Shown here piece after piece: positions 1-60,395 of a stretch of DNA of 60,395 bases. Position numbers and translations under genes: made by a program. Source of the stretch: Campylobacteraceae bacterium (GTDB lineage Bacteria; Campylobacterota; Campylobacteria; Campylobacterales; Sulfurovaceae); assembly GCA_027024155.1 (NCBI GenBank), contig JALVTE010000001.1, positions 1 through 60,395 on the forward strand, given 5' to 3'. Every line of letters starts with the position of its first letter. Within the stretch, counting starts at the first letter, position 1. The notes below the pieces were generated by a model, which saw nothing but the letters and a program-made list of their open reading frames with translations, did not search any database and had not been told where the DNA came from.

Positions 1-190
1 ACCTCTTTTATCTTCCTCTTTCTACTTTAGCACCCCTTAGTTTAACATGTTTTTTACATTGTCAAACTTTTTATTTCTTTGGGGTTTTGTATTATACGAT
101 GACGGCGATGCCATAGTTTTACATCATACCATTTTACCAATATAAAATCCTTAACTTAATGGCAATGGAGGTGCCCTTAACAAAAATAAT

Positions 191-237
191 CCTGAATTAT
201 GCATTAAAGATTGTAAATCTCTAATGCATACTTTGGG
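191..237. repeat. Imperfect inverted repeat (TAATGCATAATT family)
   Basis: Two arms of about 22 bases, the left starting CCTGAATTATGCATTA and the right ending TAATGCATACTTTGGG, fold back around a 3-base loop with about four mismatches. It lies downstream of the Nudix gene on the minus strand, so it could end that transcript. Related arms recur near 9.4, 15.6 and 45.5 kb, which suggests a dispersed family. The rest of bases 1-281 shows no gene that I can support. Confidence 0.55.
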
Positions 238-281
238 ATAATACTACTATACACACACTAGATGGTAGCTTATATTTTTCG

Positions 282-1121
282 TTAATTTAAGCCATTTACA
301 ATTGCTATATAATCTTCATTTTCAGGAGTAATATAGCCATGCCTTACTAGAAAATCTATGATTACCAAGTTGCAATTAGGTTTGAAACTGTTAGTAGTTT
401 TAACAATATTCGCAACCTCTTTTATTGGCATTAGGTAAAACTCTTCTACCTCTCCATCTGTACACTTGGGTTTAAAATTTTCGTTTAATTCTAAGTCGTA
501 GCAGTAGATTATATCCTCTTTCCCGCCCAAGTTGTACTCGTATTTATACGAAACTAAGCCAACACTTTTAGCTCTGTTAGCTAACTCTTTATCTATTCCA
601 GCCTCTTCGTAGCACTCTTTTGCTAAATTATCTTTGGGTGATATATCAAACGGTAAACCACCTGCTACTAAGTGATCCAATTTTCCCGCTTCGTACTCTT
701 TTGTATAAGAGCGACGCCCAATCCACATTTTTAAGCCGTCAGGAGTGTTAACAAATCCATTTAAATGTTGCCCAAAAGATAGCGTACCTAAAAGTGTCGA
801 GATGCTTCTATCTATAAATGCTAGAAAATGATTGTTACTTTTATTTATGACTGGATACTTTTCGTTTTTATAATTTTGAGTAATACCTTTACTAAACATC
901 TCTTTTGCAAACCCATCTAGTGCTTTTTCTCTATCTTCTCTGTTTTGTAGTCTACTGTTCAACTCCAGAATACCGTTTTTCATCTCAAATACTGAACTGT
1001 CTAAAAGTAATTTTAAAAAATCATCTCTAACTTGTCCAACTCTTGTACCATCAAAATATAGGGGTATTTTATTACTCTCTATGTAATTGTTGTTCTCTTT
1101 AATTCTATCTAAGTATGACAT
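282..1121 (-). CDS. Nudix hydrolase, DUF4743/thiamine-pyrophosphokinase-related type
   Basis: Probably hydrolyses a nucleoside-diphosphate-linked compound in the cytoplasm; the substrate cannot be read from sequence. About 120 N-terminal residues precede the Nudix domain, as in the two-domain family of yeast YJR142W and plant NUDT20/24. The Nudix box reads GGLPFDISPKDNLAKECYEE followed by AGI; the core KExxEExG is kept, but the upstream conserved Glu is Ile. The start is set at the Met of MSYLDR because GGAGG lies 8 bases upstream; an in-frame ATG 15 bases earlier lies inside the recombinase gene. The gene starts one base after the stop of the recombinase, so the two are probably co-transcribed. 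Confidence 0.8.
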   Translation of the reverse strand: MSYLDRIKENNNYIESNKIPLYFDGTRVGQVRDDFLKLLLDSSVFEMKNGILELNSRLQNREDREKALDGFAKEMFSKGITQNYKNEKYPVINKSNNHFLAFIDRSISTLLGTLSFGQHLNGFVNTPDGLKMWIGRRSYTKEYEAGKLDHLVAGGLPFDISPKDNLAKECYEEAGIDKELANRAKSVGLVSYKYEYNLGGKEDIIYCYDLELNENFKPKCTDGEVEEFYLMPIKEVANIVKTTNSFKPNCNLVIIDFLVRHGYITPENEDYIAIVNGLN

Positions 1122-1122
1122 T

Positions 1123-1944
1123 TTAAGTGCCTCCAAGTGGATGGTATTTGTCGATTGTCTCTTTTAAGTGAGGTTTTTGTATGTGGGTGTATATTTGGGT
1201 TGTTAGCAAAGAGCTGTGTCCTAAGAGTTCTTGTACTACTCTTAAGTCGGCACCACCTATTATTAGGCTACTTGCGTATGAATGGCGTAGCACATGTGGC
1301 GATACTCCTAAATACTTTTTGGTAATTTTAAATATGCTAATTCTACTAAGAGGCTTTCTTTTGTAATTTACAAATAGGTTTACTTCGTTATCTGCACGCT
1401 CTCTTAAGTATAACTCTAAAGCGAATTGAGCCACCTTTGCAATGGGGACTACTCTCTCTTTTTCACCTTTTCCAAAACGAACCTTTAACCAGTTTCCCTC
1501 TAAATCTTGACGCTTAGCTTGCACAGCTTCACTAACTCTTACACCCGTTGCATATAGAAATAGAAGTAGGGCTCTATCTCTTAAATCTAGCCAACTTTTT
1601 GGTTCAATTTGTTCTACAGCTTTTAAAATATCTTCGTGCTCTAAAAAAGCTGGTAAATTGGCAGGTATTTTTGAACTTGGTAAGTTTATATCTATATTTG
1701 CAAATTCTAACTCTTTACAAAAGTTAAAAAAAGCATTAATAGAGGCTAATTTTCTATTTAATGTTCGAGCATTTTTAAATTGAGCTAAAAAGTTGATAAC
1801 ATCACTGCTATCAACTTTTAAAAGTTCTTTTTTCAAAGAAGAATCAAATTGTTCTATATCTGTAATATAGGCAGTTATAGAGTTTTTACTAAGTCCTCTA
1901 TTTATGCTTAAATATTCTCTGAAAGCTTCTGTTAAATCACTCAT
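1123..1944 (-). CDS. Tyrosine recombinase/integrase, XerC/XerD type
   Basis: A site-specific recombinase of 273 residues with an N-terminal SAM-like core-binding domain (about 1-85) and a C-terminal catalytic domain. The catalytic residues are visible: Arg in ATGVRVSEAV, Lys in GKGEKERVVPI, HxxR in SPHVLRHSYASS, His in LLGHSSLLTT and Tyr in TQIYTH. The length fits XerC/XerD; the XerH proteins of Campylobacter and Helicobacter are longer (about 350 residues). It may be the chromosome dimer resolvase or a separate integrase; no dif-like site was recognised here. It overlaps the upstream propeller lipoprotein gene by 8 bases, so it sits in an operon rather than next to an attachment site, which favours a housekeeping role. 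Confidence 0.85.
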   Translation of the reverse strand: MSDLTEAFREYLSINRGLSKNSITAYITDIEQFDSSLKKELLKVDSSDVINFLAQFKNARTLNRKLASINAFFNFCKELEFANIDINLPSSKIPANLPAFLEHEDILKAVEQIEPKSWLDLRDRALLLFLYATGVRVSEAVQAKRQDLEGNWLKVRFGKGEKERVVPIAKVAQFALELYLRERADNEVNLFVNYKRKPLSRISIFKITKKYLGVSPHVLRHSYASSLIIGGADLRVVQELLGHSSLLTTQIYTHIQKPHLKETIDKYHPLGGT

Positions 1945-2962
1945 AGTTTAGAGCAGATAGGTTTACTTTTCTATCATCTATATATAACCAATTCCCTGAA
2001 ACAAAGCTAAACTGTTTTGCTTCTCCCACACTATAAACTCTGTTTTTTTGCATATTATCATCCATAACCACAAGTGAGCCACTCTTTGCAAAAGCGTATA
2101 TTTTACCATCAAGTGCAGCAATAGTTGCATAGTCGGCATAAGCAAATTTTTTACTCTGTATAAGTTGTAAATTTGGGTCAAGCTTAGCAACAGTACCATC
2201 TCTTGTAAGTAGATAAATAATACCATTATGTATAGTTAAATCAGCAACTTTTGCATTATAAGTCTGTTTACCTGTACGAGATATTGTAATAATATTTGTA
2301 GGAGTTGCTGCTACTATTTTGTCATTTAGAGTCTTTAAGAAAATAATATTTCCATAATTTTTAAGAGTTCCAACTGGCAATACAGATGGTGCTTGGTAGC
2401 TATGCAAACTTATAAATACTAATTTCCCATCAAGTGTTGGTATAGCTAAAAAGTTTTGTGTTACAATAGGATTTGCAAGACGATTATCTACAACCGAGCC
2501 ACCTTTAAACTCTTTTTGATAAATAATTTTGTTTTTGAATGGGTCGTAAATTCCAAAACGGTTACCTTGAAGAAGATAAGCGATACCACCATAATATGTA
2601 ACTCCACTTACTAAAGGAGCCTCTAGTTTGGTATGTGCTATCTCCTCTCCACTATCTTTTAAGACTATAATATCTCCAACTCTATCAGCTGCTAAAATTC
2701 TTCCACCATCTGAGTTTACATAATAGTAGCCTCTTGGTAAATTAATAGGTCCATCACCTTTTGCTGTAATGTAGCTACCATCTGTAAATGTTACACCATC
2801 TCTGATGATATTAAATACTTTTTTACCTGTTTTTACGGTATATCTATTAGTGCTAAGTCCTGCACTTGATTTAAAAATATCTGGTACAAATTTTGTGGTA
2901 TCTAACGAACAGCCAGTGAAGAAAATTATAGCAGTGCTTGCTAAAATGGCTTTGAGTTTCAT
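1937..2962 (-). CDS. BamB-like beta-propeller lipoprotein
   Basis: A 341-residue exported protein with a lipoprotein signal; the lipobox FTGC places the modified Cys at about residue 18. The body is a chain of short beta-rich repeats (such as GKLVFISL, GTVAKLDP and GKIYAFAKSGSLVVMDD) typical of a PQQ-like propeller such as BamB, which assists the BAM complex in inserting outer-membrane proteins. The next gene upstream encodes a YfgM-like protein; in E. coli yfgM and bamB are also adjacent, and this supports the reading. Sequence alone cannot separate BamB from other propeller lipoproteins. It overlaps the recombinase gene by 8 bases. Confidence 0.6.
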   Translation of the reverse strand: MKLKAILASTAIIFFTGCSLDTTKFVPDIFKSSAGLSTNRYTVKTGKKVFNIIRDGVTFTDGSYITAKGDGPINLPRGYYYVNSDGGRILAADRVGDIIVLKDSGEEIAHTKLEAPLVSGVTYYGGIAYLLQGNRFGIYDPFKNKIIYQKEFKGGSVVDNRLANPIVTQNFLAIPTLDGKLVFISLHSYQAPSVLPVGTLKNYGNIIFLKTLNDKIVAATPTNIITISRTGKQTYNAKVADLTIHNGIIYLLTRDGTVAKLDPNLQLIQSKKFAYADYATIAALDGKIYAFAKSGSLVVMDDNMQKNRVYSVGEAKQFSFVSGNWLYIDDRKVNLSALNYE

Positions 2963-3032
2963 AATGTTCCTTACTATTAGTAAATGCCCCTATTTTACTA
3001 TATTAGGCACATATATACTAATTTTATGACAA

Positions 3033-3602
3033 TTATTTAATTGTTAAATGTTCTAGTAGTCTAGCTACAGCAGCAACAGCAGAATTTTTAGGAATAGTAA
3101 TTAAAATATCTTTAGCTTCACTCTTTTTACCAGCTTTTATAAGTTCGTAAGCTTTTTCTATTTTACTTAAATTTTTATAGTACTCCGAATCTGTTGCCTT
3201 ATTTCTAGCTACACCTGCATGATAATTAATAACATCTTTTAAGAATTCATCATTTGATTTAATCGCTTCTAAAGCTTTAGCGTCACCACTATTTGCAGCT
3301 TTAGAGTAAATATAAAGTGTATATAATTTAGGATTATTCTCTTTTAATTTTTCAAGTGCCACTTTATCTGTAGGGTTTTTATCTAGTGTTAAAAGTGCAC
3401 TATTTGCTTTTTCTAATTTAGAGTATTGCATATAGTTATAAACTTTGTATCCTATAAATGCACCAATTAATAAAATAGCTGATGCTATAATTATCTTTTT
3501 ATTCTTTTTGAAAAACTTCTCTAAATGAAATGCTTGCTCTAGTAACTTCTCATCGCCACTTAGCTCTTGTTTAACTGCATTTATATCATCTTTTAAACTC
3601 AT
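3033..3602 (-). CDS. YfgM-like membrane-anchored TPR protein
   Basis: A 189-residue protein with a charged cytoplasmic N-terminus (about 1-35), one membrane segment (about 36-54, IIIASAILLIGAFIGYKVY) and a periplasmic helical part rich in Ala, Lys and Leu that resembles TPR repeats. This layout matches YfgM, an ancillary subunit of the SecYEG translocon that hands proteins to periplasmic chaperones. The next gene is a BamB-like lipoprotein, the same neighbour as in E. coli. The family is weakly conserved, so the call rests on architecture and neighbourhood. The 70-bp gap to the next gene holds an AT-rich stretch with no repeat. Confidence 0.55.
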   Translation of the reverse strand: MSLKDDINAVKQELSGDEKLLEQAFHLEKFFKKNKKIIIASAILLIGAFIGYKVYNYMQYSKLEKANSALLTLDKNPTDKVALEKLKENNPKLYTLYIYSKAANSGDAKALEAIKSNDEFLKDVINYHAGVARNKATDSEYYKNLSKIEKAYELIKAGKKSEAKDILITIPKNSAVAAVARLLEHLTIK

Positions 3603-3702
3603 TTAATTTACCTTATTATTGTAATTGTCATAATTATATTAGTTTTATTCTTAAAAACTGCTCTTATAAGTTATAGCCGGCTTTAAAAAAGCCAAAACAA
3701 AA

Positions 3703-3772
3703 CAATCAACCATCAACAATCAACCATTAACCATCAACCATTAACCATCAACTATCAACTATCAACTATCTA
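3703..3772. repeat. Heptanucleotide repeat array (CCATCAA/CCATTAA units)
   Basis: About ten copies of a 7-base unit, mostly AACCATC, AACAATC, AACTATC or AACCATT, run without a break between the RqcH-type gene and the YfgM-like gene. The same unit recurs near 27.2, 28.1, 41.0 and 57.7 kb, twice inside genes. Length and unit drift suggest growth by replication slippage. Confidence 0.85.
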
Positions 3773-3776
3773 CCAA

Positions 3777-5114
3777 TCAAACCCTAATCTCTACACCCTC
3801 TTTAAGTACATGCACTGTTTTGTACTTATCGTACTCTACATTAGAGCCCTCTTGAATTTTTACAAATTTTCGTTTTGTGTAATCTACTTCATAATTTCCA
3901 GGCATATTTGTAGAAAAATCAACACAGAGTTTTGCAGCAGAATTAATTAAGCTTTCTGGCAAATTTTGTTTATCTGTTCTAATAAAAACATGCGAACCAG
4001 GGATATTGCGAGTGTGCATCCAAATGTCGTTAGATTTTGCTATTCCTAAAAGCTCCTGATTCTCCTTAGAGCTTCGCCCAACCATAACTTTATACCCCTC
4101 TATCCAGAATACTTCTCCAACTTTGTTTTTATCTTTTTTAGCTTTAGAGCGAGCCTGTTTAGGCACTAAAAGCTCTAACTCATAGGGGTCGTTAGAGTTT
4201 AAAATTGCATTTTTAATATTACTGTAAAAGTTTAGTTTATCATTTAAGTTATTGTACTCTATGTTTACATTTTTAGCTTTGCTTTTCGCCCTTTTTGCTA
4301 AGTTAAAAAAATGCTCACTAATGCGGTTTTTTACTATATTTTTAGGTAGTTTAATAGTTATCTCTCTGCCTTCAAAATCGTATGTTTTTAACTCTTTATC
4401 GTATGGTTTTATTTGGTGTAGATTTGCTAAGACAATATTGCCAATATTGCTTAACTCGTCAGCCTCTTTTTCTAGCTCATCTTCATTTGGCAGGGCATCC
4501 AAAGCTTTTTGTAGAGTTTTTATCTTTTTATTTATCTGGTTAAGTTTTTGCTCTTTTAATCTCTTTACAAGTGCGGAGTTTATCTTTTGAAAATTTTGCT
4601 CTAATAGTGCCTCGACATCTTCTACCTCGCCACTATATTTAGATTTAAATGGCAAAAGTTCCTCTAGCTCAACACCAGGTTTTACTACACGGTAACTTTT
4701 GCTAGAATCAATATGATGCAGAGCATCTATTACAATATTATCTTCATCTGTTAATATTAAATTTGTATATTTACCCGTTAGCTCAAATCTAGCAAACACT
4801 ACCCTATCTTTATATTGGCTTTTTGGTTTTACTTTAAATATAATTACCTTATCGTCATTTGGCACAGATATATCTAAAATTTTAGAGTGAGAAAGTAGAG
4901 AGTGCAGCTGTGCATCAAACGGAGCATTAAAACTATTAACCAGCGATTTATTAGCCTTATATATGGTAGAGTTGCCACGAGTTAAATCAAAAAAGATAGA
5001 CCACTCTTGCCCAAAATTTAACTCTATTACATTATTAGCAACTCTTTTAGCTTTTTTAATAAAGTTAAACTGCTTTAAGTAGTTGGCTATTGCTTTTATT
5101 TCGTATAGTTTCAA
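3777..5114 (-). CDS. rqcH: NFACT-family RqcH-like protein (ribosome quality control)
   Basis: A 445-residue protein with an N-terminal NFACT-N domain (about 1-175), a helical coiled-coil middle (about 180-330) and a C-terminal NFACT-R/DUF814 domain (about 335-445) containing NDIWMHTRNIPGSHVFIR. The family, known as fibronectin-binding protein A or Rqc2/RqcH, binds stalled 50S subunits and adds Ala tails to trapped chains. The Asp-Arg pair needed for tailing in characterised homologues appears as DR at 103-104. It is shorter than Firmicutes RqcH (about 570), which seems usual for this phylum. It stands alone on the minus strand, with a repeat array behind it and a 397-base gap in front. Confidence 0.85.
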   Translation of the reverse strand: MKLYEIKAIANYLKQFNFIKKAKRVANNVIELNFGQEWSIFFDLTRGNSTIYKANKSLVNSFNAPFDAQLHSLLSHSKILDISVPNDDKVIIFKVKPKSQYKDRVVFARFELTGKYTNLILTDEDNIVIDALHHIDSSKSYRVVKPGVELEELLPFKSKYSGEVEDVEALLEQNFQKINSALVKRLKEQKLNQINKKIKTLQKALDALPNEDELEKEADELSNIGNIVLANLHQIKPYDKELKTYDFEGREITIKLPKNIVKNRISEHFFNLAKRAKSKAKNVNIEYNNLNDKLNFYSNIKNAILNSNDPYELELLVPKQARSKAKKDKNKVGEVFWIEGYKVMVGRSSKENQELLGIAKSNDIWMHTRNIPGSHVFIRTDKQNLPESLINSAAKLCVDFSTNMPGNYEVDYTKRKFVKIQEGSNVEYDKYKTVHVLKEGVEIRV

Positions 5115-5511
5115 TTTATGACCTTCTGTGATATTTAGCGTAATTATACCAAATATAAAGAATAAATTGTAACTATAGCCACCTTAGAGTAAACTACACT
5201 GTTATGTTTAGTTTGCTTTAGGATGGGTGTATCTATATGCTAAGTAAAACAAAAGATAGAATATAAGAGTTTAATTGTTTTTTTAATTTTTTAATCTTAT
5301 AAAGTGTCTGTTTCATATTTCCCTTTTTTAATGAGTATATTTATATTTTACTACAATATCTACCTGTTGTTAAAATTAATAACAGAGTGAAATTATTTTA
5401 TAATTATATCCATATAATGGTGCTATTCTAGCAAAAATAGTTTAAACTAAAGTTACTTATTACCATTTTATGAATATAAAGTAGTGTGCAAAACTACTTA
5501 TTTATACTCTT
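5115..5511. other. AT-rich intergenic region without a recognisable gene
   Basis: This 397-base gap separates two minus-strand genes. It should hold the promoter of the RqcH-like gene near 5115-5170. A small palindrome CTGTTGTTaaaattAATAACAG lies in the middle. Near 5478-5500 AAGTAGT and ACTACTT form a stem that could end the methyltransferase transcript, although no strong T-run follows. No open frame with a good ribosome binding site was found. Confidence 0.5.
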
Positions 5512-6261
5512 TTATATTTTAATAGCCTTTATGCGAAGTCGTACATAATCTATTATCCATCCATCTTTTTGGGTGTAGATATGCTCTTTCAAGTATGCTT
5601 TGCACTCATCTTTAAAAAGCTTGAATTGCTCTTTGCTTAAATGTGCTGTTACGCCATTAGCAAAAATCTCTAACCATTTGCCTATATCTTCCATAGGGGT
5701 AGGGCGTGGGATTAGCTCTATATACTCTACCTTAAAGCCGTTGTTTTCTAACTTTGTTTTATATTCAGCTGGGCTTGGGAAGTACCAAGGGTTTACAAAC
5801 TCTCCAAACTCTGGATGTTTTTGAAAGGCTAATTCCATCGCTTTAACTAAATGGTGAGCATTGCCTTCGCCTCCAAATTCGGCTACAAATCTGCCGCCAC
5901 ACTTTAGAGCTTTAGCAATATTCTCTATGGCTAAATCGCTCTGCTTAACCCAATGCAACATTGCATTTGAGAAGATGGCATCGAACTCTTCAGTAAAAGG
6001 CAAAGCGGTTACACTAGTAACCATTGCTTCTATGCCATTTTCTTTTGCAGCTTGAACCATCTCAACGCTTAAATCTACACCTAAGACATTTGCCCCTCTT
6101 CGCTCTATCTCTAAAGCTAAAGTGCCGTCGCCACAGCCTAAATCTAAAACGCTCTCGCCTACTTTTGGGTCTAATAAATCCACCACTGGTAAGGCTAACT
6201 CTGATACAAATGAGGTATGTTTTTTATACTCATCTGGGTTCCAATTATTTGTTTCTTGCAT
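5512..6261 (-). CDS. Class I SAM-dependent methyltransferase (Tam-like)
   Basis: A 249-residue soluble methyltransferase. SAM motif I is VLDLGCGDGT (about 39-48), the acidic end of strand 2 is GVDLS (about 61), and IFSNAMLHWV is a motif IV/post-I segment. The N-terminus (WNPDEYKKHTSFVSELA) and the C-terminal PRPTPM segment resemble trans-aconitate 2-methyltransferase and related small-molecule methyltransferases. The substrate is unknown. The gene is flanked by gaps on both sides and appears to be a single-gene transcript. Confidence 0.75.
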   Translation of the reverse strand: MQETNNWNPDEYKKHTSFVSELALPVVDLLDPKVGESVLDLGCGDGTLALEIERRGANVLGVDLSVEMVQAAKENGIEAMVTSVTALPFTEEFDAIFSNAMLHWVKQSDLAIENIAKALKCGGRFVAEFGGEGNAHHLVKAMELAFQKHPEFGEFVNPWYFPSPAEYKTKLENNGFKVEYIELIPRPTPMEDIGKWLEIFANGVTAHLSKEQFKLFKDECKAYLKEHIYTQKDGWIIDYVRLRIKAIKI

Positions 6262-6365
6262 AATTATTTCCTTGTAAAATTATAAAAAAAGGATAGTAAT
6301 ATCCACAGTAAATTAATAGCAGGTCATCCAATCAAGGAATCAAAAAATATATGAAATCGCCTAAA

Positions 6366-6446
6366 TTATAGGCTTAGGAGGAAGTTAGTCAGAAGAAGAG
6401 TAGAGAATCTTTGAGTTATTTTTGTAGTATTTGAAAATGTTTTCAT
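6366..6446 (-). CDS. Possible 26-residue hydrophobic peptide
   Basis: A short frame directly downstream of the acetyltransferase gene, 25 bases after its stop. It has a strong ribosome binding site (AAGGAG, with GCAAG before the ATG). The peptide begins MKTFSNTTKITQRF, carries a few basic residues and ends in a hydrophobic stretch (LLLTNFLLSL), so it could be a small membrane peptide or a leader peptide. It resembles nothing I know. Without conservation evidence it may be chance; the ribosome site is the only strong support. Confidence 0.3.
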   Translation of the reverse strand: MKTFSNTTKITQRFSTLLLTNFLLSL

Positions 6447-6471
6447 CTTGCTCTCCTTGTTTTTTATTGAA

Positions 6472-7038
6472 TTATACTCTTTTAATCTTAACACTCGTGT
6501 CGTAAACCATTTCATAATAGTGGTTATTGTTATATTCAAATTCACTCAAAACTTTTAAACCTAGCTTACTATGAGCTTTAAAAGAACGTGGATTTATTTT
6601 GTTTACAAAGGTAATTAATATAGGGTACCTTTTTGCCATATGTTCCCTTGCGAAGTCGAAAATATTAAAAAGTAAATTAGTTCCACGAAATCGTTTATCT
6701 ATTGCTATTGGTCCATACTGGTAGCTATTGTTTTTTGTAATTTCTATACCTTTAAAGCTTTTGCCTTCCAAATTTTGTGCCATAAATGCAAACATTGGCC
6801 ATTTGCTCCAAAACTCCCAAGATGCACTCATAACATATGCTACTACTTCGTCACCATCTTTGGCGATAAAGAGCCCACTCTCTTGCTCTATTAACTCTGT
6901 TAGCTCCTCTTTGCTAAATGGGGTTGTAACGAATCCATCTTTTTTATCTTCTGGGTTTATTGTATCTACTTGATACTTTGCGTGCAACTTTAGCGTTGCC
7001 TCTATATCACAAAGTTGGGCTATCTTGTACTCTAACAT
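6472..7038 (-). CDS. GNAT-family N-acetyltransferase
   Basis: A 188-residue protein with the GNAT fold order: beta strands ESGLFIAKDGDEVVAYV (about 75-91), then an acyl-CoA-binding segment following YGPIAIDKRFRGTNLLFNIF (about 108-128) in which RFRGTN replaces the usual Q/RxxGxG/A, and a final FVNKINPRSFKAHSKLGLKV segment typical of the family. The acceptor substrate is unknown; the Asn-pro-Ser-x-x-x-His-x-x-x-Gly-x pattern is common in small-molecule and ribosomal acetyltransferases. A possible small peptide gene follows closely. Confidence 0.8.
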   Translation of the reverse strand: MLEYKIAQLCDIEATLKLHAKYQVDTINPEDKKDGFVTTPFSKEELTELIEQESGLFIAKDGDEVVAYVMSASWEFWSKWPMFAFMAQNLEGKSFKGIEITKNNSYQYGPIAIDKRFRGTNLLFNIFDFAREHMAKRYPILITFVNKINPRSFKAHSKLGLKVLSEFEYNNNHYYEMVYDTSVKIKRV

Positions 7039-7050
7039 CTATACTCCTTT

Positions 7051-7320
7051 TGGACTTGTTGTGGTATAAGGATACATCAGAAACTTTACACATTTGTTCA
7101 TAGTCAAGGCAATACGACGCAGGACTAGCCATAGCTAATTCAAGGAGTATTAACGCAGAATATGGTCAAATGTGTAAAGCCCGAAGGGTAGTCTTTAAAG
7201 AAGCAATCTTGCACAAAATTTTTCATCACCATAGCTTTGGCTATGCCTCAAAAAAAGTTTTGCACAATCTTACATCTTTAAAGTCTATTTATGATATACC
7301 CTTATACCGCAACAAGTCCA
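7051..7320. mobile_element. MITE-like composite palindromic element, 270 bp
   Basis: Terminal inverted repeats of about 29 bases (left 7051-7079 starting TGGACTTGTTGTGGTATAAG, right 7292-7320 ending CCGCAACAAGTCCA) match at all but about three positions. Inside are nested palindromes: CTTTACACATTTG at 7083 pairs with CAAATGTGTAAAG at 7164, and a CTAGCCATAGCTAA hairpin lies near 7124. TTT flanks both ends and could be a short target duplication. No transposase is encoded. The right end supplies the last residues of the split-barrel gene. A related element lies at 34992-35180. Confidence 0.6.
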
Positions 7321-7873
7321 TTTGTTTTACTGTCTCTAAATCCTCTTGTGTGCCTCTTTGCTCTAAGTGTTTAATTATCATATTAAAACGCTCATCACTT
7401 AACTTTTGTCCAAACTTTAGTTTTAACTTCGCATCAGTTGGTGTTAGTTTAAAAATATTGGTTGCATTAATTGCCTTTTTATAAGCTGGGTCGTTTAAAT
7501 CTTTGTAGCCACCTTCGCTTTGCAGTTTTTCCATTAATGCATTTAGAACATCAATCTTTTCTTGCAAATTTTCTAAAATCTCTATTTTACCATCTACTAT
7601 TAATGATTTAAAAAATTGTGTTGCAGGGCAGGCTAAACCATCAATGCTGCTCATGTATGAAGCAATGATACTATAAGCTTTAACGGCACTAAAACTAGCA
7701 TTAGAGTTAGCTTTTATTGCTTCTACCTTTCGCCCCTTTTTAGAGCCATGAAAGTATATACACCCATTTAGTGTAACAAAATTAATAGGAAGAGAGTATG
7801 GAATATTATCTATACTAAGTGCAAGTGTTCCATACTCTAACTTTTCTAAAAAATCTAAATTATCTCGTTTCAT
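7289..7873 (-). CDS. Pyridoxamine 5'-phosphate oxidase-like FMN split-barrel protein
   Basis: A 194-residue protein of the flavin-binding split-barrel superfamily (NimA/PNPOx-like): KLEYGTLALSIDNIPYSLPINFVTLNGCIYFHGSKKGRKVE matches the N-terminal strand-turn pattern, with the HGSKKGRKVE segment at the usual flavin-phosphate-binding place; TPTDAKLKLKFGQKLSDE lies near the C-terminus. It may be a flavin reductase or a vitamin B6-related enzyme. It is divergent from a PdxR/MocR regulator 88 bases away, a layout in which the regulator usually controls its neighbour. The last dozen residues are encoded inside the terminal repeat of the adjacent palindromic element, so the natural C-terminus has probably been replaced. 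Confidence 0.75.
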   Translation of the reverse strand: MKRDNLDFLEKLEYGTLALSIDNIPYSLPINFVTLNGCIYFHGSKKGRKVEAIKANSNASFSAVKAYSIIASYMSSIDGLACPATQFFKSLIVDGKIEILENLQEKIDVLNALMEKLQSEGGYKDLNDPAYKKAINATNIFKLTPTDAKLKLKFGQKLSDERFNMIIKHLEQRGTQEDLETVKQMDLLRYKGIS

Positions 7874-7914
7874 CTTGCTCCCTTTAAATAATTTACGCTA
7901 TTATAGTGGCAATC

Positions 7915-7934
7915 TGTATATAAGTAAATATACA
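7915..7934. promoter_or_regulatory. Palindromic operator candidate in a divergent promoter
   Basis: TGTATAT and ATATACA form a perfect 7-base inverted repeat with a 6-base spacer, midway between the split-barrel gene and the MocR-type regulator gene. The place and symmetry fit an operator for that regulator, although MocR proteins often bind direct repeats. Confidence 0.4.
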
Positions 7935-7961
7935 ATTTTTATAAAATTTAGGAGTACAGTT

Positions 7962-9332
7962 TTGTATATTTTAGATAGTAACTCTAAAGTTCCACTTCAT
8001 AAGCAACTCTATGAGCAATTAAAACTAGATATAACAAACAATCTAAATGTTGGTGATAAGTTGCCATCGATTCGTAAACTCTCTACAACTTATAACATAA
8101 GTAAAACAACGGTGCAAAATGCTTACTCTCAACTCTATGCCGAAGGGTATATCGATAGCAAAGAAAAGAGTGGCTACTATGTTTGCGAGGTACTATTTGA
8201 TGCAACTGTAAAGCAAAGTGACAAAATAGATGACAAGTGTAGTCAAGAGCTTTACAAGTACGACTTTTTCCCAGCTCAGCTTAATTCAAGCGACTTTCCG
8301 CTTAAAATTTGGAAGCGGCTCTTTAACAAAGTTGTAAATCAAGATGTAAACTTTGGTGCCTATCCAGATGCAAAAGGAGAGTTAGCTTTAAGAGAGCAAA
8401 TTGCTCTATATCTGCAAAATTCTCGTGGGGTAAATGCTGATGCAAATAACATTATTATTACCCATGGGTTTGCCGATAGTATGGAGCTTATAGCAAAGCT
8501 TTTAAAGCAAAAGTATAGTAGCTTTGCTATAGAGTCACCGGGGTATCACTTAGCAAGAAGAGTCTTTGCAAATTATAACTATAAAGTTACTGATATAACT
8601 GTAAATCAAGATGGTTTAGATATTGACAAATTTTCAATTAGTGACGCTAAAATTGTATATATAACACCTAGCCATCAATATCCAACAGGTGTTGTTATGC
8701 CAATATCTAAAAGAGTTAAGTTGCTAGAGTATATTAGTAAAATTGGTGGCGTAATTATAGAAGATGACTATGATAGCGAATTAGCATACTACAACCGTCC
8801 AATACCGAGCTTGCAAGGTTTAGATACAAATGATAGAGTAATCTATTTAGGAACATTTGCAAAGGCTCTAAGCCCTGCAATTAGAGTTGGCTATATGGTT
8901 GTGCCTAACTGGTTTTTGGACGAGTTTGCCAAGAGTTACGATGCCCATTTTGCAAGAGTAAGTGTTGCGACACAATTAACACTAGCAAAATTTATAAAAG
9001 ATGGACACTTTGAGAGACAGATACGAAAAGTTAGAACTATAAATAAAAAGAAACATAACCTTATGTTAAGTGCTATAAAAAAGTATTGTAAAAATTATCA
9101 AATTGTGGCACAAGGGGCTGGTTTAGCAATACTTATTACTCCAACAAAGCCTTTTGATTATAATAGATTACAAGAATTAGCCAAGTATAATGCTTTAAAA
9201 ATTTACTTAACACAAAATGTAACAAATAGTGATTTTAAAGCTATAAGATTAGGTTTCGGAGGGTTCTCATTTAATGTAATAGAAGAAGCTATTTTAGAGT
9301 TTAGTAAAATTTGGAAACTATCTTTTAAATAG
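7962..9332 (+). CDS. PdxR/MocR-family regulator (GntR HTH fused to aminotransferase fold)
   Basis: A 456-residue transcription factor: a winged helix of GntR type (about 1-75, with LPSIRKLSTTYNISKTTVQN) joined by a linker to a fold-type I aminotransferase-like domain (about 100-456). The PLP-binding Lys is in GTFAKALSPAIRVGY (about residue 300), so it should bind PLP and regulate B6 metabolism or an amine pathway. The start is taken as TTG at 7962, with GGAG 7 bases upstream; an upstream in-frame Met runs through the promoter region and has no ribosome site. The divergent flavin split-barrel gene is the likely target. A hairpin follows the stop. Confidence 0.85.
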   Translation: MYILDSNSKVPLHKQLYEQLKLDITNNLNVGDKLPSIRKLSTTYNISKTTVQNAYSQLYAEGYIDSKEKSGYYVCEVLFDATVKQSDKIDDKCSQELYKYDFFPAQLNSSDFPLKIWKRLFNKVVNQDVNFGAYPDAKGELALREQIALYLQNSRGVNADANNIIITHGFADSMELIAKLLKQKYSSFAIESPGYHLARRVFANYNYKVTDITVNQDGLDIDKFSISDAKIVYITPSHQYPTGVVMPISKRVKLLEYISKIGGVIIEDDYDSELAYYNRPIPSLQGLDTNDRVIYLGTFAKALSPAIRVGYMVVPNWFLDEFAKSYDAHFARVSVATQLTLAKFIKDGHFERQIRKVRTINKKKHNLMLSAIKKYCKNYQIVAQGAGLAILITPTKPFDYNRLQELAKYNALKIYLTQNVTNSDFKAIRLGFGGFSFNVIEEAILEFSKIWKLSFK

Positions 9333-9334
9333 GG

Positions 9335-9357
9335 GCAACCTTTCACCAGAAGGTTGC
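9335..9357 (+). terminator. Hairpin terminator after the MocR-type gene
   Basis: GCAACCTT and AAGGTTGC form an 8-base stem with a 7-base loop three bases after the stop codon. Only a short T-containing stretch follows, so termination may be inefficient or Rho-dependent. Confidence 0.5.
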
Positions 9358-9371
9358 TTAGTGTATCAAAT

Positions 9372-9437
9372 CCAAATTTTGTATTAGAGATTAACAACTT
9401 TTAGAAAATCATTGTTAATTCTAATGCAATATTTAGG
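9372..9437. repeat. Inverted repeat of the TAATGCATAATT family
   Basis: Left arm starts CCAAATTTTGTATTAGAGAT and right arm ends TCTAATGCAATATTTAGG; both are 26 bases and pair imperfectly around a 14-base centre. The arm ends resemble those of the elements at 191-237 and 15546-15668. Confidence 0.5.
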
Positions 9438-9581
9438 TTAAATGCTTAAGAGCACAAATGCAAGCATAAAAGCTTGTGCTCTCTTAAATATATAAATTAT
9501 TTTTAAAGCAATATTGTGCATACTCTTACTCCTTTAGTATTTCTTGATACAATAAGCAGTTTAACTATTTTTTATTAGTGC

Positions 9582-9603
9582 AAAATTGATTTAAATCAAT
9601 TTT
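9582..9603. promoter_or_regulatory. Perfect 22-base palindrome containing an FNR-like box
   Basis: AAAATTGATTT is followed directly by its reverse complement. The centre TTGATTTAAATCAA matches the CRP/FNR-type consensus TTGAT-N4-ATCAA exactly. It is not upstream of an annotated gene, so either it controls an unseen small RNA or it is a structural palindrome of a repeat. Confidence 0.35.
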
Positions 9604-9709
9604 TTAAACTGTTTTAGTTTATCATTCCATTAGATGGTATTAAAATTTATTTCTATTTTTTTATAAATGTTTCAAAATTACCATATTTAGGATACTTTTA
9701 TAAGTGTCT

Positions 9710-10315
9710 TTAAATTTGACCTAATGGAATAGACCACTTTTTATAAAAGGCTATAACTCTAACAATTATACCAAGCAGAAAAACAATTAAAAGAGTAAAA
9801 AAGTTTATGAAATTTAGTAAATTGAGCAGATATATTAATAGCCCAACAAGCAGAGCTATAGTGCCGTAAAAGCCAGTTTTAAATACAAAGGGTACTTCGT
9901 TTATTATAACATCTCTTGTAATGCCTCCACCAACTGCTGTAATGAAACTAAGAGCCATTACTCCTGTTAAATTGTAGTTTACATTTAAGGCTAATAAAGC
10001 TCCAGATATAGAGAAAGAGACTAAACCTATAGAGTCACTCAATATAAATAGTACTCTGTTTTCAAGATTTGGTTTTTTATGAATTTTAGAAATTATCATA
10101 GCTAACATTAGAACAATAACAAGTATTCCAGGAGCTGTATGTGTAAAGCTATAAGGAGTTCTATTAACTATTACATCACGTATTAAACCACCTCCAAAGG
10201 CTGTGAGAAATGTACTAATTAGTATACCTAGTAAGTCTAATTTGTTGCGAACTCCAACTAAAAAGCCACTAATAACAAAAGCGATAATTCCTATATATTC
10301 TGCAATTTCAAACAT
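9710..10315 (-). CDS. TRIC-family membrane channel (YicG/UPF0126)
   Basis: A 201-residue integral membrane protein with seven hydrophobic segments and two homologous halves, each carrying the family signature: AFGGGLIRDVIVNRTPY (about 39-55) and AVGGGITRDVIINEVPF (about 126-142). The family is related to the trimeric intracellular cation channels, and bacterial members form K+-permeable trimers. It lies 36 bases downstream of the MATE exporter gene on the same strand, probably in one transcript. Confidence 0.9.
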   Translation of the reverse strand: MFEIAEYIGIIAFVISGFLVGVRNKLDLLGILISTFLTAFGGGLIRDVIVNRTPYSFTHTAPGILVIVLMLAMIISKIHKKPNLENRVLFILSDSIGLVSFSISGALLALNVNYNLTGVMALSFITAVGGGITRDVIINEVPFVFKTGFYGTIALLVGLLIYLLNLLNFINFFTLLIVFLLGIIVRVIAFYKKWSIPLGQI

Positions 10316-10351
10316 AGTTAAGTTGTATTTTATCTATTTTCATAACTCTTC

Positions 10352-11641
10352 CTATTTTAATTCTCTACCATATTTATAAAATAGTAGACTCTGAACTACC
10401 CCACGGTATAGTAGAAATAGTACAAAGTTTATCCATAATGCATATATAAAATTGTACTCTTTCGTTAAATAAAAGCCTGCAATATAGAGTGCTAGCGATA
10501 CTAAAACTGTGTTTCTCATAGCTTTTGTGGCTGTCATTCCTATATATATACCATCCCAAATAAATGCCAAAAAGCTAAGCAGTGGTACTGCTACAATGTA
10601 TGGCATAAAGTTTTTTGTCTGCTCTATTAAATTTACTTGATTTGTAAAAAGCTTTAATATACTTTCGCCTAAAAAATAGTAAAAAATTGTATATATTATA
10701 CTTAAAACAGATGACCAAACAAGAGAGTACTTAATGGAAAGTTCAAATTTACGCCAATTTTTAGCACCATAATAACTGCCAACTAAACTCTCTGCCGCAT
10801 TAGCAAAGCCATCTAAACTATAAGCAAACCAAATTATAAATTGTAATAGTAACACCATTATAGCCAATTTGTCTTCTCCCTCTTTTGCTGCTTGAGAATA
10901 TAGAAAAGCAAAAGCAAAAGTTAAAGCTAAAGTACGGATAAAAATGTCACTATTTACTCTAAACAAGTGCAGGATTTGACTCTTGATTAAAACCTGTTGT
11001 AAATTAAAGCTTTTAAAATAGCCTCTGTATTTTAAAAGCATTAAAAAACCAATTAGCAGTGCAATATATTGTGCAATTAATGTTCCAAGTGCAGCACCCT
11101 CTATCCCCATATGTTGTATAAAAACTAAGTAGTAACTTAGTACAATATTTAGTAAATTAAGAATAATTGTTATAACGAGTGGATAGATTGCATTTTGTAC
11201 ACCAAAAAACCAACCCATAAGTACATAACCCATAAAGAGGGCAGGGGCTGTATAGATGCGAATATCAAAATATCTTTTACTCTGTATTAAATAAGAGTTT
11301 TCTACATTCATTAAATAGACTGAAGTCTCAAAAATGTAACTCTTAAAGAGTATAAGCAAAAGCCCCAAAGTAAAAGCTACAAACATTGCACGATACATTG
11401 TGTTACTAATTAACTCACTATTTTTTGCACCATATGCTTGTGCGGATATTCCAGTTGTTCCACTTCTTAAGAAGTTAAAAGTACCATATATAAACATAAA
11501 AACCATACTCATAGCCCCTAAGGCTGCTAAGTTTGTACTATTTAAATGCCCCATAAGTGCAGTATCTACACTTGATACAAGAGGGTTAGATATATTGCTA
11601 ATAATGCTAGGTATAGCTAGTGCTAAAATTTTTCTATTCAT
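10352..11641 (-). CDS. MATE-family efflux transporter (DinF-like)
   Basis: A 429-residue protein with twelve predicted membrane segments and the MATE fold: the N-half starts AIPSIISNISNPLVSSVDTA followed by LMGHLN, and the C-half has a matching AYSLDGFANAAESLVGSYYG segment near 275-294. The DGxxxAAE signature places it in the DinF branch, which exports organic cations or oxidised metabolites by proton or sodium antiport. The substrate is unknown. It is probably co-transcribed with the TRIC channel. Confidence 0.9.
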   Translation of the reverse strand: MNRKILALAIPSIISNISNPLVSSVDTALMGHLNSTNLAALGAMSMVFMFIYGTFNFLRSGTTGISAQAYGAKNSELISNTMYRAMFVAFTLGLLLILFKSYIFETSVYLMNVENSYLIQSKRYFDIRIYTAPALFMGYVLMGWFFGVQNAIYPLVITIILNLLNIVLSYYLVFIQHMGIEGAALGTLIAQYIALLIGFLMLLKYRGYFKSFNLQQVLIKSQILHLFRVNSDIFIRTLALTFAFAFLYSQAAKEGEDKLAIMVLLLQFIIWFAYSLDGFANAAESLVGSYYGAKNWRKFELSIKYSLVWSSVLSIIYTIFYYFLGESILKLFTNQVNLIEQTKNFMPYIVAVPLLSFLAFIWDGIYIGMTATKAMRNTVLVSLALYIAGFYLTKEYNFIYALWINFVLFLLYRGVVQSLLFYKYGRELK

Positions 11642-11793
11642 AGGCTCAATTTTTTAAAGAATTTTATCATATATAGAGTGTAAACTAAGTTAAAGCATAG
11701 ATGAGTATATTTGTTACTACATTACACAAATATATATCTAAATCCATAAAATCTACATAATTTTATAACATATTTTATGATATACTCTGCCCC

Positions 11794-12879
11794 ATGAAAA
11801 ATTTGATTAAAATATTACTAATAATAACATCACTGTTAATGACGATAGAAGCAGCAAACGATAGCAATAGTACTGTCTGGAAAGTTGGTACTAAAATAGC
11901 ACCTCCATTTGCAATGAAAGGTCCAGATGGTAAATGGAGTGGTATCAGTATAGAGTTATGGGAGCTCATTGCCAAAAAGTTAAATGTTAAGTATGAGTTT
12001 CATCAAGAGACTTTAGAGACACTACTTAAAAACGTAGAAAATAGAGATTTAGATGTAGGAATTGCAGCTTTAACAATTACTCCAGATAGAGAGAAAGTAT
12101 TAGACTTTAGTCATAGCTACTATACCACATGGCTTGGTATTGCAGTACAGAAAAAAGAGACAAATCCTGCAATGATAATTTTTCAAAGTATTTTCTCTAA
12201 AAAGATGCTCTTTATTCTTTTAGCATTAACTGGCACACTATTGTGCGTAGGAACATTAATTTGGTTTACAGAGCGTCGTAAACATCCTGAAACATTTGAT
12301 GCAAGTCCTATTAAAGGTATAGGAAATGCTGCTTGGTGGGCAGCTACAACAATGACAACAGTTGGTAATGTCGAAATGTCACCTAAAAGTGCTAGTAGTA
12401 GATTTATTGCCTTTATTTGGATGATAGCTTCGCTTCTTATAGTAGCATCAATTATTGCTACTATATCTTCGGCTTTAACAGTTTCTAAAATAGATGGTCC
12501 AATAGTTACACAAAAAGATTTAGCTAGAGGTAAAGTAGCTAGTATAAAAGGTTCAGTAAGTGATGAATTTTTAAGAAGTAGAAGATTATATCCTCTATAT
12601 TATAAAGATATATTAAGCGGTTTAGAAGCCGTAAAAAATGGCTCAGTTGATGCAATGGTCTATGATGCACCACTTCTACAATACTATATTAATAAGAAAT
12701 TTAGAAAAACTTTAACCCTAACCGGTGCACAGTTTGAAACGCAAAATTATAGTGTTATGGTTCCACAAGGTAGTAAAAGATTAGAAGAGATTAATCAAGC
12801 ACTATTAGAGATTGTAAACTCACCAGCTTGGGAAGATATTTTACATAAATATTTAGATTACAGCAAAAGAAGTAAGTAG
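11794..12879 (+). CDS. GluR0-like ligand-gated ion channel
   Basis: A 361-residue protein with a signal peptide (1-20), the first half of a periplasmic substrate-binding domain (about 27-120), a membrane helix (138-158), a re-entrant pore helix and filter (178-195), a second helix (203-228) and the other half of the binding domain (about 230-350). This is the order of prokaryotic glutamate-receptor-like K+ channels. In place of TVGYGD the filter reads TTVGNVEMSP (188-197): the Tyr and second Gly are lost, so selectivity may differ. The binding domain has SBP_bac_3 traits (LTITPDREKVLDFSHSYY). There is no ribosome site; TATACT ends 7 bases before the ATG, so the message may be leaderless. Confidence 0.85.
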   Translation: MKNLIKILLIITSLLMTIEAANDSNSTVWKVGTKIAPPFAMKGPDGKWSGISIELWELIAKKLNVKYEFHQETLETLLKNVENRDLDVGIAALTITPDREKVLDFSHSYYTTWLGIAVQKKETNPAMIIFQSIFSKKMLFILLALTGTLLCVGTLIWFTERRKHPETFDASPIKGIGNAAWWAATTMTTVGNVEMSPKSASSRFIAFIWMIASLLIVASIIATISSALTVSKIDGPIVTQKDLARGKVASIKGSVSDEFLRSRRLYPLYYKDILSGLEAVKNGSVDAMVYDAPLLQYYINKKFRKTLTLTGAQFETQNYSVMVPQGSKRLEEINQALLEIVNSPAWEDILHKYLDYSKRSK

Positions 12880-12881
12880 TT

Positions 12882-12902
12882 TTAAGGGGTAGTTGCCCTT
12901 AA
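12882..12902. terminator. Bidirectional hairpin shared by convergent genes
   Basis: TTAAGGG and CCCTTAA form a perfect 7-base stem with a 7-base loop, three bases after the channel gene and overlapping the stop codon of the DUF2461 gene on the other strand. It can end both transcripts. Confidence 0.6.
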
Positions 12903-13585
12903 TTCTTATGAAGAGTTAGTTCATAAACCCATTGCTGTAAATCGAACATATCTTGATATATTTTGAAGTTTCTATCTATAATTTTTTCTGAGTGAAAAAC
13001 TGCATCTGGTTTAAAAGTTTGGTATGCATAAACTGCCCCCATTAAGTAGAGGTAAGAGTGTTTATCATCTTTGTTAAAGCCCCTTGGGTAGCGTTTAAAT
13101 TTTGGTTCTGGAAGGCTGTAGCCTTTGGCTTGCAACTCTTCTAAGATATTGTGTAACTCTTCTCTTTTTGTACTATTTTTTATATAGCTTCTATAGCTAG
13201 CTAAAAGTGGTGGTTTAAAATTTCTAATGCCAGTTGCCACGAAGATTTCATCAGGAGAGTAGTGCATATAAAATGAGCTAGACTGCATTCTGTGTCCTGC
13301 ACCCTGCCACATTATAATACCAATCTTCTCTTTTATAGGTGCATCTAAATGAAACCTAGCATCGCGGTAAATTTTAAATAGAGAGCGGTTAATTTTAGGT
13401 TCGGCATTTATAAATGGCACGAGCATTTGCAAAGTCTCGCCCATCTCTTCTACATAAGCACGGTTTGGTTCTAGTATATACTTTTCGTAATCACTCCTAT
13501 TTTCATCTAGCCACTCTTTACTATTGTTTTTTATAATACTATTTAAAAATTTTAAACCCTCTTTTGGAAAACCACTAAATTGCAT
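12899..13585 (-). CDS. DUF2461/TIGR02453 family protein
   Basis: A 228-residue protein matching the family pattern: FSGFPKEGLKFLNSIIKNNS near the N-terminus followed by KEWLDENRSDYEKYILEP, then FKIYRDARFH (about 70), SFYMHYSPDEIFVATGIRNF (about 100-120) and KRYPRGFNKDDKH. The family is widespread and its function is unknown. The start lies 3 bases after the stop of the response regulator gene, so it is co-transcribed with the two-component pair, and it may be a target or accessory of that system, but this is inference. Confidence 0.85.
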   Translation of the reverse strand: MQFSGFPKEGLKFLNSIIKNNSKEWLDENRSDYEKYILEPNRAYVEEMGETLQMLVPFINAEPKINRSLFKIYRDARFHLDAPIKEKIGIIMWQGAGHRMQSSSFYMHYSPDEIFVATGIRNFKPPLLASYRSYIKNSTKREELHNILEELQAKGYSLPEPKFKRYPRGFNKDDKHSYLYLMGAVYAYQTFKPDAVFHSEKIIDRNFKIYQDMFDLQQWVYELTLHKN

Positions 13586-13588
13586 ACT

Positions 13589-14287
13589 CTACTCTCGTGT
13601 TAATATTTTATAGCCAACTTTTTTAGAGCTAGATATAATATCTCGTTGTAAATGCTTTCTTAATCTATAGATAAGTGCCCTTAAAGAGGCATCGGTTATA
13701 TTCATATTCTCAATTATAACCTCTTTGGTTAAAGTTCTTTGAGCATTATGACAAAGAATATCTAAAAATTCTGTCTCTTTTGGTGTTATTTTAATGGGTA
13801 TACCATCTTTAAAAAGCTGCTTATTTTTTAAATTAAAAACAAAGCCATATTTTAATTCAACTATATCTTTTGGTATGTTTTGCTCTTTTGGGTCTTTATA
13901 ATCTGGTTTTAGTAGAGCAAGTGTAGCTTTAATCTCTTTTGGACGATATGGCTTTAAAAGATAAGCTACAGCTTTTGCATCGGTTGCATACTCAACCATC
14001 TCTTCATCACTAAATGCAGTAAGAAAAATTATTTTAATCTTTTCATAAAGTGTATGTATTTTTAGAGCTAACTCTGCCCCACTTAATGAGCCTTTTATCA
14101 TTATATCCATAAAAATTATTTGAGGCTTTTGCTTTTTAATGCTTGTAAGTGTTTCATCTGCTGAAGCAGTAATGTCAATTACTTTAAAATCGCTATCTTC
14201 TTCTATAATACTTTTAAGATATGTTGCAGGAATTCGCTCATCTTCTACAATTAAAACATTTATAATATCCTTGGTAGTTTCTTGCAT
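13589..14287 (-). CDS. Response regulator with winged-helix output domain
   Basis: A 232-residue two-domain regulator. The receiver has the acidic pair E15-D16, phospho-acceptor D61 in IIFMDIMIKG, T90 and K112, so it should be phosphorylatable. The C-terminal part (about 140-230) ends in a short OmpR-like winged helix (ETEFLDILCHNAQRTLTKEV, then SLRALIYRLRKHL). The gene is 15 bases downstream of a histidine kinase, its probable partner, and 3 bases upstream of DUF2461. The pairing of a HisKA_2-type kinase with an OmpR-like regulator is common in this phylum. Confidence 0.85.
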   Translation of the reverse strand: MQETTKDIINVLIVEDERIPATYLKSIIEEDSDFKVIDITASADETLTSIKKQKPQIIFMDIMIKGSLSGAELALKIHTLYEKIKIIFLTAFSDEEMVEYATDAKAVAYLLKPYRPKEIKATLALLKPDYKDPKEQNIPKDIVELKYGFVFNLKNKQLFKDGIPIKITPKETEFLDILCHNAQRTLTKEVIIENMNITDASLRALIYRLRKHLQRDIISSSKKVGYKILTRE

Positions 14288-14302
14288 TATTTATCCTTTG
14301 CA

Positions 14303-15439
14303 TTATGCCTCTTCTAACTCTTTGAAATAAATATTGTAGCATAAACCACTATCAACTTTCAAATTCATTTCACCATTAAACTGCTCTACTGTTAATTTTA
14401 TTAAATTAAATCCAAAACCTTGTTGCAGTTTTTTTAAGTCTATCTTTTTACCATTATCACAATAGCTAAGTCTGTAACCTTCCTCTACTTTCTCAAATTT
14501 TAGAGTTATTTTTATTGCTTCATCTTCTGTTTTAACATACTTAATAGAGTTTGTAACCATTTCGTTGAGCATTATACCAAACTGAATCATACTATTCATA
14601 GTTAAGGAGATGGAATCTATTTTACAACTCGTTTTAACTTTCTCTTTTGAACTTTCGCAATGTATTATATTTATGATTAATTTATCAAGATACTTTTTAA
14701 TATTTAAGCTATCTTCACTATTATTTTTATATAGTACTTCGTGTAGTATAGCCATAGCCTCAATACGGCTTCTACTTCCTGCTAATGCCTCTTTTACAAT
14801 AGGGTTCTTACTACTTTGCTCTTGCAAGCCTAGAATCGATGCCATAAGGTTTAAATTATTTTTTACACGATGATGAATCTCTTTTAAAAGTAGTCTATTT
14901 TGTGCATTAGATTTTTCTAATCTATTAAGAGATTCTGTAACTCCTAAATGATATAAAAAACCATAAATTATAATAAAAGTATGTGCCATAAAATAAGCAA
15001 ACATATATTTAAAATTGTGTAAAAATAGATGGTTAGGATAATGGAAATAAAAGTAAACAAGAAGAGAAACAAGTAGCAAATAGTAGAGTATTAAATTGAT
15101 TATAATTCTCTTTAAAGGCATAGAAACAAATGCGATAATTGGAATTAAAAGAGCAAAAATTAAATCAAAATCTACTCTGTTTATATATAAAAAGATAAGT
15201 TCGGAAAAAGTAGAAAGCCAAAAAAGTATTATTGCACTTTTTTCTATATTTTTTAAGTTAAAGCTATATTTATAAATTATAAAAGTAGATATTGTATAAA
15301 ATAAATCTATATACACATCACTACTTTTTCTGAGTGCATCAACAAAAGTACCTACAGCACCAAGACATATTATAGAGATAAATGAACCATATATAAATAG
15401 CTCTTTATAGTGAAGTTTTCTCAATTTATTAATAAACAT
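14303..15439 (-). CDS. Membrane histidine kinase, HisKA_2 type
   Basis: A 378-residue sensor kinase. About 160 N-terminal residues form five or six hydrophobic helices without a large outer domain, suggesting that it senses within or near the membrane. The phospho-acceptor region LLLKEIHHRVKNNLNLMASI (His near 188) is of the HisKA_2 type, and the ATPase part has the N-box MLNEMVTNSIKYV and the G1-like DNGKKIDLKK and GFGFNLIKL. It is upstream of and co-directional with the response regulator gene. A perfect 52-base palindrome lies 50 bases upstream and could be involved in its control. Confidence 0.85.
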   Translation of the reverse strand: MFINKLRKLHYKELFIYGSFISIICLGAVGTFVDALRKSSDVYIDLFYTISTFIIYKYSFNLKNIEKSAIILFWLSTFSELIFLYINRVDFDLIFALLIPIIAFVSMPLKRIIINLILYYLLLVSLLVYFYFHYPNHLFLHNFKYMFAYFMAHTFIIIYGFLYHLGVTESLNRLEKSNAQNRLLLKEIHHRVKNNLNLMASILGLQEQSSKNPIVKEALAGSRSRIEAMAILHEVLYKNNSEDSLNIKKYLDKLIINIIHCESSKEKVKTSCKIDSISLTMNSMIQFGIMLNEMVTNSIKYVKTEDEAIKITLKFEKVEEGYRLSYCDNGKKIDLKKLQQGFGFNLIKLTVEQFNGEMNLKVDSGLCYNIYFKELEEA

Positions 15440-15489
15440 AATATACTATACAATAGACAATTTTAAGAAGTCCATTAAAATCCTTTTTT

Positions 15490-15541
15490 TAATAGTATCA
15501 TTTAATTGTGATAAATTTATCACAATTAAATGATACTATTA
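15490..15541. repeat. Perfect 52-bp palindrome
   Basis: Two 26-base arms with no loop meet between 15515 and 15516; the left arm begins TAATAGTATCATTTAATTG and the right arm is its exact reverse complement. It is preceded by a run of seven T. It lies upstream of the histidine kinase gene and of a divergent lipoprotein gene. Long perfect palindromes are usually unstable in cells with SbcCD, and sbcC and sbcD are present in this window. Confidence 0.9.
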
Positions 15542-15545
15542 GTTA

Positions 15546-15668
15546 TACCGAATTATGAATTATAGATTAACAATCTTTAAAAAATCATTTGCCTATGAGC
15601 ATTTACAAAAAATCAATAAGCAAAGCATTTGCTAAATATTTGTCAATTTTAATGCATAATTCTGGGTA
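15546..15668. repeat. Inverted-repeat element of the TAATGCATAATT family
   Basis: The left end TACCGAATTATGAATTATAG and the right end TTTTAATGCATAATTCTGGG pair imperfectly around about 80 bases. The inner sequence CATTTGCCTATGAGCATTTA recurs in a related form near 45.5 kb. No gene lies inside. Confidence 0.45.
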
Positions 15669-15693
15669 TAAATATTTTAGAATAGGAGTTTAA

Positions 15694-16110
15694 ATGAACT
15701 TTGTTAAACTAATTTTGCCTACATTTATTTTAGCTGGATGTGCTACAAATATGCAACAGTATGCCAATAATTACAAAGATAACTCAATTTATGGGACTTG
15801 GAATGAAGCCAATGCAAAAGCTGTTAATGAATTAATTATTCAAAAAGATGGTAAATTTAACTTTACGGCAATTCCTTTTGAAGTATATAAGGATTACTGG
15901 GGAACTTATAAAATAGATAAAACAAAACATTTAATTACTTTTACTATTAAGGGTGGTAATAATATACCAAAAGATGCCAAGTTAAAAAATGTAAAATACG
16001 CATTCAATAAAAATGGAGATTTAATACTTACAAATTATTATTACGGGACTGTTTATAAAAGTAAGCCAAAAAGTATTTATATATTCAAAGGGCTCTCTTT
16101 AAATAGGTGA
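15694..16110 (+). CDS. Small lipoprotein, function unknown
   Basis: A 138-residue exported lipoprotein: a signal peptide ends in the lipobox LAGC with the modified Cys at 16. After a linker, the body (about 30-135) is beta-rich, starting SIYGTWNEANAKAVNELIIQ, with alternating polar and hydrophobic residues that recall a small lipocalin-like barrel (the GTW near its start is typical). AGGAG lies upstream of the ATG. No close family was recognised. Confidence 0.65.
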   Translation: MNFVKLILPTFILAGCATNMQQYANNYKDNSIYGTWNEANAKAVNELIIQKDGKFNFTAIPFEVYKDYWGTYKIDKTKHLITFTIKGGNNIPKDAKLKNVKYAFNKNGDLILTNYYYGTVYKSKPKSIYIFKGLSLNR

Positions 16111-16148
16111 TAGCACTTCTTTGTAGGCTATGATTACGAGAGTTTTTT

Positions 16149-16168
16149 ACGCTCTCTCAAGAGAGTGT
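16149..16168. terminator. Bidirectional hairpin between convergent genes
   Basis: ACGCTCTCT pairs with AGAGAGTGT (one G-T pair) between the lipoprotein gene and the exported operon that ends on the other strand; T-rich sequence flanks it on both sides. Confidence 0.45.
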
Positions 16169-16190
16169 AATACTCTATTTGGATTTTGTA

Positions 16191-17249
16191 TTATATTGTC
16201 CATCTATTCCATAAAAAGCCAACTACATACCACTTTCCATTAATTTTAGCCATTATAACATCTGCACCTCTCCAACTATATTCTGGGTATTTGCCTCTAC
16301 CTTTCCAGAAAAATTCATACCCTTTTAATATGTGGTTTTTTATCGGTTTAAAATATTTTAGTTTAGGAAGCTTTGTAACTCTACTGACTCTATTTACTGG
16401 CGATTTTAAATGTAGCATCTCTTTTAAACTCATTTTTATAGGGTCTCCTTTAGCATAATCAGAACCCCAGATAAACTCTTTGGAGCTGTTGTAAAATTTT
16501 GAAAACTGTTTTCGGTTAAAATAGATAATACCTTTATTTGGAAAATATATATTTCCAGTAATTCCAATGCCATATTTTGGATGTATAAAAGTTTTTATTT
16601 TAGATAAGTTTTGGCTCTCTAACGCTTTTAAAAACTCTCTTGCAGTAGATTTTGCAGATAAAAAACTAGAAGTATGCTTTGATAAATAATCATTTATTTT
16701 AAAGCTGAGTCGTCCGCAAGGGTAACCCTCTGTTGCATCTTCTGAATCATAATCAAACGAAATATCTATTTCTCCTATACCAGTTAATACACTTCTTGGA
16801 TAGGTTTTGCTTTTAATTGCAGTAACTTCTCCATTTTTCATTATTACATTGATAACTACACGACATTTTCCATTCTTACAGCCTATTGCATAATTACAAG
16901 AGTTCTTTTTACCGTTAATTGCGACATATCCTCTATTTGAAAACTTTAAATACCTAGCATTTACCCAGCCTGGCAATCTATCATTATATTCAAGATACTG
17001 ACCTATATTGCAATTTACTGCATGCACTTTACACCAGTTAGAGTGCCCCCTTTTAACGCACTCATCAACTCCTACATAAGCATTTGGCGGAAGTTCATTA
17101 ATTTTTCTTGAACGCCAATTTGCTTTTACTCTAACACTTAGCGTATCATTACTCGAAACACCGCTTACGTAGGCAAATAGGGCATTTGGATAATATTTTG
17201 CATTTAAAATAGCAATAAGCATAATAAAAATTAATAACTTTTTCATCAT
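16191..17249 (-). CDS. Exported SH3-domain-like protein, last gene of the VWA operon
   Basis: A 352-residue protein with an N-terminal signal peptide (about 1-17). The first third (about 25-110) reads like a bacterial SH3 domain (TLSVRVKANWRSRKINELPP, then NWCKVHAV and GWVNARYLKF) with several Cys that may form disulfides. The rest is unassigned; it ends with a WYVVGFLWN segment like the closing strand of NTF2-like or SH3 regions. It overlaps the upstream DUF4412-like gene by 4 bases (ATGA), so the two are translationally coupled. Confidence 0.65.
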   Translation of the reverse strand: MMKKLLIFIMLIAILNAKYYPNALFAYVSGVSSNDTLSVRVKANWRSRKINELPPNAYVGVDECVKRGHSNWCKVHAVNCNIGQYLEYNDRLPGWVNARYLKFSNRGYVAINGKKNSCNYAIGCKNGKCRVVINVIMKNGEVTAIKSKTYPRSVLTGIGEIDISFDYDSEDATEGYPCGRLSFKINDYLSKHTSSFLSAKSTAREFLKALESQNLSKIKTFIHPKYGIGITGNIYFPNKGIIYFNRKQFSKFYNSSKEFIWGSDYAKGDPIKMSLKEMLHLKSPVNRVSRVTKLPKLKYFKPIKNHILKGYEFFWKGRGKYPEYSWRGADVIMAKINGKWYVVGFLWNRWTI

Positions 17250-18466
17250 TTACCCATCATCTGTTTCATCATATTTTGCATCTTTTGCAAATCTTTTTGA
17301 CTTGGCATATTGGCACCGTTTTGGTGTTTGCCACTGCCAAACATTTTGCCTAAATCTTTTAAAGCATCTTGCGGATTTGCTTTAGTGTGTTTTACCAGTT
17401 TAAATTTAGAGAGATTCAAAAGAGTGTTTGCCTCTTTTTCTAAATCGTCTGTAACATTATCGGTTGCAGTAAGTTCTAGCATAGCGTTTGGCAATTTTAT
17501 ATCAAGTGTTTTAACCCCCGCCATATCTAAATGAGCCATCTGAAATCGGTGCCCCTGCAATTTACCGCGTTTTAAACCGGTAATGCTTAATCCCCGAACT
17601 TTGTAAGTTGCAATCAATCCTTGATTGTGTGGGTCGTTTACCGAAAGGCTTAAATGTATATATCCGTCTCCCTTTTTATAAAGGGCATTTTCGAGATGCA
17701 TACCCATCATATCTGCACAAGTAGCACTATCTACAAGCTTCCATCCATCAACACTAGGTTTAGTTATAGAAAGAAGCATTTTCGCCTTACCGTGTTTACC
17801 AATAATTGCACAAACAGGTGGTTTTTTAATATGAATTATAGGCTTTTTTATCTCTCCTATAGTTGCTATTTTAGCTGTTGTATTTGTAGTAAAAAGTATA
17901 TTGGGTAATTTTTTTGTATCAAAATTTGTAATTTTAAAGCCATCTCCTGCGACCATTACATAGCCATTTTTAACTTCATACATATTTTCAGTTCCGCTTT
18001 TTCCACTTGTCATTTTGCCTATAAATTTAGAAAATCCATCCAAAGCCTTTCTCAAATCTTTATTATCAGTTACAAAAACTTTATCAGTTACAATTTGCCC
18101 TCTCTCTTTAAATTTAATAGTCCACTCTCTAGCTTTAAATCCAGCAATATTTTTACTTGCCCCTTTACTTACAACTTCAATTTTGGGCTTTTTAAAACTA
18201 TCCTCCCCCGCACCCATTTGCGACATTTGCGAAAGCATAGCACTCATATCCATATAACGCTTTTTGCCATTAACATTAGTAACCGTATATAGTTTTCCTT
18301 CATTAAAAAGTTGCACTATCTTATGCCCATTTTCATTGCTCTCTAAAAGCATATGAGCATTATCTTTATAGTAAAACTTTTGTTCAACCCCATCCATTTT
18401 CATCGTTAAAGTGTAATCTGCTATAGCCAAAACGCTTAAAACAGACATCAGTAGTAATTTTTTCAT
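17246..18466 (-). CDS. Exported DUF4412-like protein of the VWA operon
   Basis: A 406-residue protein with a signal peptide (1-17). The N-terminal part (DYTLTMKMDGVEQKFYYKDN and YTVTNVNGKKRYMDMSAML) resembles DUF4412-type periplasmic proteins, which are related to outer-membrane lipoprotein carriers; the second half (about 200-370) is a separate beta-rich region. The C-terminus is a Met/Lys/Gln-rich helix (QKDLQKMQNMMKQMMGK), similar in style to the tail of the VWA protein two genes upstream (KKLKDMQKMLEMFGNKK). The shared tails hint that the products touch the same partner. The start overlaps the previous stop by one base. Confidence 0.65.
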   Translation of the reverse strand: MKKLLLMSVLSVLAIADYTLTMKMDGVEQKFYYKDNAHMLLESNENGHKIVQLFNEGKLYTVTNVNGKKRYMDMSAMLSQMSQMGAGEDSFKKPKIEVVSKGASKNIAGFKAREWTIKFKERGQIVTDKVFVTDNKDLRKALDGFSKFIGKMTSGKSGTENMYEVKNGYVMVAGDGFKITNFDTKKLPNILFTTNTTAKIATIGEIKKPIIHIKKPPVCAIIGKHGKAKMLLSITKPSVDGWKLVDSATCADMMGMHLENALYKKGDGYIHLSLSVNDPHNQGLIATYKVRGLSITGLKRGKLQGHRFQMAHLDMAGVKTLDIKLPNAMLELTATDNVTDDLEKEANTLLNLSKFKLVKHTKANPQDALKDLGKMFGSGKHQNGANMPSQKDLQKMQNMMKQMMGK

Positions 18467-18972
18467 TATTTCGCTCCTTGAACGCTATTTGCAACACGAA
18501 TCATCTCTTTCCACCAAACAAGTTTATAGTGTCCGCCATTATTAAAAACAAGCACCATAGATTTTGTTTTAGGAGCATCTAATATATAAATATTTTTTGC
18601 ACCATTTTTTAAATCTTTAGTAAATGGAGCTTTTGTATCATTATCTTTAAACGATTTTAAAAAGCCCTTTTTAACAGCCCCATAAAGTGGACTCTTGCTT
18701 AAGGGTTTAAAGCTATTGCTATGTTTTATAAGCGTATCCAAAGCATTAAGAGAGAAACCATTGTCATCAGACTCTAAAGGGTGTTTATATTTCATTCCCT
18801 CAACTATCCATTTATAGTTAAAATCTCCATTTAAGCCGTAAATATTCTTTTTAATAGCACTGTAATTTTTATTAACTGCTTTAGTTTTTATCTCTTTAAG
18901 CAAGCCGTTAATTGTACTATCGTTACCAAATATTAAAGCTGTTAAAATCAAACTAAATATTATCTTTTTCAT
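18466..18972 (-). CDS. Small exported protein of the VWA operon
   Basis: A 168-residue protein with a signal peptide (about 1-17). The mature part is basic and helix-rich and ends KSMVLVFNNGGHYKLVWWKE, which looks like the closing strands of a small alpha-beta domain, perhaps NTF2-like. No family was recognised. It lies between the VWA gene (9-base gap) and the DUF4412-like gene (one-base overlap), so it is an integral part of the operon. Confidence 0.6.
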   Translation of the reverse strand: MKKIIFSLILTALIFGNDSTINGLLKEIKTKAVNKNYSAIKKNIYGLNGDFNYKWIVEGMKYKHPLESDDNGFSLNALDTLIKHSNSFKPLSKSPLYGAVKKGFLKSFKDNDTKAPFTKDLKNGAKNIYILDAPKTKSMVLVFNNGGHYKLVWWKEMIRVANSVQGAK

Positions 18973-18981
18973 TCTGCATCC

Positions 18982-20937
18982 TTATTTTTTATTTCCAAAC
19001 ATTTCAAGCATCTTTTGCATATCTTTAAGCTTCTTAATCTGCTTGTCACTTAAACCCTCTATGTTTATAATCTTATCTCCGATTTTAATTGTTTGTGGAT
19101 TATTTTTATTTGCCTCTTTACTATTTTGACTCTCCTCTTTAGCAACAGTTTTAGTTTCTACTTTTGAATTACTACTTGCATCATCTTTTATAAGTAGTTT
19201 GTGTCTATCGTCGTCACTTAAAGGGCGAATATAGCTTCCTCTCCAACTGCTATTAAGAGTTTTGTTACAGTAAGACCATTTGCCTTTAAAACTACACATT
19301 TTATCATCAAATTTCCATATGACTTTTCCCCAATAGTAGCGTCCATTTTTAGCAGTAGAGCATTTTTCATTTGAATTATCTTCTATCCAATATCCTTCGA
19401 AACGCTTAGGATAAGTCATCTCTCCTATTAATTCACCGTTATCGGTATTGTAGTAACCGTGAACTCTCTTGCCATTAAGAGCAATAGTTGCTCTGCCTTC
19501 ATTGGTTTTCCAAACCCCCTCAATACCATTTAGTGTATCATCTCCTCCAAAATCAACTGTGGCACTGTTTTGCCCTTTTCCTATATCTATTTTGGTCTTA
19601 ATTTTTTTATCTGGGAAACTTGATTCTATTGTATATTTACCTTTTAAGGCTATAAACTCGATTCCTTTATAGGCAGGAGAGTCTTTTTCGTAAACTGTTT
19701 CTCCATTAGATGAAATTACTTCAAAATGTATCTTTGCACAAGGAGTAATACCCTTTACATTTACATGAAATGGTGCAAACACAACATCAATATGAGCAGT
19801 CTCTCCAGCTTTAACCTCAAAAGGAATATCTTTTTTATCAAACTCATTATAAGAGCAGTTAGCCGTATATTTTCCAACAGGAAGCTTCAGAGTGTTACTT
19901 TGAGGATTTTTTCTTCTTGAACTTAAATGCCAACTGTCACTCTTATCTTCATTATAAAGTCTGCAATTTGAATAAACTAGTTTTCCGCCTTCAGTTTCTC
20001 TTGCTGTTACATAAACTTTTCCGGTTTGCCCAAACACAACATCAAAATGAGCAGTCTCTCCGGCTTTAACCTCAAAAGGAATATCTTTTTTATCAAACTC
20101 ATTATAAGAGCAGTTAGCCGTATATTTTCCGATAGGAAGCTTCAGAGTATTGCTTTGAGGATTTTTTCTTCTTGAACTTAAATGCCAACTGTCACTCTTA
20201 TCTTCATTATAAAGTCTGCAATTTGAATAAACTAGCTTTCCGCCTTCTGTTTCTCTTGCGGTTATATAAACTTTGCCATCTTTACTCACAACTACTGGTT
20301 TTTTAGGCTTTTCTACCTTTTTTACAACTTTTTTAATAGCCCTATTTAATGCATTCGCATTTTTTGCACTAAAATACTCTCCGCCTGTGGCATTTGCAAT
20401 GCATTGTAGCTGTTTATCGGTAGCTTTATCAACATTAAAACCAATTACATGAGCTACAAAATCGATTCCCTCTCTCTTAAGCTCTTTTGCTGTGCCACAC
20501 GGGTCTGGGTCGCAAGTCTCTTTGCCGTCGCTTATTAAAATCACAGTCGCTTTATCTTCTGTATATTTTAACTCATTGGCTGCTTTTTTAATAGAGCGAC
20601 TAATTGGTGTTTTACCCTTTGGTGAAATTGCCATAACACTTTTAATAATTCGTGCTTTATCAACCGCTCCAACAGGCACAACACTTTGAATATCGTTGCA
20701 ATCACCTTTGCGTCGATGTCCATAAACTGTTAAACCTAGCTGAACATCAGGGTTCCAATTCTTAACCACCTTTTTTAATGCATCTTTAGCAATTTTAATT
20801 TTGGCTATACCATTAATTTGCCCCCACATACTGCCACTTGCATCAAAAATAATAATAGCACGAGGATTATCTTTTGCCATAATATTGCTAAATAGTGTCG
20901 ATGCCACTATTATAAAACTAAGTAGTAACCTTTTCAT
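18982..20937 (-). CDS. Exported von Willebrand factor A protein with duplicated 85-residue repeat
   Basis: A 651-residue periplasmic or surface protein: signal peptide (1-21), VWA domain (about 25-205) with an intact metal-ion-dependent adhesion site (DASGS at 32-36, Thr in GKTPISRS and Asp in ISDGKETCDPD), two tandem copies of an 85-residue beta domain (about 220-390), another beta domain, and a C-terminal domain with GVWKTNEGRATIAL and WIEDNSNEKCS. The tail is a charged helix. The two repeats differ at only a few residues, evidence of recent duplication. First gene of a four-gene operon whose other products are all exported. VWA proteins often scaffold surface complexes; the function here is unknown. 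Confidence 0.8.
   Translation of the reverse strand: MKRLLLSFIIVASTLFSNIMAKDNPRAIIIFDASGSMWGQINGIAKIKIAKDALKKVVKNWNPDVQLGLTVYGHRRKGDCNDIQSVVPVGAVDKARIIKSVMAISPKGKTPISRSIKKAANELKYTEDKATVILISDGKETCDPDPCGTAKELKREGIDFVAHVIGFNVDKATDKQLQCIANATGGEYFSAKNANALNRAIKKVVKKVEKPKKPVVVSKDGKVYITARETEGGKLVYSNCRLYNEDKSDSWHLSSRRKNPQSNTLKLPIGKYTANCSYNEFDKKDIPFEVKAGETAHFDVVFGQTGKVYVTARETEGGKLVYSNCRLYNEDKSDSWHLSSRRKNPQSNTLKLPVGKYTANCSYNEFDKKDIPFEVKAGETAHIDVVFAPFHVNVKGITPCAKIHFEVISSNGETVYEKDSPAYKGIEFIALKGKYTIESSFPDKKIKTKIDIGKGQNSATVDFGGDDTLNGIEGVWKTNEGRATIALNGKRVHGYYNTDNGELIGEMTYPKRFEGYWIEDNSNEKCSTAKNGRYYWGKVIWKFDDKMCSFKGKWSYCNKTLNSSWRGSYIRPLSDDDRHKLLIKDDASSNSKVETKTVAKEESQNSKEANKNNPQTIKIGDKIINIEGLSDKQIKKLKDMQKMLEMFGNKK
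19781..20276 (-). repeat. Recent in-gene tandem duplication, 255-base unit
   Basis: Two near-identical copies, 19781-20035 and 20036 to about 20276, encode the two 85-residue repeats of the VWA protein. Only about a dozen bases differ across the unit, including at third codon positions, so the duplication or a later conversion is recent. Confidence 0.9.
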
Positions 20938-21038
20938 ACTCTCTCCTTCTTTTGTATGGTAATAAGTACATTATATCAATCGACTGTGACAAATATTGGA
21001 TAAATGAACTTTTTATATAGTTTTAGATAGAATTTTTT

Positions 21039-22901
21039 ATGAAACATTTTTATATCAAATTTTTTTATACAGTTTTTATCATAGTTTTTAGCTCTCTATC
21101 TGCACAAGATATAGATGTTTCTAAAAAACAAGAAGCCTATATTTTAAAAGATAGTTATATATATTTTGATACTAAAGATTTAAATTTAACTCAAATAATT
21201 ACACAAAATCTCTTTAAACCATATCAAAAAGAGTATATAAATATTGCAATGAAAAATGTTGATATATGGATTCGTTTTAAACTTGTTAATAGAACGAATT
21301 ATAAAGTAAAAAAAATGCTTATCTTAACCTCTCCACTTTTAGAGAATATTGCACTTTTTAGGCAGAGTAATTTAAATACAGTACTCTATAAAGGTGTTAA
21401 TCATATTCAAAAAGAGCATCATACGCTAGTGCCTTTTTATAATATAATACTTCCTCCACATAGTTCTGAGATATATTATCTTAAAGTAAATTCAATATGG
21501 ACACCAATAGATTTTAGATTAAAATTAGATAATCATCAGCATTTTAAACATAACGATAGAGTGCAACAATTTGTAGATATTTTACTAATTGGATTTGTCT
21601 TAGCTCTGATGCTCTATAGCTTTTTACTATATTTTTATATAAAAGATAAGAGTTATCTCTTTTATAGCTTGTACCTTATTGCATTAATTTATCAGCAATC
21701 TACATATTTAGGATTAACTCAAATATATTTTCCAAAAGAATTTATAGACTTTGATATGCGTATACCAGTACTTAAAGTTAATCTTTTAGTTATAACTGCA
21801 GCACTTTTTGCTATGAATTTTTTAAAAACTAAATCTTTAAGAGTAATAGATAAAATATATAAACTTTTTATTATTGTATCTATTGTAGAGATATTATTTT
21901 TAAGTAATTCTTACTTTTATAATTTATATATAGTTATATTTACTGGTTTCTTATTTATACTTTTTAACCTCAGCGCAGGCATTATATCTTATAAAAAAGG
22001 TAATAAACAAGCTAGACTATTTATTGTGGGTTTTAGTATAGTCTTTTTGTCATACTTTCTAATTATTCTTGATGCTATAGGTTTTACATCTATTATTCAA
22101 AAGTATCAAAATATACTTATGTATGGTACAGCATTCGAAGCTCTTATACTCTCTCTTGCTTTTGCAGATAGGTATTTAATTTTACAAAAAGAGAAAAATG
22201 ATGCAGATAAGCTTATTTTAGAAGAGTCTAAACATAGGACAGAAATAATTAAAAGAGAAGTAATAAAAAAGACTCAAGAGCTTAATAGTGCTTTAGAGGC
22301 TAAAGAGTTACTTTTAAAAGAGCTTACTCACCGTGTAAAAAATAATTTACAAATTATACTATCTATAATCCGCTTGCAACAAGATGATATTGCAGATGAG
22401 ACTATCAATAAAAAATTTATAGATTTAGAAAATAGAATAAATGCAATATCAAAAACCTATAGTATGCTTATTATAAAAGATAATATCGAAGAGATTGATA
22501 TGCGAGGATATATAGAATCTTTAGTTTTAGATATTAAAGATACAATGCAAAAAGAGAACCAAACAATTAAAATAGAGACAGATATTAATGCAAAAATACC
22601 ACTTAGAGAGTCTGTTTATATTGGTCTTATTGTTAATGAACTTGTAACAAATGCTTATAAATATGCTTTTGATAGTGATGGTATTATCTCTATATCTCTT
22701 AAACAAAATGGAAATAGTTATATATTAAAAATTGAAGATAATGGCAAGGGCTATAACAGTGATGGTACTCAAGATTCATTAGGGCTAAAGCTAATAGATA
22801 CACTTGTTTTATATCAGTTAAACGGTACTATAGAAAAAGATACAAAAAATCATACACGATATATCATTAGCTTTAGGGTACCTTCAATATATAAAAGGTA
22901 G
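21039..22901 (+). CDS. 7TMR-DISM histidine kinase, HisKA_2 type
   Basis: A 620-residue sensor kinase: signal peptide (about 1-22), a periplasmic 7TMR-DISMED2 jelly-roll sensor (about 30-165, with VDIWIRFKLVNRTNYKV), seven membrane helices (about 180-385), a short coiled coil, a HisKA_2 region LLLKELTHRVKNNLQIILSI (His near 431) and a HATPase domain with NELVTNAYKYAF and EDNGKGYNSDG. No response regulator is adjacent, so it is an orphan. The DISM module usually senses carbohydrates or redox signals. There is no clear ribosome site; a TAGAAT box ends just before the ATG. Confidence 0.85.
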   Translation: MKHFYIKFFYTVFIIVFSSLSAQDIDVSKKQEAYILKDSYIYFDTKDLNLTQIITQNLFKPYQKEYINIAMKNVDIWIRFKLVNRTNYKVKKMLILTSPLLENIALFRQSNLNTVLYKGVNHIQKEHHTLVPFYNIILPPHSSEIYYLKVNSIWTPIDFRLKLDNHQHFKHNDRVQQFVDILLIGFVLALMLYSFLLYFYIKDKSYLFYSLYLIALIYQQSTYLGLTQIYFPKEFIDFDMRIPVLKVNLLVITAALFAMNFLKTKSLRVIDKIYKLFIIVSIVEILFLSNSYFYNLYIVIFTGFLFILFNLSAGIISYKKGNKQARLFIVGFSIVFLSYFLIILDAIGFTSIIQKYQNILMYGTAFEALILSLAFADRYLILQKEKNDADKLILEESKHRTEIIKREVIKKTQELNSALEAKELLLKELTHRVKNNLQIILSIIRLQQDDIADETINKKFIDLENRINAISKTYSMLIIKDNIEEIDMRGYIESLVLDIKDTMQKENQTIKIETDINAKIPLRESVYIGLIVNELVTNAYKYAFDSDGIISISLKQNGNSYILKIEDNGKGYNSDGTQDSLGLKLIDTLVLYQLNGTIEKDTKNHTRYIISFRVPSIYKR

Positions 22902-22922
22902 CTCCATTGTTAAAGTCCCATA

Positions 22923-25292
22923 TTAGCTTAACTCAACAACAAATTCAAACAACTCTTTAATCTCCTGTTCGTGAGATATTAAGAATATTTGGCGGTAGTT
23001 TTCACTGATTTTGTTAAAACTCTCCATAATTGCGTAGCGTCTCTCTTCGTCTTGGCTTCCGAAGATTTCGTCGAAGGCTAAGAAGCCTATGTTTGTATTG
23101 GTGTTTAACTCATTTAGGGTTTTTGAAATAGCAATTCTAAGTATTAGGTTTGCTAAGTCTATTTCGCCACCGCTAAAACGCTCTATTGGGTATTTTTTAC
23201 CCTCGTCGAAAATGTAAAAGTTAAACTCTTCATCTACTTCGATTAGTTGGTATCTGCCTTGTGTTACTTCATAAAACATATCGCTTGCAATTTTGCTAAT
23301 TCTAGGTGTTATTTGGCTGTTTATTTTGGTTTTAAAATCTGTTAAAAATAGCTTTAGTTTCTCGTAATCGTCTCTGTCGTTCTCTTTTGCTTTAAGCTTA
23401 GTAACTTGCTTTTGGTTTTGCTCTAGTACGCTATTTAAGTTAGCTATCTCTGCATTTAGTTTAGTTTTATCAATTTCACACTGCTTTATTGCATTGTGCA
23501 GCTTCTCTTTTGCTTTTAGTGCCTCTTGGTAAGATATTTTAGCTTTTTGCTCTAACTCTTGACTAAATTTATGCTCTTTTAACTCTTGCTCTTTTACTTT
23601 TAATTGACTCTTTAAGTTCTCTATCTGATTTTTTAAGATAGTTTCGTTAGATTTTAGCTGAGGTATCTGCTCTAAAAGTTTTTGAGTACTTAGCAGTTTA
23701 TTGTAGCTTGGCTCTAACTTTGCTTTTTGCTCTATTAAGTTAAGGTGCATTTTTTCATTGTATATTACACCCTCTAGGGTCTCTAACTCTTTTTTGTTTT
23801 GCATTCCCTTACTCATTACTTGCTTATACCTATCTTCTCGCCGTTTCAGTTCGCTCTCTTGGCTATTTAGGCTAGCAATTTGGTTACTTAACTCTTGCTG
23901 TTTTGCCCTTGCATTTTTAATTTGCAAATTTAAATTACTCTTTTCATTTGCAATCTTTTGCAAAGCAAGTGATACACTCTTAAGTGTTGTATCTGTTATA
24001 CGGTTTATTGTGCTATATAGAGAGTTTACAACACTATCGTACTCATCTAAGAGGGCTCTTGTGCAAGTTGGGCAGTTAGATTCTCTGCCCAATTTCTCTA
24101 TTTTATTAAGTTGCCCTTTGGTGTTATCGATTATCGCTTGTGCTTGTGCTTGCTCTTTTAAGTTTGCTCTCTCTTGCATCTCTATTTGGGCTAGAGAGTT
24201 TTCTAACTCTTTAATATGCCGCTCTAAATTTGCTTTCTCTCTTTGTAGTGGCTCTTTTAAAGCAAGGTTGGCAGTTAGTTTTTTAACATCTACCTTTAGG
24301 GCTTTTAACTCCTCTCTTAAACTTGTCTGCTCTTTTAGTAACCCCTCTTTTTTTAGGTTTAACTCTTTATCTCTTTGGTGCTTTAAAATTTGACTCTCTA
24401 ACTCTTTATACTCTTTTAAAATATTCTCATTTGCTTTATAAAACTCTTCATCTTTTAGCAGTTTTTTTAAATTTTCTCTATTTTGCTCTAAATTTTTACT
24501 GCTGTTAGTAATGTTTAACTTTAACTCTGAAATCGCACTATTTAGCTTGTTAAAACTCTCTTTTAACTTCTGTTGCTCCTCTAATTTTGCTAAAGTGGCT
24601 TCTACCTCTTTTTGGCTTAGTGCCTCTTTGTTATTTAACTCTTGTAGCTCTTTTTTGCACTTCTGTAAAAGCTCTTTTGTCTCTGTAATTTTAGCCTCTA
24701 TTTTTGCTATCTCTTCGCTACTCATTAGCACTTCGTTAAAGCTTTTTATATCTCTTTTTAGCTCTCTTATTTTAAAAACTAACTCTTTTTCGATTTTATC
24801 GATTTTCTCTAAACCAAGAAGGCGACGGATTATCTTTTTTCGCTCTTCGCTCTTTAAGCTACTTAGTGCACTTAGTTGCTTTTGCGAAGCATAAACTGTA
24901 TTGCTAAAGGCATCTTTATTCATACCTATTAACTTAACGATTTCGCTATTAACCTCTTTTACACTTGTAGCAATTAACTCGCCACTCCCATCGTAAAGGT
25001 TCGCTTTTGCAGTTAAACTTTTGCCTCTTAACTCCCGCTTTACTAAGTACTCTCTGCCTTGTATATTAAAGTATAAAGCAACCTCTACAGCCTCTTTATC
25101 TTCGCACTCTGCATTTTTTATTAACTCTCTATTTGTACTGCTTTCGCCATATAGTGCAAAGATAATCGCTTCAAAAATTGTAGATTTTCCGCTACCATTT
25201 TTACCAAGTAAGCCAGTTAATCCGAGATTAAAATTAAACTCTTTTTGGCGGTAGCGTTTAAAATTACTTAGTTCTAATTTTGTTAGTGTCAT
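22923..25292 (-). CDS. sbcC: SbcC/Rad50-type SMC nuclease subunit
   Basis: A 789-residue ATPase of the SbcCD complex that opens hairpins and processes DNA ends. The Walker A motif is GKNGSGKS (30-37), long coiled coils flank a zinc hook CPTC (about 406-409), the ABC signature is RFSGGEIDLANLILRIA (about 700) and the Walker B motif is FLAFDEIFG (about 740), with the D-loop SQDEER following. It is shorter than E. coli SbcC (1048) because the coiled coils are shorter, as often in this phylum. It overlaps sbcD by 4 bases. SbcCD cuts long palindromes, so the 52-base perfect palindrome in the same window is of interest. Confidence 0.93.
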   Translation of the reverse strand: MTLTKLELSNFKRYRQKEFNFNLGLTGLLGKNGSGKSTIFEAIIFALYGESSTNRELIKNAECEDKEAVEVALYFNIQGREYLVKRELRGKSLTAKANLYDGSGELIATSVKEVNSEIVKLIGMNKDAFSNTVYASQKQLSALSSLKSEERKKIIRRLLGLEKIDKIEKELVFKIRELKRDIKSFNEVLMSSEEIAKIEAKITETKELLQKCKKELQELNNKEALSQKEVEATLAKLEEQQKLKESFNKLNSAISELKLNITNSSKNLEQNRENLKKLLKDEEFYKANENILKEYKELESQILKHQRDKELNLKKEGLLKEQTSLREELKALKVDVKKLTANLALKEPLQREKANLERHIKELENSLAQIEMQERANLKEQAQAQAIIDNTKGQLNKIEKLGRESNCPTCTRALLDEYDSVVNSLYSTINRITDTTLKSVSLALQKIANEKSNLNLQIKNARAKQQELSNQIASLNSQESELKRREDRYKQVMSKGMQNKKELETLEGVIYNEKMHLNLIEQKAKLEPSYNKLLSTQKLLEQIPQLKSNETILKNQIENLKSQLKVKEQELKEHKFSQELEQKAKISYQEALKAKEKLHNAIKQCEIDKTKLNAEIANLNSVLEQNQKQVTKLKAKENDRDDYEKLKLFLTDFKTKINSQITPRISKIASDMFYEVTQGRYQLIEVDEEFNFYIFDEGKKYPIERFSGGEIDLANLILRIAISKTLNELNTNTNIGFLAFDEIFGSQDEERRYAIMESFNKISENYRQIFLISHEQEIKELFEFVVELS

Positions 25293-26410
25293 ATATTTGT
25301 ACCATCACTATCTACATCTACAATACTAAAGAGCTCTTTAGCTTTATTAATTACCCGCTCTTTTTGCTCAATATCTTCTATTTGGCTATCGATATGCTCT
25401 AAGAAGTAATCTTGTAGAGTAAGGGCTTCTACATTCTCTATATTTCCACTGCTGCTTTGTATAAGTTCTCGTTTTATCTTTACAAAACTTGCATTTTCAA
25501 AGAAGCTCTCTATATAGGAGTTATCAATTTCGATTGATAGATTAATATCTAAATTTCTTAAGGTAACTTCTACAATAGCTCCATCTACTTCGCTTAAGTC
25601 TAACTCTTTTAATTGGCTCTCTAGCTTTGTTGCATCTATTTTAAATTGTAAAAACTTACGCAAATTTATCGCTTGATGTTTTACGCTTAATTTGTTCTCT
25701 ATTTTTAAAGATATGTAGCCTTTGTTTGAGCGAATATCGCTAGAGCTTGTTCGCTCACTTGAGCCAGCATAGTAAACATTGCTAAACTTTTTTAAGCCAC
25801 TAAAACCGTGCCAATGCCCAAGGGCTACATAATCAAACATCCCAAAAAGATACTCTTTATCTTTAGGGTAAACCCACTCGCCAAACTCATGCATTAGATA
25901 GTGTGCCCCTACGGTTGCGTGCATTATTAGAACTCGCTTTTTATCTAAATCTATAGAGTTTTCTATTCTATCTAACTCTTTTAATATCTTCTCTTCGCTG
26001 TTTATGTGGGGTAGGGCGTAAAAGTTTATATCTTTAAATTCAAAAATTTCAGCATTTTGATTGTAGGCAACATATACATTTTTAAAGCTATCAAAAATTT
26101 TTAAAATTGGGGCTAATGCTTTGCTTTTTGGGGCTTCGTGGTTACCAGCTATTAAAATCAAAGGGATTTTAGCACTATCTAACCTTGCAATTTGGCTAAG
26201 AGCAAAAGTTATAGCTCTATTTGTTGGCGAAGCTCTATGAAACAGATCGCCAGAGTGAATTACAAAATCTGGTTTCTCTTTTAAGATGGCATCTATAATG
26301 TCGCTAAAAGCTTTGTAAAAGTCCGCCTCTCGCATATTTATGCCATCGCTATTTACTACATCTAAATCGCTAAAACCTAAGTGAGTATCGCTAAAATGTA
26401 TTATTCGCAA
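25289..26410 (-). CDS. sbcD: SbcD/Mre11-type nuclease subunit
   Basis: A 373-residue metallophosphoesterase nuclease. The motifs of the di-metal site are intact: DTH (8-10), GDLFH (54-58), GNHE (89-92), MHATVG (about 167) and GHWHG (about 198). It partners the SbcC ATPase, whose start overlaps the sbcD stop by 4 bases. The C-terminal capping part (about 280-373) is variable, as usual. The gene pair forms a complete SbcCD complex. Confidence 0.93.
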   Translation of the reverse strand: MRIIHFSDTHLGFSDLDVVNSDGINMREADFYKAFSDIIDAILKEKPDFVIHSGDLFHRASPTNRAITFALSQIARLDSAKIPLILIAGNHEAPKSKALAPILKIFDSFKNVYVAYNQNAEIFEFKDINFYALPHINSEEKILKELDRIENSIDLDKKRVLIMHATVGAHYLMHEFGEWVYPKDKEYLFGMFDYVALGHWHGFSGLKKFSNVYYAGSSERTSSSDIRSNKGYISLKIENKLSVKHQAINLRKFLQFKIDATKLESQLKELDLSEVDGAIVEVTLRNLDINLSIEIDNSYIESFFENASFVKIKRELIQSSSGNIENVEALTLQDYFLEHIDSQIEDIEQKERVINKAKELFSIVDVDSDGTNI

Positions 26411-26461
26411 GAGAAGCCTTTTTTAGATATATTATAGTAGAATTTATTTAAAAAAAGTGAG

Positions 26462-27355
26462 TTACATACTAAAATAGTGTGGTGTAAGTTTTGAGATTCT
26501 TATAATCAAAACTGTACTAATAGTTAAAATAGTTATATACTTTACCCAATCAACTTTTTCTAGCTTTCGATAGAATGGTACAAATAGAGCAGAGGTAAAA
26601 AATAGTGCTAAAAAAAGATTCCAAACCCTTGGTGTATAGATGTAATCTAAGCCAACTAAAACAGTTGCAACAAGTATGGCAAAAATTGCCTGTTTTAAGC
26701 TACTCTCTGGCGTTGTAATAGGGTCGGTTAGCATAAACAGCAGGTAAACTATAAAAGATGTTGTGTAAAATTTTGTTAAGAAGTGGCTAATCTCCCAAGT
26801 TGGGTTAGAGTGCCCAATAACTAGCCACTCTAACACTATATAAGATAAAGAGAAAACTATCGGAATTGTTAGCCTATTTACGCGGTAAAGAATAGAGAGT
26901 GCTAGCAAAATTGTAACTATTATAGCTGTGTAGCCTTGATGCCCCAACTGTCCAATAATAGGCAGAGCCTTTGGGTAAAAAATTGCGAGTGCTAAAACAA
27001 CTGCAAAGTTAGAGGGGTTAAATATATGTTTTTTACCAATTAGTAGATACTTTTTTTGTAAAAGTGCCAGGGCAATTAGGATAAGAGGTATATACCACTG
27101 TATCCAGCCAATCATAAGTATTATACCAAATGTTGTTATTATGGCTGAGTATGGGATATATAGTTGATAGTTAATAGTTAATGGTTGATGGTTGGTTGAT
27201 AGGTTTACTATTATTAGCTCGAAAAGTATAGCAAATAGGGCTAAAGCTAATATTAAGAGCCAACTTATTTGTAGCGTGTTGTTATATTGTGCTATTAGTA
27301 GTAGTAAAAATAGGTTTATTAATTGTTGAAATTGTATATTTTTTAGAAAATTCAT
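26462..27355 (-). CDS. RnfD/NqrB-like integral membrane protein
   Basis: A 297-residue protein with about ten hydrophobic segments. NPSNFAVVLALAIFYPKA (about 115-132) and FMLTDPITTPESSLKQ (about 205-220) match the NqrB/RnfD family; in RnfD the Thr of a comparable (T/S)GATP segment carries a covalent flavin, but here TDPITTP differs, so flavin attachment is uncertain. No other Rnf genes are nearby, so it is a lone paralogue of unknown role. An in-frame insertion of heptanucleotide repeats (27161-27203) encodes STNHQPLTINYQLY in the loop after the first helices (about 52-65). Confidence 0.7.
   Translation of the reverse strand: MNFLKNIQFQQLINLFLLLLIAQYNNTLQISWLLILALALFAILFELIIVNLSTNHQPLTINYQLYIPYSAIITTFGIILMIGWIQWYIPLILIALALLQKKYLLIGKKHIFNPSNFAVVLALAIFYPKALPIIGQLGHQGYTAIIVTILLALSILYRVNRLTIPIVFSLSYIVLEWLVIGHSNPTWEISHFLTKFYTTSFIVYLLFMLTDPITTPESSLKQAIFAILVATVLVGLDYIYTPRVWNLFLALFFTSALFVPFYRKLEKVDWVKYITILTISTVLIIRISKLTPHYFSM
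27161..27203. repeat. Heptanucleotide repeat inside the RnfD-like gene
   Basis: Six units of the family (TTGATAG, TTAATAG, TTAATGG, TTGATGG, and so on) lie in frame within the coding region. Because three units make 21 bases, such insertions keep the frame when in multiples of three. Confidence 0.85.
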
Positions 27356-27438
27356 AAAGAATTATATTTAAAAATTTCTTTTAGTAAGATTTAATGAATT
27401 TATTTTAAAAAAGTGATATAATTCGGGAAGTTTTTAAA

Positions 27439-27513
27439 TGGTGACCCCTAGGAGATTCGAACTCCTATGGCATGGATGAAAACCATGAATCCTAACCATT
27501 AGATGAAGGGGCC
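27439..27513 (-). tRNA. tRNA-Glu (anticodon UUC)
   Basis: The minus strand folds as a 75-base tRNA beginning GGCCCCTTCATCTAATGG, with TTTTCAT as anticodon loop, T-arm GTTCGAATC and an encoded CCA end. The acceptor stem GGCCCCT pairs with AGGGGTC, one G-U pair. It stands alone between two protein genes. Confidence 0.97.
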
Positions 27514-27607
27514 ATTTAAAAAGTTTTTGTTACTTCGTTTGAAGTGGTGGAATTATAAGGTAAAATACCTTAAAATAAACTTAAACTAAATAAAAAAGGC
27601 AAAAAAA

Positions 27608-28084
27608 GTGAGAAAAAAAATAAATATTATAGCGAGTGGGGTGTTAGCATTGGCATTAAGTGGCTGTGTAGGAGCAATGCCAGAGTATAATAAGAGCGAA
27701 GGCAGTATGATTATTTTTAAAACCCCAACAGTAAGATATGCAGATCAAGGTTTTGTAAGTAGTGCAAGTAGCGAAGTTAAGGTAGAGATTTACGGAAGCG
27801 GACAGGCACTTATGAGATTAAGAGTAACGCCAACCCAAACTTGTATGAGTTCTATGGCGTGTATGAGCAACGAAGAGTTTAACAAAAAAGTACTACAAGC
27901 TAACTATCCAGCAGATACACTAGAGCATATATTTAAAGGTGAGCAGATATTTGGAGGCAAAGGCTTACACAAAACAGCAGATGGCTTTGTTCAACATATT
28001 GGAACTATTACATATAGAGTTAGTAGCGGAAACATTAGTTTTAAAGATAGCTCGAACGGGGTTAAAATTGCTGTACGTAACTAG
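27608..28084 (+). CDS. Lipoprotein, function unknown
   Basis: A 158-residue exported protein starting at GTG, with lipobox LSGC (modified Cys at 20). The mature part is beta-rich and contains CMSSMACMSNEEFNKKV, a Cys pair that may form a disulfide, and KTADGFVQHIGTITYRV. Proteins of this kind are frequent, poorly characterised lipoproteins of this phylum. It may be outer-membrane associated. It is directly downstream of the tRNA-Glu region and upstream of the REP/heptad repeats, and seems to be a single-gene transcript. Confidence 0.65.
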   Translation: MRKKINIIASGVLALALSGCVGAMPEYNKSEGSMIIFKTPTVRYADQGFVSSASSEVKVEIYGSGQALMRLRVTPTQTCMSSMACMSNEEFNKKVLQANYPADTLEHIFKGEQIFGGKGLHKTADGFVQHIGTITYRVSSGNISFKDSSNGVKIAVRN

Positions 28085-28101
28085 TTGATGGTTCTTGGTG
28101 C

Positions 28102-28121
28102 GTAGGGTCGGTTTACCGACC
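28102..28121. repeat. REP-like palindrome (GTAGGGTCGG type)
   Basis: GTAG is followed by a perfect stem GGTCGGT-tt-ACCGACC just after the lipoprotein gene. The same sequence appears at 52810-52876 as an inverted doublet. Confidence 0.75.
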
Positions 28122-28126
28122 ATAAT

Positions 28127-28163
28127 ATTGTTGATTGTTGATGGTTGATGGTTGATGGTTGTT
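28127..28163. repeat. Heptanucleotide repeat array (TTGATGG)
   Basis: TTGTTGA, TTGTTGA, TGGTTGA units run to the upstream region of the nfo gene; a further partial copy lies at 28082-28092. Together with the REP they fill most of the 127-base gap. Confidence 0.8.
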
Positions 28164-28211
28164 CGTTTATGGTTTATTGGCTATAATTCCAAAAAATAGC
28201 AAGGAATTATA

Positions 28212-29117
28212 ATGGCAAAATATGTTGGTGCACATGTTAGTGCGAGTGGTGGGGTAGAGAATGCTCCAATAAATGCACAAAAGCTTGGGGCAAAAGCTTT
28301 TGCACTGTTTACTAAAAATCAGAGGCAATGGGTTGCAAAACCGCTTACTATGCAGAGTATTGATGAGTTTAAAATCAATTTAAAAGAGGCTGGTATTTTG
28401 CCAGAGTATGTATTGCCACACGATAGTTACTTAATAAATTTAGGGCACCCAGAAGAGGAGAAACTAGAGAAGTCAAGAGCTGCATTTATTGATGAGTTAG
28501 AGCGTTGCGAGCAGTTGGGGCTTAAACTTTTAAATTTTCACCCAGGAAGCCACTTACAAAAAATTGCAAAACGCGACCCAAATTATGAAGAGTTGCTAGA
28601 GAAAGCGGAGTATGAGTGCTTAGATGTAATAGCAGAATCTATGAATTTAGCAATCGAAGCAACAAAGGGTAGCGATGTTGTACTTGTAATAGAAAATACA
28701 GCAGGGCAGGGCAGTAACCTTGGCTACAAATTTGAGCATTTAGGCTATATAATAGATAAAATAGAAGATAAAAGCCGTGTAGGAGTATGCTTAGATACTT
28801 GCCATACATTTACAGGTGGTTACGATTTAAGAACTCGCGAAGCTTACGATAAAACAATGGATGATTTTGAAAAAATAGTAGGCTTTGAGTACTTAAAAGG
28901 GATGCACATTAACGACTCTAAAGTTAAATTTGCATCAAGAGTAGATAGGCATCAAAGTATAGGCAAGGGTGAAATTGGTTTAGATGCTTTTAAATTTATT
29001 ATGAACGATGATAGAATGGATAATATGCCATTGATTTTAGAGACAATAGACGAAAGCATTTGGAAAGAGGAGATAGAGTTACTATATAGTTTAAACCCTG
29101 AAAGTCGCCCAAGTTAA
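28212..29117 (+). CDS. nfo: Endonuclease IV
   Basis: A 301-residue AP endonuclease of base excision repair with a TIM-barrel tri-zinc site. Visible motifs: [14 protein letters not shown] near the start, LLNFHPGSH (about 110), [13 protein letters not shown] (about 157), [15 protein letters not shown] (about 194) and [22 protein letters not shown] (about 228-249) split by the usual HxSIGxG. AAGGAATTATA provides the ribosome site. It is slightly longer than the E. coli enzyme (285), as expected from a short tail. Confidence 0.95.
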
Positions 29118-29151
29118 ATTATGTTATAATTGGTGCAAAAAACGGATTTAA

Positions 29152-30411
29152 ATGAGGAACTTATCTTTATATTTTAGTGTAATTGTACTTTTTGTACTTG
29201 TTGGTTGTGGTGGTGGAAAAGATTTTAACTCTAGTAATGAATCTTTAGTTGGTGGTAAAGAGATAGCTAATTATTCAGCAAAAGAGGTTACAAATTATGC
29301 AAAAGAGAAAGGCTATATATCTAGCACAAAAGAGTTGTATGGTTTTAAAGCGTATAAAATTCCTTACACTACAACTGATGGCAAAGGTAATATTGTACAT
29401 GCTAGCGGTGTAATGGTTGTACCTACAATAGATGATGCATCTTCTGAATTAAAAGATAAATATAATAAATTACAAAGCAGTGGTTTCGCTTTTGTGCTAG
29501 ATTGTCACGGAACAATTTTTGCAAATAAAGAGGCACCAAGTGAATTAATAGCTCAAAGTAAAAATCCAGAAGGTACAGGTTTATTATTTAGCTCTTTGGG
29601 TGGATTTATAACACTGCAACCAGATTATATAGGTTTTGGCGATAGTAAAGAGCACTATCACCCATATCTTTTAGAGAAGCCATCTGCAAACAGTGTTAAA
29701 GATTTTTTGCAAGCTTCTATAGAGTTTGCCCAAAATAATGGTATAAAATTAAAGCCAAAACAAGATACATACCTTACAGGATATAGCGAAGGCGGATATG
29801 TAGCATTAGCTGCATTAGAGGCTTTAGAAGATGATTTCTACAATATAAAAATAGCTGCTCCAATGGATGGACCATATATATTAGAGCCATTTGGTGATGC
29901 TATAATGGGTATGGATAGCATAGATGCACCATCTTTTGTTGCTAATTTTCTATACTCTTATGCCAAATATTATGGTAAAAGTATAAAGAGTATTATTCAA
30001 GAACCATATGCAGATAATTTAAATGAACTTTTAAGTGGCAAGTATACAAGAGAACAGATAGATGCTATTCTTCCTTCTAAACTTAATGGTAGTAATGGAC
30101 TTATTAAAGATAGTTTTATAAAATCTTACTCTACATCTTGGTTAAGAGTTAAGTTACTAAAAAATAGTGCGATAGATTTAGATTTTACTGCTCCGCGTAG
30201 TAAAATTAGATTAATTCATTGTCGTGGAGATAATGTTATACCATACAAAATTGCAACAGAATCAAAAAAATATTTTAAAGCGGTAGGTGCCAATGTAGAG
30301 TTAATTACAGTTGAAGATAGAATAAATAGTTCTCCTTTGAAACATATAGAGTGTGCTTTGCCTGCTTATAAAATTGCTTTAGATATTTTTACTAAAGATA
30401 GAGATAAGTAA
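29152..30411 (+). CDS. Secreted lipase/prolyl-oligopeptidase-like lipoprotein
   Basis: A 419-residue alpha/beta hydrolase with a lipobox LVGC (modified Cys at 19). The nucleophile is Ser in TGYSEGGYVAL (about 206), the acid is in LIHCRGDNVIPY and the His in KHIECALPAYK near the C-terminus. DCHGTIFANKEAPSE and GGFITLQPDYIGFGDSKEHY match the fungal-type secretory lipase family. It is a paralogue of the 33338-34627 gene. It probably sits on the cell surface and cleaves lipid esters. Its neighbours, a fatty-acid CoA ligase and FadL porin, indicate import and activation of released fatty acids. Confidence 0.8.
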   Translation: MRNLSLYFSVIVLFVLVGCGGGKDFNSSNESLVGGKEIANYSAKEVTNYAKEKGYISSTKELYGFKAYKIPYTTTDGKGNIVHASGVMVVPTIDDASSELKDKYNKLQSSGFAFVLDCHGTIFANKEAPSELIAQSKNPEGTGLLFSSLGGFITLQPDYIGFGDSKEHYHPYLLEKPSANSVKDFLQASIEFAQNNGIKLKPKQDTYLTGYSEGGYVALAALEALEDDFYNIKIAAPMDGPYILEPFGDAIMGMDSIDAPSFVANFLYSYAKYYGKSIKSIIQEPYADNLNELLSGKYTREQIDAILPSKLNGSNGLIKDSFIKSYSTSWLRVKLLKNSAIDLDFTAPRSKIRLIHCRGDNVIPYKIATESKKYFKAVGANVELITVEDRINSSPLKHIECALPAYKIALDIFTKDRDK

Positions 30412-30439
30412 GTGCTATATGGCAATTAAAAGTTATTTT

Positions 30440-31966
30440 TTACTGTTCTTCTTTATTTACCATCTCTCTTAATGCTTTTTTCATTACTTTCCCACTTGCA
30501 TTTCTAGGTAAAGTATCTATTATAATAAACTTTTTTGGTATTTTAGCTTTTGCTAGGAAACCTTCTAAATATTTACGTAAATTATCTATATTTATAGATG
30601 CATCCTCCTCTTTAGCAATAAATGCAACTGGAATTTCATTACTTATTTTGTCTTTCTTTGCTACAACTGCAGCCTCTTTTACTCCATCGTAAGATTCAAT
30701 AATTGGCTCTACTTCGCTTGGATATATATGTATAAAATTATATATAATCAAATCTTTTTTTCTATCTGTTATATAGAGGTAGCCATCTTCATCTAAATAA
30801 CCTAAATCTCCAGTATATAGCCACTCATTATTTATACTACAGGGGTTATCTATAGAGCTATTAAGATAACTTTTCATAATATTATCACCCTTCACAACTA
30901 TCTCTCCAATAACTCTACTTGGTAATTCTAATTCGTAACTATCTATAATTTTAACTTTATAATCTAAAAGAGGAACTCCAACAGAGCCAATTTTTACCTT
31001 ATCCACAGGGTTTGCAGTGATTACAGTACAAGATTCTACTAAGCCATATGCTTCGAGAAATGTAGCTCTTTTAAATTTACTCTGTATCTTTTCTGCAATG
31101 TTTTTATTTATTGTTGAACCTCCGGATATTATATATCTAATTCTATTAAAAATATCTACCAATAAGTTATCTGGTGAATCTATTAGCAATGCAAAAATAG
31201 TAGGGGTTGCAAACAGTATTGTTACTCTTTTAAGTGCAAAAGTTTTAAGTAAATTTTGAGCAGATATAAAGCGAGTTAATACAACAGCTGAGCCATAACA
31301 TATAGGAGTAATTACCAAAGGTATAAGATTGAATGATAAATGCATTGGAAGGTATAGGGCAATTCTATCACTTTTACGTAATTTTATATGCTCGATAATT
31401 GCTTTATATGTTGTTATAATATTTTTATTACTTAAAATAGCACCTTTAGGTACACCAGTTGTACCAGATGTATAAAATATTGTAGCATTATCTTCTAATT
31501 GTGCATTATAAGGAGTAAATGATATATCTTTCTCTAAAATTTTAGCAAAATCTCTTCTTTTATTTTCATTTCCAACCCAAATAATCGTCTTACACTGATG
31601 AATTGCTATTGATTTTGAGGCAATGTCTTTTAATGTATCACTACAAAACATACACTCTATATTTGCATCATTTAAAATATAACTTAATTCTTTAGATTTA
31701 AAAGCTGCGTTAATTGGTACAAATGTGGCACCTACAGCAGAAATAGCATATGTAGCTACTATATATTGCCAACTATTTTCCATAAATATACCAATATTAT
31801 CACCAGCCTTAACATGTAATTGTAAATAAGATGCTATTTTATTAGTATATTTTAATAATGTTTCATAGTTTAACTTACCTTTTTCAGTAAAAATAGCAAC
31901 TTTTTTAGGGTGTAATAGTGCTGTATGTTTTAACAAATTGTAAATAGATGTTTCATTATTTGCCAT
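30440..31966 (-). CDS. AMP-dependent acyl-CoA synthetase (long-chain type)
   Basis: A 508-residue adenylating enzyme. The P-loop-like motif is TIFYTSGTTGVPKGAI (about 166-181), then AYGLVESC, the ATP/adenylate motif YTGDLGYLDEDGYLYITDRK (about 404-423) and catalytic Lys in PRNASGKVMKKAL (about 495). The length and the FadD-like order suggest that it activates fatty acids to acyl-CoA. It is the downstream gene of the FadL porin and second lipase on the minus strand. Confidence 0.85.
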   Translation of the reverse strand: MANNETSIYNLLKHTALLHPKKVAIFTEKGKLNYETLLKYTNKIASYLQLHVKAGDNIGIFMENSWQYIVATYAISAVGATFVPINAAFKSKELSYILNDANIECMFCSDTLKDIASKSIAIHQCKTIIWVGNENKRRDFAKILEKDISFTPYNAQLEDNATIFYTSGTTGVPKGAILSNKNIITTYKAIIEHIKLRKSDRIALYLPMHLSFNLIPLVITPICYGSAVVLTRFISAQNLLKTFALKRVTILFATPTIFALLIDSPDNLLVDIFNRIRYIISGGSTINKNIAEKIQSKFKRATFLEAYGLVESCTVITANPVDKVKIGSVGVPLLDYKVKIIDSYELELPSRVIGEIVVKGDNIMKSYLNSSIDNPCSINNEWLYTGDLGYLDEDGYLYITDRKKDLIIYNFIHIYPSEVEPIIESYDGVKEAAVVAKKDKISNEIPVAFIAKEEDASINIDNLRKYLEGFLAKAKIPKKFIIIDTLPRNASGKVMKKALREMVNKEEQ

Positions 31967-32104
31967 TTATAAGCAACCCCTTTTATTAGATTTTTTAAAA
32001 CTATAAAACGCATAGTTTTGCAATAAATATATTGTATTTAATTTATTTTTTAATATATATTTTATCAGTTAAACTTAACTATTGCGTATTATACATAAAT
32101 AATA

Positions 32105-33328
32105 TTAAAATTTGTAATCAAATCCACTTGTAATTAAAATAGCTCCACCCTTAGTAAATTTTCCTTTAAGTCCATTTGCATTATTATCTACACTGCGCTT
32201 TGTTTTGTAATCATATAAAACAGCAATACCCCATGATAAATTTTTATTTTGTTGATATTTAAAGCCTGCACTAAATATATGTGCATTACTATCTGGTAAT
32301 TCATAGCTTAAATATTTTTGAGGTATAGGTGATTGGTCATAACTATAACCAGCCATTAGTGTTAATTTTTTATTGTATCTATATTGTGCACCAACTCTAA
32401 AAGTATTTGTATCTTTCCAATTTTTATCTATTGGAGTATCAAAACTTTGTAATGTTGCAGGTAGATTTTCTTTATAATTAAAATCTAATGTTTTATAGCT
32501 ACTCCAGAATGTTCTTTCATATACAAATTCTAAAGTCCAATTTTTTATATCTTTAGAGACAGCGAGTGTTAAAGCTGCCGGAATATAAATATTTACACTA
32601 GCATCATATTTTTTTCCAACACCTCCAAAGTATAAATTGGCTTTACCCTCTTCACTTAATTTAACTTTAGAACGGTAAGTTGCAGCTAATTTTAAACCAT
32701 TATCTAAATGCCAAGATGCGGCTAAATTGTAACCATAATCTATAGAGTCTCCCTCCATCTCTCTTTTTAATGGTATTCCAACATCTTTACCATCACTATA
32801 AACTTTACCTTCACTATATACAATATTTGCTCCTAGTGCTAAAGAGAGATTGCTATTTATTTTATAAGCAACCGAAGGATTAATCATGATAGTTTTTAGC
32901 GTAAACTCTTGTGCATAAAGTTTTTCTACAGGGCTATTCCATCTTTTAGATAAACCTGCAGGTACTGTTAGATTTATAGAGTATCTTAAATTGCCATAAG
33001 CTTTAGATACATAATGTAAGTAAGGAATTGCAACATCTTCAGTTAATGTTTTAGCTGTTGCATCTACACTACCCGAAATTAATCTTTGCTCACCCTTATA
33101 AGATACTTTTGGTAAATGTATAAAAGTTAGCCCACCCTCAAAATATTGACTATTAGCATCTAAAAAAGAGATATTTGCAGGGTTGTAATAAGCACAATCT
33201 GCACCATTACAACTTGCAACATTTGCTGCACTTAATGCAGTGCCTTTTAGAGATTGTTCTGGCAACTTATAAGCTGCTCCACTTGCAATAGAGATTGCTG
33301 TAATCGAAGATATTAATATATTTTTCAT
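32105..33328 (-). CDS. FadL/OmpP1/TodX-family outer-membrane porin
   Basis: A 407-residue outer-membrane beta barrel that imports long-chain fatty acids or hydrocarbons. After the signal peptide, YKLPEQSLKGTALSAANVAS followed by CNGADCAYYNPANISFL is the FadL N-terminal hatch region; alternating hydrophobic strands follow and the protein ends ITSGFDYKF, a C-terminal Phe typical of BAM substrates. It lies between the two-gene lipase/ligase set; its gene starts 10 bases after the stop of the upstream lipase gene, so the two are co-transcribed. Confidence 0.88.
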   Translation of the reverse strand: MKNILISSITAISIASGAAYKLPEQSLKGTALSAANVASCNGADCAYYNPANISFLDANSQYFEGGLTFIHLPKVSYKGEQRLISGSVDATAKTLTEDVAIPYLHYVSKAYGNLRYSINLTVPAGLSKRWNSPVEKLYAQEFTLKTIMINPSVAYKINSNLSLALGANIVYSEGKVYSDGKDVGIPLKREMEGDSIDYGYNLAASWHLDNGLKLAATYRSKVKLSEEGKANLYFGGVGKKYDASVNIYIPAALTLAVSKDIKNWTLEFVYERTFWSSYKTLDFNYKENLPATLQSFDTPIDKNWKDTNTFRVGAQYRYNKKLTLMAGYSYDQSPIPQKYLSYELPDSNAHIFSAGFKYQQNKNLSWGIAVLYDYKTKRSVDNNANGLKGKFTKGGAILITSGFDYKF

Positions 33329-33337
33329 CTTTAATCC

Positions 33338-34627
33338 TTAGTATCCTAATGGCGTAGTTTTACGCATAGTAGCAAACATAAATGCCGCAACTTTATATGA
33401 AGGTAGGGCACATGCTATATGTCCTAATCTTAATTTGGTTTGTGGGTCTTTTGTAATTGCTACTTCTACAGGAGTCAAATGAACATAATTCGCAGCTAAT
33501 TTATTAACAAAAGTATCTTGAGTAGCTTGAGATATGCGGTAATCTATAACATCATCGCCCAGGCAGTGTAACATTTCAACAGGTGCTTTTGGTGTAAAAT
33601 CTACAACACTATTGGCTTGTAACTCTTTTTGAAACCAAGAATTTTGATAATTTGTAGCTATAGAGTCTGTAAAGAGACCTCCAGTACCTTTTATTTTTTT
33701 CGTTAGCTCTTTATCAATTTCTGGTCTTGTTAAAGAGCCATTATATAGTTTAGGGAGTTTACTTGCAAATGGTTCTTGAATTAACTCATTAACATTATGA
33801 TTGTAAGTTAATGCATAAGAGTATGCTACAGCTGCCATAAAAGATGGAACATTTATAGTATCGCTACTTAAAACCTTTTGAGCGATAGGGTTCAAAAGAT
33901 ATGGACCAGACATAGGTGTTGTCATAATTATATGATACTGCTCTGCTTCAAATTTTTTTAATGCAGCAAGCGCAACATATCCACCTTGACTATAACCAGT
34001 TAAATAGATATCTTTTGTTGCAACTAGAGGAATATTGTTTGCTTTAGCAAATGCAATCGCTGCTTTTGTAAAATCTACAACTGAATTAGCAGATGATTTT
34101 TTTAATAGATATGCTTGATAGTGCTCTTTAGAGTCTCCAAAACCTATATAATCAGGTTGTAGTGTAATAAATCCAGACATAGAGCTAAATATAACACCAG
34201 CTCCTTTAGCAGAAATACTATTTTCTATAGAGACACTAGGTGCTTCATCGTTAGAGAAGATAGTTCCATGGCAATCTACCACTAAAGCTAAACCTTTAGC
34301 TTTCATATACTCAAGCTTTTGAATAGTTTGACCATCTGCATTCTCTGAAGTTGGAACTACCATAACACCACTAGCTTGTACCTCTTTGCCATTATCATCA
34401 GTTGTAGTATAAGGTATTTTATATGCCTTAAAACCAAATACTGTTGTATTCTTATCAGCTGAACCCTTTTTTATCAATTCGCTTTTAAGAATATTAGAAG
34501 GTACATTGGCAATTAATTTACCACCTTTTACTGCCTCTGTTTTCAAAGCTCCTGGGTCGCTACCTCCACATCCAATAGTTATAAATATAGTAATAGATAC
34601 TATCAATAATTTAAAAACACTCTTCAT
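33338..34627 (-). CDS. Secreted lipase-like lipoprotein, paralogue
   Basis: A 429-residue paralogue of the lipase at 29152-30411: lipobox ITIGC (modified Cys near 20), the same LVVDCHGTIFSNDEAPS and SGFITLQPDYIGFGDSKEHY segments, nucleophile Ser in TGYSQGGYVAL, acid in HCLGDDVIDY and a final GHIACALPSYK His. The pair probably arose by duplication and diverged; one copy lies on each strand around the ligase and FadL genes. A hydrolase cleaving extracellular esters, with uptake by FadL, is the likely role. Confidence 0.8.
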   Translation of the reverse strand: MKSVFKLLIVSITIFITIGCGGSDPGALKTEAVKGGKLIANVPSNILKSELIKKGSADKNTTVFGFKAYKIPYTTTDDNGKEVQASGVMVVPTSENADGQTIQKLEYMKAKGLALVVDCHGTIFSNDEAPSVSIENSISAKGAGVIFSSMSGFITLQPDYIGFGDSKEHYQAYLLKKSSANSVVDFTKAAIAFAKANNIPLVATKDIYLTGYSQGGYVALAALKKFEAEQYHIIMTTPMSGPYLLNPIAQKVLSSDTINVPSFMAAVAYSYALTYNHNVNELIQEPFASKLPKLYNGSLTRPEIDKELTKKIKGTGGLFTDSIATNYQNSWFQKELQANSVVDFTPKAPVEMLHCLGDDVIDYRISQATQDTFVNKLAANYVHLTPVEVAITKDPQTKLRLGHIACALPSYKVAAFMFATMRKTTPLGY

Positions 34628-34894
34628 TCAATTCCTCCTTTTAATAAAGTTACAAACTTAAATTGTTAATTTTATAGTATATAGAATAGTTATTTAAGCA
34701 ATAGCCTAAATTAAAAAGATATTAAAAATTAATTTCTAATGTGTTAATAGTTGTAGCATACTTTAAAATAGTTTTTTAAAAAATAGAGCTGGTAATTAAA
34801 GTAAAAAAGATAAATTTACAAAAAAAATTAATTTTTTTTAAAAAACTATTGACATTTAAAGTTTATTTACCTATAATTGCACTCCATAAATTGA
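34628..34894. other. AT-rich upstream region of the tRNA cluster
   Basis: These 267 bases hold the upstream region of the second lipase gene at the left and the tRNA promoter at the right. A very A/T-rich stretch at 34795-34848 lies just upstream of the -35 box and could act as an UP-like element. No gene was found. Confidence 0.6.
34849..34877 (+). promoter_or_regulatory. Consensus promoter of the tRNA cluster
   Basis: TTGACA at 34849-34854 and TATAAT at 34872-34877 match both consensus boxes with the ideal 17-base spacer, 17 bases upstream of tRNA-Pro. Such a perfect match is unusual in this AT-rich phylum, where -35 boxes are weak, and suits a strong stable-RNA promoter. Confidence 0.9.
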
Positions 34895-34971
34895 CGGAGT
34901 GTAGCGCAGTCTGGTAGCGCACCTGGTTTGGGACCAGGGGGTCGAAGGTTCGAGTCCTTTCACTCCGACCA
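34895..34971 (+). tRNA. tRNA-Pro (anticodon UGG)
   Basis: The 77-base sequence begins CGGAGTGTAGCGCAGTCTGG, has anticodon loop TTTGGGA within CCTGG/CCAGG, T-arm GGTTCGAGTCC, and an encoded CCA end. First tRNA of the cluster. Confidence 0.97.
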
Positions 34972-34991
34972 CTTTTAGATATTTCACATAA

Positions 34992-35180
34992 AACTGAAGT
35001 CACGCACTATATGCATTATTTAATAGCACAAGAGGGCGTTTAATGTAAAGAGTTTTTAATTAAAGCTAGCCAAAGCTAACTTGCGTTAAAAACTCTTTAT
35101 ATTAAGTGCTCTATTGTGCTACCCGTAGGGCAAAACAAATTTGTTTTGTTAAATATTGTGTATAGTGCGTAACTTCAGTT
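34992..35180. mobile_element. MITE-like palindromic element between tRNA genes, 189 bp
   Basis: Terminal inverted repeats of 20 bases (AACTGAAGTCACGCACTATA at the left and its reverse complement with one mismatch at the right) enclose nested hairpins: AGCACAAGAG with CTCTATTGTGCT, and AAAGAGTTTTTAA with TTAAAAACTCTTT, around a CTAGCCAAAGCTAA core. The core and the CTACCCGTAGGG motif occur in the same order in the element at 7051-7320. It splits the tRNA cluster between tRNA-Pro and tRNA-His. No protein is encoded. Confidence 0.65.
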
Positions 35181-35228
35181 ATAATAATTTGATAAGTTAT
35201 ACAGTATATTAGGGACACATTATACAAT

Positions 35229-35305
35229 GGTAGGCGTAGTTCAGTTGGTAGAGCGCCAGTTTGTGGCACTGGTTGTCGTGGGTTCGAGTCCCATCGCCTA
35301 CCCCA
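35229..35305 (+). tRNA. tRNA-His (anticodon GUG)
   Basis: The 77-base sequence includes the extra 5' G that pairs with the C discriminator, followed by GTAGGCGTAGTTCAGTTGG. The anticodon loop is TTGTGGC in CCAGT/ACTGG, and the end CGCCTACCCCA carries CCA. Confidence 0.96.
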
Positions 35306-35337
35306 TTTGGTGATAAATGAACCCAATGCTATAGGTT

Positions 35338-35414
35338 GCGCCAGTGGCTCAACTGGATAGAGCATCTGACTTCGGATCAGAGGGTTAGGGGTTCAAGTCC
35401 TCTCTGGCGTACCA
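35338..35414 (+). tRNA. tRNA-Arg (anticodon UCG)
   Basis: The 77-base sequence begins GCGCCAGTGGCTCAACTGG; the anticodon loop is CTTCGGA in TCTGA/TCAGA; the T-arm is GGTTCAAGTCC and the end is CTGGCGTACCA. The first acceptor pair is G-U. Confidence 0.95.
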
Positions 35415-35432
35415 TATCAAATTTTAATTAAT

Positions 35433-35509
35433 GCACTCGTAGCTCAGCTGGATAGAGCACCCGCCTTCTAAGCGGGCGGTCTCAGGTTCGAATCCTGACG
35501 GGTGTACCA
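35433..35509 (+). tRNA. tRNA-Arg (anticodon UCU)
   Basis: The 77-base sequence begins GCACTCGTAGCTCAGCTGG; anticodon loop CTTCTAA in CCCGC/GCGGG; T-arm AGGTTCGAATCCT; encoded CCA end. Confidence 0.97.
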
Positions 35510-35555
35510 CCTTTATTGATTTTTAAGCTATTTTAGCTAAAATTTCAATCCACAT

Positions 35556-35640
35556 GCGGATGTGGTGGAACTGGCAGACACGCTAGACTTAGGATCTAGT
35601 GCCGCAAGGCGTGGAGGTTCGACTCCTCTCATCCGCACCA
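35556..35640 (+). tRNA. tRNA-Leu (anticodon UAG)
   Basis: The 85-base class II tRNA begins GCGGATGTGGTGGAACTGG, has anticodon loop CTTAGGA in CTAGA/TCTAG, a variable arm TGCCGCAAGGCGT and an encoded CCA end. Last tRNA of the cluster. A GGATAAA/TTTATCC stem at 35755-35772 may end the transcript. Confidence 0.97.
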
Positions 35641-35838
35641 CTTTATCTTCTTTTTTAAAATATTTACAGATTTTTTTATTTTATTTAACTTCAGTTGTTT
35701 AAGTAGTCTTTAGTTTATAAAGTTTTAATTTTATTATGCTTTAAGTTATTTATTGGATAAAAAGATTTATCCTAATATTTTAATGAAGTTGTTTATAATT
35801 TGAAGGATAATCTTTTTTATGAAATAGTAAGTTTTTAT

Positions 35839-36051
35839 TTAGTTTACTCTATATTGCATATTTTTTATAATGTTAGTTTGTAAACTTACTGCATTTTTTG
35901 TCTTTTTATAAAGTGTAGGTAGTGAAGAGTTTGCTATTTTAACAATTTTATTATTTTCTGTTTTAGAGTATTCTTGTAAAAAAATAGCAAATTCTGCTAC
36001 ACTTGTGCATCCTGAATTTATAGCTTTTCTAAGTAGTATTAAGTTTTTCAC
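35839..36051 (-). CDS. Small basic protein of unknown function
   Basis: A 70-residue frame starting at GTG, with AGGAG 5 bases upstream (AAAAGGAGAAAGT). It is Lys/Asn-rich and mostly helical (ILLRKAINSG, VAEFAIFLQEYSKTEN, LYKKTKNAVSLQTNI); it has no signal peptide. No family was recognised. The ribosome site supports it as a gene, but it could be a remnant; it stands alone after the tRNA cluster. Confidence 0.45.
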   Translation of the reverse strand: MKNLILLRKAINSGCTSVAEFAIFLQEYSKTENNKIVKIANSSLPTLYKKTKNAVSLQTNIIKNMQYRVN

Positions 36052-36192
36052 ACTTTCTCCTTTTAATATTATCACCATTATATGGTAATAATAGTTACAA
36101 AATACTTAATCTATAACATTAAAGTAACATTTTTTTAATATTTATCATTTTTTTTATATTATGCTATACTAATTGCTTTAGAAAGGTTGCTT

Positions 36193-37050
36193 ATGAAAAA
36201 AATACTTATTAGCTTTTTTTTGCCCATAGTTATATTTGCTAACAGCTGTACTCTGCCTTCTGATATTAAAAGTTTAATTGTGAAAAGCGGATTAATTAGT
36301 CTGAAAAATTATTCTGATATTAAGAGAAACTATCGCTCTTTAAAAGGGCTATGTGTAGATTTAATTAGTTTTAAAGAAGGACGATTTAATTGGAAAATGT
36401 TGCTTATTTTTAATCCTAAAGCTCCAAGAGGTGCATTTTGGTTTTTGCCACATGATAATGAAAACTCTGCATTTAATTCAGCAGTTTATGCTACACGTAA
36501 ATATGGCGGAGGTTTTTTATCTGTAGTTGCTGGTGGTAATAGATATTTTAAAGGGCAAGACCCAAATAGAAATTTCTCTGATTCTAGTGTAAGAGTTTGT
36601 TCTGGGCAGTTGGCACCATCACCAATATATACAAGTATAGTTTTTTCTATTATAAATAATTTTAGAGGTGTCAATATGCCATATTTAGCACTACATAACA
36701 ATACAAATAGGGGTGGAATTACGATTTTAAAAAGCAGTAAATATGCAAAATCTTTTTTAGCATATAGTGTAGCAGAAGTTAAAAAAGGTATAGGTTTGGC
36801 AGATGAAGATAGTTTAGTCTATATTGCTGGCAGTAGCTTTAATCCTCCTATTCAAAAGATTTCGACTTTAATACATTTAGGTTTAAATGTTAAATACGAA
36901 ATTGTCAATCGTAATAGTAACGACTGCTCAATGTCTAATTATGTAGTAATTGGAAGAGGAAGTAATAATTACTATAATATAGAAGCACAACATGGAAAGA
37001 GTGTTACACAAAAGAGAATGATAGATTTATTAATGAGGTTAATTCGATAA
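36193..37050 (+). CDS. Exported M14-like zinc peptidase, divergent
   Basis: A 285-residue exported protein with a signal peptide (1-17) that carries a set of motifs suggesting the M14 carboxypeptidase fold: LPHDNENSAFNSA supplies HxxE (the zinc ligands), GQDPNRNFSD matches the DxNRNF substrate-carboxylate motif, YLALHNN supplies the third zinc His, and YNIEAQHGKS may give the catalytic Glu. The family may trim cell-wall peptides, like Csd4/M99 peptidases that set cell shape in this phylum. It differs enough from classical M14 that the fold needs confirming. It stands upstream of a small exported Cys-rich protein. Confidence 0.6.
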   Translation: MKKILISFFLPIVIFANSCTLPSDIKSLIVKSGLISLKNYSDIKRNYRSLKGLCVDLISFKEGRFNWKMLLIFNPKAPRGAFWFLPHDNENSAFNSAVYATRKYGGGFLSVVAGGNRYFKGQDPNRNFSDSSVRVCSGQLAPSPIYTSIVFSIINNFRGVNMPYLALHNNTNRGGITILKSSKYAKSFLAYSVAEVKKGIGLADEDSLVYIAGSSFNPPIQKISTLIHLGLNVKYEIVNRNSNDCSMSNYVVIGRGSNNYYNIEAQHGKSVTQKRMIDLLMRLIR

Positions 37051-37133
37051 TATGTCACAATTATATGTTATACTAAATCTAAATTAAAAGGTATACTTAT
37101 AAATTTGATTTGATATTAAAAAAGGAGGATATA

Positions 37134-37445
37134 ATGAAAAAATTGTTTTTGGCAGGAGTGCTGTTAGCGGTATCTAGTTTAAGTGCAGATTACTTAGAGG
37201 TTAAAACGGGTGAAGGAAAGGCAGGGGTTTTAATTACATCTACTCCTAAATTATATGTTTGCTATACAAAAAGAGTAAAACTTGTTACAAACGATGCAAT
37301 ATATCTAAGGTATGATGGTTGTGCTAGATATGTACATAGTTGTAAAAGTAATGCTAAAGCACGCTTTGGGAAATATCCAAATATAAATGCAGCAAAAAAT
37401 GCTTTATATAGATGTAAAACTGCTCAACCTAAGTTTGTAGATTAA
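37134..37445 (+). CDS. Small exported Cys-containing protein
   Basis: A 103-residue protein with a signal peptide (about 1-17, MKKLFLAGVLLAVSSLS) and AGGAGG 7 bases before the ATG. The mature part has four Cys (YVCYTKR, DGCARYV, HSCKSN and YRCKTA), likely two disulfides, and is basic. Function unknown; it may be a periplasmic or secreted binding protein. A second promoter-like TATACT lies upstream, so it may be expressed on its own. Confidence 0.65.
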   Translation: MKKLFLAGVLLAVSSLSADYLEVKTGEGKAGVLITSTPKLYVCYTKRVKLVTNDAIYLRYDGCARYVHSCKSNAKARFGKYPNINAAKNALYRCKTAQPKFVD

Positions 37446-37466
37446 ATTTTAGGGGTGCCTTTTATT

Positions 37467-37498
37467 ACCAACACTACTAAAAATTAGATGGTGTTGGT
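37467..37498. terminator. Hairpin between convergent genes
   Basis: ACCAACAC pairs with GTGTTGGT across a 16-base loop. The right arm lies in the last codons of folE (minus strand), so the structure can serve the small exported protein gene and folE. Confidence 0.35.
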
Positions 37499-38052
37499 GT
37501 ATTTATTAAGTTAAAAAATTCATTTCTTGTTCTTAAATCGCTTTTAAATAGTCCTCGAAGTGCAGAACTTATAGTTGTGGAGTTTATCTTTTCTACTCCT
37601 CGCATCTCCATACACATATGACGAGCGTGAACAACTACAGCTACACCTTTTGGATTAATAGCATCATTAATTGCATCTGCAATTTGTTCAGTTAATTGCT
37701 CTTGTATCTGTAATCGTCTTGCAAAAACTTCTACAACTCTTGGAATTTTACTAAGCCCTACAACTTTGCCATCTGGAATATACGCAACATGAACTCTACC
37801 AATAATTGGAAGGAGGTGATGTTCACACATAGAGTAAAATTCTATATCTCTTACGAGAACCATTTCGTCGTTGGTTGTAGTAAAGAGAGCTTTGTTTAAT
37901 ATCTCTTTTGGGTCTTGATTGTAACCTTTTGTTAAAAACTCAAAACTCTTTGCTACTCTGTGTGGAGTCTTTAGTAAACCCTCCCGTTTAGGGTCTTCGC
38001 CAATGTTTATTAGGATCTCTTCTACTGCTTTTTCTAATTTTTCTCTACTCAT
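37477..38052 (-). CDS. folE: GTP cyclohydrolase I
   Basis: A 191-residue enzyme that makes dihydroneopterin triphosphate, the first step of tetrahydrofolate synthesis. Motifs are intact: Cys/His zinc and active site [20 protein letters not shown] (about 75-95), the [13 protein letters not shown] segment (about 130), and the final [10 protein letters not shown] (about 155) with Cys ligand. Start set at the Met of [10 protein letters not shown]; the in-frame upstream sequence is hydrophobic and lacks a ribosome site. It is divergent from the Bax inhibitor gene. Confidence 0.95.
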
Positions 38053-38167
38053 TTTGAACTCTTTTTTGCAAATTGTAACATAAGTAGCAAAAAAATATAG
38101 ATATTTTAGGTAGAATTCGTAAAATTTGATATAATGCAATACCTATAATGGTTCAAAAGGAGAAATA

Positions 38168-38851
38168 ATGGCTTTATATGATAGAGATTATACAGTAGAT
38201 AGAGGAGTTGGCACAACACTTAGTGCCAGCAGAGTAGATTTTTTAAAGAAGACATATCAACTTTTGGCATTAAGTATGGTAATGGCAGCACTTGGTGCTT
38301 ACCTTACAATGCCATTTGTTGAGCAAGTTGTTCAATTTAGATGGGTTATTTTTGGAGCGGAACTTTTAGTTCTATTTTTTGGTTTAGGTATGTCAAGAGG
38401 TAAACCTGGATTAAATATGATGATGCTTTTCTTGTTTACATTTTTAACAGGTGTATCGTTAGTTCCACTATTTGCAATGTATATTAGTGCAGGAAAAGCA
38501 GCGGTAATTGGAAATGCGTTTCTTTCTACTTCTATTTTGTTTGGTGCGTTAAGTATTTTTGCAATTAACTCTAAAACAGATTTTAGCAGTTGGGGTAAAC
38601 CACTTTTTATTACATTAATAGTTATACTTGTAATATCTGTAATTAATATATTTTTAGGTAATGGAATGTTAGCTGTAATTATAAATGCAGCAGTACTTTT
38701 ACTATTTGGTTTATTTACAATTTATGATACACAAAATATTGCTAACGGTGCTTACGATTCACCAGTAGATGCAGCTGTGAGTCTATATATAGATTTCTTA
38801 AATATGTTTACAGTTATTTTACAATTCCTTGGATTGTCGAGTGACGACTAA
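38168..38851 (+). CDS. Bax inhibitor-1/YccA-family membrane protein
   Basis: A 227-residue protein with seven membrane helices and a short charged N-terminus (MALYDRDYTVDRGVGTT). The terminal SPVDAAVSLYIDFLNMFTVI and LQFLGL match BI-1/YbhL, which form pH-sensitive Ca2+-leak channels. AAGGAG precedes the ATG and a TATAAT lies about 30 bases upstream. It is the first gene of a plus-strand run that continues with the ThiE-like, radical SAM and nitrilase-like genes. Confidence 0.9.
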   Translation: MALYDRDYTVDRGVGTTLSASRVDFLKKTYQLLALSMVMAALGAYLTMPFVEQVVQFRWVIFGAELLVLFFGLGMSRGKPGLNMMMLFLFTFLTGVSLVPLFAMYISAGKAAVIGNAFLSTSILFGALSIFAINSKTDFSSWGKPLFITLIVILVISVINIFLGNGMLAVIINAAVLLLFGLFTIYDTQNIANGAYDSPVDAAVSLYIDFLNMFTVILQFLGLSSDD

Positions 38852-39251
38852 TGTAAAAATAGAGCGATTGATAGATGCAAATTTAAATCGCTTACGAGAG
38901 GCTCTTCGCCTCTTAGAAGATGTGCAACGTTACATTTTTGATAACAGAGAGTTAAGCTACACATTTAAAGAACTTCGACACAAACTAACACCACTTTTCG
39001 ATACAAAACGCTTAGAATTTAGAGATATAGAGGGCGATGTAGCCAAAACTTCTACAGCTTCAGAGTTAGAGAGAGGCTCTTTAAAAGATATGATAGATGC
39101 TAACTTTTCAAGAGCATTAGAGTCGGCAAGAGTGTTAGAAGAGGCATTTAAACTAACAGAGCCGAAAAATTCAGCAGTTGCAAAAGAGATTCGCTATAAG
39201 CTTTATGGCTTACATAAAGAGGCATTGGCTGGGTTGGTTGATTGTGTGTAG
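38841..39251 (+). CDS. ThiE-like N-terminal domain protein
   Basis: A 136-residue helical protein (RLIDANLNRLREALRLLEDV, then RGSLKDMIDANFSRALESAR) of a family often labelled thiamine-phosphate pyrophosphorylase in Campylobacterota although it lacks the ThiE barrel. It has two related helical halves, each with an xDANxxRxxExxRxLE motif. The function is unknown. The start is uncertain: GTG at 38841 or TTG at 38829; both overlap the Bax inhibitor gene by a few bases. A REP-like hairpin follows the stop. Confidence 0.7.
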   Translation: MTTNVKIERLIDANLNRLREALRLLEDVQRYIFDNRELSYTFKELRHKLTPLFDTKRLEFRDIEGDVAKTSTASELERGSLKDMIDANFSRALESARVLEEAFKLTEPKNSAVAKEIRYKLYGLHKEALAGLVDCV

Positions 39252-39268
39252 GTGCGACCGTGTCGCAC
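39249..39268. repeat. REP-like palindrome
   Basis: GTAG is followed by a perfect stem GTGCGAC-cgt-GTCGCAC overlapping the end of the ThiE-like gene. A-rich rather than T-rich sequence follows, so it is not a classical terminator on this strand. It resembles the GTAGGGTCGG repeats at 28.1 and 52.8 kb. Confidence 0.55.
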
Positions 39269-39329
39269 AAAAAATAGCTTTTTGCTATAAGCTTTAAGCT
39301 TTTCGCTTTTACAATAAAAGGTTTAAAAT

Positions 39330-40247
39330 ATGGGTATAATTTTTGGTCCAATAAATTCTCGTCGCTTTGGAAAATCGTTAGGGGTTGATTTAAGCCCAAA
39401 TCTTAAACAGTGCAATTTTGATTGTCTATATTGCGAATTAAAGGGTGCAAAAGTTGTAGATAATCAAAGTAGTACTGTTAGTGTATCTGAAATATTAGCT
39501 GAAATTAAAAAAGCATTAGCAACTCATAAAGATATAGATGTCTTAACCCTTACAGCAAATGGTGAGCCGACTCTATACCCATATTTAAATGAGTTAATAG
39601 ATGGCATAAACAATATTAAAGGGAGTGTTAAAACACTAATTTTAACTAACTCTAGCACAATTAATAATGCAGAGATACAAAAGGCTTTGGCAAAATTAGA
39701 TAGTGTTAAACTATCATTAGATTGTGCTACTGCCAAATGTTTTAAAAAGTTGGATAGAGCTAGTAAAAGTATAGATTTAGAGAGTATAAAAAGAGGTATG
39801 CTTGAGTTTAAAAAGCAATTTAAGGGAGATTTATTAATAGAGATTCTGTTTGTAAAGGGCATTAACGACAATAGTGAAGAGGTATCTAAATTAAATGAAT
39901 TTTTATTAAAATTAAAACCTACAAGAGTAGATATAGGTACAATCGACCGCCCGCCAGCATACGATATTAAGCCAATAAGTTACGATAGATTGTATGAATT
40001 GAGTTTAGAGTTTGATAAAAGTTTAAATGTTGCAATAGCTACAAAACAGCCAAACCAAAGGGCAAAATTCGATTACTCTAATGAAGAGATTTTAAAAACT
40101 CTGAGCCTTAGACCACTTACAAAAGAGGATATAGAGACACTGTTTAACGAAGCTTCGATAAAACGATTAAAAGAGTTAGAGGCAGAGGGTAAAATTAATC
40201 ACGAGTTAAGAGGTGGAGTAGAGTTTTATATCGTAAAGGAGATATAA
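39330..40247 (+). CDS. Radical SAM protein (COG0731-like)
   Basis: A 305-residue enzyme with the CxxxCxxC cluster motif at 28-35 (QCNFDCLYCEL), a GGE-like TANGEPTLYP segment (about 70) and later SAM-barrel strands (LILTNSSTI, VKLSLDCATAK). The N-terminal GPINSRRFGKSLGVDLSP is shared with the COG0731 family, which includes archaeal wybutosine-like proteins of unknown bacterial role. The C-terminal part (about 240-305) carries a short winged-helix-like segment (LTKEDIETLFNEASIKRLKE, then YIVKEI). It is 2 bases upstream of the nitrilase-like gene. Confidence 0.8.
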   Translation: MGIIFGPINSRRFGKSLGVDLSPNLKQCNFDCLYCELKGAKVVDNQSSTVSVSEILAEIKKALATHKDIDVLTLTANGEPTLYPYLNELIDGINNIKGSVKTLILTNSSTINNAEIQKALAKLDSVKLSLDCATAKCFKKLDRASKSIDLESIKRGMLEFKKQFKGDLLIEILFVKGINDNSEEVSKLNEFLLKLKPTRVDIGTIDRPPAYDIKPISYDRLYELSLEFDKSLNVAIATKQPNQRAKFDYSNEEILKTLSLRPLTKEDIETLFNEASIKRLKELEAEGKINHELRGGVEFYIVKEI

Positions 40248-40249
40248 AA

Positions 40250-40966
40250 ATGAGTAGAGAGATTGCAGTTTTACAGTTAAAGAATAATCCTAATTATGCT
40301 AAAAATTTAGAAAAAATTAAAAATTATATTAATACGCTACCAAAAGATGCCATCATACTGGCACCCGAAGTCTGTTTAACAGATTACGATTATGAAAATT
40401 TAGATAAAGCTTGTGAATTTAGTGAAGTAGCTTTAAAAGAGTTATTAAGTTTAGTAGAAAATCAAATAGTAGCTTTAACACTTTTGCGTAAAATTGATGG
40501 TAAATTCGTAAATCAAGCAGTTGTTTTACATAAAGGTAAGCTTGTTCATACTCAAAATAAACATAAGCTTTTTAAATTAGGAGATGAACATCTGTTCTTG
40601 GAAGCTGGAGATGGCAAAGAGATAAAAATTTTTGAAATTGATGGTGTAAAGTTTGGATTATTGATATGCTTTGAACTCCGTTTTAAAGAGCTTTGGCAAA
40701 AACTAGATGGTGCTGATATTATTTTAGTGCCAAGTCAGTGGGGAATATCAAGAAAGCGTCATTTAGAGTTATTGGGTAACTCGTTGGCAGTTGTAAATCA
40801 GTGTTATGTAGCTGTTGCAAACTCTAGCAAAGTCGATATGGCAAGCTCTAGTGCAATATATGCTCCAATGGGTGGTGTAACTATTGATGATGCGAGTGAG
40901 TGCATTAAAGGTGTTTTAGATTTTAAGCAGATTAAATTTATGCGTAGATATTTGAAGCTTAGTTAG
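40250..40966 (+). CDS. Nitrilase-superfamily carbon-nitrogen hydrolase
   Basis: A 238-residue amidase-like enzyme with the catalytic triad visible: Glu40 in IILAPEVCLTDY, Lys in THNKHKLFKLGDEH and Cys in LLICFELRFKEL. AAGGAG 8 bases before the ATG gives a clear start. It follows the radical SAM gene by 2 bases, so the two are coupled. It is shorter than classical nitrilases (about 300) and fits the omega-amidase-like group. Its substrate is unknown. Confidence 0.88.
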   Translation: MSREIAVLQLKNNPNYAKNLEKIKNYINTLPKDAIILAPEVCLTDYDYENLDKACEFSEVALKELLSLVENQIVALTLLRKIDGKFVNQAVVLHKGKLVHTQNKHKLFKLGDEHLFLEAGDGKEIKIFEIDGVKFGLLICFELRFKELWQKLDGADIILVPSQWGISRKRHLELLGNSLAVVNQCYVAVANSSKVDMASSSAIYAPMGGVTIDDASECIKGVLDFKQIKFMRRYLKLS

Positions 40967-40970
40967 AGAT

Positions 40971-40998
40971 TAGTTAATGGTTGATTGTTGATTGTTTT
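40971..40998. repeat. Heptanucleotide repeat (TTGATTG/TTAATGG)
   Basis: Four units of the heptad family begin five bases after the nitrilase-like gene. They lead into the repeat block at 41020. Confidence 0.8.
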
Positions 40999-41019
40999 GC
41001 AGTGAGTTTAATGTAGAGG

Positions 41020-41221
41020 ACGCTTTTGCCTTCACGGCTTCACTTTGTTCCGACCGCTCCGGTTTCGAAGCTCTTGTGGCAGCTATGCTGACACTCTCTT
41101 TGAGAAAATCGTGAAACTCTTCACGATTTCTTAACGCTTTTGCCTTCACGGCTTCACTTTGTTCCGACCGCTCCGGTTTCGAAGCTAAAATCGTGAAACT
41201 CTTCACGATTTCTTAACGCTT
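41020..41221. repeat. Direct repeats with palindromes (ERSEQSE repeat)
   Basis: A 53-base unit, starting ACGCTTTTGCCTTCACGG, occurs at 41020-41072 and again at 41134-41186. A hairpin AAATCGTGAA-actc-TTCACGATTT follows each at 41106 and 41188. On the minus strand the unit reads ASKPERSEQSEAVKAKA, a peptide seen as a repeat translation in many genomes; I treat it as noncoding. Confidence 0.8.
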
Positions 41222-41552
41222 CTCATTTGTCGTTCTGTTAGTTTATTGTACTGTATAAGAGTATAGGTTTTTATTTTAAACAATTACTATAAAGTGTAAA
41301 CTACTGTAAAGTTAAAATTATCGAAAATTAGGTATCTTTTATAGATATTGTAAACTAAATTCTATTAAATTTGTAAATTTTTTACTAATTAATATTAAAT
41401 TTAATCTCTGTTTAATTAAATATTATATAATATAAAAAGAATTAACCAGATATTTAGTCGAATATGTGGTGATTATAACTTTAGTGTATTAGCTATTTTT
41501 AGATGTGCTCTTTAGTTATATTGTAATTACAAAAGTAATTGAGGTTGATGTT
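41222..41552. other. AT-rich gap upstream of the Pcm-like gene
   Basis: Nothing that looks like a gene or strong repeat was found in these 331 bases. The right end should hold the promoter of the Pcm-like operon; a TATAAT occurs at about 41427. Confidence 0.5.
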
Positions 41553-42227
41553 ATGATGACAAAAAGTAGGTTTATGGAAAATTTAGCAAAACAAGAGAAG
41601 ATGCACCATTTAGAGAGTATGGTAGCTAATATAGAGAGAGAGTTTCCTTTGCAAAGCATAGTTAAAGATGCTATGTTAAGTGTAGATAGAGAACTTTTTG
41701 TTCCTCAGATTTTTAGGCATTTATCATATAGTTTAGATGCATTACCTATGCAAGAGGAACAGTGGATTAGCTCACCTTTAACAGTTGCTAAAATGACACA
41801 ATATTTAGAGCCAACAGGAAGTGGTAGGGTTTTAGAGATTGGTTGTGGTAGTGGATATCAAGCAGCCATTTTATCAAAAGTTTTTGATAGGGTTTTTACA
41901 ATAGAGAGGATTGAATCACTTCTATCAGAGGCAAGAACTAGATTTAGAGAGCTTCGTATTATGAATATTAATAGTAAGCTTGATGATGGCAATAGAGGTT
42001 GGGATGCTTTTGCACCATTTGATAGAATTTTATACTCTGCCTCTCCGGAAACTATTCCAGAGACTATTTTTGAACAGTTAGCAGATGGTGGAATTTTGGT
42101 TGCACCTGTAAATAGTCAAGGTTTACAAATGATTACGAGATTTTATAAGCACAAGGGTAAGGTAACCCAAGAGATGATTGAGCAGTGCGAGTTTGTTCCT
42201 GTTATAGAGGGTACATTAGTTAAGTGA
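41553..42227 (+). CDS. Protein-L-isoaspartate O-methyltransferase (Pcm-like)
   Basis: A 224-residue methyltransferase that should repair isoaspartyl residues. SAM motif I reads VLEIGCGSGYQAA (about 95), RVFTIERIESL provides motif post-I, and the N-terminal VDRELFVP and SYSLDALPMQEEQWISSP match the PCMT family. The start is the ATG of MMTKSRF with GAGG 8 bases upstream; an in-frame start 48 bases earlier is rejected. It begins a run of three or four genes. Confidence 0.85.
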   Translation: MMTKSRFMENLAKQEKMHHLESMVANIEREFPLQSIVKDAMLSVDRELFVPQIFRHLSYSLDALPMQEEQWISSPLTVAKMTQYLEPTGSGRVLEIGCGSGYQAAILSKVFDRVFTIERIESLLSEARTRFRELRIMNINSKLDDGNRGWDAFAPFDRILYSASPETIPETIFEQLADGGILVAPVNSQGLQMITRFYKHKGKVTQEMIEQCEFVPVIEGTLVK

Positions 42228-42239
42228 TTGGAGGGGATT

Positions 42240-42848
42240 ATGAGTAAATTGATTAAGCCATCAGAGTATGCAAGGCAGAGTGGTATATCGCGTCAAGCAG
42301 TTTATGCAAAAATAAAAAAAGGATTATTAAAAGCTAAAAAAGTTGATGGTCAAATCTTTATAGAGCTTGATAAATCTGTAAATATACAATCTAAAGATAC
42401 TTTAGAGACAGTAACAAATAAGCAAGCACATAAAGATATTATATCTGCAAAAGATGAAACTATAAAAGTTTTAAAAGAGACAATAGATGATTTAAAAGAG
42501 ACAAATAGGTTAATTGTGGGAACTCTAAAAAGTGAAGTAGATTTATTAAAAGAGGCATTTGGTGAGATGCAACAACTCTATAGAACGCAAATTGAACATT
42601 TGCAAATAAAAGTGCCAACTCAGATAGAGCATAAAAAGAGTCCAATAGATGAAAATAGTTTTATTGATATTAAAGAGCTTTCTAAAGTTTTAGGTCTCGG
42701 AAAAGATGAGAGAAAAAAGTTTAAGAAAGCTGCTATTGCAATGCAAAGAAGTGGAGATTTTAGATTTGTAGAGGTAGAAAAAGAGATTTTTGCTCTTAAA
42801 GATGCAGACTATAGTGATTTTTTAGAAGCAATAAGTAGTTTAAAATGA
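42240..42848 (+). CDS. HTH-coiled-coil DNA-binding protein (DUF3972-like)
   Basis: A 202-residue protein with an N-terminal helix-turn-helix (PSEYARQSGISRQAVYAKIK, about 6-25) like excisionase or MerR heads, a long coiled coil (about 65-125, NRLIVGTLKSEVDLLKEA) and a small C-terminal domain (about 135-200, ending SDFLEAISSL). This architecture recalls the DUF3972 family of this phylum, but I cannot confirm the match. GGAGGGG precedes the ATG. It overlaps the next gene by 4 bases, so it is expressed with the Pcm-like enzyme and the esterase. Confidence 0.65.
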   Translation: MSKLIKPSEYARQSGISRQAVYAKIKKGLLKAKKVDGQIFIELDKSVNIQSKDTLETVTNKQAHKDIISAKDETIKVLKETIDDLKETNRLIVGTLKSEVDLLKEAFGEMQQLYRTQIEHLQIKVPTQIEHKKSPIDENSFIDIKELSKVLGLGKDERKKFKKAAIAMQRSGDFRFVEVEKEIFALKDADYSDFLEAISSLK

Positions 42849-43396
42849 CAATACTTTATATTCACGGTTTTGCTAGCTCAGGATTAGGTAGCAAAGCTAA
42901 AATTTTCAGAGAATATTTTGAAAACTTGGGTATAAATTTTATTGCCCCAACACTTAGTTATATACCAGATTTAGCTATTTTAACACTAGAAGATATTATT
43001 AAAAACTGTAATGATGTAAAACTTATTGGTTCCTCTTTGGGAGGCTTTTACTCTATCTATTTGGCTGATAAATATAATTTAAAAGCTACGCTAATCAACC
43101 CTGCAATTAATCCTGATATTACACTACAAAAAGCTATACCGAGAGCTCTTAATTATTATGATTTAAGCTATTTTGATTGGAATGAAAATTATTTAAAGAT
43201 GCTAAAGAAGTATAAAATAACTCCTAAAAATCAAGATAAATATTTACTAATGTTACAAAAAGGTGATGAGACATTAGATTATAAAGAGTCACTAAATTTA
43301 CTACCTAATGCAAAAATAATAATAGAAGATGGTGGTAATCACTCTTTCGAGGGAATTGAAAGACATTTAGAAAAGATTAAAGATTTTTTAAAATAA
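42845..43396 (+). CDS. YqiA-like alpha/beta-hydrolase esterase (UPF0227)
   Basis: A 183-residue esterase of the YqiA group. ILYIHGFASSGLGSKAK is the N-terminal oxyanion motif, the nucleophile is S64 in LIGSSLGGFY, the acid is near QKGDETLDY and the final His lies in DGGNHSFEGIERHL. The substrate is unknown; E. coli YqiA cleaves CoA and p-nitrophenyl esters. It overlaps the preceding HTH gene by 4 bases. Confidence 0.88.
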   Translation: MTILYIHGFASSGLGSKAKIFREYFENLGINFIAPTLSYIPDLAILTLEDIIKNCNDVKLIGSSLGGFYSIYLADKYNLKATLINPAINPDITLQKAIPRALNYYDLSYFDWNENYLKMLKKYKITPKNQDKYLLMLQKGDETLDYKESLNLLPNAKIIIEDGGNHSFEGIERHLEKIKDFLK

Positions 43397-43474
43397 ATTT
43401 TAAATTGACAATATATGAAATAAGTAATCTATATTAAGGTATTATTTATTAGATAAATTAACTAAAGGAAGTTT

Positions 43475-45454
43475 ATGAAAATTTTATTATCATTTTTAAT
43501 GCTGTTTATTTTTGGCTTTTCAAATGAGTTGAGTAAATCGACTTCTCCATATCTTCTGCAACATCAAGATAATCCTGTTGATTGGATGGAGTGGAGTGAT
43601 AGAGCTTTTAAAAAGGCTAAAGATGAGAATAAACTTATATTTTTATCTATTGGATATAGTACTTGCCACTGGTGTCATGAGATGGCTAGGCAGAGTTTTT
43701 CTCAAAAAGATGTTGCTGATATTTTAAACAAATATTTCGTAAGTATTAAAGTTGATAAAGAGAGGCTAAGTTATATAGATAATTATTATCAAGAAGGCTT
43801 TAGAATTGTAAATAATAGAGCTGGTGGCTGGCCTTTGACAGTAATTTTATTGCCAAATAAAAAGCCTATCTATTTTGGTACATATATGCCTAAAGATGCA
43901 CTTATAGCATTGTTAAAAAAAGTAGTATCAATTAAGCGTGATAAGCTAGAGAGTATTGCTAACGATATACAAAAAGCTATAAACTTATATAAAAATTCTA
44001 AAGCAAAAGAGGTAAAATTAAGTAAAAACTTACTAGATAAAGCTTTTGCTGGTTATAAGAAAATGTATGATTTTAAAAATAAAGGCTTTAGTAAAGCTCC
44101 AAAATTTCCACAAGCTAACTCTATTAATGCCCTCCTAAATATATATTTAATTGAGGATAATAAAGAAGCTCTTAAGATGGCTACTGATATGTTAGATGCT
44201 ATGGCTAAGGGTGGTATTTATGACCAAATAGATGGTGGATTTTTTAGATATAGTGTAGACTCTAAGTGGACTATACCACACTTTGAAAAGATGTTATATA
44301 CTAATGCCGAACTCATATCAGTTTACTCAAAAGCTTATAAAATTACTAAGAAAAAGCTCTATGCTAAGGTTGTAAAAGAGAGTATAAAAGAGATGGATAG
44401 ACGCTTCTTCCATCAAGGTCTTTATTATAGTGCTAGTAATGCCGATAGTAAAGATGAAAATGGTAATGAAAGAGAGGGGTACTATTTTGTTTTTGATTAT
44501 AATGAAGCGTTAGATTATTTAACAAAACATGGTATTTCAAAACTTCGTGCAGAAGAATTTTTAAAACATTATGGTATCAGTGATATGGGGAATTTTGAGG
44601 GCGGAGAATATAGTAATCCAACAATTAAAAAATTTGATACTAAATATGAGAGAGAACGACACTTACTAAGTGAACTTAGAGCTAAAAGAGAGTACCCATT
44701 TATAGACAAAAAAATAAATACAGCTTGGAATGCTCTATATATAAAAGCTAAAATAGATGCAGGTGTAGTAGATAGTTCATTTACAAAAGAAGCAATTAGC
44801 TCTTTAAATAAACTTTTAGAAGTAATGCAGAGAAAAAATGGTGAGCTTTATCATCAAACATTATTACCACATAAACCTACGCAAAAAGGATTATTAGAAG
44901 ATTACGCATTTGTTGCAAATGCTCTTTTTAGTGCTTACGAAGCAACTCTTGATGATGCTTATTTAAATAATTTTGAAAGAGTTGTAACTTTAAGTATAAA
45001 AGAGTTTTATAAAGATGGAAAATGGCTACAATCGACAGATAAAGAGTTTAAAGTTAAAGCTACAATAGATGATGGAAGTTACAAGAGCCCATTAGCTACA
45101 AATTTAGAAAATATTTTAAAATTAGTTCTCTTTGGCGGAGATTATAAATTGTTAAATATTGTAGATGAAAGTTTAAAAAATTACTCTATGGCTATTAATA
45201 GTTATCCACAATATTATCCGAGTGCTTTAAATGTAGTAACAATGATAAATAGAGGTTTATATATTATAAAAGGTCCAAAAATTGGTTTGATAAAAGAGAA
45301 ACTAGATGATATTAAATACCCATTTGTCTATAAAAAAGCCCTAGACTCAAAAAGTTCAAAAGAGTACCAGTTATGTGGATTAAAAAGTTGTTATGCTACA
45401 GATATTAGTATAGAGAAAGTTAAAGGTAAATTAAAAGAGTTAGTCAATAAATAA
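43475..45454 (+). CDS. Exported DUF255 (YyaL/SSP411-like) thioredoxin-domain protein
   Basis: A 659-residue two-domain protein: an N-terminal thioredoxin-like DUF255 domain (about 19-180) with the CHWC pair at 64-67 ([11 protein letters not shown]), followed by an alpha/alpha six-barrel (about 190-600). The family is widespread and its biochemical role is unclear. Here a signal peptide (1-17, IFGFS) precedes DUF255, so it probably works in the periplasm, whereas most homologues appear cytoplasmic. The gene stands alone. Confidence 0.85.
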
Positions 45455-45484
45455 GATTAGAAGTACCCCTAAGTTAAGGGTTAA

Positions 45485-45555
45485 ACTCAAGATTTTTGCA
45501 AGCACTCATAAATAATATTAAATATTTGTTGATTTAAATGCATAATTTGGGTTTA
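45485..45555. repeat. Inverted-repeat remnant of the TAATGCATAATT family
   Basis: The right end AAATGCATAATTTGGG and the stretch AAATATTTGTTGATT match the element at 15546-15668, and GATTTTTGCAAGCACTCATA resembles its inner sequence in reverse. The left end is poorly conserved. Confidence 0.4.
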
Positions 45556-45608
45556 TAAGACTAGAGTAAATATAAATATTATATACTCTAGTCTCTCTTA
45601 TCTATCTA

Positions 45609-45848
45609 TTATGAACAGTGACCACCACCACAACATCCACTTTTTACTCTCTCGTCTACTGCTATTAAGATGTTGTTGTTATCCTCTTTTACAGTAAACT
45701 CATGTTTTTGGCAGAAGTCTTGGTTCATTTTTTTAGTTAGGTTTAGTGCTTCTACTAGTGCGTCGTCTTTGCTTTCGAATGATTTATTGTTTTCTATTCC
45801 GCTTTTTCTGAAACATCCGCACTCTTTTTCTACTATTACTTTAAACAT
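45609..45848 (-). CDS. Small Cys-rich protein, function unknown
   Basis: A 79-residue cytoplasmic protein with a CxC near the start (ECGCFRKS), a Cys in NQDFCQKHEF and a C-terminal GCCGGGHCS tail. These Cys clusters could bind iron, zinc or copper. GGAG precedes the ATG by 7 bases. Small proteins with such a C-terminal CCGGGHC tail occur in this phylum, but the role is unknown. Confidence 0.7.
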   Translation of the reverse strand: MFKVIVEKECGCFRKSGIENNKSFESKDDALVEALNLTKKMNQDFCQKHEFTVKEDNNNILIAVDERVKSGCCGGGHCS

Positions 45849-45942
45849 ATTGTTTCTCCATTTATTATATTTTGTATTTGCAATATAGCAGATTAAAGCT
45901 TAAATAGGAGTAAAATTATCCGATTAAATTTGTTTAAAAAAA

Positions 45943-46869
45943 TCAATTAAATAATATACTCTTTTTGATATAGTTTTTCTGCTTGAGCTCTCTTGCTCGT
46001 TCAAGTAGATATACTCTTGATTCTATACAGTTTTTTGGATTTTTTAAAAGTTCTTGAACTTCTTGTAAAAGAGTTGCCGGCATCATAAATATCTCAACAC
46101 CATCCAATAGAGCTTTAATATAATTACAAGTATATTTTTTTGGATTATGCTCAACTAATATTTCATACATTTTAAGTACTTCTCTAAAATATTTTTTACC
46201 TAAAGACCTACTTTTTGGACTTCGGGCATAGTATTTAGCAATATTTTCTAGTCTATCTATAACTTTGGGCATATCCTCTATTTTAGTAATTTTGTGTATG
46301 CTACTTGTTGAATGAGATAATTCAAACATTCTACTATGTTTACCCCAACTTAAAACACGATTAGAGCGTTGAACGAACTCTTTATACTCTAAGAGTGTAT
46401 CTGGAGTTTTGTCATATTTAATAGCCTCTTTAAATGCTGTTGAAGCATCTTCGAACTCTTCTAGTAATTCATATATATAAGCTTTATAGATATATATTTC
46501 ATTTAACTTTTTTGCACTTAAATTAGTAGGTATCCGTTTTAAGTAATCTAATGCTTCATATGCACTATCATCAACTTCATCTCTTAGGATATCATAAGCT
46601 CTTTTAATATATTTATTTGTACTAGATAGAGCTTTTTGTTTAAGCCTTAAATAAGTTATTATTTTTGAAATCTCTTTTTTAGCTAAAATGTCATCTTTCT
46701 CTTCTAAATTTTTTTCTTGTCTTTTAATTTCTAAATTTAAAACATGAAGTGGAGAAATTTGTTGGTTATTGCTCTCTTCCGCTTTACTTTTACTGCTAAA
46801 TAGTTTTGTAAAATCTACTCTAACAGATTCTAAAAACTGGTCATAGTTTTTAAAAATATATCGCAGCAT
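45943..46869 (-). CDS. Helical TPR-like cytoplasmic protein, unknown function
   Basis: A 308-residue helix-rich protein without a signal peptide. The middle shows TPR-like pairs (EIYIYKAYIYELLEEFEDAS, then TAFKEAIKYDKTPD) and the C-terminal part (about 200-300) more helices rich in Lys and Arg. No named family was recognised. The ATG has AAGG upstream. It is on its own between gaps. Confidence 0.55.
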   Translation of the reverse strand: MLRYIFKNYDQFLESVRVDFTKLFSSKSKAEESNNQQISPLHVLNLEIKRQEKNLEEKDDILAKKEISKIITYLRLKQKALSSTNKYIKRAYDILRDEVDDSAYEALDYLKRIPTNLSAKKLNEIYIYKAYIYELLEEFEDASTAFKEAIKYDKTPDTLLEYKEFVQRSNRVLSWGKHSRMFELSHSTSSIHKITKIEDMPKVIDRLENIAKYYARSPKSRSLGKKYFREVLKMYEILVEHNPKKYTCNYIKALLDGVEIFMMPATLLQEVQELLKNPKNCIESRVYLLERARELKQKNYIKKSILFN

Positions 46870-47054
46870 AAGGCACCTTTTTTATCTAAATTTATAATTA
46901 TAGTGCCATTTTACCGTACTTTTTACAATTTTATGCTGAAATTGTAATGGTAATAACAGATGTTATATATTATTGTATTTCTATATTATTTACTATTCTT
47001 ATCTGTTTTAAAAGTTACCTTTGCTTGAAAGGTAACCATATAACTATGCTTTTG

Positions 47055-48332
47055 CTATATTTTAGGCATATTAAATTCGAACCGTTTACCGGTATTTAAA
47101 ATATGAAAATATTTTTTAATAGCACTATACAAAATAAAGAATAACATAAAAAAAGAGATTAAAAGAGAAATAGAGCCAATTTGCCAGAAAATAGTTATAA
47201 AATTAGCTAAAATTAATAATATGAAGGAGGTAATAAAAAAGTATAAATTAACTCTTGCATACTTAGGGTGAGCAATTTCATGCATCATAGGTACTTCGAA
47301 GTAACCTTTTGCATTAAGGTGAAACCACACTAAAAATGGGACTATCTTATAACTCATAGCAAATACAATACTTAATGCAAAGTAGGCAAACAGAGTAACA
47401 ACAATAGTTGTAGGAATTGTTATAAATTGGCTTAGTGTATAGAAAAAGGCAAAGAGTATATAAGAGCTCATTCCAAATGCCCAAAATAGAATTGTAGCAT
47501 CTGTTACAGCACGCTTTTTCTGTTTTAGTTTTATAAGGGTTAGTCCAGCATGTAGGGCAACTAATAAAATTATAATATACTCTACTATATTTAATATAGC
47601 AGGTGCAAAAATAGCTGAGAATAGGTTAATAAATAGTAAAGTAATAATAATTTGAGGCAGATAGTTAGCATACCTCTTATTATATGGCGGGGTAACATAA
47701 AACATCTCTATAACCTGAAAAGATACCGAAATTATCAAAAGGGCAATCCAGCCAAAAAGCCCAAAGCTAAAGTGTGCACTCTTTAGGGCTAAGTAGTCAA
47801 TGTTTATATTAAATCCGCCCCTTAAACTTAAAAGTAAAAGCCCTAAAATTGCAACAAAAACCAAAGAGATAAGGCTAAGTAGCATTCCCCTAGATGAGCT
47901 ACTGTGCGAAATTGTTTTTAACTTTTTTATCATAACATAAGAGCTTGTAAATAGTGCATAAGCGAGTGATAAAGCAGCTAAGATGTAGAGTATTAAATTT
48001 GCTGTAAAAAATGAGATAGATAGAAAAATTGTACCTAAAATAAGAGCGTAATTTACTCTAAGTGCTAGAGTTTCAGGCTCTTTAATTGCCACACCACATA
48101 GAACTGGCAACATTTGATAGAGTGCTCCAAACATAAAAGATGCCATAACTCCAAGTGTTAAAGTATGTGTTAGGGCAAGTGCTTGAGCAGAAGAGAAATT
48201 AGTAACACTTTTGCCATAAAAGAATAGCATAAAACTAGCAACAATACCAAAAATTGAGCCAGTTAAAAAGAAACGAAGAACTACGACTATTGGAGGAGCT
48301 TGATCCATAGATAGACCACTATTTTCAAACAT
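47055..48332 (-). CDS. NnrS-like heme-copper-type membrane protein
   Basis: A 425-residue protein with about twelve membrane helices. LALTHTLTLGVMASFMFGAL followed by YQMLPVL is the conserved His-containing stretch of the NnrS and cytochrome-oxidase-like families, and KSAHFSFGLFGWIALLIIS and VPFLVWFHLNAKG are further His-bearing helices. NnrS protects bacteria against nitrosative stress. It is followed upstream by DUF2249 and hemerythrin genes that start within a few bases, an association seen in nitric-oxide handling gene sets. It lacks the six-His set of a true oxidase that I can see. Confidence 0.6.
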   Translation of the reverse strand: MFENSGLSMDQAPPIVVVLRFFLTGSIFGIVASFMLFFYGKSVTNFSSAQALALTHTLTLGVMASFMFGALYQMLPVLCGVAIKEPETLALRVNYALILGTIFLSISFFTANLILYILAALSLAYALFTSSYVMIKKLKTISHSSSSRGMLLSLISLVFVAILGLLLLSLRGGFNINIDYLALKSAHFSFGLFGWIALLIISVSFQVIEMFYVTPPYNKRYANYLPQIIITLLFINLFSAIFAPAILNIVEYIIILLVALHAGLTLIKLKQKKRAVTDATILFWAFGMSSYILFAFFYTLSQFITIPTTIVVTLFAYFALSIVFAMSYKIVPFLVWFHLNAKGYFEVPMMHEIAHPKYARVNLYFFITSFILLILANFITIFWQIGSISLLISFFMLFFILYSAIKKYFHILNTGKRFEFNMPKI

Positions 48333-48333
48333 A

Positions 48334-48585
48334 TTACTCCTTTATAAACTCTTCTAACTTTATATCTTGGTTTCGCGAAATTAAAATATGCCAATTCTCA
48401 TCTGCTGTTTGCTGGCTTATAAAATTTAAATTATGCTCACCAGCAAGAGCGAGTAAAGGGATTGGCTCTTTACGATGAAGCATATAGAAGTAGCTATTTT
48501 CATCTAAGTCTTTAAGTGCCTCTATAGCCTGCTCTAATGGTTCAGGGTGCTCTAACTCTCGTGCATCTAAAAAGAGTTCTCTCAA
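48334..48585 (-). CDS. DUF2249 protein
   Basis: An 83-residue protein with the DUF2249 pattern: LDARELEHPEPLEQAIEALK near the start, then SYFYMLHRKEPIPLLAL and a final WHILISR strand. DUF2249 proteins often fuse to or neighbour hemerythrin-like and RIC/ScdA di-iron proteins that repair iron-sulfur damage by nitric oxide. Its gene overlaps the hemerythrin stop by 4 bases and ends one base before the NnrS-like gene start, so the three form one operon. Confidence 0.9.
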   Translation of the reverse strand: MRELFLDARELEHPEPLEQAIEALKDLDENSYFYMLHRKEPIPLLALAGEHNLNFISQQTADENWHILISRNQDIKLEEFIKE

Positions 48586-49022
48586 AGTGCAACCTCTTTC
48601 ATTTTCTCTATTAATTCAGCTTTGCCATTTGGCTGTAGCACTCTATCTGCCATAGCATATAGCATCTGCTCCTCTTTCATATTGTGCTGTTGTAGAAGAA
48701 TCATCATAGATTCTGCCAGTGAAAGATATGCATCTTTATCTTCATTTTCTATAGCTTCTGCCATTTTACCCATTAAACCACGCACTTGCTCGTGCTCATG
48801 CTTCATAACCATTGTTGGTCCATCGCTTGAACCTGTAAGCTCTTCGAATTTAGGAAAAAACTCATCTTCCTCTTTTTTAAAGTGCAGTAGAGTTTCGTCT
48901 GCAAATTTTAAAAATTCATCTTTTGTTAAAGCAAAGTCACCTTTAGCAGCTGCTGCCTCTGCTCTTGCAAAAAGATTATCACACTCTCTGTGGTCTGTTA
49001 TTAAATATTGTGAAATTTCCAT
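48582..49022 (-). CDS. Hemerythrin-like di-iron protein
   Basis: A 146-residue four-helix bundle. Iron ligands visible: H11 (ITDHRECD), H47-x3-E51 (LLHFKKEEDEF), His in MVMKHEHEQVRG (about 80) and His in QQHNMKEEQ (about 114). Members of the hemerythrin HHE group bind O2 or NO reversibly, or hold iron for repair of iron-sulfur centres. First gene of an operon with DUF2249 and the NnrS-like protein. The flanking gap before the FmdE-like gene is packed with repeats. Confidence 0.92.
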   Translation of the reverse strand: MEISQYLITDHRECDNLFARAEAAAAKGDFALTKDEFLKFADETLLHFKKEEDEFFPKFEELTGSSDGPTMVMKHEHEQVRGLMGKMAEAIENEDKDAYLSLAESMMILLQQHNMKEEQMLYAMADRVLQPNGKAELIEKMKEVAL

Positions 49023-49039
49023 TTTATTCTCCTATTTTA

Positions 49040-49157
49040 GATTAAGCTAAGAGCTCAGTGCTTAGAGCTTAGAGCCTAATATTGTAGCTTCGCTATTTTT
49101 TATTTGTGCGGTGAGGCACTGCACCCTACCCACTAAAAACTAACCCCTAACCCCTAA
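49040..49157. repeat. Repeat cluster: two heptad arrays around a REP palindrome
   Basis: GCTTAGA-type heptads (49043-49079), a REP-like stem GTGCGGTG-agg-CACTGCAC with CCTAC following (49106-49129), and CTAACCC heptads (49138-49157) fill the gap between hemerythrin and the FmdE-like gene. The heptad sequence differs from the TTGATGG family, but the 7-base length is the same. The last array runs into the stop codon of the FmdE-like gene. Confidence 0.65.
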
Positions 49158-49756
49158 ATTCCTGCAATCTCTTCCCAAAGTTCAGGTTTAAGTAGCATAT
49201 ACTCAACTCTTGCTTGCCAAAGTTTGGCAAACTCTTCTGCCTCCTCTTTGCTAGCTTGCCCCATTAATGTTTTTTGCATTAATGGTTGCATATTTGGGTC
49301 ACCTGGTACTATAGAAGTATTTAGATTTAGTGTAATTGACTCATTATTGTCAATTCTTGTAAACCTAACCATACCATTAATATCGCTATTGCCGTAACTT
49401 AGCAGATTTTTACGGTTAAATTTACCACCAATTCCAGCAAAACCGCCACTGTCGTTACTACCCAAAATAAAGCTTAAAACCGAGCCAATAACACCAGTTA
49501 CTTGATGCTCTTTTGCATCTTTAAACTCAATTTTAACTTGGCTTCTTTTTGGCATCTCTTCGCCATAAAGCTTGCTTAATGCCACTTTTGCCAATATGTA
49601 ACTGCCTGCTACAGTTGGGCAAGAGTGCCCTGCTAGCTTAACGCAATCTATATAATCAATTTGAATCTCGCCATCTTTGGTAGCACCTAAAAATGCCGCT
49701 AAATCATCTTGTAGAATAAATGGTTCTACGCTGTCATAAAATTTTGGATATTCCAT
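49154..49756 (-). CDS. FmdE-like/GHxCP domain protein
   Basis: A 200-residue cytoplasmic protein with LAGHSCPTVAGSYILAKVAL (about 42-62), the GHxCPxxxxG motif of the FmdE group, then IEFKDAKEHQVTGVIGSVLS and NRKNLLSYGNS. FmdE subunits bind metal through this Cys and neighbouring residues; the role of stand-alone copies is unknown. The start is set at the ATG of MEYPKFY (AAGAG 6 bases upstream) rather than at an upstream TTG. It is divergent from hemH. Confidence 0.7.
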   Translation of the reverse strand: MEYPKFYDSVEPFILQDDLAAFLGATKDGEIQIDYIDCVKLAGHSCPTVAGSYILAKVALSKLYGEEMPKRSQVKIEFKDAKEHQVTGVIGSVLSFILGSNDSGGFAGIGGKFNRKNLLSYGNSDINGMVRFTRIDNNESITLNLNTSIVPGDPNMQPLMQKTLMGQASKEEAEEFAKLWQARVEYMLLKPELWEEIAGI

Positions 49757-49877
49757 ACTAAACTCTTTTTTAGGCAATTCTACCCAAACAAGGTATTAAT
49801 TTCTATGATTTATGTCAAAAACTTATAGATTATAGTTAAAATTGAGTAATATATCATCAAAGATTATGGGGTATTGG

Positions 49878-50816
49878 ATGAAAAGAGCAATTTTACTACT
49901 AAATATGGGTGGTCCAAGCGATATTAGCGAAGTCGAAATCTTTTTGCGAAATATGTTTGCCGATAGGTATATTTTACAAACCAACCCACTAATGCGTAAA
50001 TTAATCGGAAATATAATAGTAACAAAACGCTTAAACGAAGCCCAAGAGAATTATCGCGAAATTGGTGGAAAATCGCCTCTACTAGATATTACTAACTCTC
50101 TAGCAAGTAAAATTAGTGAAAAATTGGGAGTACCTGCCTACCCAGTAATGCGATATGTACCACCATTCGCAAAAGATGTTTTGCCAGAGTTAAAAGAGCA
50201 AGGCATTGAAGAGTTGCTACTATTTTCAATGTATCCACACTACTCAAGTACAACTACAAAATCTTCGATTGAAGATGTAGAAGATACACTAAAAGAGTTA
50301 AATTGGCAACCTAATATAAAAACAGTAGATAGATACTATAACGATTTGGAGTATGTAAAAATACAAGCCAATTTAATAGAGCAAGCCTTAAATGGCGAGA
50401 GCTCTGAAGATAAAAAATTAATAATTTCAGCCCACGGCTTACCGCTAGATATTATAAAAAAAGGCGACCTTTACGAAAAAGAGATAACAGTAAATTTCGA
50501 GCTAATAAAAGCAGAATTAGCACACAGAGGCGTAAACTTTAAAGAGATAGAGTTAGCTTACCAATCCAAAGTAGGCAACGGTACATGGCTAGAGCCAAAC
50601 TTAAGCGATGTTTTAAGAAACCCAACAAATTTAAATGTATTAATATTTCCAATAGCATTTACAATAGACAACTCTGAGACAATTTTCGAGCTAGATATTG
50701 AACATAGAGAGATAGCCCAAAAGATAGGCTACAACTACTATAAAGTAGCAAAGTGCCCAAATGATAGCGAAGAGTTTGTAAATTTTATTAAGAGCAAATT
50801 AAGAGTTTTGATATAA
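49878..50816 (+). CDS. hemH: Ferrochelatase
   Basis: A 312-residue enzyme that inserts iron into protoporphyrin IX to make heme. Signature stretches are intact: LLLNMGGPSD (about 6), the FRYILQ-type loop ADRYILQTNPLMRK, catalytic His in LIISAHGLPLDIIKKGD (about 190) and the Glu in DNSETIFELDIEHRE (about 270). The start is the ATG of MKRAILL, with GGGG 6 bases upstream; the 12 residues of an earlier in-frame start are not conserved in the family. The Wadjet operon starts 7 bases after its stop. Confidence 0.92.
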   Translation: MKRAILLLNMGGPSDISEVEIFLRNMFADRYILQTNPLMRKLIGNIIVTKRLNEAQENYREIGGKSPLLDITNSLASKISEKLGVPAYPVMRYVPPFAKDVLPELKEQGIEELLLFSMYPHYSSTTTKSSIEDVEDTLKELNWQPNIKTVDRYYNDLEYVKIQANLIEQALNGESSEDKKLIISAHGLPLDIIKKGDLYEKEITVNFELIKAELAHRGVNFKEIELAYQSKVGNGTWLEPNLSDVLRNPTNLNVLIFPIAFTIDNSETIFELDIEHREIAQKIGYNYYKVAKCPNDSEEFVNFIKSKLRVLI

Positions 50817-50823
50817 TAGCAAA

Positions 50824-52266
50824 ATGACTTATGAGTATTTAAAAAATTTAAAGAAACACAACCGCACGCTAAAGCTTTTAAATAGTGATAATTTTGCTAT
50901 GAGTATGGCGTTTTTTTATTTTGTTTTTGTAGAGAAAAAATATATTACTATAACAGATAGAGAAATTTTAACTCTATTAGATGACTTCTTATATAATTTA
51001 AACCAAATTTATGGAAATATCTATCCTAAAACTCCAAAAGAGTATCTGGATGATTTTGCAAATGATAAAAGTGCTTACTTAAAAAAGTATTACGGAAGTG
51101 GTGGAGAACTTTTGTATGAATTAACACCATATACGCAAAAGGCACTAGAGATTGTAGAGTCGCTTGAGCGAAAAGAGTTTGTGGGTAGTCGTAGCAAATT
51201 TAATGCTATTTTTGAACTCTTAGAAGAGTTGATTTTCGAGACAAACTATAGCGATAAAGAGCGAGTTGCCAAACTAAAAGAGCAAAAGGCTAAAATAGAT
51301 AAGCAGATAGAAGCTATAGAGGCAAAAGAGGATATTCGTTTCGACAGTAGCCGTGTAAAAGAGCACTTTATGTTAATAGAGGAGCAGAGTCGAAAGTTAA
51401 AGTACGATTTTGCACAAATAGAGTATAACTTTCGAGATTTAAATGCGTCGGCAATGGAGCAAATAGCTACAACAAACGAGAGTAAAGATGGGGTTTTAAG
51501 CTCTATCTTTGATATAGAAGATAGCATTCGTCAAAGTGACCAGGGTAAAAGCTTTTTTGCATTTTGGCAATTACTTAGCGATGCTCAAAAGAGTGAGCAA
51601 TTATCACAAATGCTAGAGCAGTTATACAATTTAAAAGAGGTGCAAGAGGTCGATAAAGATGGCTCTTTAAAGCACTTAAAATATGACTTACTAAATAATG
51701 CTAACAAAATAGCTAAAGTAACTGCTAGGTTAATGGAGCAGTTGCGTCGCTTTATTGATGACAAAGTGTGGGTAGAGAACCGAAAAATTTTAGAGTTGTG
51801 TAAAGAGATAGAGCAAAGAGCTATAGAGATAAAGAGCAATCCACCCAAAGAGCGAAACTTTATTGCGATAGATGGGGTTAAAGTGCCAATAGATTCGGTT
51901 TTTGAAAAGAGTCTATATACACCAAAAGAGAGAGTAGAGTTTAAAGCTGAGGTAAAAGAGGAGGAGTTAAGCTTAGATTTAGATAGCTTTTATGATATAT
52001 TTTATGTAGATGAAGAGGCTCTAAAGCAAGCAATTAATACCCTTTTGCAGATAAAACCGCAATGTAGCCTTAAAGAGGTTGTAGAGAGATTTCCGGTAAA
52101 GAAAGGAGTAGCAGAGTTGGTATCTTACCTCTCTATTGCTAAAAACTCCAATAACGCTGTTTTGCTAGAGGATGAGAAAGAGAGATTGCATATAAAAGAT
52201 AGCGATGGAGAAGAGAAGCTTGTGTTGGTGCCAAAAGTAGTTTGGATTAAGGAGTCGTATGAATAG
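50824..52266 (+). CDS. jetA: Wadjet protein JetA (DUF3375)
   Basis: A 480-residue MukF-like kleisin subunit of the Wadjet anti-plasmid defence. The N-terminal part (about 1-140, starting MTYEYLKNLKKHNRTLKLLN) is a winged-helix dimerising region; the middle has a helical coiled coil (about 160-330), and the C-terminal part (about 380-480) ends in a winged helix that would bind the JetC head. With JetB, JetC and JetD in the standard order, the call is secure. No ribosome site is visible; TGaTATAAT overlapping the hemH stop may be an extended -10 box that would start the message close to the ATG. Confidence 0.93.
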   Translation: MTYEYLKNLKKHNRTLKLLNSDNFAMSMAFFYFVFVEKKYITITDREILTLLDDFLYNLNQIYGNIYPKTPKEYLDDFANDKSAYLKKYYGSGGELLYELTPYTQKALEIVESLERKEFVGSRSKFNAIFELLEELIFETNYSDKERVAKLKEQKAKIDKQIEAIEAKEDIRFDSSRVKEHFMLIEEQSRKLKYDFAQIEYNFRDLNASAMEQIATTNESKDGVLSSIFDIEDSIRQSDQGKSFFAFWQLLSDAQKSEQLSQMLEQLYNLKEVQEVDKDGSLKHLKYDLLNNANKIAKVTARLMEQLRRFIDDKVWVENRKILELCKEIEQRAIEIKSNPPKERNFIAIDGVKVPIDSVFEKSLYTPKERVEFKAEVKEEELSLDLDSFYDIFYVDEEALKQAINTLLQIKPQCSLKEVVERFPVKKGVAELVSYLSIAKNSNNAVLLEDEKERLHIKDSDGEEKLVLVPKVVWIKESYE

Positions 52267-52813
52267 AGATGCAAGAGTGGCGATAATTTTGCTGATGAAA
52301 GGGATTTTTTACAAAAGTGATAACGAGAGAGCCTTTTTTGAATTGGTTGGCAACAGTTATGGAGCAATTATCGACTATTTTAAAACAATCGGTTTAGAGG
52401 TTTTGGTTGATGAAAACGATGGCTATGCTTATTTGAAAAACAGAGTTTACGAAGATGAGAGCGAAGCTTTACCAAAGCTTATTGCAAGTCGCGAGCTTAG
52501 TTACAAAGTCTCTCTACTTTGTATTATTTTACGCAAAAAAATAGCACAATTTGATATGCAAAATGAGAATGAAAAAGCAATAATTAGTGGCGAAGAGATT
52601 CTTAGCAATATGTCATTGTATATGGATATACAATTTAACGAAGTAAAAGCCAAACGGGAAATCGAAGCAACAATAAAAAAGGTAGAAGAGTTAGGCTTTT
52701 TTAAAAAGATACGAAACAGCGAAGATATTTACGAAATTAAAAGTGCAATAAAATCGTTTGTAAATGTTGAGTTTTTAGATAGTCTTAAAGAGAAAGTAGG
52801 GGTTAGGATGTAG
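52259..52813 (+). CDS. jetB: Wadjet protein JetB (DUF4194)
   Basis: A 184-residue MukE-like subunit that binds the kleisin JetA. It shows the DUF4194 pattern: LLMKGIFYKSDNERAFFELV near the start, then DYFKTIGLEVLVDENDGYAY and KVSLLCIILRKKIAQFD. The ATG is 8 bases before the jetA stop and has AAGGAG upstream, so translation is coupled. The stop codon lies inside the first REP copy of the doublet that follows, so the last residues (GVRM) may have been set by that insertion. Confidence 0.93.
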   Translation: MNRDARVAIILLMKGIFYKSDNERAFFELVGNSYGAIIDYFKTIGLEVLVDENDGYAYLKNRVYEDESEALPKLIASRELSYKVSLLCIILRKKIAQFDMQNENEKAIISGEEILSNMSLYMDIQFNEVKAKREIEATIKKVEELGFFKKIRNSEDIYEIKSAIKSFVNVEFLDSLKEKVGVRM

Positions 52814-52876
52814 GGTCGATTTATCGACCAATAATTGAGATAGATGCCTGTTTTATGGTCGGTAAACCGACCCTAC
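52810..52876. repeat. REP doublet (REPIN-like) between jetB and jetC
   Basis: Two REP copies in inverted orientation, GTAGGGTCGATTTATCGACC at 52810-52829 and TGGTCGGTAAACCGACCCTAC-type sequence at 52856-52876, are separated by 26 bases. Each copy has a perfect 7-base stem and the pair can fold into one long hairpin. The left copy supplies the jetB stop codon. Confidence 0.8.
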
Positions 52877-52908
52877 CAGCTAGATATTTAAATTTTGAAA
52901 GGAACTTT

Positions 52909-55900
52909 ATGGAGCTACGGTTTGATTTTGCTACTGATGATACCACTACCGGTTTTCGATTGGGGTATTTTGAGTTTTATAATTGGGGAACATTTAATAA
53001 AAAGATAGTTCGACTTAGCTTAAATCGAGAAAATGGGCTCTTAACTGGTGATATTGGTAGTGGTAAATCGACTATTGTAGATGCCCTTACTACACTTTTG
53101 GTTCCTCATCAAAAGATTATTTACAATAAAGCTGCGGGTGCAAATACTAAAGAGAGAACGCTATACTCCTATATTGTTGGTGAGTACAAGACAACACAAG
53201 ATGACAACTTTGGGCAATCTAAAGCAGTTGCTCTTAGAGATGAGAGCTCTTTTAGCGTAATTTTGGGGCATTTTGAAAATATTGGATATGAAGAGAGCAT
53301 AACTCTGGCTCAATTTTTCTGGATACAAAATAGAAAAGTGCATAAATTTTTTGTAGCTTCAAAAGGTGAATTATCTATAAAAAAGGATTTTTTACCTAAA
53401 TTTAAAGATATTAAGAGTTTAAAAAAGAGACTTCGTCAGATAAATCATACGCAAGTTTTCGATACATTTAGCGACTATTTTAAATATTTTGGGCGAGAGA
53501 TGGGAATTAGAAACGAGCAAGCTCTGAATCTGTTTTATCAAACTGTTTCGCTCAAAGCTATTGGTAATTTAACGCAATTTATTAGAATGCATATGCTAGA
53601 AAATAGCAATTTGGATAGTAAGGTAGATGAACTCTGTGCAAACTTTGCAACGCTTAATCATACCCATAATTTAGTGTTAGAAGCAACAGAGCAAATTAAA
53701 ATGCTTAAACCAATTAAGAGTGAATTTTTAAAGTATAATACTGCCTCTAATAGCCACACATTTTATCTAAGGATGAGAGATGCCCTAAGCCTATACTTTA
53801 GCCATTTTCAAATAGAGTTATTAAGCGAAGAGTTAAAAGCATTGCAAATTAAGTTAAGCAAAGCCAACTCTACTAAAAATATTGTTGCCCAAGAGTTGGA
53901 AAAAGTCAATAACGATATTTTGGATATTCGCTTAGAGCTTCAAAAAAATGGTGCAGATAGAATTGGTAGTATAGAGAGTGAAATTAAGCATTTAAGTGCA
54001 GTTTTGCAAAGAGTAAAATCGGCAAATTTACGTTTTAATGATTTGATTAAAGAGTTGGGGTATAGAGCACTCTCTAATGAGCATTCGTTCTTGACTTTAA
54101 GAGATGAAATTGCTAAATCATATGAGGGAATTGAGCAAGAAAAAACCAAGCTTCAAAACCAAATGACTACAGAATCGGCAGTAAAGTATCGCTACGAAGA
54201 AGAGCGTGAAAAGTTAAAAACCGAGATAATATATTTGCAAAATAATCGCTCCAATATTCCACAAAGGGTTTCTAAAATACGCGATACAATGGCTAAAGAG
54301 TTGGGTTTAAGTGTTGAGAAGTTACCATTTATTGGAGAGTTAATAGAGGTTAAAGATAAAAAGTGGCACGGAGCAATAGAGAGGGTAATGCACAATACGG
54401 CACTATCTGTTTTGGTCGATAGCGACTTTTATGATGAAGTGAGTGCATATGTAGAGAGAACTAATTTAAAAGGTAGGCTTGTTTATTTAAAGGTTGATAC
54501 AAAAGTAGCTAGTAGTTTAAATGAGATAAATACACCAAAATCGCTTTTGCATAAAATAGAGCTTAAGGCTAATACACCATATTATGGAGTGTTGCAATCT
54601 ATTTTGTATAAAAAGTTTGATATTCCCTGTGTAGATGATATGGCTTCTTTTAGAAAATTTAAGAGAGCTTTGAGTATAAACGGACAATACAAAGCAAATT
54701 TTAGTCGGCACGAAAAAGATGATAGATTCGATATAAATGATAAATCTCGATGGGTTTTAGGTTGGGATAATATCGCAAAACTAAAAGAGTTTGAACAGCA
54801 ACTAGAAGAGTTAGAGAGAAAATTAGAAATTATTGCAGAGCATATTAAAAAGGCAAAAGAGAGTTTAAAGCATATAGAGAAACGGCGAGATATTTTGAGA
54901 GATATTTTGCAAGTGGAGAGTTTTGAAGAGATTAATTGGTATAGATATGCAAAAGAGATAGAGCAGTTAAAGCGTGAAAAAGAGGAGCTAGAGAAGAGTA
55001 ACGATATTATAAAGACGCTTCAAAAAAGGCTTGATGAACAGATGTTAAATTACCAAGCAAAACAGAGAGAGCAAGAGAGCATTTTAAGTAAAATCGGGCA
55101 GATAAATGAGCAGATAGAGCAGAGGCAAGAGGAGTACAACAGGGCGAAACTTGTTTGCGATAATGGAGAGTTAGAGGCTGAAGTAAAGGCAGAATTAAAT
55201 GCTATTAAAGATAAGTTGGAGTTAAAAATTATACTAAACTCTTTAAATACTTCGCAAAGAAAAATGCGTGAATATTTGCAATCCGAAATTGATAAATTCT
55301 CTAGAATTATGCAGAGTAGCTCTTCTAGGATTGTTACAATGCAAGTAGATTTTATTAGCAAATATCCGGTAATTTCCAAAGAGTTTGGACGAGGTGTTGA
55401 GTATTGCGATGAGTTTATCAAAAAGTTAGAAGAGTTACAAAAAGATAATTTACCAAAGTGGCGTAAAAAGTTTAAACAGTTGTTAAAAGAGAATACAATT
55501 CGTGATATTGTGATGCTTCAGAGTGTGTTAGAGAAGAGTGCTAGTGATATTATAGATAAGATTGAAACTATTAATAAATCTCTACGGGATATTGAGTATA
55601 GCGATGGCACATATATCGAACTTGTGGCACAAAAATCTAATAATATTGATATTAAAGAGTTTCGCCAAAACTTAAAACAAATTATTACAGGTGCGATTGA
55701 TGAGAATAACGAGTATGATGAGCAAAAATTCTTGCAAATTAAAGAGATGATAGAGAGATTTAATGGACGAGAAGGTTATATTGATGTAGATAAAAAGTGG
55801 CGTAAAAGCGTTATAGATGTGAGAAATTGGTTCGATTTTAGTGCAAGAGAGAATTATATTAGTGATGGTACTCTAAAAGAGTTTTATGCCCATAGTGGCG

Positions 55901-56238
55901 GTAAATCTGGTGGGCAAAAAGAGAAGTTAGCATATACCGTTTTAGCCTCTTCGCTAGCGTACCAATTTGGCTTAGAGTACGATAAAATTCAGAGTCGCTC
56001 TTTTAGATATGTGATGATAGATGAAGCCTTTGGTAGAGGGAGTGATGAGAGTACAAGATACGCTTTAAGGCTGTTTAAAAAGTTAAGATTGCAACTGTTG
56101 GTTATTACTCCAAAGCAAAAAATTAATGTAATAGAGCCATTTGTTAAGTCGGTGCATTTTGTATATAATAAAGATGGAATGGACTCTAGCTTAATTTCGA
56201 TGACAATCGAAGAGTATGCAAAAAATAGGAAGAGTTGA
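52909..56238 (+). CDS. jetC: Wadjet protein JetC (SMC/MukB-like ATPase)
   Basis: A 1109-residue SMC-type ATPase, the motor of the complex that extrudes DNA loops. The Walker A motif is TGDIGSGKSTIVDAL (about 46-60), coiled coils fill about 270-480 and 630-920 with a hinge between, the ABC signature is SGGKSGGQKEKLAYTV (about 995), and the Walker B motif is YVMIDEAFGRGSDEST (about 1033). Start at the ATG of MELRFDF: AAAGGAAC lies just upstream. An earlier in-frame ATG (52855) lies inside the REP sequence and is rejected. It overlaps jetD by one base (TGATG). Confidence 0.95.
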   Translation: MELRFDFATDDTTTGFRLGYFEFYNWGTFNKKIVRLSLNRENGLLTGDIGSGKSTIVDALTTLLVPHQKIIYNKAAGANTKERTLYSYIVGEYKTTQDDNFGQSKAVALRDESSFSVILGHFENIGYEESITLAQFFWIQNRKVHKFFVASKGELSIKKDFLPKFKDIKSLKKRLRQINHTQVFDTFSDYFKYFGREMGIRNEQALNLFYQTVSLKAIGNLTQFIRMHMLENSNLDSKVDELCANFATLNHTHNLVLEATEQIKMLKPIKSEFLKYNTASNSHTFYLRMRDALSLYFSHFQIELLSEELKALQIKLSKANSTKNIVAQELEKVNNDILDIRLELQKNGADRIGSIESEIKHLSAVLQRVKSANLRFNDLIKELGYRALSNEHSFLTLRDEIAKSYEGIEQEKTKLQNQMTTESAVKYRYEEEREKLKTEIIYLQNNRSNIPQRVSKIRDTMAKELGLSVEKLPFIGELIEVKDKKWHGAIERVMHNTALSVLVDSDFYDEVSAYVERTNLKGRLVYLKVDTKVASSLNEINTPKSLLHKIELKANTPYYGVLQSILYKKFDIPCVDDMASFRKFKRALSINGQYKANFSRHEKDDRFDINDKSRWVLGWDNIAKLKEFEQQLEELERKLEIIAEHIKKAKESLKHIEKRRDILRDILQVESFEEINWYRYAKEIEQLKREKEELEKSNDIIKTLQKRLDEQMLNYQAKQREQESILSKIGQINEQIEQRQEEYNRAKLVCDNGELEAEVKAELNAIKDKLELKIILNSLNTSQRKMREYLQSEIDKFSRIMQSSSSRIVTMQVDFISKYPVISKEFGRGVEYCDEFIKKLEELQKDNLPKWRKKFKQLLKENTIRDIVMLQSVLEKSASDIIDKIETINKSLRDIEYSDGTYIELVAQKSNNIDIKEFRQNLKQIITGAIDENNEYDEQKFLQIKEMIERFNGREGYIDVDKKWRKSVIDVRNWFDFSARENYISDGTLKEFYAHSGGKSGGQKEKLAYTVLASSLAYQFGLEYDKIQSRSFRYVMIDEAFGRGSDESTRYALRLFKKLRLQLLVITPKQKINVIEPFVKSVHFVYNKDGMDSSLISMTIEEYAKNRKS

Positions 56239-57380
56239 TGCAAAGTGTAGTTGCAAAGTTAGAGAAAATATATTCGCGTGGAGATATTTTTAAAAGCTAT
56301 ATTAAAAATATCGATATATTGCCTATTGTTGTTAAGTTAAAGAGAATAACACAAAAAGATATTGTGCAAAATTTTGCTTCTTTGCAAAAAGAGATTCAAA
56401 AGTTAAAAGCTCTAAATTTGCCTTTGGTGTATAGAGAGTTTAATTTTAAATCTATTGGGGTGCAGAGTTTGCCTGTAGAGGTGAACTTTGAGAGTTTAGA
56501 AGAGTATTTAGATTTTTTAGGAAAACGAGATGAGTATAGAGAGTTTGTCTCTGTTTATGATGGAATAATTGAAAAATACCCTAAATTAAAGGGATTGTTT
56601 TTAAAAAAGCCTTTTTGGATTTTAGAGTACAGTGCGGTTTGGGATAGAGTTTTTAAAGTGGTAGATTTTTTGATTGCTAAAAAAGAGCCAAATTGCTATA
56701 TTAGGGAGCTCTCTCTTAATGGAGTCGATACAAAATTTATAGAGAAGTATAAAAAACTTATAGATATTGTGCTTAGCAAAATTTATGATTTCGAGCCTCT
56801 GGCTAGTTTAAGTAATTTTGCATTTGAAAAGCGTTATGGGTTCAAGCACCCACTGCCACAAATTCGTTTTAGAATATTAGATAAGAAGCTTTTTATCCAA
56901 GGCTTAAGTGATTTAGAATTGAGTATAAGAGAGTTTGAAAATTTAAAAATTAATTGCAAAAAAGTCTTTATAATCGAAAATAAAATTACCTTTTTATCTT
57001 TTTTTGAAATAGAAGATTCAATAGTGATTTTTGGGAGTGGTTATAGAGTTTCTATCTTAAAAAATGCCAAGTGGATAAGAGATAAAGAGATATACTACTG
57101 GGGCGATATAGATTTAGATGGCTTTGCCATACTATCGCAACTTAGAGGCTACTTTCCAAATGTAAAATCGTTTTTAATGGATGAGGAGACAATTAATAGC
57201 TTGAAAAATTTAAGTGTGGAGTATGAAGCTACTAACATTGACAGAGAATTGGGTAATTTAACTAAAGAAGAGAAACAAGTTTATACACGCTTGCAAAACG
57301 ATTTTTATGGTAAAAATTTTAGACTAGAGCAAGAGAGAATACCGTTTGACTTTGTTAGAAGGATAGTAGTATTATTATAA
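56238..57380 (+). CDS. jetD: Wadjet protein JetD (TOPRIM nuclease)
   Basis: A 380-residue nuclease that cuts circular plasmid DNA after loop extrusion. The N-terminal DUF3322 domain (about 1-190) is followed by a DUF2220 TOPRIM-like domain (about 230-380): VFIIENKITFLSFF holds the catalytic Glu, YYWGDIDLDGFAIL the DxD pair, and MDEETI a third acidic group. The family does not cut the long host chromosome, which fits the small-circle model. It shares the ATG with the jetC stop region (TGATG). Confidence 0.93.
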   Translation: MQSVVAKLEKIYSRGDIFKSYIKNIDILPIVVKLKRITQKDIVQNFASLQKEIQKLKALNLPLVYREFNFKSIGVQSLPVEVNFESLEEYLDFLGKRDEYREFVSVYDGIIEKYPKLKGLFLKKPFWILEYSAVWDRVFKVVDFLIAKKEPNCYIRELSLNGVDTKFIEKYKKLIDIVLSKIYDFEPLASLSNFAFEKRYGFKHPLPQIRFRILDKKLFIQGLSDLELSIREFENLKINCKKVFIIENKITFLSFFEIEDSIVIFGSGYRVSILKNAKWIRDKEIYYWGDIDLDGFAILSQLRGYFPNVKSFLMDEETINSLKNLSVEYEATNIDRELGNLTKEEKQVYTRLQNDFYGKNFRLEQERIPFDFVRRIVVLL

Positions 57381-57425
57381 TTCTTTTGGTATAATTAATT
57401 CAATTTTAATTTAGTAGGTAATTTA

Positions 57426-58826
57426 ATGCAAAATATTTTTAGAGAGTATGATATTCGTGGAGTTTATGAAAAAGAGTTAAATGAGCAGAGTGTTAAGTTA
57501 ATTGGCTATTTTTTAGGTAAAGAGTTTTTGAAAAATGGAGCAAAGAGTGTTGCAATAGGCTACGATGCAAGAGAGCATTCGCCAATTTTAAGAGATTATC
57601 TAATTTCGGGCTTAAACTTTGCGGGGTGTGAAGTTTATGACATGGGCTTAGTGCCAACACCGGTAAACTACTTTGCAAATTACACTCCTCAAAAAACAAT
57701 TAACCATCAACCATCAACTATCAACCAAATAGATGCATCAATTATGATAACAGGTTCGCATAACCCAAAAGAGTATAACGGCTTTAAAATTACTTTAAAT
57801 AAGTTACCATTTTTTGGCGAGCAGATTTATGCATTAGGTAGAGAGATAGAGCAAAATTTAGATATGCAAATTCCTATAAATACCCAAAAAGTTGATATAG
57901 ATACAAAAAATGACTATATAAATTTTATGCTAAAAGAGTTTGCCTCTTTAAAAGGCTTAAATAAAAAAATTATTGCAGATTGTGGGAATGGCGTTGCAGG
58001 TGTAGTTTTGCAAGATATATTTAATGGCTTAGAGTTAGATTATACGGGGCTTTACTGTGAGCCAGATGGTACATTTCCTAACCATCACCCAGACCCATCT
58101 GTAGAGGAGAATTTAGCAGATTTAAAAGAGGCTCTGCAAAGTAATGGCGATTTGGGTTTTGCTTACGATGGAGATGCAGATAGAATTGCAGTATTAACTA
58201 AAAAGTACAATATTAAAGGTGATGAGTTAGCTCTAATTTTAAGCAGAGGAATAGAGAATCCAACAGTAATTGGCGAAGTTAAATGCTCGCAAGTTATGTA
58301 TGATGAGCTAGAGCGTCGTGGAGCAAAAGCTATAATGTATAAAACAGGACACTCTAACTTAAAAGTAAAAATGCGAGAGACAAATGCCCACTTAGCTTGC
58401 GAAGTTAGCGGACATATTTTCTTTAAACACCGATATTTTGGATATGACGATGCAATTTATGCAACTTTGCGGGTGTTAGAGCTTGTAAAAGATGGAGTAA
58501 ATTTAGACAGAGAGATAGATGAGTTGCCTAGAGTATTCTCTACCGATGAATTAAAGGTAGAAACGACAGATAGTCAAAAGTTTAAACTTATTGAAGAGAT
58601 TGCAAATATACTTAAAAACCCACCTGCCAGTTTTCCAGAAATTAAAGATATAATTACAATAGATGGACTTAGAATAAACTTTGCAAACGGTTGGGCATTG
58701 GTTAGGGCTAGCAATACTACACCGATATTAGTTACTCGTTTTGAAGCTGATAATCAAGAGGATTTAGAGCTTTATAAGGCTGAGGTGCAAAAGCTTGTAA
58801 GTGGGGCGCAAAATAATATGATATAA
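57426..58826 (+). CDS. manB: Phosphomannomutase/phosphoglucomutase
   Basis: A 466-residue alpha-D-phosphohexomutase. NIFREYDIRGVY starts the family, ITGSHNPKEYNGFKITL (about 117-133) holds the phosphoserine, GFAYDGDADRIAVL (about 243-256) the metal site and EVSGHIFFKHRYF the sugar-binding loop. A heptanucleotide insertion (57697-57727) encodes NHQPSTINQ in frame at about 95-103, just before the active-site segment, apparently in a surface loop. The enzyme supplies sugars for polysaccharides; pgi follows two genes later. Confidence 0.92.
   Translation: MQNIFREYDIRGVYEKELNEQSVKLIGYFLGKEFLKNGAKSVAIGYDAREHSPILRDYLISGLNFAGCEVYDMGLVPTPVNYFANYTPQKTINHQPSTINQIDASIMITGSHNPKEYNGFKITLNKLPFFGEQIYALGREIEQNLDMQIPINTQKVDIDTKNDYINFMLKEFASLKGLNKKIIADCGNGVAGVVLQDIFNGLELDYTGLYCEPDGTFPNHHPDPSVEENLADLKEALQSNGDLGFAYDGDADRIAVLTKKYNIKGDELALILSRGIENPTVIGEVKCSQVMYDELERRGAKAIMYKTGHSNLKVKMRETNAHLACEVSGHIFFKHRYFGYDDAIYATLRVLELVKDGVNLDREIDELPRVFSTDELKVETTDSQKFKLIEEIANILKNPPASFPEIKDIITIDGLRINFANGWALVRASNTTPILVTRFEADNQEDLELYKAEVQKLVSGAQNNMI
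57697..57727. repeat. Heptanucleotide repeat inside the mutase gene
   Basis: Units AACCATC, AACCATC, AACTATC and AACC, preceded by AATT, lie in frame in the coding region. The unit matches the intergenic arrays at 3.7 and 28.1 kb in sequence but in the opposite sense to the 28.1-kb copy. Confidence 0.85.
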
Positions 58827-58859
58827 TAATCAATAGTAAAGTTTTTTAAAGGGGGAAGG

Positions 58860-59144
58860 GTGCTGACAATAAAAATTAATAATCCTGAAATAGAGCATAA
58901 ATTCAAAGAGTATGCAAAAGAACAGAAACAGACAGTAGAAGATATTGCAAATGAAGCAATGAAATTTTTTTTAGAGAGTAAAAAAAATAAAAAATTGAAA
59001 GTTAAAAAGTTGAATCCTAAAGAGCATATTGTAAGTTTAGAGTATAAAGATGACAATGAAGATTTAAGCGATGTAAAACTTTATGAGAATATAAAGGATA
59101 GTGCTCAATATATTCATAATTTAAGACGAAAAAGAGCAGAATGA
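58860..59144 (+). CDS. Antitoxin of a VapBC-like pair
   Basis: A 94-residue protein with a small N-terminal DNA-binding region (EHKFKEYAKEQKQTVEDIAN looks like the ribbon-helix-helix or helical antitoxin head) and a basic, disordered tail (KSKKNKKLKVKKLNPKEH) that would wrap the toxin. It starts at GTG, with GGGGGAAGG upstream; another start cannot be excluded. It overlaps the toxin gene by 4 bases, as antitoxin-toxin pairs do. Confidence 0.75.
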   Translation: MLTIKINNPEIEHKFKEYAKEQKQTVEDIANEAMKFFLESKKNKKLKVKKLNPKEHIVSLEYKDDNEDLSDVKLYENIKDSAQYIHNLRRKRAE

Positions 59145-59491
59145 AATTTTTAGATACTTGTATTTTAATAGATTACTCGAAAGGTAAAATATCTTTAGAT
59201 TTTTCACAAGATTACTACATAAGTAGCATTGTAAAATTAGAATTTAAAGTTGGTGCTTTAAATAAAAGAGAGTTAAAAAAAATAAATAGAATTTTATCTA
59301 AATTTTATCTTTTAGAGACTAATCAAGTTATATTAAATTTGGCAGATGAATTAATAGAGAAATATGCACTATCTAGTAATATAAGTATATACGATGCTAT
59401 TATTGGAGCCACCTGTTTAGTTTATGATTTGCCACTATGGACGCATAATAAGAGAGATTTTAGATTTATAGAAAACTTAGAGATAGTTTAG
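59141..59491 (+). CDS. PIN-domain toxin (VapC-like)
   Basis: A 116-residue PIN-domain RNase. Acidic residues of the active site are D5 (MKFLDTCILID), E34 (VKLEFKVG), D85 (SIYDAIIGA) and D106 in THNKRDF, the TxNxRDF motif of VapC. It probably cleaves tRNA or rRNA when freed from the antitoxin. It lies between a core sugar mutase and pgi, ten bases before pgi. Confidence 0.88.
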   Translation: MKFLDTCILIDYSKGKISLDFSQDYYISSIVKLEFKVGALNKRELKKINRILSKFYLLETNQVILNLADELIEKYALSSNISIYDAIIGATCLVYDLPLWTHNKRDFRFIENLEIV

Positions 59492-59500
59492 GAGTAGAAA

Positions 59501-60395
59501 TTGGAAAATAATTTACATTTTGAAGTAAAAGAGTCTTTGCAAAGATATAAAGATGAGCTTTTTAAGTCAATATGTGCGGAAAGAGATACTATCGGTTATT
59601 ATGATTTACCATTTCAAGATATAAAGCCATTTATAGAGTTTGAAAAAGGCTTTAGTAGCGAGATTGAAAATATAGTTGTAATTGGTATTGGTGGTAGTTC
59701 TTTAGGTCCAAAGGCGGTTTATAACTTTTTAAAACCTGTTAAAAAGTTTAAGAGAAAATTGTATTTTTTTGAAACAACAGACCCCTTAAATATTGCTCAG
59801 TTAGAGCGTAAGATAGATTTAGAGAAGTCGCACTTCTTAATTGTTAGTAAGTCGGGTTCTACGCTAGAGACTATAGCACTATTTAAATACTTTTTAAACA
59901 AGTGTAAAAAAGAGCAGTTTAGTTTTATTACAGAGTTAGACTCTCCTTTAGCAAAACTAGCCAATAGTCTTAACGCTAAAATTTTTGAAATACCTAAAAA
60001 TGTTGGTGGTAGGTTTTCTGTTTTAAGTGGTGTTGGGCTTGTACCTTTAGTGTTGGCTGGGGTTAATATAGCATCTTTGCTTAATGGTGCTAAAAAGGTT
60101 TATAACAGCTTCTTTGAAGATGGGTATTTAAAAGATACTCTATTAAAGAAGGCACTATTTTTTGCAAAGAATCACCAAGAGTATAACATTAATCTACTTT
60201 TTGCATATAGCGAGAGTTTTAAATATTTTGTGCAGTGGTATATTCAGTTATGGGGCGAAAGCTTAGGCAAAAAGCAGAAAGATTCTATATTAAATGTGGG
60301 GGTTACCCCTATTGGACTTATTGGACCGCAAGATCAACACTCATTTTTGCAACTAATTGTAGAGGGGACTAGAAATAAAACAGTAAGTTTTTTAA
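59501..60395 (+). CDS. pgi: Glucose-6-phosphate isomerase, 5' part
   Basis: Only about 298 codons lie in the window and no stop is reached. The frame starts at TTG (59501), with TAGGAG 6 bases upstream, and reads MENNLHFEVKESLQRYK. Family motifs appear in order: VVIGIGGSSLGPKAVYNFL, LIVSKSGSTLETIALF, NVGGRFSVLSGVGLVPL and GPQDQHSFLQLIVEGTRNK. It converts glucose-6-phosphate and fructose-6-phosphate; with the nearby mutase it supplies sugar phosphates. The length to the conserved DQHSFLQL segment suits a short bacterial enzyme of about 400 residues. Confidence 0.93.
   Translation, partial: MENNLHFEVKESLQRYKDELFKSICAERDTIGYYDLPFQDIKPFIEFEKGFSSEIENIVVIGIGGSSLGPKAVYNFLKPVKKFKRKLYFFETTDPLNIAQLERKIDLEKSHFLIVSKSGSTLETIALFKYFLNKCKKEQFSFITELDSPLAKLANSLNAKIFEIPKNVGGRFSVLSGVGLVPLVLAGVNIASLLNGAKKVYNSFFEDGYLKDTLLKKALFFAKNHQEYNINLLFAYSESFKYFVQWYIQLWGESLGKKQKDSILNVGVTPIGLIGPQDQHSFLQLIVEGTRNKTVSFL

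Follow-up and report, generated by a model that had tools for sequence, protein, structure and literature searches.

Four closely packed genes for exported proteins lie on the minus strand of the window, the 60,395-nucleotide stretch analysed here, which belongs to a contig of a Campylobacterota MAG from the Sulfurovaceae, a family of sulphur-oxidising vent bacteria, and raise the question of whether they make up a functional system and, if so, of what kind. The initial annotation read them as an operon led by a VWA protein and as a candidate undescribed system, perhaps a periplasmic or surface assembly.

Operon layout and predicted products

The genes were found where first annotated, all on the minus strand, in the order VWA protein (651 aa; 18982..20937), small protein (168 aa, without family; 18466..18972), a 406-aa protein originally called DUF4412-like and here termed D44 (17246..18466), and SH3 protein (352 aa; 16191..17249). 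The VWA and small genes are separated by 9 bases, and the small/D44 and D44/SH3 junctions overlap by 1 and 4 bases, as had been reported; such junctions are the usual sign of one transcript, and the four genes are therefore predicted to be co-transcribed. At its start, each of the four proteins has a charged n-region together with a hydrophobic segment, for which the best 10-residue Kyte-Doolittle mean is 2.8-3.6, and by inspection and hydropathy all four appear to carry the Sec-type signal peptides initially assigned to them, with no lipobox at any of the four N-termini inspected. A scan for consensus promoters and terminators around the operon gave counts similar to those in shuffled sequence and is uninformative alone. 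Literature searches agree with the earlier view that no named system has this make-up, and those directed at Sulfurovum VWA proteins or DUF4412 returned nothing relevant. A defence or phage origin was discarded, as PADLOC anti-phage models gave no operon match at E<=0.01 and there was no credible PHROG match.

The VWA domain (residues ~28-205; 20323-20856, minus strand) matches Pfam VWA_2 above the cut-off (E 8e-8). Its metal site had been described as intact, and the MIDAS residues D32/S34/S36, T110 and D137 are indeed invariant or nearly so across 14 aligned proteins, as are C80, C142, C147 and C179. The domain is followed by the two beta repeats that had also been described, each of ~85 aa (residues 222-306 and 307-390/391; 19765..20274, minus strand) and identical to one another at ~92-92.5% in DNA and 92% in protein, with copy number ranging from 1 to 8 in relatives. 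Further along are a C-terminal beta domain (WKTNEG...CSFKGKWSYC; residues ~472-570; 19228..19524, minus strand), found among close relatives only in the window, genome G021 and a fragment in G158, and a conserved C-terminal tail forming an amphipathic helix (residues 615-651; 18985..19095, minus strand). No PDB relative was detected by sequence at E<=0.01. Elsewhere, VWA domains of this family are common, for example at ~45% identity in Roseobacter plasmid proteins, and the "DASGSMWG"-type VWA proteins of Roseobacter and Actinobacteria resemble the protein here in this domain, at the same level of identity. They differ in that the repeat region, tail and LolA-fold partner (see below) were found, among 399 order-level genomes, only in Sulfurovaceae; full-length relatives in this set were likewise confined to the family, and matches outside it covered only the VWA or the C-terminal domain.

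The small protein, for which, as for D44, neither Pfam nor NCBIfam offers a fitting family, was found in the window, G021 and G111, always directly before D44. A resemblance to the C-terminal half of the SH3 protein was considered and rejected, there being no homology outside the signal peptide. The initial label "SH3-like" is weakly supported by an SH3_3 match (E 3e-5) that scores 24.5 bits against a Pfam cut-off of 27; the aligned region is conserved among relatives, and the protein also has a conserved Cys and a C-terminal WYVVG..RWTI domain. It recurs in about ten loci and is often found apart from VWA. In the model proposed below, the SH3 and small genes fit as accessories only.

The VWA protein and its partners of predicted LolA/RseB type

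The DUF4412 identity of D44 did not survive closer inspection, as neither D44 nor any of 18 relatives matches this family (PF14371; no Pfam match for D44 at E<=1), and the predicted fold is instead RseB/LolA-like. A model of moderate confidence built from 19 sequences (pLDDT 74, pTM 0.47) has a predicted N-domain resembling LolA/LprG (residues 14-203) and a predicted C-domain resembling Mog1/DcrB proteins (residues 227-357), with a helical tail at residues 390-403. RseB/MucB was the sole family retrieved with this model by Foldseek at E<=1e-3 (best 4e-8, probability 1.00), and VIA-align gave Z 8.4 over residues 14-357, with an rmsd of 17 across both domains because both match but differ in arrangement. 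The exported family c4, which occupies the same position beside VWA in other genomes, was modelled from 25 sequences (pLDDT 83), and its beta domain aligns with LolA over 150 residues (Z 12.3, rmsd 3.5), suggesting a LolA half-barrel fold; two of its 25 members match DUF4412 (PF14371), the best at E 0.015. The models thus place D44 and c4 in one predicted fold class, the LolA/RseB type. A profile comparison of D44 with c4 gave no match, and a sequence search for PDB relatives of D44 and c4 nothing credible.

Among 175 family genomes searched, VWA matches were present in 38, SH3 in 32, D44 in 19 and the small protein in 3. The order VWA-small-D44-SH3 of the window corresponds elsewhere to longer arrays that include further exported families without a Pfam name, labelled here c2, c4, c5, c11, c23 and c39: VWA-small-D44-c11-SH3-c2-c4 in G021, VWA-D44-c11-c2-c2-c5-c23-SH3 in G158 (VWA split over two contigs), VWA-D44-c23-SH3-c5 in G162, VWA-D44-c11-c2-...-SH3 in G123 (VWA broken by an assembly gap), and a 2057-aa VWA protein-small-D44-c11-c2-SH3 in G111. 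With c4 in place of D44, the order is VWA-c11-c4-c2-c2-c23-c39-SH3 in G065, VWA-c4-c2-c2-Sel1-SH3 in G085, and VWA-c4 in many further genomes. Separation of the genes in relatives had been named as an outcome that would speak against a system; the small and SH3 genes do come and go, while VWA and its partner stay together. Of the proposed four-gene system, linkage, export and the lack of a named counterpart are retained, and the conserved unit is narrowed to VWA and a partner of predicted LolA/RseB fold, accompanied by accessory genes that vary.

The two partner classes exchange places. In the VWA-domain tree, the D44 label needs four changes by parsimony, at least two of which are forced by well-supported branches, and the VWA domain of G018 is 92% identical to that of the window, yet c4 there replaces the small gene and D44. 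That two proteins of one predicted fold trade places beside VWA is good evidence, as far as the models hold, that VWA depends on a partner with a LolA fold. Beside both partner classes, the VWA tail (IKIGDKIINIEGLSDKQIKKLKDMQKMLEMFG) can be recognised. All 22 loci with a tailed VWA of complete C-terminus have c4 or D44 downstream, adjoining or one gene away, against 0 of 10 complete tail-less VWA genes (the PPC type set apart), a co-occurrence for which Fisher's test gives ~1.5e-8 if loci are independent, which they are not; it may reflect one inherited event. We infer that the VWA tail contacts the partner's cavity. The D44 helical tail is found in six operon copies and absent from remote D44 paralogs, including one elsewhere in the genome of the window. 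The VWA and D44 tails had been thought to share a similar Lys/Met-rich helix, a likeness that reaches P 0.14 against shuffles over 60 aa and P 0.02 for the helix alone; direct homology was rejected, being not significant over the whole tail, and what remains is that both tails are conserved, each in paired forms only.

Several related loci were noted in passing. A remote D44 paralog without the helical tail (L039:7607-8683; G000:C80:62621-63592) lies beside a peroxiredoxin-like gene, in a place conserved in the genus. Exported proteins of 1480 to >2000 aa with VWA-like stretches stand in the place of the standard VWA at the array end in L090 (3665-9838), L094 and L095. PPC-repeat-like VWA proteins of 1660-1772 aa occur in L085, L087, L097, L098 and L137, paired with a 900-1200 aa partner, c33; caspase-like and metallo-beta-lactamase-like genes lie near that of L087, and that of L137, cut by the contig end, adjoins a kinase of the family described next and carries the operator.

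The divergent sensor kinase and a predicted operator

Divergent from the operon is HK7, a 620-aa sensor histidine kinase of the 7TMR-DISM/HisKA_2 type (21039..22901, plus strand) with 7TMR-DISMED2, 7TMR-DISM_7TM and HisKA_2 domains. Downstream of close homologs in the family there is usually a gene for an OmpR-type regulator (Response_reg plus Trans_reg_C), and in ~15 of 34 homologs VWA, c4 or c5 lies no more than about three genes away on the divergent side: VWA in the window, G018 and G081; c4 in G073, G123, G084, G115, G111, G052, G114 and G125, and in G120 after one exported gene; and c5 in G065, G066 and G080. As a rough estimate, fewer than one such linkage would be expected by chance (~2000 genes per genome, at most about ten family members). 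In G123, HK7 beside VWA is in pieces, and an intact copy adjoins c4 at a distance of ~45 kb.

In G018 (L159) the order is SbcD-SbcC-regulator-kinase facing VWA, the kinase being interrupted by a contig break. The stops of HK7 (22901) and SbcC (22923) in the window are 22 bases apart, which, given the regulator at this place in G018, indicates that the regulator gene was lost and the kinase is an orphan. The best match to the G018 regulator in the whole genome of the window, the 34% identical protein at 13589-14287, lies next to another HisKA_2 kinase and was rejected as the lost cognate, being only 33-34% identical to the HK7-linked regulators and not an ortholog. It belongs to a second two-component system past the 3' end of the operon (13589-15439), comprising this Response_reg plus Trans_reg_C protein and a HisKA_2 kinase (14303-15439); G018 keeps an ortholog of the regulator (66%) without that kinase. 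Between this divergent HisKA_2 kinase and the gene for a 138-aa lipoprotein is a perfect 24-bp palindrome (AATTGTGATAAATTTATCACAATT; 15504-15527), which looks like the site of a dimeric regulator.

A predicted response-regulator operator with a -10 box (ATTTATCCAATATTTGTCACAGTCGATTGATATAAT; 20970..21005, minus strand) lies 32 bp before the VWA start. The 36-bp operator shared among the intergenic regions comprises two 11-bp TTTTGnCACAT repeats, 8-9 bases and a TATAAT pointing toward the exported operon, and the spacing from repeats to TATAAT is constant in ten loci. This layout is typical of OmpR-family activators, whose sites commonly show an 11-bp period. A weight matrix built from the ten loci was tested on 1.2 Mb of retrieved sequence and, at a score >=18, returned 30 held-out sites (40 in all) versus 0 in shuffles (maximum 17). 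Many matrix sites stand 20-45 bp before VWA, c4, c5 or the big VWA genes in genomes with the kinase elsewhere. Searched as a pattern with <=3 mismatches, the operator occurs 121 times in 175 genomes, compared with 9 for a reversed control; 62 of these sites are in the 34 genomes with a close HK7 and the other 59 in genomes without, suggesting that another regulator may read the operator. The window operator is the only site in its own genome at <=3 mismatches, and its first repeat is degenerate, as would be expected once the regulator was lost. Further targets include LemA-DUF2207 (six genomes), AIM24-TMEM43, MoxR-DUF58, Sel1, barrel proteins and 5'-nucleotidase, and together the operator targets form a predicted envelope regulon.

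Proposed mechanism and competing explanations

The explanation we favour, and to which we give about an even chance, is a regulated Sulfurovaceae envelope module in which VWA and a LolA/RseB-fold partner are switched by the kinase and the tail engages a partner for lipid or another hydrophobic ligand. It draws on sequence for pair conservation, partner swap, tail co-occurrence, kinase linkage and operator spacing, and on prediction for the folds; the phospho-relay to the VWA operator, the contact between tail and partner, the ligand and the location are its inferred parts. The 7TMR-DISM kinase would detect an envelope or external signal and phosphorylate the OmpR-type regulator, which would bind the two 11-bp repeats in place of a -35 box and activate the VWA operon along with further envelope genes. 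The helical tail of VWA would engage the LolA/RseB-like partner in the periplasm, the partner itself binding lipid, lipoprotein or other hydrophobic material, and the pair would either serve as chaperone for the repeat protein on its way to the surface or report and repair envelope damage. In the window, with the regulator gene lost and the operator partly decayed, control may now be weaker or lie with a different regulator. A more specific form, in which the tail docks in a LolA/RseB-type cavity, a lipid-binding partner controls VWA display or activity, and the whole answers to a 7TMR-DISM kinase that has an operator and an envelope regulon of its own, is possible but doubtful.

Adhesion and the sensing of cell-wall state had both been suggested at the outset. 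The latter receives indirect support from the adjoining sensor kinase and the envelope character of the operator's other targets, and a role of the VWA operon in adhesion is possible given the variable repeat number. Taken further, VWA could be a surface or pilus-tip-like adhesin, served by the LolA-fold partner as a periplasmic chaperone or carrier of its own and anchored to peptidoglycan by SH3; homogenised repeats in 1-8 copies, as in many adhesins, an intact MIDAS and a conserved exported SH3 protein are in keeping with this, but the operon has no outer-membrane secretion pore, pilin or lipobox and VWA domains of its type are widespread and uncharacterised, and we consider it rather unlikely. 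D44 or c4 might instead be a ligand-sensing accessory of HK7, as RseB is for RseA, with VWA sensing cell wall or matrix in the same pathway. The modelled fold of D44 is compatible with this, as is the position of c4 alone divergent to HK7 in eight genomes (those listed above from G073 to G125), yet c4 occurs in 107 of 175 family genomes, most of them without a close HK7, and we know of no kinase that uses RseB as an accessory, so that such feedback seems unlikely. Gene content that varies greatly between genomes, a small gene in only three of them and SH3 genes without VWA would also suit a loose array of exported proteins, each acting alone at a permissive locus controlled by a two-component system; the constancy of VWA with its LolA-fold partner, through swapping and tail co-occurrence, makes the absence of any functional unit very unlikely.

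The components of the favoured envelope module are of known kinds, namely a two-component envelope regulon and LolA/RseB-fold proteins; a literature search that excluded most subscription journals found no description of their combination, VWA and such a partner with a kinase-linked operator. In the sigma-E/AlgU envelope stress response, RseB/MucB acts as the periplasmic sensor. Like D44 as modelled, it is an exported two-domain protein, with a LolA-like large and a smaller beta domain, tied to a signalling gene. D44 differs in its ~10% identity, its modelled domain arrangement, its extra helical tail and its neighbours, which are a histidine kinase and VWA instead of RseA/MucA or a sigma factor (no anti-sigma or ECF sigma factor gene was found in the operon neighbourhood). 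By analogy with MucB, which senses lipids through a hydrophobic cavity (PMC7400510), a lipid-linked role may be favoured. The LolA carrier, including H. pylori LolA (9gtx), shares its fold with the c4 model, but c4 ends in a helical bundle containing Cys, shares an operon with VWA, is often present in several copies per genome, and is not the housekeeping lolA. The operator resembles the cre/blr-tag of E. coli and Aeromonas CreBC/BlrAB (TTCACnnnnnnTTCAC; PMC3660660) in tandem CAC-containing half-sites, cell-envelope-related promoters and an 11-bp period, which alone is no proof of kinship; it differs in its flanks and in a repeated TTTTGnCACAT core at -35, and the kinase here is of the 7TMR-DISM/HisKA_2 type, with no creD or beta-lactamase target seen among the operator sites.

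Few envelope stress or surface-attachment regulons have been described in vent Campylobacterota, and the kinase, regulator, operator, target list and VWA/LolA-fold pair make a testable pathway out of what were a group of "hypothetical proteins". If the proposed module is real, LolA/RseB-type cavities would be used with a protein client beyond lipoprotein sorting and sigma-E control. The LemA-DUF2207 operon, with the operator ~30 bp upstream in L162, L163, L164, L172, L177 and L178, offers a possible entry to LemA function.
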